Below are positions 1-48,297 of a DNA stretch of 48,297 nucleotides, piece after piece. Both the position numbers and the translations under genes were made by a program. Source of the stretch: Acidimicrobiia bacterium (GTDB lineage Bacteria > Actinomycetota > Acidimicrobiia > Spongiisociales > Spongiisociaceae); the NCBI GenBank assembly GCA_009841105.1, contig VXMM01000004.1, forward strand, positions 1-48,297, in the 5' to 3' direction. The notes beneath the pieces were generated by a model. The model saw only the letters and a program-made list of their open reading frames with translations, searched no databases and was not told where the DNA came from. The first letter of the stretch is position 1. Each line of letters starts with the position of its first letter.

Positions 1-165
1 GCGTGATGTGGGCTGTGTGGTTTGTCGTTCGGGTCGGTGCGCGGTGGCCGGTGGGTTGTGGCTGCGGTTGGGGTTGAGGTTTGGTTGTCGGGGGTTGGAT
101 TGCTGGGGGTGGCGGAGTGCTGGGTGCCGGTTCTGTGTGGCGGGTGGTGTTGGGTGGTGGGTAGA

Positions 166-1620
166 GTGGTTGTTGTGGCTGTTGGTCGGGTTCGTCGCGG
201 TGGGGTGGGTTCTGGTAGCGGTGGGGTGTGGTTGTTCTGCGCCTTGTTCGTTTTGGTCTTGGTGGTGGCGGCCGGGTGCGGCGCGGATGATTCGCCAGTG
301 GCCACCTCCGTGGCGGCGGCCACCACCGCAGCTCCCGCGAGCTTGTCGGATGAGGCCATGGTGACCACCACTGCGGTGATGACGGTGACCGAGGAGGAAG
401 CCGCGGATGGGGAGTCGTCGCTGTCATCGGCGGATGCGGGGTTGCCGGCCGCGACGCCGGCCGACCTCGGGCGTGACGTTATCTATCGGGGAACCGTCTC
501 GGTGCGGGCCCGGGATGTGGGGGCGGCTTCCCGTGAGGCTGTCAGTATCGTGCAGGGAGTGGGGGGATTCGTCTTCGGGCAGCAGGTGAGTAGCAGTCCC
601 GAGCCGGAGTCGCGTCTGACGTTCAAGGTGATGCCTGCTGACTTCATGCCGGTTCTGGACCGGCTGTCCAGCGTGGGAGAGTTGGTCGAGAAGCGGATCA
701 CCGCCGACGACGTGACCGAGCGGATCGTCGATTTCAGGAGCCGGATAGCCACCGCGGAGGCGAGCGTGCTGCGCCTGAGGGGTCTGTTGGGGGAGGCACC
801 CGACCTCGAGAACGTGGCCCTGGTCGAGCGGGAGCTCGTCCAGAGGGAGACCGATCTTGAAACGTTGCGCGGGCGTCTGCGAACCCTAACTGATGCGGTC
901 AGCCTGGCCACCATCGAGATGGCCATACTCCAGCTCCATGAACCGGTCCCGGAGACCGGTATCGACGTGGACGCATGGGTTTCCGACTCCGACGAGGATC
1001 CCTGCCTGGGCAGCGAAGTGTTTGAGGCTTCTGTCGAGAGCGACGCCTTTTTCTGCGTTCAGGTGGAGAACACCGGCGAGGTCGCCCTCACCGGCGTGGA
1101 GGTGTCCTCGGAGGCCCTACGCCTACGTCCCCAGGATGGCCTTACCGACCCCCGGTCGTTCCAGTTGGTGTCGGGAAGTTTCGACAGGCTCGAACCGGGG
1201 GAGCTGCTCAGCGCCGTGTTACACGAGGTCATCCGTGACGGGCGGATCGCGGGCCGGGTAGCGACCCGCGGCGGCATCGAAGTGCGATTCGAGGTCTCCG
1301 CCACCCCGGTTCCCGATGACGGCGTCGCCCTCGACATGGTGACCAACGACGCGATCACCTTCGTGGTGGTAGAAGAGGAGGAGGGACCGCCCTCGTTCAT
1401 CGATGCGGCCGTCACCGGCTATCGGGGTCTGCTACGCGCCCTCGGCTATGTGGTGGCGATCGTCGGCCTGTTGCTGCCCTTCATCCCGGTCCTGGTTGTG
1501 ATCGGCGCCGCTTACTGGTGGACCAAGCGATGGACACGCCGTCTCCGATCCGATCGGTCGATCCCCCCAAAGCCACGCCGGCGCCGGTCCCAGTACTCAC
1601 CGGACAGTCCGAACGACTAG
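166..1620 (+). CDS. DUF4349-domain lipoprotein with C-terminal membrane anchor
   Basis: Predicted surface lipoprotein of unknown function. A hydrophobic stretch ends in a lipobox (VVAAGC; Cys codon at 277-279), followed by an Ala/Thr-rich linker. The next part matches the DUF4349 pattern: an extracellular alpha/beta region, a coiled-coil segment rich in Glu, Leu and Arg (about 690-880), then 'DAVSLATIEMAI'. A beta-rich region with 'CVQVENTGEVALTGVEV', as in CARDB/DUF11-type domains, follows. One transmembrane helix (about 1447-1524) and a basic tail close the protein. The frame is open from ATG 22, but that would put about 70 residues before the signal core. GTG 166, preceded by GGTGGG, gives a normal signal peptide and is preferred; GTG 175 is also possible. 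The family call is confident, the start is not. Confidence 0.8.
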   Translation: MVVVAVGRVRRGGVGSGSGGVWLFCALFVLVLVVAAGCGADDSPVATSVAAATTAAPASLSDEAMVTTTAVMTVTEEEAADGESSLSSADAGLPAATPADLGRDVIYRGTVSVRARDVGAASREAVSIVQGVGGFVFGQQVSSSPEPESRLTFKVMPADFMPVLDRLSSVGELVEKRITADDVTERIVDFRSRIATAEASVLRLRGLLGEAPDLENVALVERELVQRETDLETLRGRLRTLTDAVSLATIEMAILQLHEPVPETGIDVDAWVSDSDEDPCLGSEVFEASVESDAFFCVQVENTGEVALTGVEVSSEALRLRPQDGLTDPRSFQLVSGSFDRLEPGELLSAVLHEVIRDGRIAGRVATRGGIEVRFEVSATPVPDDGVALDMVTNDAITFVVVEEEEGPPSFIDAAVTGYRGLLRALGYVVAIVGLLLPFIPVLVVIGAAYWWTKRWTRRLRSDRSIPPKPRRRRSQYSPDSPND

Positions 1621-1757
1621 CCGACACCCGGGAGGTTCGGTCCGGCTCGTCCCGAAAACAACAACCAGTCGAAGCGACGGGCTCGAACGTACAGCGTTTG
1701 TCTGGGTGGGTGTCGTGGGTGGAGGTTGGCGGGGTGGGTTCTGGTTGTTTGGGGGTT

Positions 1758-2300
1758 TTAGGTGGCGAGTTTGGTGAGGAGGGTCGCGAGGGTGGCTCGT
1801 TCGGGGTCGGTTAGTGCTGATAGCCATTGTTCGCGTTGGCTGGTACGGGCGAGGACCATGCGTTCGGCGGTGGCGGCGCCGGCTGTGGTGATGGTGATGT
1901 GGTGGGAGCGGCGGTCGGTGGGGTGGGGTAACCGGTTGATGTAGCCGAGGGTGTGTAGGCGGGCTATTCGGTTGGCGGTGGTGGCTGTGGTGTCTCCGAG
2001 GGCGGTGGCTAGGTCGGTCACTGTGAGTTGGTGTCCTTCGTGTTTTGCCCAGCGGAGGATGGACAGAGCCTGGTAGTCGTTGCGGTTGGCGAGGCCTTCG
2101 GTCTGGGCGATGCGGTCCATCGCTTCTGCGAGAACGTCCGCGCAGGCCAGTATTCGTGCGGCTGCTTCGATCCGGTCGAACCCGACGTCGCCCAGGATTG
2201 CTTCCCACCGTCTGATTTTGTCTTCGGTGGGATCGTCCGGTCGGGTCAGGCCCCACCTGACAGGTGGGGTCGCTGCTGTGTGGGTTCGGTTCATTGCCAT
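1758..2300 (-). CDS. MarR-family transcriptional regulator
   Basis: Winged-helix regulator of 180 residues. An N-terminal helical dimerisation part is followed by the HTH 'LTVTDLATALGDTTATTANR' and the wing 'HPTDRRSHHITIT', which carries the DxR motif typical of MarR proteins. Its start overlaps the 3' end of the upstream membrane-protein gene by 10 bp, so the two are probably co-transcribed and translationally coupled from the promoter at 2729-2757. The palindrome overlapping that promoter is the kind of site MarR dimers bind, so autoregulation is likely (inference). The ligand is unknown. The gene is convergent with the DUF4349 gene. Confidence 0.88.
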   Translation of the reverse strand: MAMNRTHTAATPPVRWGLTRPDDPTEDKIRRWEAILGDVGFDRIEAAARILACADVLAEAMDRIAQTEGLANRNDYQALSILRWAKHEGHQLTVTDLATALGDTTATTANRIARLHTLGYINRLPHPTDRRSHHITITTAGAATAERMVLARTSQREQWLSALTDPERATLATLLTKLAT

Positions 2301-2695
2301 GCGTTCGCCAAAAGGTAGAGCACCCCAAGGCCAAGAGCGACCATGCCCAGGGCCCCGGCCTCTACGCGGCGGGTGAATATGGCCGGCCAGTACACCATCA
2401 CGTAACCGGCGAATAGGACGGCCGCCAGCAGCGAGAAGAGCGGGAAACCGGCCACACCGGCGTCCCCGAGCGACACCAGCATCGACCCTGCCACCGCGGT
2501 GTAGCCAACCCGGACCAGCGCCGACCCGGCGGATACCGCCGCCGGGGTCCTATGCGACCGTTCTCCGCTCAGGCCGGAACCGGGCGCCGCCGTGTCGTCA
2601 TAAACCACCGCAGCAACCCGTAACGGTGTCCGGGTACTGCCACGGGTTCCGTTCCGGATGGTCGTAGAGCCCGACCGTTGCCGTTTCGGTACCAC
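2291..2695 (-). CDS. small membrane protein co-transcribed with MarR regulator
   Basis: About 134 residues. The first 40 are polar and basic; then come about three hydrophobic segments: one around 'AGSALVRVGYTAVAGSMLV', one around 'FPLFSLLAAVLFAGYVMVYW' and one around 'ALGMVALGLGVLYLLANAW' at the C-terminus. I do not recognise the family. The frame also has a GTG at 2701, but the Shine-Dalgarno GGGGAGG (2703-2709, minus strand) lies only 1 nt from it and 7 nt from the GTG at 2695, so 2695 is the better start. The stop overlaps the marR start. A MarR-controlled membrane protein suggests a role in response to a small molecule, which is inference from context only. Confidence 0.7.
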   Translation of the reverse strand: MVPKRQRSGSTTIRNGTRGSTRTPLRVAAVVYDDTAAPGSGLSGERSHRTPAAVSAGSALVRVGYTAVAGSMLVSLGDAGVAGFPLFSLLAAVLFAGYVMVYWPAIFTRRVEAGALGMVALGLGVLYLLANAWQ

Positions 2696-2710
2696 AACCA
2701 CACCTCCCCA

Positions 2711-2757
2711 TTACGGTTGCTAACCGTTAGCCTATCGATTGCCCAACGTAATGTCAA
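2711..2757 (-). promoter_or_regulatory. sigma70-type promoter with overlapping MarR-type operator
   Basis: On the minus strand TTGACA (2752-2757), a 17-bp spacer and TAGGCT (2729-2734) form a good vegetative promoter for the membrane-protein/marR operon. Immediately downstream, overlapping the last base of the -10, lies the near-perfect inverted repeat TTACGGTT-GCT-AACCGTTA (2711-2729). A dimer bound there would block the transcription start. Both elements are read directly; binding by the neighbouring MarR protein is inference. Confidence 0.75.
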
Positions 2758-2907
2758 GCAGGGATATACCAGGCGCGCACGAAGGGCGCCGCCGGGCCGT
2801 GTACACCAGACAAATAGCGGACGGCGGCCCACCAGCTCGGTAGCTCAACCAGCCAGCCGCCAGATCCGGATCCAACCGGGTCTCTGCAGCAAAACAGCGG
2901 CAACCCG

Positions 2908-2991
2908 CCAACTAGTCAGAGCACGAACTCCTAGCTCAACCGCCAGCGCCGCCCACGGGACAGGCCAACAGACCCCCAGCAACGCAAACGG
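2908..2991 (-). repeat. dispersed repeat A, copy 1
   Basis: Read on the minus strand this segment closely matches 29376-29448 on the plus strand, sharing ccgtttgcgttgctg, ggcggttgagctaggag and gctctgactagttgg. The other copy lacks about 10 bp near the start. In one frame both copies encode 'AALAVELG' and 'ALTSW', so it may be a remnant of a coding sequence. No gene is convincing at either site. Confidence 0.7.
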
Positions 2992-3133
2992 AAGCACGCG
3001 CCGGATTCCCATTCGGTCAGACCCGACCCCGATCCCGGAGAAGCCACCCCGATCATCGCAGCAACCGCCCACCAAACAGAACAAGATCGGTCCGTGCCAT
3101 GAACGGGCGCGGCGCCTTCGGGGGAACACCTGT

Positions 3134-3170
3134 GGGACATATGTCCCCCTATCATGGGGACATGTGTCCT
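3134..3170. repeat. paired palindromes GGGACATATGTCCC / GGGGACATGTGTCCT
   Basis: Two palindromes, 3134-3147 and 3156-3170, have centres about 22 bp apart, two helical turns, so dimers bound to both would face the same side of the DNA. The same pair with the same spacing recurs at 32442-32477. This looks like an operator for a dimeric DNA-binding protein. I cannot identify the protein. Confidence 0.6.
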
Positions 3171-3222
3171 CATTTTAATGAAAACTTGGCTCACCCACTC
3201 AACGTTGGTTGACGCCCCCTGC

Positions 3223-3262
3223 GGGGACATATGTCCCTCCACCCCCAGGGACATACGTCCCC
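3223..3262. repeat. second pair of GGGACAT(A/C)TGTCCC-type palindromes
   Basis: GGGGACATATGTCCC (3223-3237) and GGGACATACGTCCCC (3248-3262) lie about 25 bp apart, some 60 bp beyond the first pair. Four related half-site pairs in 130 bp argue strongly for a protein-binding region rather than chance. Confidence 0.6.
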
Positions 3263-3708
3263 GACCCTGTTCGCGTTCCCCCGGAGGTCCGGTCCATCCA
3301 CCCGTGACAACCCGATCGCTCCAGTTCCTCCCCGGCAGCCATCCACGCACCCTCATCGCTGTCTTCCCTTACTCGCACTCCTGCTTCGGCCTTCTCGGGG
3401 GATTGCCGAAGAAACCCCTGGTGTCGGTACTCGTGGCCGCTGGCGTAGCTGGCCTCTCCACCGCCCCGGTGGCGGACCCACCTCGGCATTGGGGTTGGCC
3501 AGGCGGCCCGGGGTGTTGCCCCGAGCCTTGGTGGGGCGTGTGTCCCTCTGAGCGGATGTGTAGCCCGGACAGAGGTCCCTCCACAGCAACGGGCCCGCAG
3601 CTCGCCCGGCTCGCCGCCGAGGCCCGGGGTCGCTGCCAGGACCCTCGACCCTGTTGAGCCGCCGGCCGAAGGCCCAGGTGAGGGGGATGCGCGACCGCTG
3701 GGGGGTGG

Positions 3709-3728
3709 ATGCGCGACCGGTCGCGCAT
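3709..3728. repeat. 20-bp perfect palindrome ATGCGCGACCGGTCGCGCAT, copy 1
   Basis: Perfect inverted repeat, embedded in a longer sequence (about 3672-3790) that is also found at about 11815-11920. Both copies are followed by gagcgcgacccctgggggg and then by the GGTATGTTCGGT module, ahead of the abiE genes here and of the AlpA-like gene there. A degenerate third copy lies at 32171-32190. Probably a regulatory or recombination site shared by accessory modules. Confidence 0.65.
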
Positions 3729-4065
3729 GAGCGCGACCCCTGGGGGGTGGATGCGCGACCGGGTTGGGGGTCCGCCCCGGTATGTTCGGTGACGATAACA
3801 CGCCCCCGGTGACGGTTCCATGCGGGTTGGGGACGACACGGCGGGCTGGTATGGGACTTGCGGCGGTGAGCAGAGGGGAGGGGCGGATGGGGAACCGGAC
3901 CTATGCCCGGCCGGTGGACGCATCCGGGCGGTGGGTTGGCGGGAGCGGGGCATTTGCGACTGGGGCGCTTGGGCGAGCCGGGGTCGGTAGGTGGCTGGTC
4001 AGCGAGAGGGCGGGGGGTGGAATATGGGTGCTGTGGTTATGGTTGGTTCTAGTGGAGGTGTTGGG

Positions 4066-4878
4066 GTGGACCACGAAAAGTTCTTAGCTGTCGAGCCGGT
4101 GTTTACCGGCTCAGAGGTCGCTGAGTTCCTGGCCGAGTGTGGGGTGGCCCACCCGGTCCGAGAGGCCCGCCGCCTTGAGGAGCGGTGGGTGCGGGCGGGA
4201 CGGGTGGTGGTGGTGCGGCCTGGGTTGTTCGCGGTGGTGGCCGACGGTATCGACCCGGCCCGTTTCCAGCCGATGCCGGACCTGGTTTCGACCAAGATGG
4301 CCCCAGACGCGGTGGTGTCACACCACTCAGCCCTTGATTTTTGGGGTATCTCGTACTCCATGTGGTTCGACGCCGTGTACTCGGCGACCCACCCGCAGGC
4401 GCCGTTGGCTTTCCGGGCCATGTGCTACCAGGGTGTCCGATTCCCACAACGCCTTATCGATTCCGGGAACCAGCATTTCGGGGTGGTGACCCGAACCTAC
4501 GCGGACGGGGTGGTGCGGGTAACGGGGATGGAACGCACCCTGGTAGATGTGTTGGCGGATCCCGACTATGGGGGAAGCTGGGACGAGATCTACCAATCGG
4601 TGACCCGGGCAGACCACATCGACGTCGAGGCGGTCGCTGCTTACTGTCAGCTGCGGGACGGCAGCCCGGCTTTGCGAGCGAAGGTGGGGTTCTTCTTGGA
4701 CCAGCACCGAGAGCTGTGGGGAATCGGCAACTGTGAGTTGGACCAGTTCCGCCGCCAGGATCCGGCGCCAGCTGTCCATCTCGACCCGGCTCCCATTGAG
4801 TTGACCCATTACGTAGAAGAGTGGAATCTGGTGGTACCGGTAGAGGTCATCGAACGGCAATGGGAACTGGTCTTCTGA
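4066..4878 (+). CDS. abiEi: AbiEi-type antitoxin of a type IV toxin-antitoxin pair
   Basis: The 271-residue protein has the AbiEi layout: an N-terminal winged HTH ('FTGSEVAEFLAECG', 'RLEERWVRAGRVVVVRPGLF') followed by the antitoxin domain with 'SHHSALDFWGI' and 'VTGMERTLVDVLADPDYGG'. AbiEi proteins repress their operon and counteract the AbiEii nucleotidyltransferase without direct binding (known for the family). The frame is open from 3991, but GTG 4066 has the best ribosome-binding site (GGAGG at 4054-4058, 7 nt away). The 3' end overlaps abiEii by 19 bp. The palindrome-rich upstream region is a candidate operator. Confidence 0.85.
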   Translation: MDHEKFLAVEPVFTGSEVAEFLAECGVAHPVREARRLEERWVRAGRVVVVRPGLFAVVADGIDPARFQPMPDLVSTKMAPDAVVSHHSALDFWGISYSMWFDAVYSATHPQAPLAFRAMCYQGVRFPQRLIDSGNQHFGVVTRTYADGVVRVTGMERTLVDVLADPDYGGSWDEIYQSVTRADHIDVEAVAAYCQLRDGSPALRAKVGFFLDQHRELWGIGNCELDQFRRQDPAPAVHLDPAPIELTHYVEEWNLVVPVEVIERQWELVF

Positions 4879-6368
4879 CACCGCCGACCCGCCGGGAACT
4901 CAGGGCCCTAGCCGCTGCTACCGGTTTCGTCGCGGACCGGATTGAAAAGACCGTGCGCCTCCTGGCGCTGGCCGACGACATCGCCGCCCACCCATATTTG
5001 GGTGGGCGGTTGGCGCTGACCGGGGGCACGGCTTTGAACATGTTCGTCCTCCCGGCCCCGCGTCTGTCGTTCGATTTGGACTACCACTACATCGGAGCCG
5101 AAGACCTAGCCACGATGAAGACGGAGCGGCCCGCCGTCGAGGACGCCCTAGCGGGCCTGCTCCCGGCCCACGGGTTGGAGGTGAAGAGGCGACCCAACCT
5201 CGAGCGCGACCATGCGGGCGGTAAATGGGACCTCCGATACCGGAACGCGTTCGGCCGCAGTGAAGGCCTCTCGGTGGACGTCGGCTATGTACGGCGGGTG
5301 CCGCTGTGGACGACCACACGTCACGACTCCCACCGACTGGGCCGCTGGCAGGCCACCGATGTGCCCATCTTCGACATCCACGAAATCGCCGCCGGCAAAC
5401 TCTGCGCGCTATACGACCGCGGGTACGCCCGTGACCTGTTCGACGCCAGCCTGATCCCAAACCTCCCTGGGCTGCTCCCGGCCAAGCTCCGTGTCGCGTT
5501 CGTCGTCTACGGCGGCGGAGCCCGCCCCGACTGGCGCACGGTCTGCGCCAACCCACGCAAGGTCCAAGCCCCCTCTCTGGGCCGCCAACTCCGCCCGGCG
5601 CTGACCCACACTGACGCGCAGCGCACCCGACCAGCCGCCGCAGACGCCTACCTCGCCGAGCTCGAAGCCAAAGCCGCCACCGCACGGCGGATCGTGCTCC
5701 CCTTCACCCCCACAGAGCAAGCCTTCTTGGATGCACTGTTGGACTGGGGCCAGGTCGAACCCCACCTACTCACCGCAGACGAACATCTCCAAGACCGCAT
5801 CGCCACAGAACCATGGCTCCAATGGAAATCCCACAACACGCGCCGGCGGCTGCCCGCCCGACCGGTGGGTGTCCACGTCCGCCGCTACCAGGCTGATAAC
5901 TGGGGCTGGGAAGTAGCCACCACCGGACACCACAGCCGTCTGCTGTCCGGTCGGCACCCCACCCTCGAAGAAGCCGAAGCCGCCCGCGACTTCCTCGTCC
6001 GGGCCGTCAACGCCCACCCACAGGCACACATCGCGGGGCCGGGCCCCCAGCCCAAAGACCCGACGGTTAGGGTCTACTCCCACGCCCCGGACGGGAACTG
6101 GTACCTGCTATGCCTCAACGCCGACGGCAGCCTCGACGCCGTATCCCCGCCGTACCCCACCAACCACGCAGCCGCTGTCGCCCTCGACGGGCTCAGGCAC
6201 CTAGTCGAGGCCACCACCGACCGTGACATCGGCCACCGAGCCGCCGTCGAACCCACGTCCAACGCCTGCCGATGCTCCCCGAAGGGATGGCGTTGCGAAC
6301 ACATCGACATCGAGTTGGACGTACCAGAGGCAGAACCCCCCAACCGTGGACACGGGCTCAGCCTATGA
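4860..6368 (+). CDS. abiEii: AbiEii-type nucleotidyltransferase toxin with long C-terminal extension
   Basis: Residues 1-200 carry the AbiEii (DUF1814) motifs of the DNA polymerase beta-like nucleotidyltransferase fold: GGTALN (55-60), SFDLD (70-74), SVDV (138-141) and the K-x6-R-x4-D region 'GKLCALYDRGYARDLFD' (179-195). The toxin is expected to block growth by modifying a cellular target; tRNA acceptor stems are the target of related MenT proteins. The protein is 502 residues, whereas most AbiEii proteins are nearer 300; the extra 200 residues include 'DNWGWEVATTG' and a Cys-rich end 'CRCSPKGWRC'. ATG 4860 overlaps the antitoxin stop. A fragment of the same 3' end lies at 32963-33097. Confidence 0.85.
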   Translation: MGTGLLTPPTRRELRALAAATGFVADRIEKTVRLLALADDIAAHPYLGGRLALTGGTALNMFVLPAPRLSFDLDYHYIGAEDLATMKTERPAVEDALAGLLPAHGLEVKRRPNLERDHAGGKWDLRYRNAFGRSEGLSVDVGYVRRVPLWTTTRHDSHRLGRWQATDVPIFDIHEIAAGKLCALYDRGYARDLFDASLIPNLPGLLPAKLRVAFVVYGGGARPDWRTVCANPRKVQAPSLGRQLRPALTHTDAQRTRPAAADAYLAELEAKAATARRIVLPFTPTEQAFLDALLDWGQVEPHLLTADEHLQDRIATEPWLQWKSHNTRRRLPARPVGVHVRRYQADNWGWEVATTGHHSRLLSGRHPTLEEAEAARDFLVRAVNAHPQAHIAGPGPQPKDPTVRVYSHAPDGNWYLLCLNADGSLDAVSPPYPTNHAAAVALDGLRHLVEATTDRDIGHRAAVEPTSNACRCSPKGWRCEHIDIELDVPEAEPPNRGHGLSL

Positions 6369-6385
6369 AACGAACAGAAAAGCGA

Positions 6386-6407
6386 CCCCCCCCGGACCCT
6401 TGGGGGG
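6386..6407 (-). terminator. possible terminator between convergent operons
   Basis: CCCCCCC and GGGGGG arms (6386-6393 and 6402-6407) with an 8-nt loop can form a strong hairpin. Read on the minus strand it is followed by tcgctttt, a weak U-tract, about 130 bp after the DUF4268 stop. It could end the five-gene operon. On the plus strand there is no U-tract. Confidence 0.35.
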
Positions 6408-6533
6408 AACCACCCGACCAGCATCCACACCACCACACCCGAAAGCGCTCACAAGACAATACGCCGTCCCCGTCGGATAGGTCTGACGAGCCGGCGAGCC
6501 GGTTACCCATCTCCCGCTTGGATGGAGGGACTC

Positions 6534-7496
6534 CTAGATGAGGTCCTTCAGGTAGGGCATGAGCGTGTCGTGGAATCGGGTCATAGCGTCGGCCAGCACC
6601 TCATAGCCAGCTTCCCGTTCGTCAGCGGGTGAGCGCCAGCCATAAGCCCCCTCCGGGAACCAGTAGATGCGGCTGGACTGTAGGTTCGGCTTGTTCTCCC
6701 ACACCAGTTCGGTATCGAGAGCATTCTGGATTACGTCCCGATGACTAGCGAGTGAGTCGTACAGCTCGTCATTCTGCTCTTGGTTGCCCGACTCGATACG
6801 CAACTGGACACGGCAAGAGTTCGTCAGGACCCAGAACTGAAAGGAGAAGGGCCCTTTGCTGGCAATGGTCACATACGAAGATACAACCCTGGTGGCCCTG
6901 AACAAGGTACCTTTCCTGCTCATCGCTTTCTGCAGCCCCGCCCAGAACTTCTCTTGCATATCGCGACGATGACGGTCACCGGGCCCGATTGGCGGCGGTC
7001 CCCCGGATCTCCACTCATTCGGGCCAGCGACGAGGCGGAATCGGAAACCGGGGGCCGACTCGCCTATGCGGCCCGCTTCGATGGCGACAAGGAACAGGCG
7101 GATCCCATCGGAACCGTACGCCTCCGAATAGCGATTCCATTCGTCCGCCACCGCGACGAACTCATCACGGTGGGACTCGGCAACAACGATCACCGCCCGG
7201 CACTCCAGGCCGACCGCGTACGCGAGGGCCCGAGTGAGATGATCGTGATCGGCCTCGCCGTACTGGTTCTCCACCGCCCAGTTCCTGCCGGAGGAGTCCT
7301 TTGCCAGGATGTCGAGTCGGCGCCCCCCGGGCACGTCGACCTCGGTGCGGTCCAACTCCAGTTCGCCGATCTCGAGGTGCTCGGACAGAGCTTCCAGATT
7401 CTCGGCGAGCCAGGGTGTGAAATCCCTAGCCTCGCCCGGCCACACCTCGCGGATGTCGATCAGCTTGAACTCTTGGGGCGGGTTCGCAGTGGGCAT
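6534..7496 (-). CDS. DUF4268-family protein with PD-(D/E)XK-like nuclease N-terminus
   Basis: 320 residues, last gene of the five-gene operon, 10 bp after the ATPase. Residues 12-110 look like a restriction-endonuclease fold: 'RRLDILAKD' (D62) then 'WAVENQYGEADHDHLTRALAYA' with E76-N77-Q78, in which Q replaces the usual Lys, a known variant. Residues about 190-315 match DUF4268, with a C-terminal 'RFHDTLMPYLKDLI'. DUF4268 proteins are found in phage-defence and restriction contexts; the enzymatic activity is not established. A second, broken member of the family flanks the IS1595 element (13948-14246 and 18030-18255). Confidence 0.8.
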   Translation of the reverse strand: MPTANPPQEFKLIDIREVWPGEARDFTPWLAENLEALSEHLEIGELELDRTEVDVPGGRRLDILAKDSSGRNWAVENQYGEADHDHLTRALAYAVGLECRAVIVVAESHRDEFVAVADEWNRYSEAYGSDGIRLFLVAIEAGRIGESAPGFRFRLVAGPNEWRSGGPPPIGPGDRHRRDMQEKFWAGLQKAMSRKGTLFRATRVVSSYVTIASKGPFSFQFWVLTNSCRVQLRIESGNQEQNDELYDSLASHRDVIQNALDTELVWENKPNLQSSRIYWFPEGAYGWRSPADEREAGYEVLADAMTRFHDTLMPYLKDLI

Positions 7497-7506
7497 CTTG
7501 ATCAGG

Positions 7507-9144
7507 CTAATCCCTCTCCTCGGTCCCTTCCGCGGGTTCCGACCTGCGCATCTTCATCTTTTTTAGGCTGTGGCGAACGAGGTCTTGGGCAGACCGGGCG
7601 CTGATGTCGAGGAACCCGTCGGGCCAGTCCTCCGAAAGGCCTCCGTACTCGTTGGTCTCCGACTCTCGGTAATTGGTGATACCGTTCTTGTGCTCAGCGA
7701 AGATCAACTTGACCAGCTTCCCGGTCTGGTCGGTCTCATCGGCCGCGACCTGGTAGCGAAGTTGGTTGACGAGGTGGTCGCTGTGCGTTTCCACCAGAAT
7801 CTGGCGGCCAGCACGCACGAAGACGAGCAGAAAGTCCGCCATCCGCTTCTGTAGTTCCGGATGGAGAAGCGAATCCGGCTGTTCAAGAACCAACAGGTCC
7901 GCAGGCCTGCTCAGCAGGCACAGCAGTATCACGGGAAGTATCTGGCTGACGCCTACACCCACCGACGAGAGATCGACGAATGCCGGCACACCGCGCGGCC
8001 TGACCACCAAACCCGGAGCTAACCTACCATGCTCTCGAGTCTCCGCGGCCTCGACGAGGCCGAACCAATTGAGCCATTTGTTCAAGGCGTCGCCAATCGG
8101 TACAAACTGTTCGTGACCATCGGGCATCGGAAGCGATGCCCACGTACTAGCTTGGTCCCGTAAGACGGTTGCCGTGTGCTCTCCCTGAGTGCCGATACCT
8201 CTGACACCCGAAGAGACTACAGATCGCGAATCGGGTGGTGAAGCACGTAATGGACCAAGACAATGGACCCGTGACGAGAACAATCCATCCGACAGATCAT
8301 CAACCGTGCGCAATGACCATAACGGATTTTGGTCCATAGTCGTCACCAGTCTCGAAAACAGACCGTCTTCATTTTGTGTCTCGTTGCCGGTAATGTCAGA
8401 TTTGTCTGAACGGTGCCCCATATGTGTCAAGGGTTGTGCTGGGTTTATCGACCAGAATGGATGCAATTCGCTCACGCCTTCATCGATGGGGTCGTCAGCA
8501 AGCACAGATAACTCTATCCTGAAGGTTTTCGTTTGGATAAGGTGGCTGACTTGGACTAGTGGTAAGTCTGGTAGGCTCTGATGTCTCACTAGTTCGGCGA
8601 TTTTTCGTTGATCGATCGGTACCTTAACAGGCGTCCATAGCGCCAATTCCTTTTTAACACTGTCGACAGAAATACAGACAGACCCTGCCTCAATTCTAGA
8701 ATCGCCTTCTTCAGTTTCGGACTGTGTTAGGAATAAGGCCGCATCAAGGGCATAATCCTGGATCGCAGGCTCTGTATCCGAAGCTGTTGGTGCAATACCT
8801 GCGGAGTATCCAAGGACCTGGAGGCGGAAACCAACCATTATTGGTTCTCCAGATTCACGGTGCTGGATGTTAAGGACATCTGCATAGGATCCTAACCGAA
8901 CTAGTTTACCATTCAGTATGAATGTATCGTCTGCTGAATCTTCCTGAAGAGTCTGCACAGTTGCTGTTATAGCCTGTAGCAGAGAGCTCTTTCCGGAGCT
9001 ATTGGCACCAACAACTACAGATAGCGGACGTAGTGCAACATCTGTACAATCCGCTGATTTGAAATGTCTTAACGCTACACGCCGCAGTTGGAAAGGGTGA
9101 GTGCCCTTGCGAGCTAATCGTAACCTAAGGCCATCAGATGACAT
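7507..9144 (-). CDS. AAA/ABC-type ATPase, DUF3696-like (OLD/SMC-related)
   Basis: 545 residues. The Walker A motif is GANSSGKSS (about 46-54), near the N-terminus as in RecF/OLD-like ATPases; the Walker B region is 'DLLVLEQPDSLLHPELQ' (about 416-432), followed by 'ETHSDHLVNQLRY' with the switch histidine. The end 'GFLDISARSAQDLVRHS' fits DUF3696. Such ATPases typically act as sensors or motors coupled to a nuclease, and the next gene downstream is a DUF4268 nuclease-like protein 10 bp away. The upstream gene is 14 bp away. The N-terminal half (8340-9144) is visibly more AT-rich than the C-terminal half and its neighbours, which points to mosaic origin. Confidence 0.82.
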   Translation of the reverse strand: MSSDGLRLRLARKGTHPFQLRRVALRHFKSADCTDVALRPLSVVVGANSSGKSSLLQAITATVQTLQEDSADDTFILNGKLVRLGSYADVLNIQHRESGEPIMVGFRLQVLGYSAGIAPTASDTEPAIQDYALDAALFLTQSETEEGDSRIEAGSVCISVDSVKKELALWTPVKVPIDQRKIAELVRHQSLPDLPLVQVSHLIQTKTFRIELSVLADDPIDEGVSELHPFWSINPAQPLTHMGHRSDKSDITGNETQNEDGLFSRLVTTMDQNPLWSLRTVDDLSDGLFSSRVHCLGPLRASPPDSRSVVSSGVRGIGTQGEHTATVLRDQASTWASLPMPDGHEQFVPIGDALNKWLNWFGLVEAAETREHGRLAPGLVVRPRGVPAFVDLSSVGVGVSQILPVILLCLLSRPADLLVLEQPDSLLHPELQKRMADFLLVFVRAGRQILVETHSDHLVNQLRYQVAADETDQTGKLVKLIFAEHKNGITNYRESETNEYGGLSEDWPDGFLDISARSAQDLVRHSLKKMKMRRSEPAEGTEERD

Positions 9145-9158
9145 CTCTGATCTCTATT

Positions 9159-10121
9159 CTAGGCATCGATCAACACGAACTTGTGTTCTTTCACGAGATC
9201 GACGGAGCTACCGTGATCCCGGTCATACACATAGGAAGCTGAGATGATATGGTGTCCGGACCGTTTCTGGAAGGTTGTGTAGTTTTTCTTCCGCTCACGT
9301 GTCCGTCCGTGTGTCGACTGGTCGACCTTCGTTGCGGTCGGGACATTGATGGTCGACAATGCTTGTTCTACTAGGGGCCAAAAGCCTTTGTATAGGTCCT
9401 CGCCCAGCGACCCGAAGGTGTCGATCCACCTGCTGATCTTCAATGCCCCTACTTCTTCTAAGACCGCAACGTCCTCTATGTCGAACGTGATGTCGTACTG
9501 GGCTACCAGATCGAGCAGCCGGCACAGCACGGTCGCAGGGTCATCGCAGGCACCCAGATTCTCCAAGGCTAGGCAGCCGGGGTCGAGCTGGAATGGTACG
9601 CCTTCATAGAGGAGAGCGGAGGTGCAGTCCGCCGCCAACGCTCTGATGGCATCACCTTCCTGAGCCTTGAAGTCCCATCGGGGATCGAACCGGCCACGGA
9701 GCGGCGGACCGGTCCTCAGGCCCGCGTGTTCGAAGGGCTGACCGACGGCGACATCCCCGAGCGCCTCCAAGGCTTCCTCGTCGAGCTGTCCGACAAGAGC
9801 GCCAAGCTGGTGTGTCCAGACAACCCCAACAGAACTCGCCTGAGCCACGATCCGATAGGGCAAGGTGGAGTGCTGGGGCGAAACGACCAGGTCCGAGTTA
9901 GCTGCAAGCTCTACGTGGGGATGGGCCAACATGACTTCAGCGAAGATGCTCTGCTGGTGTTGGCCCAGCCTTAGAACGAGGACCATCCGTTCGGGAACAG
10001 GATCGCCTCCGGGCACGCGAATCGTTAGGACCTGGCGACGTTCTACCGGCATGCGGAGACCGGCTGAGATACGGTTCGGGCGCCGAGCAACAGCTGATCG
10101 GATCGACTGCGGGACGGTCAT
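9159..10121 (-). CDS. hypothetical protein, third gene of the five-gene operon
   Basis: 320 residues; I do not recognise the family. The N-terminal half is beta-rich ('PERMVLVLRL', 'NSDLVVSPQ', 'LPYRIVAQA') with a distant look of the PemK/MazF fold, a weak guess. The second half is mostly helical, acidic around 'DITFDIEDVAVLEEVGALK', and ends with a basic patch 'RTRERKKNYTTFQKRSGHH' and 'VKEHKFVLIDA'. Its start overlaps the stop of the sigma-like gene by 4 bp, implying coupled translation and probably a shared complex. No signal peptide or membrane segment is visible. Confidence 0.75.
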   Translation of the reverse strand: MTVPQSIRSAVARRPNRISAGLRMPVERRQVLTIRVPGGDPVPERMVLVLRLGQHQQSIFAEVMLAHPHVELAANSDLVVSPQHSTLPYRIVAQASSVGVVWTHQLGALVGQLDEEALEALGDVAVGQPFEHAGLRTGPPLRGRFDPRWDFKAQEGDAIRALAADCTSALLYEGVPFQLDPGCLALENLGACDDPATVLCRLLDLVAQYDITFDIEDVAVLEEVGALKISRWIDTFGSLGEDLYKGFWPLVEQALSTINVPTATKVDQSTHGRTRERKKNYTTFQKRSGHHIISASYVYDRDHGSSVDLVKEHKFVLIDA

Positions 10122-11098
10122 CGCTCAGCGCTCTTCCCGAGCGAATGGCTGATCCGAGCCAGCAGGTTCTCCATGGCGGGGACGTGGCAGTCGGCGTCGA
10201 ACTGGGACATCAGTTCCGTGGCCAATCGTTCCAGAACATCCCGTTTTCTTTTCGCTACCCACGGTCGCGAGCGCCCGAGCCGTGCCCCTATGTCCCGGTC
10301 GGCGATCCCTTGGCTCTTGCTGAGCAGTATCCATCGCTCTGGCTCGCTAAGACCTCGAGCGAACCTTTCGACCGCTGCTCGCATCTGCGCATCCTCCGCT
10401 GCCGCTTCGGGGGTCGACTCTTCCGACGGATAGTCCCCCTCAGGATCTTGAAGGAACGTTGGCAGCCACGATGTCAACAGAATCTCCAAGACTCGGGCCA
10501 AGTCCCGCTCACTCAACGCCCCGACCTCGCTTACCGCTCGTTCGAGCAGCAGCCGCAGGTCGACCGTCGTGTAAATCATCGAAGCCCGCGAGGAACTGCT
10601 GCTCGCCGCCAGCTGCGGGATGTCACGAACGGCACCGGCAATGCGGGAGATTGCGGAATCCGAAAGGTCGGCGAGAGGGCCCGAGAAGTCGCCTCCCGAA
10701 AACCACACCTGCCTGCCTGCTGAATGAAGCCGAAACGGAGGCTCCTGTGCCAGCCTCCGTACCCGAGTGAGCAACCGGTCCACCACAGTCTTGCGGCGCC
10801 GGTGAGCCAACGTTCGCCTGACTTGCAAAGCGAGCAGGCGCCTCCACGCCTCGAGGGAGGCCGCCTGATCAAAGACATACTCGAGCTGCGCCTCGCCCAA
10901 GAGCCGGTCCGCAACAACCTGCTGAGCCAGGTCCTGAACGCTCTCATCAGACCAGGGCTCGCCGTCGTTGTACACACAGGGCGGATAGCGGCGCGCCACG
11001 ACACCGGTCATCTCAAGCACGAGGGCCCAGATGCGCGGCCCGATCCGAACCGACTGGTATTCCACCCTCAACTCGACAAGTGTCATCTTCGCAACCAC
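10118..11098 (-). CDS. divergent sigma-70-like regulator
   Basis: 326 residues. Residues about 45-115 resemble sigma region 2: 'WSDESVQDLAQQVVADRLL' is like region 2.2, and 'WRRLLALQVRRTLAHRRRK' is like 2.3-2.4. Residues about 245-295 form a region-4-type HTH: 'LSEPERWILLSKSQGIADRD', then 'IGARLGRSRPWVAKRKRDVL'. The roughly 130-residue linker is longer than in ECF sigma factors. It could direct RNA polymerase to the operon or to phage or host promoters, or simply bind DNA. It overlaps the upstream gene by 16 bp and the downstream gene by 4 bp. The region 4 call is fair; the region 2 call is weaker. Confidence 0.72.
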   Translation of the reverse strand: MVAKMTLVELRVEYQSVRIGPRIWALVLEMTGVVARRYPPCVYNDGEPWSDESVQDLAQQVVADRLLGEAQLEYVFDQAASLEAWRRLLALQVRRTLAHRRRKTVVDRLLTRVRRLAQEPPFRLHSAGRQVWFSGGDFSGPLADLSDSAISRIAGAVRDIPQLAASSSSSRASMIYTTVDLRLLLERAVSEVGALSERDLARVLEILLTSWLPTFLQDPEGDYPSEESTPEAAAEDAQMRAAVERFARGLSEPERWILLSKSQGIADRDIGARLGRSRPWVAKRKRDVLERLATELMSQFDADCHVPAMENLLARISHSLGKSAER

Positions 11099-11580
11099 CG
11101 CTCCATCTCGGCATACAAGGCCGACGGCTCAGGCTCCGCACATAACCAGTTGCGCGTAGACAGTTCAGGAGCTTTCACGGTAACGCGAACGTCAAGAACC
11201 GTCCCATCCTTGTTAATGCCACACTCCGGATAGACCGCACGGTGATGGTGCCTAGGGTGGGGGTGCCCACGACGCTGCCGCTTGGTGGTTCTGGGGAAGA
11301 ACACAAGATCAGGAAAGGGATAACCCCACGGACTCGCGAGGACAACCGGACGCCGGCCGCCCTGCGCCGCCTTGCCGGGAGCGAAAACACCGCCGTCAGC
11401 TTTCTCGGCAACTGCCTTCTCCGACACCCGAAACCATGCTCCAACCTTGTACACATCGTGCGGGTCGAAGCCCAGATCGGTCAGCAGCTGGTACTCGGGC
11501 GTCACGGGTACCCATAACTCCAAGTGTTCAGCGGAGGCGGTCAGCAAAGGACATGCCACGCAACCTACCCCCGACCCCAA
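11083..11580 (-). CDS. hypothetical protein, first gene of the five-gene operon
   Basis: Up to 165 residues, family not recognised. The frame opens at TTG 11580; GTG 11559 with GGGGTAGG just upstream is an alternative start. Visible features: a hydrophobic beta-rich N-terminus ('LELWVPVTPEYQLLTDLGFD'), a central 'ASPWGYPFPDLVFFPR', a His/Arg cluster 'RGHPHPRHHHRAVYPECG' and an acidic end. The His/Cys cluster could bind metal, which is speculation. It overlaps the sigma-like gene by 16 bp and heads the operon; the 400 bp upstream hold no gene before the AlpA-like regulator, which is divergent. Confidence 0.65.
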   Translation of the reverse strand: MGSGVGCVACPLLTASAEHLELWVPVTPEYQLLTDLGFDPHDVYKVGAWFRVSEKAVAEKADGGVFAPGKAAQGGRRPVVLASPWGYPFPDLVFFPRTTKRQRRGHPHPRHHHRAVYPECGINKDGTVLDVRVTVKAPELSTRNWLCAEPEPSALYAEMERWLRR

Positions 11581-11832
11581 AGGTCGGCAATGCGGCTCCC
11601 CAGAAATGAGGGGCTAGGGGTCCTTGGGGGATGTCGGAATCCACCGGTAGAGGGGAAGGGTTCTCCCATAGTCGAAGTTCAGCAACATTCCGAGGCAGGA
11701 GGAATGGGTAGAACCTAGGCCGACGTTGATCTGGTGGGGATCGGCGACGGCGGAGACGGGCCGCTTGCGGTGGTAGTCCGGTCCCCTACGCCCCCCGGGG
11801 TTATGCCAGCTGCGAAGGCGCAGGTGAGGGGG

Positions 11833-11852
11833 ATGCGCGACCGGTCGCGCAT
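11833..11852. repeat. 20-bp palindrome ATGCGCGACCGGTCGCGCAT, copy 2
   Basis: Identical to 3709-3728, within a block that is similar over about 100 bp (11815-11920 versus 3672-3790). It lies between the divergent five-gene operon and the AlpA-like gene, so it may control either. Confidence 0.65.
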
Positions 11853-11899
11853 GAGCGCGACCCCTGGGGGGTGGTTCCGCGACCGGGTTGGGGGCCCTC

Positions 11900-12000
11900 T
11901 TGGGTATGTTCGGTTACGACTGCATAGCCGGGACCGTTTCCGTGTCGGATGGAGGGGCCACGGATTCGGAGGGCTGGCATCGGATCGCAGGCAATTTGGA
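11900..12000 (+). repeat. upstream module with GGTATGTTCGGT, copy 2
   Basis: GGTATGTTCGGTTACGAC (11903-11920) starts about 90 bp that are closely repeated at 12540-12640 (shared: ccgtgtcggatg, ggggcca, ggagggctggca). The short core also occurs at 3779-3790. Here the module directly precedes the AlpA-like gene, so it probably contains that gene's promoter. Confidence 0.55.
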
Positions 12001-12018
12001 GGAGTGAGGGGAGTGCGG

Positions 12019-12279
12019 ATGAGAGAACAAACCCACAACAACAAGAAACCGAGGGCCAGCCATCCGCGCTCGGTGATGCTGCCTCCGGGGGGTGGGCGGG
12101 TGGTGAGACTGCCCGAAGTGTTGGAGATCACCGGGTTGAGCAGGACCACGATCTGGCGTCGGGAACGGGAGGGGTCGTTCCCTGCGCCGTTCCGTTTGGG
12201 CGGCGAAGGTACCCGGGCGGTGGGTTGGCGGGAACAAGACATCTACGACTGGATCGACAGCCTGTCCTCCGCAGCGTGA
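12019..12279 (+). CDS. AlpA/excisionase-like HTH regulator
   Basis: 86 residues from ATG 12019, preceded by GGAGGAGTGAGGGGA; GTG 12013 in the same frame is also possible. The core 'VVRLPEVLEITGLSRTTIWR' with 'REREGSFPAPFRLG' and 'VGWREQDIYDWIDS' is the classic AlpA winged-HTH pattern, in which the helix reads a site and Trp-Arg-x3-I/V contacts follow. AlpA proteins activate or repress integrase/excision genes of prophages and islands. No integrase is adjacent; the only one in the window is at 38.6 kb, so the two may or may not belong together. Confidence 0.8.
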   Translation: MREQTHNNKKPRASHPRSVMLPPGGGRVVRLPEVLEITGLSRTTIWRREREGSFPAPFRLGGEGTRAVGWREQDIYDWIDSLSSAA

Positions 12280-12394
12280 TTACCCACCCAACACCGAGGC
12301 TTATATCGGGAGTCGCTCCGGCAGCGGATACATCCCACCGGGATCTATCAGCGGTCGCCAGCGACCAGCACACATCCCGCCGCGACCTGCTTCA

Positions 12395-12527
12395 TGCGTC
12401 GGTCACGTCCACGACGCCGCGGTTATCGTTCTCAAAGGTCAGGGCTAGGGGTTCGGTGGCAAGCGAAGGGAGATCACGTACTAACCAACCCACTGAATCG
12501 CGCAGTTTAGACCGGCCTTGACACGAC
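12395..12527 (-). mobile_element. IS21-family end remnant
   Basis: Read on the minus strand, this segment matches the left end of the IS21 element at 18650: tgtcaaggccgg, aaactgcgcg, gttggttagt, then a degraded istB 3' end with ctttgagaacgat. It is therefore the decayed end of a related IS21 copy, with no intact transposase. It shows that this family has been active in the region more than once. Confidence 0.65.
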
Positions 12528-12539
12528 CGGGTCCTGGAT

Positions 12540-12868
12540 GCGCCTCGGTATGTTCGGTTACGACAGCAGAGCGTGGACCGTCCCCGTGTCGGATGAGGGG
12601 CCATGGATTGGAGGGCTGGCACCGGGTTGCCGGAAGTGACCGCGGCGGTGACACCAGGTGCCGGGGTCCTGCATCGGTCATCCTCCAGATCGCCATCTCA
12701 ACAGCCACTTGGCGTCCTCCCCATTTACTAGAACCTACTTGATGTCACTCGGCTGTAACACTCCCCCGCCGACACACGGCCACCGATGCCAGGGTTCAGG
12801 TCTTTGCGGCGCGTACGGGCTCTCAGCTACCCCGATGATCCGCCTCTGACTGGCCTCGGCAACCGTCT
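12540..12868. other. non-coding stretch with repeat module copy 3
   Basis: It begins with a second copy of the 11900-12000 module (GGTATGTTCGGT at 12547-12558), but no AlpA-like gene follows. The rest shows no open frame with a ribosome-binding site. It looks like a duplicated upstream region that lost its gene. Confidence 0.5.
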
Positions 12869-13929
12869 CAGCCTCGGCGGGCCGCGTGTTCGTACGCCTC
12901 GGTCAGGGCCGTGAGCAGATCCTCGCTGACGTTCCGAGTCGTGTTACCTTGTCCGACCCGACTTCCCGCCAGTCTCTCGATCCTGTCGATGAATGGGGGT
13001 GCCTTCTTGTCGAAGACGCTCCGCCAGAACTGGAGGTACGCACCCCCGTCGTTCCAGATCGTGACCAGGCCCACGTTCTCGGCCACTAGTAGCGGCCGCA
13101 GGGTGAATCGCTTCGCTCCCTTGCCCTCGGAGGTTGTGAGTCGTACCCAACCGTTCGCTTCGAGGCTACGAGCCCACCGAAGCAGGCTGTCCAGTGTCTC
13201 ATGGCTCTCGGGAGGTGCTTGGTCGATGCTCTGCTCGAATCTATCGCTCCCCCGATAGAGAGTGCCGGACTTGCCGCGGCGTTTCTCGTTGACGGTTACT
13301 TCGTGCCGTTCGGGGGTTACCCGTTGCGGTAGGACGACGGAAGCACCGCCCACGTCGAAGGAGTTAACGCCGACTAAGTCGATCATCAACTTGTCGGTGA
13401 CGTGTTCCAAGTAAGCGACCAGCGTCATCAACTCCGCCGGCACGTCGTCGAGTACGAACACGAGCCGGAACCTGCCCCCTTGCAGGTGCTCGTCGAGAGA
13501 TGTTGCGAACTCCTCGGCGTCGAGCGCCTCCTCTTGGACCGATCTCATCGCATCCACAAGGGACTCGTGGCCGCGCCGCTTCAGCTCCGAACTGAAGCGG
13601 TCCTCCAGTTGTTCCCGCGTCGTACCGTGGAGGTTCGCCGCGTAGGCCAGGATTTGGGCAACGACAGCGCGGCGAGCCTCGTTGTTCTGCGCCAGCTTGA
13701 CCTCGATGATGACCGGTCGACCCGACGCCTCCACCCCTACGAGGTCCGCGTAACCCGATCCCAAGGGCACTTCCCTACCGAGTACCAGGAGTGCCGGCGC
13801 GCCGGCCAGCGGCAGCATCTCCGGGGTTTCCTCGATCAGCCTATGTAGCGTCGCCTCGTCGGGGAACCCCTCAGGCCGGCTGAGTTGCCAGCCTTCATCG
13901 TTTCGCGTCCAGATCCCCGAGACGGTCAT
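12868..13929 (-). CDS. NucS/DUF91-like PD-(D/E)XK nuclease-family protein
   Basis: 353 residues. The N-terminal domain has the signature of the NucS/DUF91 endonuclease fold: 'LHRLIEETPEMLPL' (29-41), 'SGYADLVGVEASGRPVIIEVKL' split as D62 and E76-V77-K78, then Q92 in 'AVVAQILAYAANL'. D-ExK-Q is the expected active site. The C-terminal 200 residues are unassigned and contain basic patches ('NEKRRGKSGTLYRGSDRF'). It starts 18 bp after the stop of a DUF4268 C-terminal fragment, so a DUF4268-nuclease operon existed before the IS1595 insertion. DNA cleavage of invading or mismatched DNA is plausible, but not shown. Confidence 0.8.
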   Translation of the reverse strand: MTVSGIWTRNDEGWQLSRPEGFPDEATLHRLIEETPEMLPLAGAPALLVLGREVPLGSGYADLVGVEASGRPVIIEVKLAQNNEARRAVVAQILAYAANLHGTTREQLEDRFSSELKRRGHESLVDAMRSVQEEALDAEEFATSLDEHLQGGRFRLVFVLDDVPAELMTLVAYLEHVTDKLMIDLVGVNSFDVGGASVVLPQRVTPERHEVTVNEKRRGKSGTLYRGSDRFEQSIDQAPPESHETLDSLLRWARSLEANGWVRLTTSEGKGAKRFTLRPLLVAENVGLVTIWNDGGAYLQFWRSVFDKKAPPFIDRIERLAGSRVGQGNTTRNVSEDLLTALTEAYEHAARRG

Positions 13930-13947
13930 ACATCGCTCCTGCTTCCT

Positions 13948-14246
13948 CTAGGGGAGGGTTCTGATCGGTTCGGAAAAGGCTCGGCGTAGCTCGCCGAGGG
14001 TTTTGATGGCCCATTGTCGATACTCGGGCCATCTGTCCCGTTCGGTGGGATCCGCAGGCTGGAGGCGGTCGCCGACTCGCGAGTGTCGGGTGTTGGGGCT
14101 TGGTTCCCATTGGAGAGGCCCGCCGTAGTCGGCTTCGATCGCCGGGCGTTGGGCTTCGAGTGCGGGGTAAGTCGACTCTCCGTCCTCCATGTACACCCGG
14201 GCGGAAAGGCTGTAGTTTGTTGCGCCGGTCGGGTAGGCGAAATTCA
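13948..14246 (-). pseudogene. DUF4268 gene, C-terminal fragment
   Basis: Open frame from the IS1595 left end to a stop at 13948. The roughly 98 residues ('YSLSARVYMEDGE', 'YGGPLQWEP', 'WPEYRQWAIKTLGELRRAF') correspond to the end of DUF4268 proteins, as in the intact gene at 6534-7496. The matching N-terminal fragment is at 18030-18255 beyond the element. About 140 residues of the middle are missing between the two pieces. Confidence 0.72.
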
Positions 14247-14273
14247 GGGGAATTATACAGTTAACTTGACAGG
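14247..14273 (+). repeat. left inverted repeat of the IS1595 element
   Basis: GGGGAATTATACAGTTAACT followed by TGACAGG. TTGACA at 14266-14271 points inward and could serve as the -35 of a transposase promoter; no strong -10 is seen at the right distance. Confidence 0.8.
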
Positions 14274-14484
14274 TATGGTCCTGTTCAAGTAGAAATTGCC
14301 GCATGAGCGCCAGGCTAGCAGGACGGGAACGTAGTACACTGGGGGCGCGTTGGAGGAGGGACCGCCCCGCTGGTAGCGAGGTGCCCCTCTTCCGTTGCCG
14401 TTCACAGTGTATCACAGTCGTGGTATTCCAGGTGTGTAACTATCGCCTACGCGCGTTATTCGTCGACGACCAATAGGAGACGGT

Positions 14485-15480
14485 ATGACCGCTAAAGCGC
14501 CGGGACGGGCCGATCGGGAGGGCATGTCGTTCGTGGAACTGTTCGACATGTTCCCCGACGAAACCGCAGCTGTGGAATGGTTCGAGCGGATACGCTGGCC
14601 GAACGGGGTGGACGTCTGCCCACGCTGCGGCGAGATAGGGTATGTGGCGGCGGTGCCAAACGCGAAGCCGATGCCCTACCGGTGCGCTTCCTGCCGCCGC
14701 TACTTCTCAGTCCGTACCGGCACGGTGATGGAATCCTCGAGGCTGCCTGTGCGTAAGTGGGTGATCGCCCTGTATCTGGTATCCACCAACCTCAAAGGCG
14801 TCAGCAGCATGAAGCTCCACCGCGACCTCGGAGTGACCCAGTCGACCGCGTGGTTCATGCTGGGCCGCATCCGGGAGGCGTGGGCAGACGCCGCCGACCT
14901 CGTCCTCGACGGCACGGTGGAAGTGGACGAGACGTTCATCGGCGGTAAGGAGATGAACAAGCACGCCCACAAGAAACTCAACGCTGGCCGCGGTGTTGTG
15001 GGCAAGAAGGCTGTGGTGGGTGCCCGGTCGCGTGATGGCAAGGTGACCGCTGCGGTGGTGGACGACACGAAACGGGCCACGCTGCACGGGTTCATCCACA
15101 CCCATGTAGCCGCAGGGTCCAGGGTGTTCACCGACGACGCTCTCGCCTATCGCACTCTCGGCGAGTCGGATGATCTGGACCACGCCGCTGTGCGCCACTC
15201 GGTCGGCGAGTACGTGCGGGGTGAGGTCCACACCAACGGGATGGAGTCGTTCTGGTCGATGCTGAAACGGGGCTACTACGGCACCTACCACAAGATGTCG
15301 TTCAAGCACCTCCGCCGCTATGTGGCCGAGTTCGCAGCCCGCCACAACGTCCGGGACTTGGACACGTTGGATCAGATGGTCGCGTTGGCGAAGGGCATGG
15401 AGGGGAAGCGGCTCATGTACGCTGATCTCATCGCAGGGCCGCAGGTGTGCGGACCTCGCCCAGCTAGTAGGGGAGTCTGA
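14485..15480 (+). CDS. IS1595-family transposase
   Basis: 331 residues. The N-terminal zinc ribbon has C45-x2-C48 and C67-x2-C70. The catalytic region shows 'VEVDETFIGGKEMNKH' (D148), 'VFTDDALAY' (D217) and 'HTNGMESFWSMLKRGYYGTY' (N251, E254, K261), the ISXO2/IS1595 pattern, with 'LRRYVAEFAARHNVR' after it. It cuts and joins the element ends; IS1595 elements normally leave 8-bp duplications. ATG 14485 has AGGAGA 5 nt upstream. The length is normal for the family and the gene looks intact, so the element may be mobile. Confidence 0.93.
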   Translation: MTAKAPGRADREGMSFVELFDMFPDETAAVEWFERIRWPNGVDVCPRCGEIGYVAAVPNAKPMPYRCASCRRYFSVRTGTVMESSRLPVRKWVIALYLVSTNLKGVSSMKLHRDLGVTQSTAWFMLGRIREAWADAADLVLDGTVEVDETFIGGKEMNKHAHKKLNAGRGVVGKKAVVGARSRDGKVTAAVVDDTKRATLHGFIHTHVAAGSRVFTDDALAYRTLGESDDLDHAAVRHSVGEYVRGEVHTNGMESFWSMLKRGYYGTYHKMSFKHLRRYVAEFAARHNVRDLDTLDQMVALAKGMEGKRLMYADLIAGPQVCGPRPASRGV

Positions 15481-15482
15481 GA

Positions 15483-15710
15483 ATGTCGAGACCGATGTGG
15501 CTGAAAGGCAGGCCTGGCACGCCGGAGATGCCGCCTGAGCCGATGCTTCACGAAGGGACGACCCCAATCCCGCCGATGCTGTCGCCGAAGCCGTCGTGGA
15601 TGGACAAGCTGCCGGCACCACCGTCGATGGATGAGCCCCCACCGATACAAGAGCCGCTGCTGCTCAGGGGCCGTCACCGCACACCGGAGATGCCCCAGTA
15701 CCCACGCTGA
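15483..15710 (+). CDS. small proline-rich protein after the transposase
   Basis: 75 residues, over 20% proline and many methionines ('GTPEMPPEPMLHEGTTPIPP', 'APPSMDEPPPIQEPLLLRG'); 'TPEMP' occurs twice. Not recognised. The ATG is 2 nt after the transposase stop and has AGGGGAG about 7 nt upstream, inside the transposase 3' end, so translation is probably coupled. Low complexity means it could be spurious, but the ribosome-binding site and spacing support it. Confidence 0.5.
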   Translation: MSRPMWLKGRPGTPEMPPEPMLHEGTTPIPPMLSPKPSWMDKLPAPPSMDEPPPIQEPLLLRGRHRTPEMPQYPR

Positions 15711-15714
15711 ACGG

Positions 15715-15751
15715 TTGCGCCACCCCCACCTAGTGGTATTCTCCTATACCA
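15715..15751 (+). promoter_or_regulatory. promoter and operator of the cargo operon
   Basis: TTGCGC (15715-15720), a 16-bp spacer and TATTCT (15737-15742) make a plausible promoter. The inverted repeat TGGTAT-TCTCCT-ATACCA (15734-15751) covers the -10, so it may be a repressor site. The ATG of the first cargo gene follows 20 bp later after GGAGAGG. Confidence 0.5.
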
Positions 15752-15770
15752 GAACCGGAGAGGAACCGCC

Positions 15771-15953
15771 ATGTCCGACATTTCCATCCAGATGGAGTTC
15801 GTGAGCACCATGATCGCGCCGCTGCTGATCGCTGCCCAAGAGAACGGAAAGCACTTGTCGATGGACGATGTGCCCCCGTCTGTGCTACAGGCAGCCCGTG
15901 AAATCACAGAACACGAAGGCCGGGAACGCCCACGGATTCTGCTCGCTTCGTGA
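15771..15953 (+). CDS. IS cargo protein 1 (60 aa)
   Basis: Small, mostly helical acidic protein ('MEFVSTMIAPLLIAAQENGK', 'DVPPSVLQAAREITEHEG'). Not recognised. GGAGAGG lies 7 nt before the ATG, and the stop overlaps the next start as GTGA. The tight coupling with two further genes suggests that the three products work together. Size and coupling resemble toxin-antitoxin or anti-defence cassettes, but there is no sequence support for either. Confidence 0.68.
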   Translation: MSDISIQMEFVSTMIAPLLIAAQENGKHLSMDDVPPSVLQAAREITEHEGRERPRILLAS

Positions 15954-16222
15954 AGCAACGTCCCGTCCCCGAAGACATCGAAATCCGAGCGTTCTACGTT
16001 TTTCGCCAGCTCCGACATCTGGCTGAGAGGTACGACGGAGACCTCATGGCGAGGGAGTGCCCACCCTCCGTTGAGCTAGTAGCGGCCGAAATCCAGAAGT
16101 GGTTGGCCTACACCGACGACGTCGACGTGCTAGAGGTCCACACCCACGACTTCGCGATCCAAGTGTGGAGCGAGGGGGTCGGAGTCGTCACCCCACTACT
16201 ACTGAGCGGAGACACAAAGTGA
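15950..16222 (+). CDS. IS cargo protein 2 (90 aa)
   Basis: Starts with GTG overlapping the previous stop (GTGA) and ends the same way into the next gene. The sequence is helical at first ('EDIEIRAFYVFRQLRHLAER') and then beta-rich ('VDVLEVHTHDFAIQVWSEGV'). 'PPSVELVAAEIQ' echoes 'PPSVLQAAREI' of the preceding protein, so the two may share a short motif or ancestry. Family not recognised. Confidence 0.68.
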   Translation: MKQRPVPEDIEIRAFYVFRQLRHLAERYDGDLMARECPPSVELVAAEIQKWLAYTDDVDVLEVHTHDFAIQVWSEGVGVVTPLLLSGDTK

Positions 16223-16365
16223 CTACAGCAGCCAAACAGCCCCGCCGTCAGAAGCGCCGTCGTCCACGGTGGCGGGACGTGCCGAACCCGCGCTCAGCTG
16301 AAGACCTGGCACGAGCCATGTTCCTCAACGCTGACCGCAAACTGAAAGCCCAGCGCCAAACCTGA
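16219..16365 (+). CDS. IS cargo protein 3, small basic protein (48 aa)
   Basis: GTG 16219 overlaps the preceding stop. The first half is strongly basic ('KQPRRQKRRRPRWRD'), the second half is a short helix ('SAEDLARAMFLNADRKLK'). It is probably a nucleic-acid-binding peptide (inference from charge only). Third member of the coupled trio. Its end overlaps the convergent zinc-ribbon gene by about 40 bp. Confidence 0.6.
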   Translation: MTTAAKQPRRQKRRRPRWRDVPNPRSAEDLARAMFLNADRKLKAQRQT

Positions 16366-16612
16366 CGTCGAACCGGCGGGTCAGCCCCTCCGGTTCAGCT
16401 TCCCAACGGTCCACCACCCTCAGTGTCCGCTTGCAAAACGGACAGCGCACAGCCTCGCCATAGGAAGCCCAAGCGAGAGACACATGGCATCGGCAGAGCC
16501 ACTCCTGAATCGCGTTCTCAATAGACGCAACAACGGGAAAGACCCGACTTCCGAGGATGCCCAGCATTCCCAGAATGGCGGGAACAGATGGGCGTGTGCT
16601 ACTATCGGACAT
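16325..16612 (-). CDS. IS cargo protein 4, zinc-ribbon-like (95 aa)
   Basis: ATG 16612 has AAAGGA upstream at normal distance. The middle of the protein has 'WLCRCHVSLAW' and 'RCPFCKRTLRVVDRW', so CxC and CxxC pairs could hold one zinc ion. The N-terminus is moderately hydrophobic ('ILGMLGILGSRVFPVVASI'). Function unknown. It runs convergent to the three-gene cassette and overlaps its last gene. Confidence 0.55.
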   Translation of the reverse strand: MSDSSTRPSVPAILGMLGILGSRVFPVVASIENAIQEWLCRCHVSLAWASYGEAVRCPFCKRTLRVVDRWEAEPEGLTRRFDVRFGAGLSVCGQR

Positions 16613-16707
16613 ACGACGTCCTTTCGTCGGACAGCATGGGAACTGTCAAATCGTTCGGACCCGCCTGTTCCAGCAGGTGGGTCCCTTGGTTTGTGGCTCA
16701 GATGGTA

Positions 16708-17211
16708 TCAGCCGCGACAGTCGGACTCGATCACCCAGTCCCCCTCAGCTGTAACCTCCAACGTCACAGCCCCCCTCTCGACCGGGTCGAAGCGGACAGC
16801 CTTCTCCCACGTCCCTTCGGCGGCTATCTCGAGTGCCCAGAGGATGTCTAGGGCGGGAGGATCTACCTGCTCGACGATGAAGTTCGTCTCGATTGCCATG
16901 TCGAAACTGTCGTCAATGTTGTCCGTAACCGTCATAGTGATCGTGCACAGCCCGCCACCGGCGATCTCTAGGTCCACAACCCGGGTGCCGATCCCCTCGA
17001 CTCTGGTAGCCGGGTAGTCGACAGGCACAGCGACAGTCACCGTCGTAGTCGTCTCAGGAACCGTCGTCGTGGTGGTCTCAGGGACGGTCGTGGGTGGGCT
17101 GGTCTGAGCGGCAGCGGGAACTGTCGTGGGCGTGTCCGACGCTATAGGCAGCGTGGCAGAACCTCCACAAGCGGCAAGGACGAGGACGAGGGCGAGAAAC
17201 GGGCGGCGCAT
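16708..17211 (-). CDS. IS cargo lipoprotein (167 aa)
   Basis: A type II signal peptide with lipobox ('FLALVLVLAACGG') is followed by a Thr/Pro linker ('VPETTTTTVPETTTT') and a beta-rich domain of about 100 residues with two Cys ('GGGLCTITMTVTD' and the terminal 'ESDCRG') that may form a disulfide. Not recognised. A longer frame exists upstream, but ATG 17211 with GAAGGGA upstream starts the signal peptide properly. An exported protein as IS cargo is unusual; it could be an exclusion or surface factor (speculation). Confidence 0.72.
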   Translation of the reverse strand: MRRPFLALVLVLAACGGSATLPIASDTPTTVPAAAQTSPPTTVPETTTTTVPETTTTVTVAVPVDYPATRVEGIGTRVVDLEIAGGGLCTITMTVTDNIDDSFDMAIETNFIVEQVDPPALDILWALEIAAEGTWEKAVRFDPVERGAVTLEVTAEGDWVIESDCRG

Positions 17212-17470
17212 TGGTTGGCGGTCCCTTCGGTTGGGGTCTGGCATCCTTTGCCAACGAACACCCAAGACCGCAACCACCGAAGGGACCATGCACGAATGAC
17301 AGTCCCCACGGAATAGGTTGCGGGTCAAGGGGTTCCCCAGAAGATGGGTGTTCGTTGGCGAGGCCAGCGTACCCGACGGGACAGGGGCGTGGTAGCGTCG
17401 ACGCCTAAGAAATGAGAAGACCCCGGCTGGCACCGGGGCCGTTCTCGAACCTTTGGTTAGGAGGTCTCCT

Positions 17471-17761
17471 ATGACGGACTCTAACAGACGATCTGGCTGT
17501 CCGGGCTGCCCCGACGTCTTACAGGCAGAATGGTTCACCCAGAAATATCGGGACACGATCCTGCCCTGCTCGATCTGTGGCCGATGGTGGGACTTCGCGC
17601 CTCGCAGGGTTCCAACGGCCAAACCAGCGCCCATGCCGGCAGCGACCATACCGGTAGCGACCTCGGCGAACCCGCTGTTCCGAACGATCGCGGACATTCT
17701 GAAGGCTGACCAGGGCCGGCGCGCTCTGACACTGGACGGGCGGACGCTAACCCTGAACTAG
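17471..17761 (+). CDS. IS cargo protein with two CxxC motifs (96 aa)
   Basis: ATG 17471 follows AGGAGG by 6 nt, the strongest ribosome-binding site in the element. The N-terminal half has 'SGCPGCPDVLQ' and 'LPCSICGRWWDF', which together give four cysteines for one zinc site. The C-terminus is 'LKADQGRRALTLDGRTLTLN'. A GC-rich hairpin (CCCCGG-CTGGCA-CCGGGG, about 17421-17440) just before the ribosome-binding site may control translation or end the upstream transcript. Function unknown. Confidence 0.65.
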   Translation: MTDSNRRSGCPGCPDVLQAEWFTQKYRDTILPCSICGRWWDFAPRRVPTAKPAPMPAATIPVATSANPLFRTIADILKADQGRRALTLDGRTLTLN

Positions 17762-17854
17762 TCCTTGCGGGAGCGGCGGCGCTTCCTGATGTCGCTGAAC
17801 ACCCGCGACATCTGCTAGTAACAGGTGGCCAGCACTACCAGACCGACAGCTAGA

Positions 17855-17986
17855 TCAACTAGGAGAGCCCACACGGGACTTCTTGCGGCGCCGATACAGC
17901 AGCCGGGCGATATCTTGGACAAGCAAAGCGATAGTCACAGCAGCCGCCACAGAAATGAACGTATCCCACGCCGCAATCAGATCCAT
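17855..17986 (-). CDS. small single-pass membrane peptide (43 aa)
   Basis: ATG 17986 starts 'MDLIAAWDTFISVAAAVTIA', then 'LLVQDIARLLYRRRKK': one transmembrane helix and a basic tail. It lies 43 bp inside the right end of the IS1595 element, where TTGAC of the inverted repeat could give a promoter. No strong ribosome-binding site. Small hydrophobic basic peptides can be toxins; that is only a possibility. Confidence 0.42.
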   Translation of the reverse strand: MDLIAAWDTFISVAAAVTIALLVQDIARLLYRRRKKSRVGSPS

Positions 17987-18002
17987 GCCACAACCATACC
18001 AC

Positions 18003-18029
18003 CCCGTCAAGTTAACTGTATAATCCCCC
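18003..18029 (-). repeat. right inverted repeat of the IS1595 element
   Basis: Read on the minus strand from 18029: GGGGGATTATACAGTTAACT then TGACGGG. It matches the left end except at one position near the tip and one after TTGAC. Confidence 0.8.
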
Positions 18030-18255
18030 TCCAATAAGCTTTCCACGACCACCCGAACTCCGGTGGTGGTGTCCCGGAACACAGCGTCCGCGCGGAACGA
18101 CCCGACAGCCACTTCTTGGCCTTCGAGTTCAGATCCATCCCGAGTTCCCGCCCCAACAGGTGCGGATGGTCCGCCAGCCACGGCGTGAAGTCCCGCGCTT
18201 CATCCGCCCACACCGATCGCAGCGGGACCGCTTCCAGTTCCGCGACTTCGACCAT
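18030..18255 (-). pseudogene. DUF4268 gene, N-terminal fragment with frameshift
   Basis: GTG/ATG region near 18255 starts '[18 protein letters not shown]' and '[10 protein letters not shown]', closely parallel to residues 12-45 of the intact DUF4268 protein (6534-7496). At about 18125 the reading frame shifts by one base; the continuation '[17 protein letters not shown]' and 'VRVVVES' is in the next frame. It stops at the IS1595 right end, where the catalytic E of ExQ would lie. The rest of the protein is at 13948-14246. The gene is therefore broken three ways: frameshift, insertion and deletion of the middle. Confidence 0.72.
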
Positions 18256-18382
18256 GGACCTGTCACCACCTGCCTCGGGACGACCAAACCCCCAACTCAG
18301 GCCAGTTCGTCTCCGGCACCCAGTTTAAGGCTAAGGGTTCGGTTTGCCGACACCGCGAGGTGATATTCAGAGACGGTACCGG

Positions 18383-18652
18383 ATGGCTTCCCCAACCCTG
18401 CACGCTGCGCCGATGATCCTTCGGGGTAAGGGAGGCGACTACGGCTACAGCCTGGTGGCTTCGGGACGGGTGGACGCCATGCTCGAACCGATCGTAAGTC
18501 CGTGGGATGTGGCGCCCATGGCGGTCATCCTCACGGAGGCCGGTGGCAGGTTTACGGACATAGGCGGGGAACTATCGATCTGGTCAGGAACCGGTCTGGC
18601 AACAAGCGGGGATCTCCGCGATGCGAGCGTCGGGCTGGTCGCGGGTCGGTGA
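18383..18652 (+). pseudogene. inositol-monophosphatase/HisN-like C-terminal fragment
   Basis: About 90 residues match the end of the inositol monophosphatase superfamily, histidinol-phosphatase type: 'GGDYGYSLVASGRVDAMLEP', 'VSPWDVAPMAVILTEAGGRF' with the metal-binding WD, and 'SGTGLATSG'. The N-terminal two thirds, including the DPxDGT metal site, are absent. The stop TGA (18650-18652) coincides with the first bases of the IS21 left end, so the insertion has fixed the 3' end. Not expected to be functional. Confidence 0.75.
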
Positions 18653-18660
18653 GTTGTCAA

Positions 18661-18710
18661 GGCCGGTTGAAAACTGCGCGGTTTTGGCCGGTTGAAAACT
18701 GCGCGGTTTC
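18661..18710 (+). repeat. tandem 25-bp terminal repeats of IS21
   Basis: Two copies of ggccggttgaaaactgcgcg plus gtttt/gtttc, back to back. They are the likely transposase-binding sites of the left end; one clear copy and one weaker copy are at the right end. Confidence 0.8.
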
Positions 18711-18721
18711 GTGGGGGTTGG

Positions 18722-19474
18722 TTAGTGGGTGACCTCCTTTCGTTTGCCTCTGAGCCGGTAGCTCTGTCCTTTGAGAACGATGACCTCTGCGTGGTGGACC
18801 AAGTGGTCGACCATGGCCGCGACGGCTACGGCATCGCCGAAGATCTCTGCCCAGGCGGAGAAGTTCTTGTTTGATGTGACGATGAGCGATCGGCGTTCGT
18901 AGCGCGACGAGATGAGGGAGAAGAACAGCGAAGCGGCTTCGGGGTCGAAGGGGATGTAGCCAACTTCATCGATGACGATCAGGGGGATGCGGGCGAGGCG
19001 GTCCAGTTCGTCGCTGAGCCGGCCCCGTGTTTTGGCTTCGGAGAGTCGGGTGACCCACTGGGTGGCGGTAGCGAACGCGACTCGGTAACCGCGGCGGGCT
19101 GCTTGAACCCCGAGAGCGATGGAGAGGTGTGTTTTGCCGGTGCCTGGTGGGCCCAGGAAGATCACGTTGTGGGCTTCGCGGACGAAGTCGAGCTGGTGCA
19201 GGTGGGCGATCTGGGCTCGGGATACGGATCGTTGGTGGGCGAAGTCGAAATCGTCGAGGGTCTTCGTCTGAGGAAACTTAGCTGCGCGTATGCGGTTCTC
19301 GCCGCCGTGGGTTTCACGGGCGGTGACCTCGGCGGCGAGGACCTTGACCAACAGCTCGAGGGGGTCCCATCCCTCGGCTCGGGCTGTCTTGGCCATGTCG
19401 GGGGCGACTTGGCGGATGCGGGGCATCTTCAGAGCCCGGGAGAGGAACGCCACTTCTGTGCTGAGACCACCCAT
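18722..19474 (-). CDS. istB: IS21 helper ATPase IstB
   Basis: 250 residues, normal for IstB. Walker A 'LGPPGTGKTHL' (about 108-117), Walker B 'IPLIVIDEVGYIPFD', sensor region 'SLIVTSNKNFSAWAEIFGD', and the C-terminal 'HHAEVIVLKGQSYR'. This DnaA/AAA+-related ATPase selects target DNA and activates IstA. Its start codon overlaps the istA stop as TGATG, the usual IS21 coupling. The gene itself looks intact, although its partner is not. Confidence 0.93.
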   Translation of the reverse strand: MGGLSTEVAFLSRALKMPRIRQVAPDMAKTARAEGWDPLELLVKVLAAEVTARETHGGENRIRAAKFPQTKTLDDFDFAHQRSVSRAQIAHLHQLDFVREAHNVIFLGPPGTGKTHLSIALGVQAARRGYRVAFATATQWVTRLSEAKTRGRLSDELDRLARIPLIVIDEVGYIPFDPEAASLFFSLISSRYERRSLIVTSNKNFSAWAEIFGDAVAVAAMVDHLVHHAEVIVLKGQSYRLRGKRKEVTH

Positions 19475-20668
19475 CAGCAGGCCTCTTCGATGAGGGCGTC
19501 GTAGCAGGCCAGGTCGACTTCGGGAATGTCCGCGTCAGCAGCCACCAGTCGGGTGCGGGCCTGGCGGGCGAGGCGCAACAGGCGGGCATGGGCAGGATCC
19601 AACACGACATCAGCCGGGGTATAGCTGCGCCGGTGTTGGGCGACCTGGCGGCCGTCGACATAGATGACCACCTCGCGATGCGAGACCTGGCGGTGTTGAG
19701 TAGTCAACATCGCCTATGCGGCAGAAACCGTCCCTGCTCACCCTCACCTCGGTGCGGCGGTCGGTGTCGGGCAGTGGATCGGGCAACGGATACAGGTAGT
19801 TCTTCTCGGCTGCCCAGGCGTGGGCCACCTTGGCGCCGACTCTGCGGTGGTGACGCTCGAACGCCACCTCCTGGGCCCAGCGGTCGTGCTGGTCTTGGAT
19901 ATCTGCGATCGAGTCGAAGGAACGGAGCGGGAGGAACGAGCGCTCCAGATAGCCGATAGTCCGCTCGACCTGGCCCTTGGACTCCGGCCGGCGGGGCAAC
20001 AGGATGATCGGGCGGATCCGCAACGCTCCGAACAGAGCCGCCACCGGGTCATGAACCCGTGCTGGGCGGGACTTGGGCACCACGATCGAGGTGTCCCGAT
20101 CCACCACCACCCCCTCGGGAGCACCACCGAGGCGCCGCAGTGTCCGCAGGAACCCTTCGCTGAAGTCAGCTGCCGTCTTGGAGTGGGAGAACACGGCGGA
20201 GTGCGCAGCCGAATGCGGCAGGGTGGTCACCAGCCCATACACCTTGCGGGTGGCGCCACCACCCACCGGAACCGATCCCGGCAGCTCCCACCAGTCACAC
20301 TGAGCCAACTCCCCCGGCACATAGCTGGTCCGCTGATACACCCTCGGGTCTTCCCTCGGGGGACGCACCCGGGCCAGATAGCCCTTCAGAATGCTGATGC
20401 CACCGTCGTAGCCCTCCCGGCGCAACCGCTCGAAGACCACACTCGCCGGCACCCTCGGATCCCTCTCCAGCATCACCGCGATCGACCCCTTATAGGCGTC
20501 CAGCTTCGACCCGCGAGGCTTACGCCGATACCGAGGAGGCTCATCCAGCGACAACAACCTCGCCACCGTGTTGCGGCTCATCCCCAGCCGCTCAGCCACC
20601 CGCGACTTCGACAGCCCACCCCGATGGAACAACCGATGGACCTCAGCCCAATCATGCACTACATACAC
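19474..20668 (-). pseudogene. istA: IS21 transposase IstA, frameshifted
   Basis: The N-terminal HTH ('KSRVAERLGMSRNTVARLL') and the DDE integrase core are present: 'ELAQCDWWELPG', 'GVVVDRDTS' and 'RRPESKGQVERTIGYLERSF'. Near 19690, after 'GDVDYSTPP', the frame changes; the downstream frame continues 'HREVVIYVDGRQVAQHRRSY' to the stop at 19474. Comparison with usual IstA spacing suggests that about a dozen residues were also lost, so this is a small out-of-frame deletion and not a programmed frameshift. The transposase is probably inactive unless supplied by another copy. Confidence 0.85.
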
Positions 20669-20754
20669 CCTTTCCTCCCAGAGCCGACCAAAACGGCCCC
20701 AGGGTCATCGAAAACTACGGAACCACCGCGCAATTTTCGACCGGCCAGAAGTGC

Positions 20755-21771
20755 TCAGTATTCACCCGACGTTGACATCGGTGAGTCGCGACCGCAGCCG
20801 ACCCGGCCGTCTTGTGAGGTGGGGATCAAGGCACAGCGTGGTGATGCGGTGGCAGAGAGGCGCAGCACGCCGTGATTGTCGATGCCTCTTGTCAATACCC
20901 AAACCTCGTCGAAGCTTTGGAGCTTGACATGTTCGAGCGCGGCGGTTAGGTCCGGCTCTAGAGCGCCGCTCTCGGCGTTGTCTCGCAGGTCCCACGCCGC
21001 GATTCCCTCGACGACCACGGCCAGCCATTTCAGGCCGGGGGACCTTTCCGTTTGTCCCTTGGCCGCTTTCTTGTCGATGCCGTCTTGGATCGCTGTCAGC
21101 AACGCATCGTGTCCTACGCTGCCCTCGCCACCAGAGGCGTGGGTCCTGACCCTGCCCCTGGGGCCTGTGGCCAGAGTCGGATCAGCCAGCACGAGTACGT
21201 TACAGTCACCGTACGTATTACCCGTGTCGTCCAACAGCACCTCTGGTAGCCAATATCCCGAGTTTGAGGCCCATTCCTCCCATGTCGTGCCGGGTGCCAT
21301 GACCTTCCCTCGCGCATCCAGGAACAACCGCTGCTGGGTGAACGCCTCTGGATACATGAAACGCTGCCCAGCAAGTTGAGCCATAACGCTTGAATTCTCT
21401 CCGCGCTTCTCAGCCGCCTCTAATGCCCGCATGATCCCTTTGATTATCTTGCCCACAGGTAGCCGCTCCGGCACGGGTCGGGTGACGCTCACCGCCACAA
21501 CCCAGTTGTGGGTCAGGCGGTCGTTAGGCCACTCTTTGGATTTGCCATCCTTGGCGCGAAGCTGGTCCCAGAAGCGCATGGCGCCTTGATCAAGCACCTG
21601 AATAACTTCTAGGTCGACCGTTTCGCCCGTGCGCAGTCGAAGTCGCCAGTCGGGGGTCGGATGTCCATCCGGTTTCAGCCTCTTGGACGAAGCCACGTCC
21701 TCTAACCCGCGCACCGCGTCGCGGGCTATGCGCTCCGCGTATGACGCCAATCGTGATCCAGTCCTTGGCAT
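20755..21771 (-). CDS. hypothetical protein, 3' end cut by IS21
   Basis: 338 residues; family not recognised. An N-terminal helix ('SYAERIARDAVRGLEDVASS') precedes 'TPDWRLRLRTGETVDLEVIQ' (D41, E55), which could be the core of a PD-(D/E)XK-type nuclease. Further on are 'CNVLVLADPTLATG' and 'LKWLAVVVEGIAAWDLRDNA', both beta-alpha in character. The last residues and the stop (TGA at 20755-20757) lie in the IS21 right end, so the natural C-terminus is lost, though perhaps only a few residues. No strong ribosome-binding site upstream of ATG 21771. Confidence 0.6.
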   Translation of the reverse strand: MPRTGSRLASYAERIARDAVRGLEDVASSKRLKPDGHPTPDWRLRLRTGETVDLEVIQVLDQGAMRFWDQLRAKDGKSKEWPNDRLTHNWVVAVSVTRPVPERLPVGKIIKGIMRALEAAEKRGENSSVMAQLAGQRFMYPEAFTQQRLFLDARGKVMAPGTTWEEWASNSGYWLPEVLLDDTGNTYGDCNVLVLADPTLATGPRGRVRTHASGGEGSVGHDALLTAIQDGIDKKAAKGQTERSPGLKWLAVVVEGIAAWDLRDNAESGALEPDLTAALEHVKLQSFDEVWVLTRGIDNHGVLRLSATASPRCALIPTSQDGRVGCGRDSPMSTSGEY

Positions 21772-21785
21772 AGCCGAAGTCTACG

Positions 21786-22042
21786 TTGAAGGCCCAAGGC
21801 TCGGCATCAGCCGCGAGTGCCGGCTGTTGGTACGGGACCAGCGGCGCCGGTTGGGGCAGCTGCGCACCCGACGGGACCTTGCGCTTCAACTGGCGTGTCA
21901 TGATGCTCAAGCCCCCGCTCCTGGAATGTGTGGTGGTCCACGAGTTGGCCCACCTTGTCCATGCTGCCTCTCCTGTGCCTTGTGGGCGCTGGTGAATGGC
22001 GCCATACCCGACGTTGCGCGACGCCGCCGGGACCTCAAATAA
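21786..22042 (+). pseudogene. YgjP-like (DUF45/M48-type) metallopeptidase fragment
   Basis: Contains the family hallmark 'WGSCAPDGTLRFNWRVMML' and the zinc motif HELAH in 'VVVHELAHLVH'. The frame then breaks: the expected continuation 'ALWALVNGAIPDVARRRRDL' is in another frame from about 21975. Upstream of WGSC the match also jumps frames. At least two frameshifts and a missing N-terminus make this a dead remnant. Confidence 0.75.
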
Positions 22043-22116
22043 GCAGGCCGTCACCTGACGCTCAGGGGGTAACCAAGACCGGTGTCATGCCGGTCGGGTG
22101 TCGGGTCGGGTTTAGT

Positions 22117-23409
22117 TCAGATTTCCCATAGGTAGGAGATGGGCAGCGCTACCAGGCGAGGTCCTAGGCGCAGTGGGAGCGGTCCGGCGTATAACACGAT
22201 GCCGAGTTCGAATCTGTCGCCGATGGTGTCTCGGAACCATCCGAGGGTTCTGGCCTTGGTGCCGTGGGCTCGCATCGCGGCGGTGACCTCGATGCAGATG
22301 AGCTTGCCGGTGGGGAGGCGGACGATTAGATCGATTTCGCGTCCTCGACGGTCCCGGAAGTGATGCAACGTCGCGCCCGTGGCAGCGAACGAGACCTGCT
22401 TGCGGACCTCGACGGCGGCGAACGTTTCGTGCAGGGGACCGCGCATGGGCTCTAGGGGATCGACGAGCGCGTCCGTGGTGAGGCCCAACATGGCGGCTGC
22501 CATCCCGGTGTCGGCCATGTGCACCTTGGCCCTGCGCTTTACACGGGTGGCGGCGCTCGTGGCCCACGCCGGCAGCGACACCGTGAGGTACACCATCTCC
22601 AGGTACGCCACATAGTCGGCTGTGGTCTGCGAGCTGCCGAACGCGGTGTCGCGGTGCACATCCGCGACCACCAACTCGCCGGAGGTACGCGCCGCCAACG
22701 CTTCCGCCACACGCGACAGCTCCGTGATCCGCCGCGCCCCGGAGATCTCCTGTATGTCACGCGCCACGATCGAGGTGAGCAGCGAACGCAAGAAAGCGGG
22801 ACGCTGCCCCCCGTCGAGGCGCAACACCTCGGGATAACCGCCCGCGCAAATACGCTCCACATAAGAGCGGCGCGACACCAAAGAGGCGGGCATTCCCAGC
22901 AGCGGCTCGTACCAATCCCCGCCCCCGCGTCCGGTGGACGCCACATTGTCGGCAAGCCACGCCATCAGACCCCGCGACTCCACTCCGCCCGCCTCGGCCT
23001 GGGAGAACGGCGCCAACTCGATCAGGCCCATACGCCCCGCGAGGGACTCGCTGAGATTGGGCACAGTAAGCAGGTTCGTCGAGCCCGTCAACAGAAACGA
23101 ACCTGCCTCGGGCACTTCGTCGACCGCTAGCTTGACCGCCCGCACGAGCTCGTCGCCGCCCCGCTGCACCTCGTCGATCACCACAGGCCGGGGCCGGCCG
23201 GCCACGAACCCGACCGGATCCGCCACCGCCGCCCCCAAGACGTCAGGATCGTCCAAACTCAGGTACACACCGCCGTTGGTGACCTGCCGAGCCAGCGTCG
23301 TCTTGCCCGCCTGCCTCGGCCCCACCAAAGCCACCACCCGAAAGGTCTCCAAAAAGGACCGGAGCACCGGCTCCACACGCCGCTCAACCAGGCAAGCGAA
23401 AGACATCAC
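22117..23409 (-). CDS. ATP-binding protein, AAA_14/DUF4143 family
   Basis: 430 residues, full length. Walker A 'ALVGPRQAGKTTLARQV' near residue 30, Walker B 'PRPVVIDEVQRG', 'SFLLTGSTNLLTVPNLSESL' as sensor, and a C-terminal DUF4143 part ('DIQEISGARRITELSRVAEA', 'GREIDLIVRLPTGKLICIEV') that is a PD-(D/E)XK-like fold. The cellular role of the family is unclear; it is common in accessory regions and often occurs singly, as here. The flanks on both sides are non-coding or pseudogenes. Confidence 0.92.
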   Translation of the reverse strand: MMSFACLVERRVEPVLRSFLETFRVVALVGPRQAGKTTLARQVTNGGVYLSLDDPDVLGAAVADPVGFVAGRPRPVVIDEVQRGGDELVRAVKLAVDEVPEAGSFLLTGSTNLLTVPNLSESLAGRMGLIELAPFSQAEAGGVESRGLMAWLADNVASTGRGGGDWYEPLLGMPASLVSRRSYVERICAGGYPEVLRLDGGQRPAFLRSLLTSIVARDIQEISGARRITELSRVAEALAARTSGELVVADVHRDTAFGSSQTTADYVAYLEMVYLTVSLPAWATSAATRVKRRAKVHMADTGMAAAMLGLTTDALVDPLEPMRGPLHETFAAVEVRKQVSFAATGATLHHFRDRRGREIDLIVRLPTGKLICIEVTAAMRAHGTKARTLGWFRDTIGDRFELGIVLYAGPLPLRLGPRLVALPISYLWEI

Positions 23410-23928
23410 ACTACTCTACCAACCCGCTACCACACCGAACGCCAAGCAGCTAATAGGCTATCCGCCGACTATCCAGTGGCACAATCGCCGCCACCCCAGA
23501 AGGTCGGTGAACACCTACCGCCCAGACCCAAAGAACCGAACCGCACCCTAAGCCAGGAAAGCACTGAGCGATTTGGCTTTCGAAATTACTGGAGCTGAGG
23601 GGTGATCTCGATCGGCGGGTTGGGGCGGCCTTGGAGCGTCGGTCTGTTCACCGGATGCCGGTGGTGGATGGGACCATCCTGCGCCCGCGCTGTGTGCGGG
23701 CTTTGTTCACGAGTTGTCCCTGACGGCTGTGGTGCTGTACGAGGCGGTCGTGATGGCCGAGGGTATTCGACGGGGAGGGACGGTCTCTTGTGACGGTGTG
23801 CTTGCCCACCTTGGCGGGGCGGGCGCGGACTGGGGGTTGAGCCGGTGGTATGTCCTGAATGCGGCGAGTAGGCGAGCTGTGGTTGTAGTCTTGGCCGTTC
23901 TTGATGGCTCCTCGGAGCGGAGACTGAG
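23410..23928. other. intergenic stretch without a convincing gene
   Basis: Open frames here are short and lack ribosome-binding sites. No repeat or promoter stands out beyond the ribosome-binding site GGAG just before 23929. Confidence 0.5.
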
Positions 23929-26046
23929 ATGTCGTCTTTCCCGTCGGCTGGTCCGGAACGTGGAGCGTCCGCTTCCGCCGTGCTGGTCGGTGAGAGGCAC
24001 GCGGATTCTGCCGGGTGTCGGGGGTCGGGTCTGTCCCGTTTGTGGGCGTGGGATTTGTCTGGGCGGTTCTCTGTGGTTGTGGTGGTGGTGCTGGTGGGTT
24101 TGATGGCGGCTTGTTCCGATGATGAGTCTTCTGTGGTGGAGTCATCGGCGGCGGCTTCTTTGCCGGAGACCACTGTCACCACTCTGGTGTCGGTGTCGAC
24201 CTCGTCAACTAGTGCCGCCCCGTCGAGTACGACTACCGCGGCGGCGGCTGGCCTGACCGCTGTCCCGGGCGGGGGAAGTCGGGCGGCTTCGCGGGCGATA
24301 GCACCGCTGCGGTTGGACGGTCCCGACGATGTTTCGGGGTTTCTGTCGGAGATGTCCGACGATGAACGTTCCTGCTTGGAGGAGAACGGTATCGGCCCGG
24401 GAGAGCTCTCGCTGGTTTCGGGGGATGCGCCCGGCGCTGAGGCTTCCGAGCGCACCGCTCTGGTGATCGGCTGCCTACAGGAGGAGACCCTGTTGAGGTT
24501 GTTCCTCACCTCGCTGGTCGGGCTCACCGATCCGTTGACGCCGGAGACCTCCGCCTGTGTCAGGGAGGCGCTGGTATCCATAGACCTCCACCGGTTGCTG
24601 TCGCCCCCCGCCGCCCAGAGCGCCGACCCCGTCAATTCGCTCGGGTTGGGCATGGCGGCCCTGAACGTCTCTGTGGTGTGCATGAACGACGAAGAATGGG
24701 GCGTCTATGCCCCGCGTCTGGGAATGCGGGCCGAGGATCGGGAGAGCCTGGTGTGTTTGCTGGAGCGGTTGGGCGGACCGGAGGCACTCGTAGAAGCCAT
24801 GCTACAGGCGAGCCGCGGCGAGCCGCCCGAAGCTCTCGGCGAGTGGTTGGAAGCCTGCGCGCCGGAGACCTCGCCGCCCGCGGCCGCGGACTACGGGCCC
24901 GGTTCGGGCGGAGGGTTTCTCATCTGGTCGTTCGCGACCGGGGGATGGGAACTCACCGGGCCGGTGGTGGTGGACGGTGTGGCATACTTCGGCACCGACG
25001 ACGCCAACCTGTACGCCCTCTTGGCGCAGTCCGGCGAATTGGTTTGGAGCTTCTCCGCCGCTGCTGGGATCCGCTCCGTTCCCGCAGTGTCCGATGGGAG
25101 AGTCTATTTCGGCGCCGGCGACAACCACCTGTACGCCCTAGACGCCGCCACCGGAACCGAACTGTGGCGCCACGACACCGGACGCCCGATCCCACAGTCC
25201 CCCACGGTGGCTGGCGGGTTGGTCTACATTCCCGCCCGCGCCGCCTACGATGTAGCAGTCCACGCCCAAGACGCCGCCACCGGAACGGTCGTCTGGGTAG
25301 CGGAACAGCCCTACCCAACCGACGAACGGCTAGCCCCCACCGCACATGGTGGCCGTGTCTACGCCCAAGGAGCGGAATACGGAACCTTCTATGTCTTGGA
25401 CGCCGCCACCGGACAAACCATCTGGCAGGCGGAGGTCGCAGGCTACGTCGAATCGGTTCCCACCGTGGTGGACGGCGTCGTCTACCTGACGGTAATCAAC
25501 CAGGCCTACGCGTTCGACGAGGCCACCGGAGAGCTCATCTGGCAGACCAACACCCAAGAGTTCCCCGCCCGCGACTTCCCGGCGCTGGTCACCGACGGCG
25601 TCTACTACCTAGCACCCGCCGGCCACGTGCACGCGCTCGACGCCGCCACCGGCCAAAAGATCTGGAGCCACCAGATCGAACCAGGGGGAACTCTCGGGCT
25701 CAGCACCGCCCCCGTCGTGGCCGGAGGCACGCTGTTCGCCGCGTCGGAAACAGAGCACCTATTCGCCCTAGACGCCCAAACCGGGGAACTCCTGTGGACG
25801 CTACCCACAAACAATTCCACCAGCCACGCCCTGTCCGTCGTCGATGGAGTCCTCTACGGGCAAAGAAGCGACGGATACCTGTTCGGAGTCGACACCGCCG
25901 ACCCAAACAACGGGCACACCCCGCCGTGGCTCTTCAAGATCGGCTGGTCCAACGACACACCCAAATACTCGACCGCCGACGGGATCGTCTACTCCACGGG
26001 CCCCGACGGCCGCTTCTACGCGCACACAACCCCAGCAACCACTTAA
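23929..26046 (+). CDS. PQQ-like beta-propeller lipoprotein
   Basis: 705 residues. ATG 23929 has GGAG 6 nt upstream. A long basic N-region is followed by 'VVVVVVLVGLMAAC', a hydrophobic core with lipobox, so the protein is probably anchored on the outer face of the membrane. A Ser/Thr/Ala linker and a helical Cys-containing region (about 110-315) come next; then seven or so propeller blades with the PQQ/BamB-type repeat, e.g. 'NHLYALDAATGTELWRHD' and 'FYVLDAATGQTIWQAE'. These form a WD-like ring that binds protein partners or cofactors. The function is unknown and no operon partner is evident. Confidence 0.88.
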   Translation: MSSFPSAGPERGASASAVLVGERHADSAGCRGSGLSRLWAWDLSGRFSVVVVVVLVGLMAACSDDESSVVESSAAASLPETTVTTLVSVSTSSTSAAPSSTTTAAAAGLTAVPGGGSRAASRAIAPLRLDGPDDVSGFLSEMSDDERSCLEENGIGPGELSLVSGDAPGAEASERTALVIGCLQEETLLRLFLTSLVGLTDPLTPETSACVREALVSIDLHRLLSPPAAQSADPVNSLGLGMAALNVSVVCMNDEEWGVYAPRLGMRAEDRESLVCLLERLGGPEALVEAMLQASRGEPPEALGEWLEACAPETSPPAAADYGPGSGGGFLIWSFATGGWELTGPVVVDGVAYFGTDDANLYALLAQSGELVWSFSAAAGIRSVPAVSDGRVYFGAGDNHLYALDAATGTELWRHDTGRPIPQSPTVAGGLVYIPARAAYDVAVHAQDAATGTVVWVAEQPYPTDERLAPTAHGGRVYAQGAEYGTFYVLDAATGQTIWQAEVAGYVESVPTVVDGVVYLTVINQAYAFDEATGELIWQTNTQEFPARDFPALVTDGVYYLAPAGHVHALDAATGQKIWSHQIEPGGTLGLSTAPVVAGGTLFAASETEHLFALDAQTGELLWTLPTNNSTSHALSVVDGVLYGQRSDGYLFGVDTADPNNGHTPPWLFKIGWSNDTPKYSTADGIVYSTGPDGRFYAHTTPATT

Positions 26047-26218
26047 CAGCGCACACTCGAATCCTGCCAGCACCGCTCCCAACCTTTAGAGCGTCCGCGG
26101 ATAGGTGTGGAAATCCGCCGGTTGGGGGGTGTTCTCGGATTCGATACCGAGTAGCAAGTCCCATCCCAACCAGTGGACGTGTCATTACGCGCGCGGTGAG
26201 TCTGAAACGCTAGACGCG

Positions 26219-26537
26219 GTGTGGGAAGCGGTGCGGCATCGGATACCCGTCCCAGAGGTCGACCATCCCCTGGGCTGTCACCGGCGACGTGTTGCGGATC
26301 GTATCTGTTCCCGGGGGATCGTGATCCGGCTGGTGACGGGCTGTTCTTGGGAGGTGGCAGAGTGGTCGTTGGACGGCCAGGTGTCGGACACCACGCTGCG
26401 GACCCGTCGCGACGAGTGGGTCAGAAGCCGGGATCTTCGATGATCTGGTGTTAGAAGCGTTGGCGGCCTATGACCGGGTGGTGGGGTTGGACCTGTCGGA
26501 GGTGAGCATCGACGGCAGACGGTCGGGCTGTCGCGGG
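26219..26537 (+). pseudogene. IS5-family transposase N-terminal fragment
   Basis: 'VWEAVRHRIPVPEVDHPLGC', 'GIVIRLVTGCSWEVAEW' and 'VSDTTLRTRRDEWV' match the start of actinobacterial IS5-type transposases. The frame then breaks near 26440; 'LVLEALAAYDRVVGLDLSEV' and 'SIDGRRSGCRG' continue in a second frame. The DDE core beyond the first Asp is absent. No ends or intact copy are visible. Confidence 0.7.
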
Positions 26538-26603
26538 CACCGCCGACTGGTATTCTGGCGCGGATATGCATCTGGGCCGATGGGCGCGTGCGCTCTCGGC
26601 GAG

Positions 26604-26852
26604 ATGGGATGTGATGGAGTCGTGAGAACCCTGGACAGGATCACCATCGATCCCGCAGTGATGGGCGGCAAGGCCTGTATCCGAGGGATGCGTGTCACCG
26701 CGGGCACTGTTGTGGGTGTGCTGGCGTCGGGCTGCTCGACAGCTGACATTCTGGGCGCTTATCCCTACCTCGAGCAGGACGATGTTGAACAGTCGCTGGC
26801 CTACGCAGCTTGGAGGCTGGAGGAACGCGAGGCTCCCCTCCCGGTGCCGTGA
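26604..26852 (+). CDS. DUF433 antitoxin-like protein
   Basis: 82 residues. 'DRITIDPAVMGGKACIRGMR' and 'VTAGTVVGVLASGCSTADIL' are the DUF433 core, a HTH-like fold common in VapB-type antitoxins paired with DUF5615 PIN-like toxins. The start is uncertain (ATG 26604 or GTG 26622); the core begins about 20 residues in. The stop overlaps the start of the partner gene as GTGA. The partner is frameshifted, so this antitoxin may be an orphan. Confidence 0.8.
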   Translation: MGCDGVVRTLDRITIDPAVMGGKACIRGMRVTAGTVVGVLASGCSTADILGAYPYLEQDDVEQSLAYAAWRLEEREAPLPVP

Positions 26853-27218
26853 GTCTGAAGCTCCTGGTGGACATGAACCTCACTCCGGAATGGGTGCGGA
26901 CGTTTCAGGAGCAGGGCTGGGATGCTGTGCACTGGTCCGCTTTCGGCGATTCGAGGGCTACCGACAGCGAGATCATGTAGCTGGGCTGCCGCTTACGACT
27001 ATGTCGTGTTCACCCATGATCTCGATTTCGGCACGATGCTGGCGCTCTCGCACCGATCTGGTCCCAGCGTGATTCCGATCCGCGCTGAGAACGTGCTGCC
27101 AGACCACGTCGGGCGACAAGTCGTCGCCTCTCTATCACAGCATAAGGTGGACCTGTCCTCTGGGGCGCTCGTTGTTGTCTACGAACGCCGGAGCCGGGTT
27201 CGGGTACTGCCGTTGTGA
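26849..27218 (+). pseudogene. DUF5615 PIN-like toxin, frameshifted
   Basis: The first part 'LKLLVDMNLTPEWVRTFQEQ' with the active-site Asp and 'DSRATDSEIM' ends in TAG at about 26978. In the next frame the protein continues 'WAAAYDYVVFTHDLDFGTML' with the second acidic motif, to 'ALVVVYERRSRVRVLPL'. One small indel near 26976-26983 therefore breaks an otherwise complete toxin. Loss of the toxin while the antitoxin stays intact is the expected direction of decay. Confidence 0.8.
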
Positions 27219-27532
27219 GATGACCGCTCGTACGGTCGCCCCCACCTGAACCCTTCAGTGTGGTCAAGCTGTAATCCTGGGGGCCGAGCGTGACTCGTTG
27301 TGGGAAAGAGCCCGGGGGTGCCGCCGACGCCGAACGAGTTGCAGTGACGTTGATGATCGGTTTGTCGCTGACTTGTTCGAGGTCGGTTGGTGGGGTCAGC
27401 AACTCTGTGGCTGCGGCGTCGAGGACGACACTCCGGCGTGGGAGGACCACAGGTAGGGATGCTGACGATCGTCGGGATAGACACCGCTGTGGTGATCTGC
27501 CGGTTGGTCAGGGCTGGTGGTACCGGACGGGT
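27219..27532. other. no recognisable gene
   Basis: Frames on both strands are short and lack ribosome-binding sites or recognisable motifs. Possibly the debris of a mobile element. Confidence 0.4.
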
Positions 27533-28309
27533 TCAGGGCGCATGTTTGTCAGGTGTGGTCTTGTATTCACGTTGTGACGCTGGTGCGGGTGTCGTGAGCC
27601 AAATAGAGCTTTCCGTTCCGAGCGCACACGGGAAGCTGGTCGCGGCTCGTTCTCCCCGCAGGGCGGCGCACTCGGCTTCGAGCACGCACCGCCAGGAAAA
27701 GTCGACCCGCTCGATGCCGGCACGTTCCAAGTTGTGAGCGACTGCCAAAAACGTGCTCCCGCCTACCAGTTTGTCGGCAGTCTCGAGCGAGTCGACAACA
27801 ACACGCGACGCTGCGGCGGGGGTATCGTATCGGATCTGACGCTCCCATCCCTTAGCGTTGCCGGTCTCGGCGGCCCAAAGGGCCCATGCGCTAGCAGGTT
27901 CCACAAGCGGAGCCGTCCACACCAACCCCAGCGGCTTCCACAAATGAGTCGCCACCGCGATACCGGCATTCACGGCGGGGACCGGGCTCGTAGCAGCCAT
28001 CTGCACAGCCGGGAGGGCGAACCGCTCGGCCAGCGCATCGCTGACGGCACTGACAACCGAGGTCACTTGATCCAAGACCTCAAGGTCCCTGCGGCTGGCT
28101 GTGGCCCCCCCGGCATGCTGAGCAGCATATAGCGCCGATGAAATCCCGACGAAGGCATCAACAACGGGCCGCTCGTCAACCGAGAGGGCATCTCGGATGA
28201 TCCTGACCTGCCCGCGGATGTCCCCCAAGCCAAAAAGCCCCACAGACGCCCGCTCCGTCAGGAGTCGAAACCGGCGGCGACGCCCGCTCAGATAGTCGCC
28301 GGAACGCAT
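27533..28309 (-). CDS. hypothetical protein (258 aa)
   Basis: Mostly helical and alanine-rich, e.g. 'VVDAFVGISSALYAAQHAGG' and 'LDQVTSVVSAVSDALAERFA'. It has no signal peptide, although a central stretch ('VWTAPLVEPASAWALWAA') is moderately hydrophobic. The basic N-terminus 'SGRRRRFRLL' may bind nucleic acid or membrane. Family not recognised. The ATG 28309 lacks a clear ribosome-binding site. The last 30 residues are low in predicted structure and may have been acquired with a changed 3' end. Confidence 0.6.
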   Translation of the reverse strand: MRSGDYLSGRRRRFRLLTERASVGLFGLGDIRGQVRIIRDALSVDERPVVDAFVGISSALYAAQHAGGATASRRDLEVLDQVTSVVSAVSDALAERFALPAVQMAATSPVPAVNAGIAVATHLWKPLGLVWTAPLVEPASAWALWAAETGNAKGWERQIRYDTPAAASRVVVDSLETADKLVGGSTFLAVAHNLERAGIERVDFSWRCVLEAECAALRGERAATSFPCALGTESSIWLTTPAPASQREYKTTPDKHAP

Positions 28310-28478
28310 CCACTCAACCTAGCCCAAGATCTATAGAAGGGATCAGCGACCTGCTCTAGGTCCTACGACGCGTCGCTCACGGGTTCACGAACTACGATAA
28401 CTACCCAGCCCTCGGGACTTCTAGTAGCACGGCCTGACCCCCCTACCTGGACGCTACAAGAGTAGAATCCGCTTCACG

Positions 28479-29132
28479 ATGAAGCTCCCGCCTACGAAGG
28501 CGTTTGTTCGTGTTATCTGGCTACCGGTTGTGGTCGTCGTTTTGTTCGCAGTGTGGCTGGGTGATCGGTGTGATGTTGGTCGTTTGCCCGTTTATGGATC
28601 CCTTGGCGGGCCGGTGTACGAGTCGGTCGAGGAACTGGCGGAGAAGGCAGATCTCATCGTCGTCGGCATGGTTACCGGTTGGTCCAGAGGCAAGAGATGC
28701 GCGACGGTGGACTTCATCGAGTCGATCCACTACAAGATCGTCGGGATAAACGCCGATCCGATTGTCTTCACCACGGTAGAAGTCTCCGAGATACTTAAGG
28801 GAGAAGCCGGGGCGACTGTCACGCTGGGTGGCTACGACGCGCAGAGGTTCGTCGCCGACAATCTGACACATCTGCGCACACGTGACGAGGTCTTGCTGTT
28901 CCTTTCGGGACCGGTGGCCTCGGACAAGTCGCGGTACCGGCTAAGTCCCAGAACACCGGTTCCCGACATGTATTACAATACGCTGAGCAACGACAACGGT
29001 GTGTTCGACGTTTATGCGGGAGGAAGGTTGGTGATACCCCGCCTGCACGAACGTTTCGACTTTGACAGGCTGCCCGAGAACCTCGCTGAGATGCGACTAC
29101 GTATCCTGGACGTAGTTTCTTCGTCGTCCTGA
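28479..29132 (+). CDS. hypothetical exported or membrane-anchored protein (217 aa)
   Basis: An N-terminal hydrophobic helix ('VIWLPVVVVVLFAVWL') after a basic start points to export or membrane anchoring. The rest is a soluble domain with 'ESVEELAEKADLIVVGMVTG' and 'VFTTVEVSEILKGEAGATVT', a pattern seen in secreted OB-like or carbohydrate-associated proteins of unknown function; 'DEVLLFLSGP' follows. It stands alone, with the opposite orientation to the gene on its left. Confident as a gene, not as a function. Confidence 0.78.
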   Translation: MKLPPTKAFVRVIWLPVVVVVLFAVWLGDRCDVGRLPVYGSLGGPVYESVEELAEKADLIVVGMVTGWSRGKRCATVDFIESIHYKIVGINADPIVFTTVEVSEILKGEAGATVTLGGYDAQRFVADNLTHLRTRDEVLLFLSGPVASDKSRYRLSPRTPVPDMYYNTLSNDNGVFDVYAGGRLVIPRLHERFDFDRLPENLAEMRLRILDVVSSSS

Positions 29133-29782
29133 CCGGCCGGGATTAGCGGATGTTGTCGGACGAGCGCATGGAGGACCGGCTAGTAGTCGTCGAAGAGCAT
29201 CGGGTGCTCCTACGTCGCCGCCTCAAGATTCCTCTCAGGTCAGCGGGGTCAGCCTGTTCACGACGCTTGATAGCCTGGTCCTTGGCTTCTCCGCTGGGCA
29301 GGCAGTGTAAGGATGGAAGTGGCGGCCCACCGGTGTCTTGCAAGGGACCGCACCGACGGAGCCGCTGCCCATCATCCGTTTGCGTTGCTGGCCTGTCTCG
29401 TCGGCGGCTCTGGCGGTTGAGCTAGGAGCGTGTGCTCTGACTAGTTGGCTGTTCTGGGAGCCCAACGCCTTCGCCATGCGGAGCAACTACGAGAACCCGG
29501 AGGTCACTGAGAAGCTGGTGGCCGCCAGGTTCCTGAGCCCCGCCGATCCGGCGAGGACCCAGCTGGATCGAGCTAAGCCCGAACAGGGCGCCGGCCGCCG
29601 ACGGTTGCGACCTGGACACCCCTGGGACTGTCGGGTTCGCGGTCTGGTAATGCCCTGACCGCACCCAAGACCACACCGAACTGCGGGCGCGAGTCGGCTA
29701 CACCGGTATCTACGCCGACTTGGACAGCGGCGGCGCCTACGGCCTCCCCCTACTGTCCTCTGATATCCGCCGGGCAGCGGTC
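29133..29782. other. non-coding stretch holding dispersed repeat A
   Basis: Apart from the repeat at 29376-29448 I see no gene. A short plus frame continues from the repeat ('EPNAFAMRSNYENPEVTEKL'), but has no ribosome-binding site. It may be the eroded remains of a gene whose other copy was at 2.9 kb. Confidence 0.5.
29376..29448 (+). repeat. dispersed repeat A, copy 2
   Basis: Plus-strand copy of the segment at 2908-2991 (minus). Differences are scattered and mostly single bases plus a 10-bp gap. One of four elements shared between 2.9-6.4 kb and 29.4-33.1 kb. Confidence 0.7.
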
Positions 29783-30196
29783 CTAGCGCAAGGCCACCCG
29801 TCCGCTACGTTCCGCCCAAGTGCGGATGCGCCTGTCCATGGTCAGGAGCTCATGTCCGTGGCGGATGGCGGTGGCCACGATCAGTTGATCAGCCGGGTCA
29901 CTGTGGAATCCCTCATCCATCAAGCCCACAGCCTCCAACCACAGGGACCCCGATACGGGGGCTTCGCGCAGTCCTGCGGCAAGGACCTTGGAACGAAGGT
30001 CCTTGATCGGCGGGAGCGGCGGAAGGCCACGGCGGGTCCGTCTCCGCTTCACCTCCAGTTCCCAAAAGGTAGCCGCCGACACGCCAGCCTCGCCTCGAGT
30101 CAGCACCCCGCCCAGGTCCTGTATCAGCGACTCCCCTAGCCGACTTCTGTCAGCAGTGACGACCCACACCAGTATGTGCGTGTCAAGGAGGATCAT
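29783..30196 (-). CDS. vapC: VapC-type PIN-domain ribonuclease toxin
   Basis: 137 residues, normal VapC size. Acidic active-site residues are visible in 'ILLDTHILVWV' (D5), 'ATFWELEVKRR' (E) and 'HSDPADQLIVATAIRHGHEL' (D), with a last acidic site in 'LLTMDRRIRTW'. VapC toxins cleave tRNA or rRNA when freed from VapB. The ATG overlaps the antitoxin stop (ATGA), the normal arrangement. It looks intact. Confidence 0.9.
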   Translation of the reverse strand: MILLDTHILVWVVTADRSRLGESLIQDLGGVLTRGEAGVSAATFWELEVKRRRTRRGLPPLPPIKDLRSKVLAAGLREAPVSGSLWLEAVGLMDEGFHSDPADQLIVATAIRHGHELLTMDRRIRTWAERSGRVALR

Positions 30197-30486
30197 ACTC
30201 CGCGACGGCTGGGGTCATCCAGATGGGTGTCCTCGCCCAACAGTTCCATATAGGACGGGTCGATCACCATCTCCGACGGGTCGTCCCAGAATCCCGAGAA
30301 CTCGGGTAGCAGACCGAAGATGGTTCCCGTCTCCGGTTCGATCGGCGCCAGACGCGACACGGGCCGTCCCCGTTTGGTGATTACGATCGACACACCGGTC
30401 TCCTTCACCTCGTCCAAGAGCCTCAGGCACTTGGCCTTGAACTCACCGGCGGGCATGGTCCTGTATTCGTATGGATCTCCAGCCAT
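30193..30486 (-). CDS. vapB: VapB/Phd-type antitoxin
   Basis: 'MPAGEFKAKCLRLLDEVKET' and 'VSIVITKRGRPVSRLAPIEP' are the Phd/YefM DNA-binding fold; the C-terminal 'DPSEMVIDPSYMELLGE' is the toxin-neutralising tail. ATG 30486 or ATG 30456 are both possible starts; the open frame goes back to 30528. The tandem repeat at 30506-30531 lies just upstream and is the probable operator for autorepression. Confidence 0.85.
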   Translation of the reverse strand: MAGDPYEYRTMPAGEFKAKCLRLLDEVKETGVSIVITKRGRPVSRLAPIEPETGTIFGLLPEFSGFWDDPSEMVIDPSYMELLGEDTHLDDPSRRGV

Positions 30487-30505
30487 TCCCCACCAGTCTA
30501 ACACG

Positions 30506-30531
30506 ATGTGACCATGACATGTGACCATGAC
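30506..30531 (-). promoter_or_regulatory. tandem 13-bp repeat upstream of vapB, probable operator
   Basis: ATGTGACCATGAC occurs twice without a gap (30506-30518, 30519-30531, plus strand). Each unit contains a near-palindrome around TGACCA. It lies 20 bp before vapB, the place where VapB-VapC complexes bind. Confidence 0.6.
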
Positions 30532-30706
30532 CGATCCTGTCTTCCCCGATGCGCCCCCGTGACAGTTCGAACACTCAAGCTGATAACCAGAAATCTGGCT
30601 ATGTCGCTACCCAGGGGATATATGGCGATTTGTGGTGGAGGTATCGGGTTTCGTCGGTAGCGGCGGACGTTGGGACTCTATCTGTTTTCGAGCGGCTTTT
30701 CCGAGA

Positions 30707-31936
30707 CTAGTTCATGGCTACCAGTAGCGTTCCTGTAACCAATGACGCATAGATCACCAGAACCGATAGGCAACCGCTCCTTCCCCCGGCTGACGGCAGG
30801 GCTTGGGTCGTTGGCTGGGTGGGCACCCTATTAGCCGACCGTTCGGTCTTGTCCTGCCCGGCATGGGGCTGCTGTTCGATTACTCCGATGAGTTCCTGCT
30901 TGTAGTCCCACGCATCTCTTACCAGGTCGCGTACCTGCGCATGGACGGAGGCGCTATCCGGTCCGTTTGTCTCGACCATGATCTCACGGTTGTTGAACAG
31001 GCCAGCAGACGTGAGGTTCGCTGATCCCGTCAGCACCCCGGGCCGCGTCCCGTCGACTACCCATGCCTTCAGGTGAGCTTCCGCAGGCGTGTCTCCGCGC
31101 TTGCGGTACCAGTTCAGCAGCTGCACATCCGGCCGGCGGAGGAACGCGAGGGCAGCAACACGGTCCCCCGCTTCGGCGTTCCTAAACCGGCGGTGCTGGG
31201 CATTGCCGATGACCACCGTTACCGGGCGACTAGCCACCCGTTCACTCAACCAAGCGAGTCCGCTGACACTCGCAAAGCCCACAGCAACAGTCACCCGGCC
31301 ATTTGGATGAGCATCTAGGAACGCCTCGATCCGTTGTGCGGCGCCGGTTTCTGGACGGGTCGGGGTTGGGGCGATCGAGTTGTCGGCAACTGCGCTGTCC
31401 CCAGCCTGGCCTTGGTCTCCGGCGACCAGCGACAGGATAGTTTCCTTGCAGTTTTCTGCCTCGGCGGCGACAGCCTCCACCTGGTCCGCTACCTGCCGCC
31501 GGTCAGCAGCGTCGACAGCTGCTACCACCTCCCAATTCGCGTTCAGTCCCTTGTCCGTCAAGTCGGCCGAACACAACAGCACCGAGGGACCAGCCTCGGT
31601 GTGGGCTATCCAAGCGCGGGCATTCGCCAAGACCGGCGGCGGCCGCTCCGGATCCCATGCCCTAACCACCACGTCGCTGCGGCGGAGCAACGCCAGCGCC
31701 GCCCGCCGATCCGCGGCTGTTGCCCGCTTGAAGTGCGACGAACTCCAATTTCCAATGACAATACGGACGCGTCGGTCACGCACCCGGGGCTCCAACCATG
31801 CCAACCCCTTTATCCGCAACGTGCGGACGGCAATCGTTAGCGGAGCCCCCGGATGACTCTCAAGGAACCGGCCGATACGCCACGCCACACCAGGCCGTGG
31901 CCTGGACCCGCCTGCGACGCGCCGTTGACTAGACAT
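30707..31936 (-). CDS. tail-anchored protein with two PLD-like domains
   Basis: 409 residues. Two similar halves each start with 'RFLESHPGAPLTIAVRTL' or 'AFLDAHPNGRVTVAVGFA' and contain 'RIVIGNWSSSHFKRA' or 'TVVIGNAQHRRFRNA'. The second half has 'AHLKAWVVDG' and 'VLTGSANLTSAGLFNNRE', a phospholipase D HxK-x-GSxN motif; in the first half the His is replaced ('ANARAWIAHTE', 'LLCSADLTDKGL'). A single C-terminal transmembrane helix ('CLSVLVIYASLVTGTLLVA') would anchor it with the domains in the cytoplasm. Members of the family cut nucleic acid or phospholipid. With one degenerate half, one active site or a dimer of second halves is expected. An abortive-infection role is speculation. Confidence 0.75.
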   Translation of the reverse strand: MSSQRRVAGGSRPRPGVAWRIGRFLESHPGAPLTIAVRTLRIKGLAWLEPRVRDRRVRIVIGNWSSSHFKRATAADRRAALALLRRSDVVVRAWDPERPPPVLANARAWIAHTEAGPSVLLCSADLTDKGLNANWEVVAAVDAADRRQVADQVEAVAAEAENCKETILSLVAGDQGQAGDSAVADNSIAPTPTRPETGAAQRIEAFLDAHPNGRVTVAVGFASVSGLAWLSERVASRPVTVVIGNAQHRRFRNAEAGDRVAALAFLRRPDVQLLNWYRKRGDTPAEAHLKAWVVDGTRPGVLTGSANLTSAGLFNNREIMVETNGPDSASVHAQVRDLVRDAWDYKQELIGVIEQQPHAGQDKTERSANRVPTQPTTQALPSAGGRSGCLSVLVIYASLVTGTLLVAMN

Positions 31937-32170
31937 TCAGACCGCAGATACTAACACCCAGTCACCACACACCCCCGACAGTCAGCCCAGGCATCCGTGT
32001 GATCGACCAACGGACAGCCGAGGGGCTCGGAAGCCCACCAGCGATACACACCGGGTCCATACCGACAATGGGACACACATCCCAGCACTACTATTCGCCC
32101 CCGAGAAACACGTCCCGGTGGCCGAACGGGCTGTCCATTGTCCGCGTGGGAGCTGGTAGCGGCCGCGCTT

Positions 32171-32190
32171 AACCGCGACCGGTCGCGCAT
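32171..32190. repeat. degenerate palindrome, copy 3
   Basis: AACCGCGACCGGTCGCGCAT, differing from the perfect 20-mer only in the first four bases. The flanking ctttacaag/aaagctcag context resembles the 11800 copy weakly. Confidence 0.5.
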
Positions 32191-32441
32191 CCTTGTGAAC
32201 TGAGCTTTTGCAGGCAACTCGATGGAGCAGACGCCCTAGGCAACAACAGAGGAACCCCCTTTACCTTGTTGGGTGGCTCTGGTGTTTGAGCATCGGGGCT
32301 GGCTACTCGCCGCGGCGGGTCGGGCTTTTTTCCCCTTGTCAGAGAGATGGCCTGGGGGGTGTTGTCATCCGCTGAGACGGTGGTATCGGCCGCACAAGAG
32401 CGGCATGGTCGCGTATCCACCCCTCAGCCGACGCTTACTGC

Positions 32442-32477
32442 GGGACATATGTCCCCCTACATCAGGACAGGTGTCTT
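32442..32477. repeat. paired palindromes, second locus
   Basis: GGGACATATGTCCCC (32442-32456) and AGGACAGGTGTCTT (32464-32477) repeat the order and 22-bp centre spacing of 3134-3170. The second site is degenerate. Shared gap sequence (cta, atca) shows common origin and not independent evolution. Confidence 0.6.
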
Positions 32478-32587
32478 CTCAGATCCAGATCAGAACCGGC
32501 CGCCCTCTTGTAGCCCACTGTGGATTGGTGCTGCCCGCGTCTCTGTCTCTGCCTTGTGGCCTGGCCGATGGTTGGGAAGTTATGTAG

Positions 32588-32872
32588 TTAGTTTGACGAG
32601 TCCACCAGACTGTGGTAACTCGGCATCCTGTCCCACTTGCTCGGCGGGAGCAGACCAACAATGATGTGACTGACCGAATCGGTGGGATCTTCCATCGAAG
32701 GGCTTCGCAGTTGTCCAGGAACTTCAGCGACCAGAACGTGGTCGCCGGGTTCGATTCTGGTGTTCGCATAGATGGTGTCGCCGTTGCGGTCCACTAGCTG
32801 AATGGCTCTCAGACCGTTGGTGAGGGTGAACAACGTGGGTGTGTGGACTTGGGCTACTTGCAGCACGTTCAT
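32588..32872 (-). CDS. small hypothetical protein (94 aa)
   Basis: From ATG 32872: 'VAQVHTPTLFTLTNGLRAIQ' and 'DTIYANTRIEPGDHVLVAEV', which is beta-rich and has a distant resemblance to RCK_C (TrkA-C) domains of transport regulators. No Shine-Dalgarno is visible. The frame is also open upstream into the AbiEii-like remnant, so it could be a hybrid frame. Doubtful. Confidence 0.35.
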   Translation of the reverse strand: MNVLQVAQVHTPTLFTLTNGLRAIQLVDRNGDTIYANTRIEPGDHVLVAEVPGQLRSPSMEDPTDSVSHIIVGLLPPSKWDRMPSYHSLVDSSN

Positions 32873-32962
32873 GCCCCGCAGGGTAGCGGGGGGCTGATAC
32901 TCGTTCGAAACGCTCTCGGACGGGCTCGCCGGGATAGGGGTTACCGAATTCGACAGGGATAG

Positions 32963-33097
32963 CGATGCGAACACATCGACATCGAGTTGGACGCACCAGA
33001 GGTAGAGCCCCCCGACGGTGGACACAGGCTGAGCCTATGAAACGAACACAAGAGGGAGTGCCCGGCCTCGGGGGGAACCACCCAGACCAGGTGCTAG
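32963..33097 (+). pseudogene. remnant of an AbiEii 3' end
   Basis: Plus-strand copy of the last 30 codons and downstream 60 bp of abiEii (6290-6420): 'CEHIDIELDAPEVEPP' then 'GHRLSL' and a stop at the same place, followed by atgaaacgaacacaagag and ggggggaaccaccc. The rest of the toxin gene is absent. It shows that a second AbiE module once stood here. Confidence 0.72.
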
Positions 33098-33710
33098 GAT
33101 CATGATCAGCCCGGCTATGGCGGATATTATGCCACCTAGCGCATGGGGGCCCCGGTGGTGGGCGTCGCGGTCGGTGAACCGCCTCGACCGTCTCCAAGAT
33201 GCTGGATACCAGCCAGGCTGCTCCTACGAACAGCACGATTGCCGCCAGGGTCAGCGCCGGGAGACGCGGCACCGCGAAACCGATGCCTATGGCGATGATG
33301 CCCAGGATTCTATGACCTACTCCAGACCCGGTACGGACTCGCGCCACTATGCCCACGGAGACGAAGACGAGGGGAACCACGATGACCACGACGAGGAGGG
33401 CAGCATCCTCCGCTGGCGTGCCGTGCCCGAGACCAAGATACGGTTCATCCTCACCGGCGATAGCCGTCACCAGATACACCGGCTCGGCACCCTCGACTCC
33501 GGCAAGTGGCGCGTGCGCAACTTCCACGGCGTTGAAGTACGGGTGTTCTCCGACGATGGCCGCTGCGCCAGGCCTCGGACCGGAGCGCGGATCCTTGTCG
33601 ATATCGGTCCCGGCTGCGGTAGCGATATCGAGCCACGCGTCCGCAACCCGGAGGAGCGGTCCTACCGCCTCTGGATGACCAAGATCGGCTAGGTCGGTTA
33701 CCCTTCCCCC
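33097..33710 (-). pseudogene. membrane-protein gene fragment
   Basis: A long minus frame reads as protein: 'AAIVGEHPYFNAVEVAHAPL', 'YLVTAIAGEDEPYLGLGHG', then two hydrophobic segments ('LLVVVIVVPLVFVSVGIVA', 'LGIIAIGIGFAVPRLPALT'). It has no good start codon until GTG 33527 and loses protein-like character at about 33100, where the AbiEii remnant begins. It therefore looks truncated at one or both ends. The competing plus frame is His/Arg/Asp-rich and less natural. Confidence 0.45.
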
Positions 33711-33786
33711 ACCGAGGCCTCAGCCTAGGCGAGAAGTAATCCCTGCCTGCGGTCTCAGACCGTGAAGCTCTGGGTAGGTGGCTTGG

Positions 33787-34506
33787 CTAGCAGTCGGCCA
33801 ACTGGTCGCTGATGAAGTCGTGCTCGGCCTGGTCCATCGTGCCGGCCCAGGCCACCTTGACCGCCACGTGGATGCGCAAGTACTCGCACCAGCCGGGGTA
33901 GTCGTTAGTCCGTGGAGTGGTGCGTCCGCTGGTGTCCCACCACTCGGCCGGGTCACGACCACCCTTGCCTCGGTTGACCGATGAGACCGAAGCTCTGTGA
34001 TTCTCTCCAGCCGATCCGAAGGCCGGCTCCCGGATGCCGGAGCACCAGCCTTCCTCCAGGCCAACAACGTGGTCGACGTCACCACCATCGAGGGCCTCGC
34101 CGGTCAGGTAGCCGACACCACCAAGCTCACGCCAGGAGGTACCGTGCGGTCGGTAGTGGTCCCGCTCGTACCCTTCGCAATCCTCGGGCGCTATAACCAC
34201 CCCGAGGCCGACAGCCTCGGTGGTGGTAGTGGCCGGCGCAGTCGTGGTGGTGACCGCTTCCGTTGTCGTGGTCGGTACGGTCGTGGTAGTAGTGGTGGTG
34301 GTGCTTCCGTTGTCGTTGAACGCCACAGTGGTCGGCGCTGCCGCTTCCGTTGTCGTGGACGCTTCGGTCGGCGCCGACGCTGCGGTGGTGGCGACTGTGG
34401 TGGCCGGTGCCTGGGCGATAGTGGTAGTGGTGGACGGATCTATAGCGGTGTCACCGCAAGCGGCTACCACCAGCGCCAAGGCGACCACCACAGCTCGGTT
34501 GGTCAT
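33787..34506 (-). CDS. HNH (DUF1524-like) nuclease lipoprotein
   Basis: 239 residues. Signal peptide with lipobox 'LALVVAACGD', a Thr-rich linker of about 80 residues ('TTTTTTTTVPTTTTEA'), then a domain with 'GDVDHVVGLEEGW' (D144-H145), 'ENHRASVSSVNRGKGGRDPA' (N177, K180) and 'EWWDTSG', the DHxV...N..K..W pattern of DUF1524/HNH nucleases. The C-terminal 'AEHDFISDQLADC' also fits exported actinobacterial members. It is expected to be on the cell surface, where it may degrade incoming or environmental DNA. It ends 40 bp from the neighbouring protease pseudogene. Confidence 0.82.
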   Translation of the reverse strand: MTNRAVVVALALVVAACGDTAIDPSTTTTIAQAPATTVATTAASAPTEASTTTEAAAPTTVAFNDNGSTTTTTTTTVPTTTTEAVTTTTAPATTTTEAVGLGVVIAPEDCEGYERDHYRPHGTSWRELGGVGYLTGEALDGGDVDHVVGLEEGWCSGIREPAFGSAGENHRASVSSVNRGKGGRDPAEWWDTSGRTTPRTNDYPGWCEYLRIHVAVKVAWAGTMDQAEHDFISDQLADC

Positions 34507-34547
34507 GACTAGCTCCCTTCGCTCGCGAGATAGTCGGCCTTGTCTGG

Positions 34548-36291
34548 CTAGAGGCAGTCGAGATCGGCCACAACCGCGTCGAGTCCGGAGAGGTTGAAAC
34601 CTAGGTAAAGCCTACCACCGTTGTCGAGATCGACCTCCAAGTAAAGCGCACCGGCGGTCGTCTCGGATAAGACGTCGATGAAGCTCTGCGCGGCGAAGAT
34701 CACAGACTCGGTTTCTTCGTTTGACCAGAACTGGGTATCGACCGTGACGGCGTCCTCGTTACTGAACCGATAAGCCACAGACGCGGCGGCGTAGTCCGGG
34801 TCATTAGAGACGAGGTTGGTGGTTGAAAAGAAAACGTCGTCGTACTTCTCGGGTGAGTAGATGAGGCCCTCGACAGCGCAGCGAACATAGAGGTGGCTCT
34901 GGTAGTCCTCATCGGGTAGCAGGTAACCCTCATACTTTCCCCAGATGCCCTCCCCGTCGAAATACTCCCATGCGCCATACCCCCCTGTGCCGCCACTGGC
35001 CGCTGGTGGGTCGGATGACGCGAGACCCTTGCCGTCAAGTAGGTCCGGATACCGTTCTCTGAGGGTGGTCTCGGCCACTGCCCAACTGATGCCCTCCACG
35101 TCGACCGCCGAAACGCCCGCCACGTTCATGCCGATCACCGTGCCGCAGGCGTCTACGAGCGGGCCTCCGCTGTTGCCCGGATTGATCGGGGCGTCGGTCA
35201 AGATCAGAGTGCCTTCGCTTATGACGCTCCGAGCCAGCGAAGCGTCTTTCTCGACCCGCGAGAGAAACACCCCTCGACACTGTGGGCTGCGAGGCCTCGT
35301 GTAGGGGATACCCGACCGCGTAGAGATCGGCTCCGGGTTTCAACCACTCAGCCCTGCCGAACCGGAGCGGGAAGGCTCCGCTACCCGTTGTCCGGAGCAG
35401 GGCGACGTCGGAGGCACTGTCGACTCCTACCACTTGCGCTTCTACGGACACGTCGCGGTTCGTGAGGGTAACTTGGCGACGGTCGGCGACCACGTGGGCA
35501 GCGGTCAGCCACTCCTCCACATCGAACGGGCCTCCGATTCTGAAGGCGCTCCCTAGCCCATCCCCGTGCACCTGGAAAACGGCACCTACGACCCCTTCGG
35601 CATGGTCCACAAAGTCGCATGAAAAGGCACCCGTTTCGTCCCGATGGATGGCCCGGTGAAGGAACGTAGCCATCTGTCCTCTGCTCGTGTTCTCGTTTGG
35701 GCAGAACGCGTAGAGACCGCATCCTTTGGTGATGCCTGACCGGGCGAGAGCGATGACGAAGTCGTGGTGCCAACTGTCGAAGGGCACGTCACCAAATCCT
35801 GGATGGGGTCCTGGTGCCAGATCGAACGCCCGGGCGAGAAACGCTGCCATGTGGGAGCGCCTGACGGGATCAAAAGGGCAGAAGCTGGTCCCGTCGCCGC
35901 AACCGGTCGTAATGCCAAGCTGGAACATCCGTTCCGTGTGGGCCGACCACCACTGCCCTGCGTCGACGTCGTCGAAGCGAGGCTCGGACGGCTGGGCGGG
36001 ATCGCCGCCGTCCACGACACGCACAATCCACACAGCCATCTGCCAGCGGAGAACCGGCTCATTAGGGCAAAAGAGGTCCTCCCCGCAGGCGGTACCGTCA
36101 AACACCCCCAGTTGCCGAAGTTCCGCAACCGGCTCCGAGTGGTAATCCCCCAAAGAGACATCCCGATAGAGATCGCTCTGAGCCTCAGCTTGCGGAGCGG
36201 GCACAAGCGCAACCAAGAGGACCACCACCACCAATGAGGGCATCCAGTTGGCTCTAACATGGTCGATGGGCTCAGCCTGGTCAACGGTCAT
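34548..36291 (-). pseudogene. secreted SLH-domain trypsin-like protease, frameshifted
   Basis: Signal peptide ('PSLVVVVLLVALVPAPQAEA'), three SLH-like repeats each with 'FCP' ('DLFCPNEPVLRWQMAVWIV', 'SFCPFDPVRRSHMAAFLAR', 'AFCPNENTSRGQMATFLHR'), then a chymotrypsin-fold protease with His in 'WLTAAHVVADRR', Asp in 'SASDVALLRT' and Ser in 'NPGNSGGPLVDACG'. At about 35265, in a GGGG run, the frame shifts by one; the Ser and the C-terminal domain are in the second frame. Either a recent inactivation or a sequencing error. Start ATG 36291 (or 36243). Confidence 0.85.
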
Positions 36292-36425
36292 TCGACGGAT
36301 CACCTTACTTCGGAAAGGGCTACTCCCGGGTGTCCGGTACCTACGGACAGAGGAGAGAAGTCCCCGCCGTGTTTCGGTCAGGCACTGAATGAACGAAGCG
36401 GTCGGCCTGGTCCACCTTCGCTGGA

Positions 36426-37501
36426 TTATTGGGATGAACACACAGCTCGCCAAGCGGCCAGGGCCTCGCGAGCGACCACCGCTTCGGCACGGGTCAGCAC
36501 CACCAGGGTCTCGCGCATCCGCACGAGCGGCCCGCCGTATTGGCACTCCCGCGTCCACCAATCGACCCGGTGGCCTCAGTCAAGATGGCGGGCGAGCAAC
36601 TGCTCGGTGGCCATCCGGTCGACCAGGGCCTGCCACACAAGACGTTCCGCTCCTGTGAAGGAGTCCTACGCGGCCACCATCCGAGCCTCGGCCGCATCGA
36701 CCGCGGTCTCGTAGTCGGCCAGACGCACCGGGCAATCGGTGGCCATGACCACCACCAGGACAAGGGTGGCGATCACGAGGGCCGGTCGGATACGTGTACG
36801 GCAATGCCGAAGTCGGTACGACAAACCCAACCCGGGGTGGAGGTTGCTCAGTGTCTCCACGGACGTAGCGGCCAGATCGGCGCTCAGCGCACTATGGTCG
36901 ATGCCGTGCGGCCCGTCGAAGGCCAGGCACTCCGTTACGATTCGCATACCCGGTGGAAGCGCTGCCCGCAGGGCGTGGCGTAGCTTGGCTGGCGCGGGGC
37001 TGGTCGATACGAGTGACTGGTTGAAGTCGCCGATCGCAATGACCAACCCGCTCGTCCGGGATCCGTTCGAGCACCCGGCGCCGACCGGCCAGATAGTGTT
37101 CGTGGTCCTCCCAACGCCTCTTGCGGCCGCCACCGCGGCCGGACTCGGCACGCGGACCTGAACCAGCGGATGCAAGCCCCTATCACGGTGACGGCACCTA
37201 GCGGTGTGGTCGTGAGACCGGACACGAACCGCCCGCGCGACAACGTTCGCGACCCCAGGTAGTCCACGTCCTCCCAAGGCTGCGTAGGCCCAGAGCAACA
37301 CCTTCCGCCGGCCCTCCCGGATCGGATAGCGGTAGTCGGCCTGGGACAAGATCCTCTACCCGCGCTCGGATAACAGGTCCCGGTCGGTCTCGGTTAGGCA
37401 AACCACGTCCGGGCCGTGGCGTCGATGCGGGCCAGTAGGTGCGGCGCACACTGGGAACAAGGCGTCGCCCACTGAACGGTCCAGGTAACGACCGAGAGCA
37501 T
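36426..37501 (-). pseudogene. endonuclease/exonuclease/phosphatase (EEP) family protein, decayed
   Basis: Starts 'MLSVVTWTVQWATP' at 37501; the usual catalytic Asn of 'TWNVQW' is Thr. Fragments in several frames follow: 'VVCLTETDRDLLSERG', 'ADYRYPIREGRRKVLLW', 'FVSGLTTTPLGAVTVIG', and 'IAIGDFNQSLVSTSPAPAKL' with the GDFN motif, then 'HGIDHSALSADLAAT'. A transmembrane helix ('ALVIATLVLVVVMAT') and a C-terminal domain follow, interrupted in frame by TAG (36666-36668) and TGA (36576-36578) before TAA at 36426. At least three frameshifts and two stops. Confidence 0.75.
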
Positions 37502-37503
37502 GG

Positions 37504-37750
37504 CTAGAAGACCGCCCGGCCGAGTCCGAGATAGTCGAGTCGCAGGGCATCCACCTCGGCGGCGGTCATGTCGACCAGGATCCCGGCTTGGCGGACGAAC
37601 CGAAACCGCATCCGTCGGCACCACGACGGCTGCGGTTACCTCGACGGGAGTTGGTGGCGGCCCTACGGAAAACTCTCGTCGAATCTCGACCTCGTACCCG
37701 GACTCCTCGAACAACACCGCGGCTATAGCATCGGCCTGGTCAACGGTCAT
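37504..37750 (-). pseudogene. small protein gene with frameshift, upstream of the EEP gene
   Basis: 'MTVDQADAIAAVLFEESGYE' and 'SVGPPPTPVEVTAAVVVPTD' read in one frame; the end 'FVRQAGILVDMTAAEVDALR' with 'DYLGLGRAVF' is in another, giving about 85 residues with one indel near 37605. The stop is 2 bp from the EEP ATG. The first 30 bp are nearly repeated at the start of the SLH protease gene (36262-36300). Confidence 0.55.
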
Positions 37751-37786
37751 CGACAGATCAGCTTCCCGATTATTTCCGAGTAGGAA

Positions 37787-37999
37787 CTAACTACTCGCAA
37801 CGTTTACGGCCTCCTCTCTGGTCAACCCGCAGAGCACGGCTGCCGCTCCTACCACCCACGGCCTCACCGCCTGAGTGGTGGCGACCGCGGGCGTCTCCTC
37901 GCCGTACCTGTGCCGACCCGAGTAGCGCCGCAGGACGGAGGCCTCGATGCCGGAGCCCTAGAGCTTCTCCACGACAGCATGCGCGTGGTCGAGCCTCAT
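37787..37999 (-). pseudogene. short gene with in-frame TAG, coupled to the upstream gene
   Basis: ATG 37999 overlaps the preceding stop (ATGA). 'MRLDHAHAVVEKL' is followed by TAG (37958-37960) and then, in the same frame, 'GSGIEASVLRRYSGRHRYGE' and 'LCGLTREEAVNVASS' to TAG at 37787. A single nonsense change in an otherwise open 70-codon frame. Function unknown; coupling suggests a two-gene unit such as toxin-antitoxin. Confidence 0.5.
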
Positions 38000-38304
38000 G
38001 TGGTGCCACCGCAGACGATCCGGTGAGCCGCCAGAGCCTCGCGGATCGTGATCGCCGGATCCGAGTGCCGGCTCGTGCGGCCGTCCGGATCCGTGATCTT
38101 CCAACCCTCGGAGCGGTGCCACCGAACCGTCCAGCCCTCCCGGTTGATCCGCTCCGGTTGAAGGTCGCGCGCTGGCGCCGATGAAACGTTCGATCCATAG
38201 TCGAGGCCAGCAAATCCAGACCCGTAGCACCTACCATCCATGACCACCTCCAAGCGTAGCTGGTCGCCATCCGACGGCAGCTGCTCGACACCGCCAGCAA
38301 CCAC
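37996..38304 (-). CDS. hypothetical protein (102 aa)
   Basis: 'LPSDGDQLRLEVVMDGRCYG', 'REGWTVRWHRSEGWKITDPD' and 'AITIREALAAHRIVCGG' give a beta-rich protein that ends in one helix. Not recognised. A frame just upstream ('VIEVAITARAEC') suggests that the true start was some 15 residues earlier and that the present GTG/ATG start results from an indel. The downstream partner has an in-frame stop. Confidence 0.5.
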   Translation of the reverse strand: MVAGGVEQLPSDGDQLRLEVVMDGRCYGSGFAGLDYGSNVSSAPARDLQPERINREGWTVRWHRSEGWKITDPDGRTSRHSDPAITIREALAAHRIVCGGTT

Positions 38305-38340
38305 ACTCCGCCCGGGCGGTGATGGCCACCTCGATCACGG

Positions 38341-38562
38341 TCACTCCTCCCCTGCTGCTGCGGCTACGGACTCGACCACCGCGCGGGTGAGCCTCGCCCA
38401 GACACCTGCACGCCTAAACAGGGATTCCAGGTACTCCAGGTCCGCTCGTGTTACGGTCGTATTCCATGCCACCAAGCTTCTGAGCCGCCGCACGCTGACC
38501 TCGTACAGCTTCTCCCACCATGGCGTGTGGTCATGCCAGAACTGGCACTCCTCCGGCGGCAA
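38341..38562 (-). CDS. small hypothetical protein downstream of the integrase
   Basis: From TTG 38562: 'ECQFWHDHTPWWEKLYEVSV' and 'TRADLEYLESLFRRAGVWAR', 73 helical residues rich in aromatic and charged residues. It begins 30 bp after the integrase stop on the same strand. There is no strong ribosome-binding site, so it could be read by coupling with the integrase. The frame upstream of 38562 is only a shadow of the integrase. Confidence 0.4.
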   Translation of the reverse strand: MPPEECQFWHDHTPWWEKLYEVSVRRLRSLVAWNTTVTRADLEYLESLFRRAGVWARLTRAVVESVAAAAGEE

Positions 38563-38594
38563 CGCTCGAGGCGAAACCCCAAACCCACATCCGA

Positions 38595-39764
38595 TCAACC
38601 CCGCGTCGGGTTGAGGTAGTTGGCCCAGTCGTTCATTAGTTGGCGGCGCCGGTCGAAGAGGTCGCTTCGTTGGTAGGCGGCTTCGACCCGGTCGTTGTTG
38701 ACATGGGCTAGGGCGAGTTCGCATATTTGGCGGGGTGTGTCGGTTAGTTCGGCTGCCCAGTCCCGGAAGCTGGATCGGTAGCCGTGGGGTACTGCGGGGA
38801 TGTTGTGTTCCCGGAGGAGTTTGGGCAGGGTCGCGTCGGACAGTTCCCGTCCCGTGGCCGAGGGGAACACCAGGCCGCTGTAGTCTCGGTAGCGTTGCGC
38901 GTCTGTCAACAGTTCGAGAGCGCGGGTGGGGAGGGGCACGCGGTGTTGGCGGCCGGTTTTCATCCTGGCAGGGGGGATCGTCCACGTCGCTTCGCCCAAG
39001 TTGATTTCGTCCCATTGGGCGCCCCGTACCTCGCCTGAGCGGCAGGCTGTGAGGACTAGGAACTCGAACGCCAGGATCGTGGTCGGATAGGCTCCGGAGG
39101 CCCGGATGTTGGCGATACTCGCCGCCACGTCGGCATGTGGCAGCGCCCGGTGGTGTTGGCGTCGTCCCATGTTGGATGGCAACGCGGCGGTGATAGCGTC
39201 CCCTGCCGGGTTGTCTGTCCGATAGCCCTGGGCGATGGCCCAACGCATCACCGCGCCGATACGCTGCCGTACCCGCCGCGCTGTTTCGGGGCGGGTGTGC
39301 CAGATCGGTAGCAGACAGGCCATCACATCCGCGGTGGTGATCCGATCCACCCCCCGCCGTCCCAACCTCGGATACACATAAGCAGTGAGCGACGACCTCC
39401 ACTGTGCTTCTGACTTCCCGCCCCGCTTCCACCCCACAGCGTGAATAGCGATAACCTCATCAGCCGCCTGCTCAAAGGTGGGTACCCGGCTACCTCGGGG
39501 GTCGAGACCCTTCTCGATCGTGCGCCGGTTCGCCAGGGCTTTTTGGCGGGCTTCGGCCAAAGAGACGATCGGATACGCGCCGAGGCCGATGTTGGTGACC
39601 CGCCCATGGAAACGAACCCGCTGGCTCCACGTCTTCGACAACCGCCCGTTAGCGGTTGGTTTCACCAACAAACTCAGCCCGTAGCCGCCCCGTCCGTCGC
39701 CGTAACGGCCCGGTTGGCTAACAGTACGCACGAACGCAGCTGATAAGATCCGTGGACGCTTCAC
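38595..39764 (-). CDS. P4-type tyrosine integrase
   Basis: 389 residues. N-terminal DUF4102-like arm-binding part ('GGYGLSLLVKPTANGRLSKT', 'RFHGRVTNIGLGAYPIVSLA'), SAM-like core-binding part, and the catalytic domain with Arg in 'LTACRSGEVRGAQWDEINL', His/Arg in 'HGYRSSFRDWAAE', His in 'LALAHVNND' and the nucleophile Tyr in 'AAYQRSDLFDRRRQLM'. It integrates and excises genomic islands, usually at tRNA genes. No tRNA lies adjacent; the nearest are at 44.6-44.9 kb. The gene is intact and marks the right side of the island. Confidence 0.93.
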   Translation of the reverse strand: MKRPRILSAAFVRTVSQPGRYGDGRGGYGLSLLVKPTANGRLSKTWSQRVRFHGRVTNIGLGAYPIVSLAEARQKALANRRTIEKGLDPRGSRVPTFEQAADEVIAIHAVGWKRGGKSEAQWRSSLTAYVYPRLGRRGVDRITTADVMACLLPIWHTRPETARRVRQRIGAVMRWAIAQGYRTDNPAGDAITAALPSNMGRRQHHRALPHADVAASIANIRASGAYPTTILAFEFLVLTACRSGEVRGAQWDEINLGEATWTIPPARMKTGRQHRVPLPTRALELLTDAQRYRDYSGLVFPSATGRELSDATLPKLLREHNIPAVPHGYRSSFRDWAAELTDTPRQICELALAHVNNDRVEAAYQRSDLFDRRRQLMNDWANYLNPTRG

Positions 39765-39787
39765 CCGCCTTCTCCTCCCCGATTCTG

Positions 39788-39808
39788 GTTATCACCTTCA
39801 GTTATCAC
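39788..39808. promoter_or_regulatory. direct repeat GTTATCAC upstream of the integrase
   Basis: GTTATCAC at 39788-39795 and 39801-39808, 13 bp apart, starting 24 bp before the integrase start in an AT-richer patch. Either a repressor site or an arm-type integrase-binding site. Confidence 0.4.
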
Positions 39809-40192
39809 TTTAACGGTGGGATTAGACGATACCCCCGGAAACGTCAAGAACCAAATAAACACCCCACCACCAGGCCATACACAACACCAACGGAACACTC
39901 AGCAACCACCCGACACCAACAAACGGCGGTCACTCCCTCCGCCCAGTTTCTTTCCCAGTCGTTGGCTTTCGCGTACACCCGTTTCTTGTTGAGCATCCCT
40001 CGGGCGCCGTGGCCGGCGCATCCGCCGCACTTGATTCGCGTCCACGGACGCCGCCGACGAACTTGTGGGCCTAGCGCAAAGCGCGTCGCGTGACGATCAG
40101 TCCACGAGCTATGTCAGCCCTGGTCCTACTCGCGTCGGCGAGACGCCCCCAGGACCCGACAGAGGCTGGACCACTCCACCCGGAGGACTCGC
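39809..40192. other. intergenic stretch, probable island boundary
   Basis: No gene with a ribosome-binding site. The first 150 bp are rich in A and C; base use returns to core-like after about 40,000. An attachment site may lie here, but no matching direct repeat is recognisable in the window. Confidence 0.4.
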
Positions 40193-40480
40193 ATGCGGAT
40201 CACACTGACCAACGTCATCGTTGACGACCAGGCCAAGGCCCTCGCCTTCTAAACCGAGGTTCTCGGATTCCAGAAGTACCACGACGTGCCCGTAGGGCAA
40301 TACTCGTGGCTCACCGTGGTCTCCCCGGAGCAGCCTGACGGCCTGGAGCTGCTCCTTGAACCCGCCGGCGTCGAATTCACCCAGCCGCCGACCGACCTGG
40401 GCACCGTTGTGTCCGCCATCTTTGATGACACCTGCGGGAACCTGATCCAGATCGTCACCCCTGCTCCGAGACCTGCATAA
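40193..40480 (+). pseudogene. VOC/glyoxalase-family protein, decayed
   Basis: ATG 40193 has GGAGG upstream. 'MRITLTNVIVDDQAKALAF' is followed by TAA (40250-40252) where the family has Tyr in 'FYTEVLGF'; then 'TEVLGFQKYHDVPVGQYSWL' and 'DGLELLLEPAGVEFTQPPTD' run on in frame to 'FDDTCGNLIQIV'. Between 'LLLEP' and 'AGVEFT' about 35-40 residues found in relatives are missing, without loss of frame. A single nonsense change plus an internal deletion. Confidence 0.8.
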
Positions 40481-40705
40481 GCCCACATGAGCTGCTAGCG
40501 CTTCACCGTGACGGACGGGGCTTGGGCGGATTAGCGGATGTCGGAGAGGAACGCCTCGACTTCGGCGAGGTCGATCGTGAGGCGCAGCGGCGGCAGGCCA
40601 CAGAAGAGCCCCCCACCATCAAGGACTCCGGGCCTCGCCTACGGCGCCGGGTTCATCTCCGCGGTGCGGCTCGATCGTGGGGTGGCCAAGTGATGCGCCA
40701 CTAGC

Positions 40706-41497
40706 ATGGAAAGTGTTACCGCATACTGCCGAAGGCAGGCCTCCGTCCCAGTGAACGAGCAACATGTGGCGCCAACGCCGGAGAGCGAAGCGGCCGTCTC
40801 TTCGTATCAAACCCACATCGGCGACACCCGGCCGTACTGGCGGGACATCATCCTGGGCGTCAACGATGGGCTGGTGTCGATGCTGTTGCTCGTCGCCGGC
40901 GTGGTCGGTGGCGGCCTCAACGCGGACCAGGTCCTGTTAGCGGGCGTGGCCGGCGCGATCGCGGGTGCCATCTCGATGGCGGCCGGGGAGTATCTGGCGA
41001 CCAGGTCTCAGGATGATGTTCTGGCGGCGGAGATCGAGCTGGAGCGGGCACACATCCGGCATCACCGCCAGAAGGAACTGGATGAGTTAGGCAACATGTT
41101 CGCGGCTATGGGCCTCGATGATGACGAGGTGACGGATGTGGTCGCCGTGTTCGAGCGGTCGGACGGACGCATCCTGAAGGCGATGAAGGTGCTGGAGTTC
41201 GGCATTGTCGACTCCGAGCGACGTTCTCCCTTCACCGCCATGACCATGTCGGGCTTGCTCTTTCTGGCTGGCTCGGCCACCTCCGTCATGCCTTTCGTGT
41301 TCACCAACGAGACCGCGGTCGGGCTCTGGTGGGCTGGCGCTCTGACCGCCGCCGGCCTGTTCGTCGTAGGCGTCGTCAAGTCGATCGTTGCGCGCGCATC
41401 CAAGATTCGCGCCGGCCTAGAGAATTTGCTGATCGCCGGAATCGGCGGTGTCGTGGCCTGGTACATCGGCAAGTTTGTCGCCTCCGGGCTCGGTTGA
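40706..41497 (+). CDS. VIT1/CCC1-family metal transporter
   Basis: 263 residues. 'DIILGVNDGLVSMLLLVAGV' (first membrane helix with the family's DGL), 'AISMAAGEYLATRSQDDVLA' (second helix and the conserved GEY/S-x-D), a cytoplasmic Glu-rich loop ('IELERAHIRHHRQKELDELG') that binds metal, then three more helices ('SGLLFLAGSATSVMPFVF', 'ALTAAGLFVVGVVKSIVA', 'LLIAGIGGVVAWYIGKFVAS'). It moves Fe2+ or Mn2+ across the membrane. Intact; alone on its strand. Confidence 0.9.
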   Translation: MESVTAYCRRQASVPVNEQHVAPTPESEAAVSSYQTHIGDTRPYWRDIILGVNDGLVSMLLLVAGVVGGGLNADQVLLAGVAGAIAGAISMAAGEYLATRSQDDVLAAEIELERAHIRHHRQKELDELGNMFAAMGLDDDEVTDVVAVFERSDGRILKAMKVLEFGIVDSERRSPFTAMTMSGLLFLAGSATSVMPFVFTNETAVGLWWAGALTAAGLFVVGVVKSIVARASKIRAGLENLLIAGIGGVVAWYIGKFVASGLG

Positions 41498-41757
41498 CGA
41501 CCCGCCGTAGGCGTCCGGACAGATACCGGTACGAGTCGGATCCGTGGGTCCGGCGACGGTCTCGTGGGTTCTAGCTCACTTCTTCCGCGGCCTTCGGCGC
41601 GCCGTCGTGCGGGTGCGACAACGATGTCGGAGTCCCCTACGTAGGTGAATCAGCGGTCAACACGTGTTGGCGACGCTGGTGTCGTCGCGGATGATGGATG
41701 GACGGCGATCATCCATGCGATGAGGGCGAGTAGGAATTCTTACGGTTGGTGGATCGA

Positions 41758-42021
41758 ATGAGCAGGACAAGGGCCCAACAGGCAAAGGCACTGGAAGAGT
41801 GGGCTAATCGTGTTGACGCATCGGAACTCAGGCAGGCCGACACCGAGGCGCTGCGGGAGATCGCCGCGCTTGCCAAGCGTCGCGCCGAGGTGGACTAAGA
41901 CCTGACCGGGGCGATCCGCTCGGCCCGGCGGGCTCATCGCAGTTGGTCGGAGATCGGGGCGATGCTCGGTGTTTCTAAGCAAGCCGCTCATCGTAAGTGC
42001 GCGCCGAGGATCTCGACATAG
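41758..42021 (+). pseudogene. small coiled-coil/HTH protein gene with in-frame TAA
   Basis: 'AQQAKALEEWANRVDASELR' and 'ADTEALREIAALAKRRAEVD' form a helical stretch ending in TAA (41896-41898); the frame continues 'DLTGAIRSARRAHRSWSEIG' and 'AMLGVSKQAAHRK', a typical actinobacterial HTH, to TAG at 42019. The two halves are normally one protein of about 87 residues. One nonsense change has separated the coiled coil from the DNA-binding part. Confidence 0.75.
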
Positions 42022-42063
42022 CGCCCGGAGTTGACAGCAACTGACGATAGTTGAGGCTCTCGG

Positions 42064-43141
42064 TCATCGCCCTCCGAGTCCTGGCGTGTCCACCACGTGG
42101 GATACGGCTTCGCTTGCCGCCTCGTCGAAATACCGGTCCGTATACACCCCATGTATAGGTACGTGGAAGCGTCGAGTGGCCACGTCGAAATGTACGCCCA
42201 GGATCAGGTCCAGGACGCTACCGGTACAGACTCCGTCGGTCCGCTCGCACCACGACCCCACCCGGGACTTGAAGTCGGACGGTACGTAAGGTGTGTGAGG
42301 GCCTACTCTGAGGAACGTCAACCCTTCGAGGTTCAGGAGTCCGTTGCTGGTTGAGCACCCGACGGTCCCACGTCTCCAGGGCGACACCGTTCCACCAATC
42401 CCCTGCCGGCAGTTCTCGATTGACCCTGTGCTTTCCCCCTCGGGGAGGTGGAGGGTCGGATCGCTGAACAGGGCGACGTGGGCGATACGATCCCTCGTTC
42501 CCTTTGCCGAGCAGGAACAGGCTCCGCCTGATGACCTGGGCACCTTGAGAGAATCCACCGACCAGGAACATCTCGTCAGGGCAGTCGGTCCCACGATCCT
42601 CGAGATATGCGGTGAACTCGCCGATTCCCTCGATGACGGAGTTCCGGTATTCCAGTGCCCCCAGACCGTCGATTTCGAGCAGATCGCTTCCCGAGGACGC
42701 ATGGCTTCCGTCTTGGCGGGAGATCCGCCAGATCAAGGACCAGATGATCCTGATGATGTTGGTGCGGTACAGATCGAGGATCGCTGAGATCCCGACGGCC
42801 CGATAGCGGTAACCCCCGTAGTCTCGAGTGCCCAGCTCGTATTCGTTGATCGAATAGCCCGGCAGGCGGGTCTCTACCTGGTCGAAATAGGCCTGGGCCA
42901 TACCCCTATGGCCGGAGCCGGTCGCTAGTCCCTGATCCGAACCGCGGGCGAACACGACCGTTAGGTCGGAGCATGGCGGTTCGGCCCCATGATCGGCTCT
43001 TGCGGGTGACCCGCCCACGCCAAGACCCGGAGCAGCTACGAGGAGCGCCAACAGGCCCGCCAGCCACCTGCGCGCGGACCCCGGCGTTTCCCGCAAGGGC
43101 GACGAAGCGCTACGGGTAGCCGACCGGAGAGGGATTTCCAC
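42064..43141 (-). pseudogene. secreted cutinase-family serine esterase, frameshifted
   Basis: Signal peptide ('WLAGLLALLVAAPGLGVGG') and 'CSDLTVVFARGSDQGLATG', with catalytic Ser in 'FLVGGFSQGAQVI'. Around 42500, in ggcaaaggg, the frame shifts; 'RDRIAHVALFSDPTLHLPEG' and the remaining catalytic part 'SWCERTDGVCTG' (Asp) with His in 'FHVPIHGVYTDRYFDE' are in the other frame. Without the indel it would be a normal cutinase-like protein acting on lipids outside the cell. Recent mutation or sequencing error. Confidence 0.85.
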
Positions 43142-43235
43142 GCCAAGTCACTCTAGGTCGGACCGGGGTCTAACAACTGTCAGGTTGCGTTAGCACCTGT
43201 TCGATGAGGGGGCCGAGCGCTCGCTACCGCCGGTG

Positions 43236-44066
43236 CTAGCGGTACGAGTCGGATCCGTGGGTGCGGCCCGGTGGGTCGCGCCCCAGGAGGTCCAGCATGG
43301 CGGCGCCGGCGTCCTTGAACCAGTCGAACAGGATGCGCACGTCTGTTCCGATGCAGAAGTGCTTGACGCCCATGTCGAGGTACCGCTCGGCGCCCTCCCG
43401 GTCCCTCAACTCGGCCCTCGGAGCGACTCCCATCCTGAGCGCGGTGGAGATCACATGCTCCTCCGCTTCCCTGACCCGCGGGTGGCTCAGCTGTCCTGCC
43501 AGGCCGATGCTCATCGCGTAGTCCGCCGGGCCGAACTGGACCATGTCGACCCCGTCCACCGAGAGGAGATCCTCCAGGTTCTCCACCGCCGCGTCCTTCT
43601 CGATCATCAGCGCTATCACGGCCTGATCGAGAGCCTCCACGAACGCCGGGGTCCCCGCTTCGAGCACCAACCCGACATCGCGGCGGAGGCCGACGCCGTG
43701 GCGTCCGCCGGAGCCCGGGGCTTCGGCCCGGACCGCGCTGACGCACTCCTCCACGTCCTCGACAGTACGTGGATCGGAGAACAGGACGTTCTGGATGCCC
43801 GAGCCGATCGCCCGGACCGCCAGGTAGGTGCGTGGCTCCTGCTCGATCTTCATCATGGCCGACATGTGGTCGAACAGTTCGACCGCCCGGCCCAGGTTCT
43901 CCAGGGCATAGAGGTCGTAGGGCCCGTACTCGGCCACGAACTCTACGTAGTCGAACATCCCCGACAGGCCGACCAGTTCCACGACCGAAGGCCAGGAGCT
44001 GATGAGATGGGTCCCCAGGGTGGCCTGATCGGCATCCAGCAGTTCCCGCAGCCGGTTACGTCGCAA
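43236..44066 (-). CDS. HpcH/HpaI aldolase/citrate-lyase-family protein
   Basis: 276 residues. TIM-barrel features: 'ATLGTHLISSWPSVVELVGL' at the start, 'FDYVEFVAEYGPYDLYALEN' with the family's acidic metal ligand, 'IALMIEKDAAVENLEDLLSV' (E ligand), 'VDMVQFGPADYAMSIGL' (GPxD) and 'RYLDMGVKHFCIGTDVRILF'. It cleaves or forms C-C bonds of 2-keto acids with a divalent metal. The start ATG/GTG near 44066 is plausible. Core-type gene, single. Confidence 0.85.
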   Translation of the reverse strand: MRRNRLRELLDADQATLGTHLISSWPSVVELVGLSGMFDYVEFVAEYGPYDLYALENLGRAVELFDHMSAMMKIEQEPRTYLAVRAIGSGIQNVLFSDPRTVEDVEECVSAVRAEAPGSGGRHGVGLRRDVGLVLEAGTPAFVEALDQAVIALMIEKDAAVENLEDLLSVDGVDMVQFGPADYAMSIGLAGQLSHPRVREAEEHVISTALRMGVAPRAELRDREGAERYLDMGVKHFCIGTDVRILFDWFKDAGAAMLDLLGRDPPGRTHGSDSYR

Positions 44067-44218
44067 CTTCGGTCATCTCCCCGGATGGTCGGACGGTCGG
44101 TGAGGCAGACCCGACCGGACGGTTGGCCGGTGAGGCCAGGCCCAAGCAAGGTGGACTGTGAGCCTACAGGCTAGAGATCGCTCCATGCCCGCGTATACAA
44201 AGTTATACGCACTGCGTT

Positions 44219-44533
44219 ATGTCTAAACCTAACGTCGTAATAGAGCGTGTATACGGCCATGGCAGGGGAAGCACCTACCACCTGGCTGCCGCTCTCTATC
44301 GGGAGTTGGGCGAGTCGGCAGCGTATGTCCGCACTCGCGGCTTCGATCGGATCCAGCAGGAGCAGATGGTCCTCACCTACGTCGGAGAGCATGGTTCGAT
44401 CACACGCTCGGATGCGGCGGAACTCTGCCGGCTGTCACCCGATCAGGCTTCGCGAATGCTGAGGCCAATGGTCCGGAACGGAAGCCTGGAAATGACCGGT
44501 TCGCGACGAACCGCGCGCTACAGGTCTCCGTAG
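44219..44533 (+). pseudogene. AlbA_2-type DNA-binding protein, C-terminal fragment
   Basis: 'GRGSTYHLAAALYRELGESA', 'RIQQEQMVLTYVGEHGSITR' and 'DAAELCRLSPDQASRMLRPM' match the winged-HTH end of Schlafen/AlbA_2-domain proteins, whose N-terminal domain is missing. The ATG has no ribosome-binding site. Either a truncated remnant or, less likely, a stand-alone regulator. Confidence 0.6.
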
Positions 44534-44551
44534 AGGGTAAAACGTGGCTAT

Positions 44552-44642
<91 letters not shown>

Positions 44643-44823
44643 GTGGCGACCCTGGCCCGTCGCGAACGGGGCCTGAGCCAGCCTGACTGCTCATGATACC
44701 TGCGGCTCGGGCTTGACGCCCCTGGTGGGCCGGGGCTACCGCTACCAGATCAACGGCCGCTATCGTTAGAGGGCAGCATCCGGCGTCGACTTCGAGGCGC
44801 CGAGTTTCCGGCAAACAACCCGT

Positions 44824-44897
44824 GCGGCCGTAGCTCAAATGGACAGAGCGTCTGACTACGGATCAGAAGGTTGGGGGTTCGAGTCCTCCCGGCCGCG
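44824..44897 (+). tRNA. tRNA-Arg (ACG)
   Basis: 74 nt. Acceptor GCGGCCG/CGGCCGC, D-arm GCTCAAATGGACAGAGC, anticodon stem TCTGA/TCAGA with loop CTACGGA (ACG, wobble A read as inosine), T-loop GGTTCGAGTCC. No CCA is encoded. Confidence 0.93.
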
Positions 44898-44947
44898 CTC
44901 CCGATCTCCCGGCCGCCGCGCCTCCGAGAAGTCCATGCGTCCTCGCG

Positions 44948-44976
44948 TTGACGGTGGCGGGTAGAGGGCATATACT
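44948..44976 (+). promoter_or_regulatory. promoter of the str operon
   Basis: TTGACG (44948-44953), a 17-bp spacer and TATACT (44971-44976). Close to consensus and 250 bp before rpsL, which leaves a long leader. Confidence 0.8.
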
Positions 44977-45034
44977 GACGACTGTGCACAAGCACGTCCG
45001 TATTCCTGTGTCCTGACGGGCTACCGGTGTGACC

Positions 45035-45066
45035 CCATGCCGGCATTAAGCCTCGGTCCGGCATGG
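45035..45066 (+). promoter_or_regulatory. hairpin in the str-operon leader
   Basis: CCATGCCGG (45035-45043) pairs perfectly with CCGGCATGG (45058-45066) around a 14-nt loop. No U-tract follows, so it is not a simple terminator. Smaller palindromes follow near 45100 and 45190. It may be a protein-binding or processing site; r-protein feedback is a possibility. Confidence 0.5.
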
Positions 45067-45225
45067 AGTAGACACAAGTAAAGGGTTCGGTGAGTCGAGA
45101 GCCGCCCCGCGGCTTCTGACGGCGAGCGCGAACCGGTAGTACGAAGGGATGCTTCCCCACTCGGTCGCCCCCTGAACTGAAGAGCGAGCGACCGCGCGGT
45201 CACTCACCTCCCGTAGGAGCGAAAT

Positions 45226-45597
45226 TTGCCCACCATCCAGCAGTTGGTGCGCCAGGGCCGGAAGCCCAAGGCGCGCAAGGAGAAGACTCCGGGCTTGGCC
45301 GGGTCGCCGCAGCGACGCGGAGTCTGTACCCGCGTCTACACAATCACACCGAAGAAGCCCAATTCCGCGATGCGCAAGGTGTGCCGCGTTCGCCTGACCT
45401 CGGGGATCGAGGTGACTGCTTACATCCCAGGAGAGGGACACAACCTCCAGGAGCACTCGATCGTCTTGGTGCGCGGGGGAAGGGTCAAGGACCTACCGGG
45501 AGTTCGCTACAAGGTCATTCGGGGCACGCTCGACGCCGCCGGGGTCGATGACCGCCGCCAGGCCCGGTCCCGCTACGGAACCAAGAAAGGTCGCTAG
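45226..45597 (+). CDS. rpsL: 30S ribosomal protein S12
   Basis: 123 residues, standard length. '[20 protein letters not shown]', '[15 protein letters not shown]' and '[20 protein letters not shown]' are the universal S12 sequence, including the lysine and proline positions where streptomycin-resistance mutations occur. It starts with TTG (45226), preceded by TAGGAG. First gene of the operon; rpsG follows after 2 bp. Confidence 0.97.
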
Positions 45598-45599
45598 CC

Positions 45600-46067
45600 A
45601 TGCGGAGAGCACCGGCCGAGAAACGGACCATCGAACCCGATCCCGTATTCCGGGACATCCTGGTGAGCCAGATCATCAATCAGGTACTGCTCAAGGGTAA
45701 GAAGGAGAAGGCGCGCAAGATCGTCTACCAGGCCATGGAGATCGTCTCGCGGCGGAGCGGCCAGGACTCTCTGGTGGTGCTCAAGCGAGCAGTGGACAAC
45801 CTCCGTCCCCAAGTCGAGGTGAGGTCCCGAAGAGTGGGCGGGAGTTCCTATCAGGTGCCGGTCGACGTCCGGCCCCGGAGGGCCTCCACGTTGGCGGTGC
45901 GGTGGCTGGTCGGGTTCGCCAGGCGGCGGAGAGAGCACACCATGGCCCAGCGGCTCGCCAACGAGATCCTCGACGCCTCCAGGCACACCGGTTCGGCGAT
46001 CAAGCGCAAGGAAGACCTTCACAAGATGGCGGAATCCAACAAGGCCTTCGCCCACTACCGCTGGTAG
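45600..46067 (+). CDS. rpsG: 30S ribosomal protein S7
   Basis: 155 residues: '[20 protein letters not shown]', '[20 protein letters not shown]' and '[13 protein letters not shown]' are typical S7. It binds the 16S rRNA 3' domain, nucleates head assembly, and in many bacteria represses the str operon. ATG directly after rpsL. Confidence 0.97.
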
Positions 46068-46120
46068 GGGCGAGAGGCGTAGTAAGGGACAGAGAACGAT
46101 CGGTCGCGAGAGAAGAAGTC

Positions 46121-48238
<2,118 letters not shown>

Positions 48239-48243
48239 TGAGT

Positions 48244-48297
48244 ATGGGTAAGGAGCGTTTTGTGCGGGATAAGCCGCATGTGAATGTTGGGACGATG
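48244..48297 (+). CDS. tuf: elongation factor Tu, 5' end only
   Basis: ATG 48244 after TAGGAGG. The 18 residues visible, 'MGKERFVRDKPHVNVGTM', match the EF-Tu N-terminus up to the start of the G1 motif; the window ends here. Co-transcribed with fusA. Confidence 0.93.
   Translation, partial: MGKERFVRDKPHVNVGTM

Follow-up and report, generated by a model that had tools for sequence, protein, structure and literature searches.

Locus Layout

The locus described here raises the question of which of its genes belong to one system and what that system might do. It lies in a stretch of 48,297 nucleotides of acidimicrobial DNA, called the window. A preliminary description had read five closely packed genes in it as a single compact operon, a candidate defence or stress system in which an ATPase would activate a nuclease under dedicated transcriptional control. 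All five minus-strand open reading frames, here named A to E, are present where that description had placed them (Table 1), and so are its neighbors, an AbiE pair and a second nuclease-like protein at 12868-13929 that is weakly PDC-S11/NucS-like. The latter is followed by an IS1595-like transposase reading frame at 14485-15480, its family assigned by eye. The spacing called for one correction. The B/C overlap of 4 bp and the gaps of 14 bp (C/D) and 10 bp (D/E) were recovered as described, whereas the A/B overlap of 16 bp had depended on an upstream GTG. Because the homologs of B begin at the equivalent of the ATG at 11086, A and B most likely share just 4 bp (ATGA). Searches of A, B, and C against Pfam yielded no significant family, and none of the three was matched by a PADLOC model.

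Table 1. Positions of the genes, the neighboring AbiE pair and the cassette border in the window.
Feature	Coordinates	Strand	Basis or remark
Gene A: small protein	11083..11580	minus	Start codon uncertain; conserved part about 11083-11463
Gene B: sigma-like protein	10118..11086	minus	Sigma region 4 at residues ~220-297
Gene C: N-terminal MazF/PemK-like domain, D.RW.fK motif, variable C-terminal part	9159..10121	minus	Profile-profile comparison
Gene D: AAA_15/AAA_21, DUF3696-like ATPase	7507..9144	minus	Pfam; nearest PADLOC model NsnB of Menshen
Gene E: DUF4268 nuclease-like protein, PADLOC candidate PDC-S11	6534..7496	minus	Pfam, PADLOC
AbiEi (3991-4878) and AbiEii (4821-6368)	3991..6368	plus	PADLOC 1.4e-67 and 5.4e-77
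Border of the A-D cassette at the D/E junction	7457..7507		End of homology with G006; identity step with G007

Recurrence of Genes A to D

Seven diverged loci from six genera, three families, and two classes carry genes A, B, C, and D in one constant order, a recurrence that exceeds chance; the window and genome G007 are counted as one locus, and seven genomes are involved in all. When 149 relatives were searched with C, a copy 99% identical to that of the window was found in G007, and remote homologs were found once in G011 and twice in G013, each of them within an A-B-C-D set. A profile of C reached G343 and G352, members of another family of the same class that both carry all four genes, B of G352 being broken by an in-frame stop. 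A phylum sample added G511, which belongs to the other class and has A-B-C-D as well. Across the diverged loci, identity to the window proteins ranges from 31 to 54% for B, 20 to 47% for C, 20 to 40% for A, and 31 to 41% for D. Searches with C extended to several hundred genomes of actinobacteria, drawn in samples that overlapped, and since only actinobacterial genomes were included, with few candidates scored per genome, the spread of A-D is a lower bound.

The co-location expected of all five genes thus holds for four of them, which recur together, and fails for E. In this reduced form the earlier suggestion of an undescribed compact cassette that combines a sigma-like protein with an ATPase was borne out, as A-D travel together and as a set match no named system. 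Their combination is absent from the PADLOC (2023) models, and no paper on it was found in the literature searched, a body of text that misses many subscription papers. The separate parts have known relatives; it is their combination that is undescribed.

Gene E and the Border of the Cassette

The identification of E as a DUF4268 protein held firmly (Pfam 1.5e-15; PADLOC PDC-S11 1.8e-58), and E is a member of the PDC-S11/DUF4268 group that stands outside the A-D set. It is absent downstream of D at all six of the other A-D loci, namely those of G011, G013 (both copies), G343, G352, and G511. Homologs of E without A-D alongside are found in G001, G004, G005, and G006 as well as on contig C63 of the window's own genome, and neither B nor C was found in G001-G006. 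Genome G011 contains both an E homolog and A-D, about 287 kb apart on one contig.

Two independent comparisons agree that the recently exchanged cassette has its border at the D/E junction. The AbiEi-AbiEii-E stretch of G006, a genome without A-D, is syntenic with window positions 3990-7473 at 90% identity, and the homology breaks off at 7473, just within the 5' end of E. When the window is compared with G007 in steps of 200 bp, AbiE and E are 75-97% identical and A-D 97-100%, the change falling between 7457 and 7687; values of dS are 0.004-0.028 for A-D and 0.158 for E. Because the homology with G006 stops at the same point where identity and dS change in the comparison with G007, A-D are a separate, recently moved cassette. 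Its other end is at 11759, the last position covered by the G007 contig, or beyond. The same alignments indicate that AbiEi and AbiEii are resident neighbors sharing their history with E, and that E belongs to this neighboring locus, its adjacency to A-D here being happenstance. Together with the recurrence described above, these comparisons establish the gene set of A-D, its order, spread, and mobility, and its independence from E.

The arrangement originally proposed, with the nuclease E activated by the ATPase D and the sigma-like protein in control, now appears highly improbable. D and E do lie only 10 bp apart on one strand in both the window and G007, and in this lineage the two may be co-transcribed, but E is missing from the six other A-D loci, occurs on its own, is far removed from A-D in G011, and differs sharply from A-D in history at the D/E border. 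On its absence elsewhere, its separate occurrence, and its different history, the unity of the five genes was rejected, and the ATPase-nuclease pair under dedicated control, which the gene order had seemed to imply, found no support.

Several further sequences related to this region were noted. A lone paralog of E at G000:C63:65660-66625, in the same genome as the window, shows 67% protein identity, its N-terminal DNA being 87% identical, and is followed by a VapC-like toxin-antitoxin pair recognized by eye. Within the window, a DUF4268-like gene fragment at 18142-18240 has 48% identity to E residues 9-41 and is perhaps a decayed copy. Two stretches, 11819-12384 and 3338-3805, are similar to the G006 DNA upstream of AbiEi and flank the AbiE/E/A-D block on both sides; they could have served as the recombination substrates that brought in the cassette. 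In G006 itself, locus L133 (G006:C34, 2761-6105) consists of a single frame of 1114 aa that joins an AbiEii nucleotidyltransferase domain to a PQQ-type beta-propeller at its opposite end.

Genomic Neighborhoods

The A-D cassette is patchy in its distribution, mobile, and often but not always found in defence neighborhoods. In G511 the genes after D, all on its strand, are brxA (PADLOC 2.7e-31), a brxB-like gene whose Pfam match (E 0.003) falls below the cut-off, and brxC (9e-59), so that A-D stand directly upstream of brxA-brxB-brxC. Despite this position the A-D proteins are not BREX proteins, and other A-D loci are without BREX. The cassette of G352 is followed by Vsr (1e-17) and a type II methyltransferase (3e-124). 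One of the two copies in G013 has in its vicinity an SMC/AAA ATPase with Mad3/LmuB-like matches, and the other adjoins a tyrosine integrase. No defence gene was recognized in the A-D neighborhoods of G011 and G343. At locus L011 (G013:C242, 6680-8322) the tyrosine integrase downstream of A-D abuts a partial DprA-like frame, as judged by eye, and this junction suggests that an element has integrated at dprA.

These surroundings could also be explained if A-D were a regulatory or maintenance module of mobile elements, serving for example excision, transfer, or cargo expression, and not itself a means of defence. The integrase beside one G013 copy and the patchy spread and recent transfer of A-D are in keeping with this explanation, as is the presence of C-like domains on Mycobacterium and Euzebya plasmids, where no recognized B or D lies beside them. 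An integrase is nearby at only one of the seven loci, however, the cassette has been found leading a BREX operon and adjoining restriction genes, and the type of ATPase represented by D recurs in defence systems. We consider a mobile-element module unlikely.

Features of Proteins D and B

Protein D is an ATPase of the AAA_15 (4e-19) and AAA_21 (5.5e-18) type in Pfam, with conserved Walker A, Walker B, and H-loop motifs. Its earlier designation as a DUF3696-like ATPase stands as to the ATPase, whereas DUF3696 itself (E 0.014) falls below the Pfam cut-off. The C-terminal half of D fits the PADLOC model NsnB at 8e-58 in the window and at up to 2e-70 elsewhere, and NsnB is the best PADLOC match of D at each of the six loci in a joint scan, and in G511 too. 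Further matches of the window protein are to HEC-03B (1.5e-36) and PDC-M55A (6e-27), the ATPase subunits of the PADLOC candidates HEC-03 and PDC-M55, whose other candidate subunits match none of A, B, and C. D thus resembles one component of Menshen (NsnA-NsnB-NsnC). The NsnA and NsnC models gave no PADLOC match at E <= 1 to A, B, C, or E, and the B and C proteins scanned at other loci were unmatched too; with NsnA and NsnC missing, membership of A-D in Menshen was rejected.

The middle region of D is variable in length and sequence, and one reading of this is variable sensing or exchange of the region. In the window and at L009, L010, L025, and L026, GC3 is about 0.1-0.5 in the 5' and middle part of the gene versus 0.6-0.9 in the conserved 3' part. 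The contrast is seen at several independent acidimicrobial loci and not in G511, and the variable region may have been exchanged from AT-rich donors.

Protein B carries a sigma-70-family region 4 DNA-binding domain. The description of B as sigma-like was upheld for its C-terminal ~80 residues, which are sigma region 4 by both profile and fold, whereas the family match of the window protein is weak (NCBIfam TIGR02937, sigma70-ECF, E 0.0018) and below the cut-off. Region 4 has a PDB profile match to a sigma factor at 3e-5, and compared with ECF sigma factors by hhalign it scores 40.8 against a shuffle maximum of 22.5. The fold of residues 220-297 matches almost only sigma factors, with Z up to 9.1, in a single-sequence model whose pLDDT is 60-86 there and 53 overall, making it usable for region 4 only. 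An N-terminal stretch of B resembles region 2, reading 'VEDLVQDV...LLG..QLAYLFDVA..L..WR.LL' in G011; a profile comparison of this region was not significant, 9 of 100 shuffles scoring as high, and Pfam Sigma70_r2 did not match B. In G511, TIGR02937 aligns over residues 25-285 of B, spanning both sigma regions, at 9.5e-7, which is below the cut-off. We describe B as sigma-like; it may be a true sigma factor. No viral, phage, or plasmid homologs of B were found.

Features of Proteins C and A

The N-terminal ~100 residues of C align by hhalign with about 27 PemK/MazF toxins from relatives at a probability of 81-87% and a score of 37-42, none of 100 shuffles scoring above 20. This supports the presence of a MazF/PemK-like domain, which in single C sequences lies below Pfam detection. 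C and its D.RW.fK motif are conserved at all seven loci, and the C-terminal part is variable. The position of the MazF catalytic Thr is occupied by T, H, S, or G across nine C sequences, and as it is not conserved, C is probably no RNase. A profile of C misses the ordinary PemK proteins that are numerous in the same genomes; C is therefore a family of its own. No useful PDB sequence relatives of C were found by profile. C is a candidate anti-sigma factor and would then inhibit B. A remote C-like protein in G686, likewise adjoining a sigma-like gene, has an N-terminal zf-HC2 finger of the anti-sigma type (0.004, below the cut-off), and its top five PDB matches, all weak (0.35), are all to MazF; the locus has no D.

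Protein A has the invariant residues GxW, R, HxxH, CxI, G, and CxEP at all seven loci, a pattern that suggests a metal site. Compared with PemK by hhalign it scores 20 against a maximum of 16.5 in 100 shuffles, at a probability of only 5%, and a relation to MazF is possible though weak. Arg and Thr are found at MazF-like positions in six of the seven copies; both are lost in G511, where HxxH and the two C residues are kept, and RNase activity is therefore not the conserved feature of A. No relation of A to C could be detected, profile searches of the PDB gave no useful sequence relatives of A, and its single-sequence structure model (pLDDT 33) was unusable.

The main rival reading of the cassette turns on these proteins and on D. 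It takes A-D as an effector complex like Menshen, with D as sensor or motor ATPase in the manner of NsnB, B as only a DNA-binding adaptor with a helix-turn-helix of the sigma-4 type, and C and A as MazF-fold parts, A being a toxic RNase released on infection; there would be no transcriptional response. The NsnB match of D at the six loci and in G511, the non-significant region 2 of B, and the Arg and Thr of A all speak in its favor. Its weak points are the relation of A to MazF, the G511 copy of A, which has lost both putative catalytic residues and kept its HxxH/C/C set, and the NsnA and NsnC models, which match none of A, B, C, and E. On balance an effector complex of this kind seems rather unlikely.

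A Possible Transcriptional Switch

The reading preferred here, plausible though still short of likely, is that A-D constitute a mobile cassette of four genes and probably serve defence, responding to infection with a transcription switch. The ATPase D, through its highly variable middle region, would detect a feature of the invader and change state with ATP. D would then act on C, which until that point would keep the sigma-like protein B inactive through its MazF-fold domain, a domain that lacks a conserved catalytic Thr. Freed B would recruit RNA polymerase to dedicated promoters, either of the cassette itself or of other genes, and A might tune the switch through a zinc-type HxxH/C/C site or be a MazF-like effector. 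Every functional step is our inference, among them the role of B as a true sigma factor, that of C as its inhibitor, and phage as the target. Dedicated transcriptional control, for which gene order had been the original argument, is now a better-grounded suggestion, given region 4 of B, the MazF-like domain of C, and the G686 zinc finger.

In support of the switch are the constant order of A-D at seven loci, the separate and recent transfer of A-D relative to E and AbiE, and the copies found by brxA-brxB-brxC, Vsr and a methyltransferase, an SMC/AAA ATPase, and a tyrosine integrase. Region 4 of B, the MazF/PemK-like N-terminus of C, the zf-HC2 finger in G686, and the logic of CalpL/T/S point the same way. 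Counting against it, no obvious effector is found among A-D, a search for a shared promoter motif upstream of A returned only scattered 9-11-mers, region 2 of B is not significant, and no defence gene was recognized near the G011 and G343 copies. The zf-HC2 and MazF matches in G686 are moreover weak, and that locus is without D.

Comparison with Sigma-Factor Release in Type III CRISPR

To our knowledge, the only known cases in which infection triggers the release of a sigma factor belong to type III CRISPR, namely CalpL/T/S and the Csx30 system, and CalpT reportedly was identified as a MazF homolog in the 2023 Nature paper on CalpL. The proposed switch follows a similar logic. CalpL-CalpT-CalpS, a type III CRISPR system, comprises a SAVED-Lon protease, an anti-sigma factor, and an ECF sigma factor, and CalpT holds CalpS until infection (PMC11417357, PMC12751052). 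Like these proteins, A-D place a sigma-like protein beside a MazF-like partner and a putative sensor in one operon. In contrast to CalpL/T/S, A-D have no recognized CRISPR genes alongside, their sensor would be an AAA/DUF3696-type ATPase, and they include the extra small protein A. No SAVED-Lon protease like CalpL was found among A-D or the adjacent window genes. In the proposed scheme D would stand in for CalpL, sensing and triggering, with C and B as the anti-sigma/sigma pair.

A bolder form of the proposal, possible but doubtful, is a CRISPR-free immune circuit in which an OLD/DUF3696-type ATPase would sense the invader and set free a sigma factor held by an anti-sigma protein of MazF fold. 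The cassette would move by itself and would have been installed in front of a BREX operon, there to serve for control or early warning. If this is true, sigma release is a defence strategy more general than type III CRISPR, and D-type ATPases, of which few triggers and outputs are known, gain a simple read-out in the form of a promoter.

A different combination of related parts was observed at locus L032 (G686:C7, 6079-9747 and 11397-12893). Here a distant pair, one member sigma-like and the other MazF-like with a zinc finger of the anti-sigma type, is followed by a protein with a HEMAH (HExxH) motif and, further on, by a JAB-ThiF fusion. This is possibly a further sigma-based defence locus that does without D.
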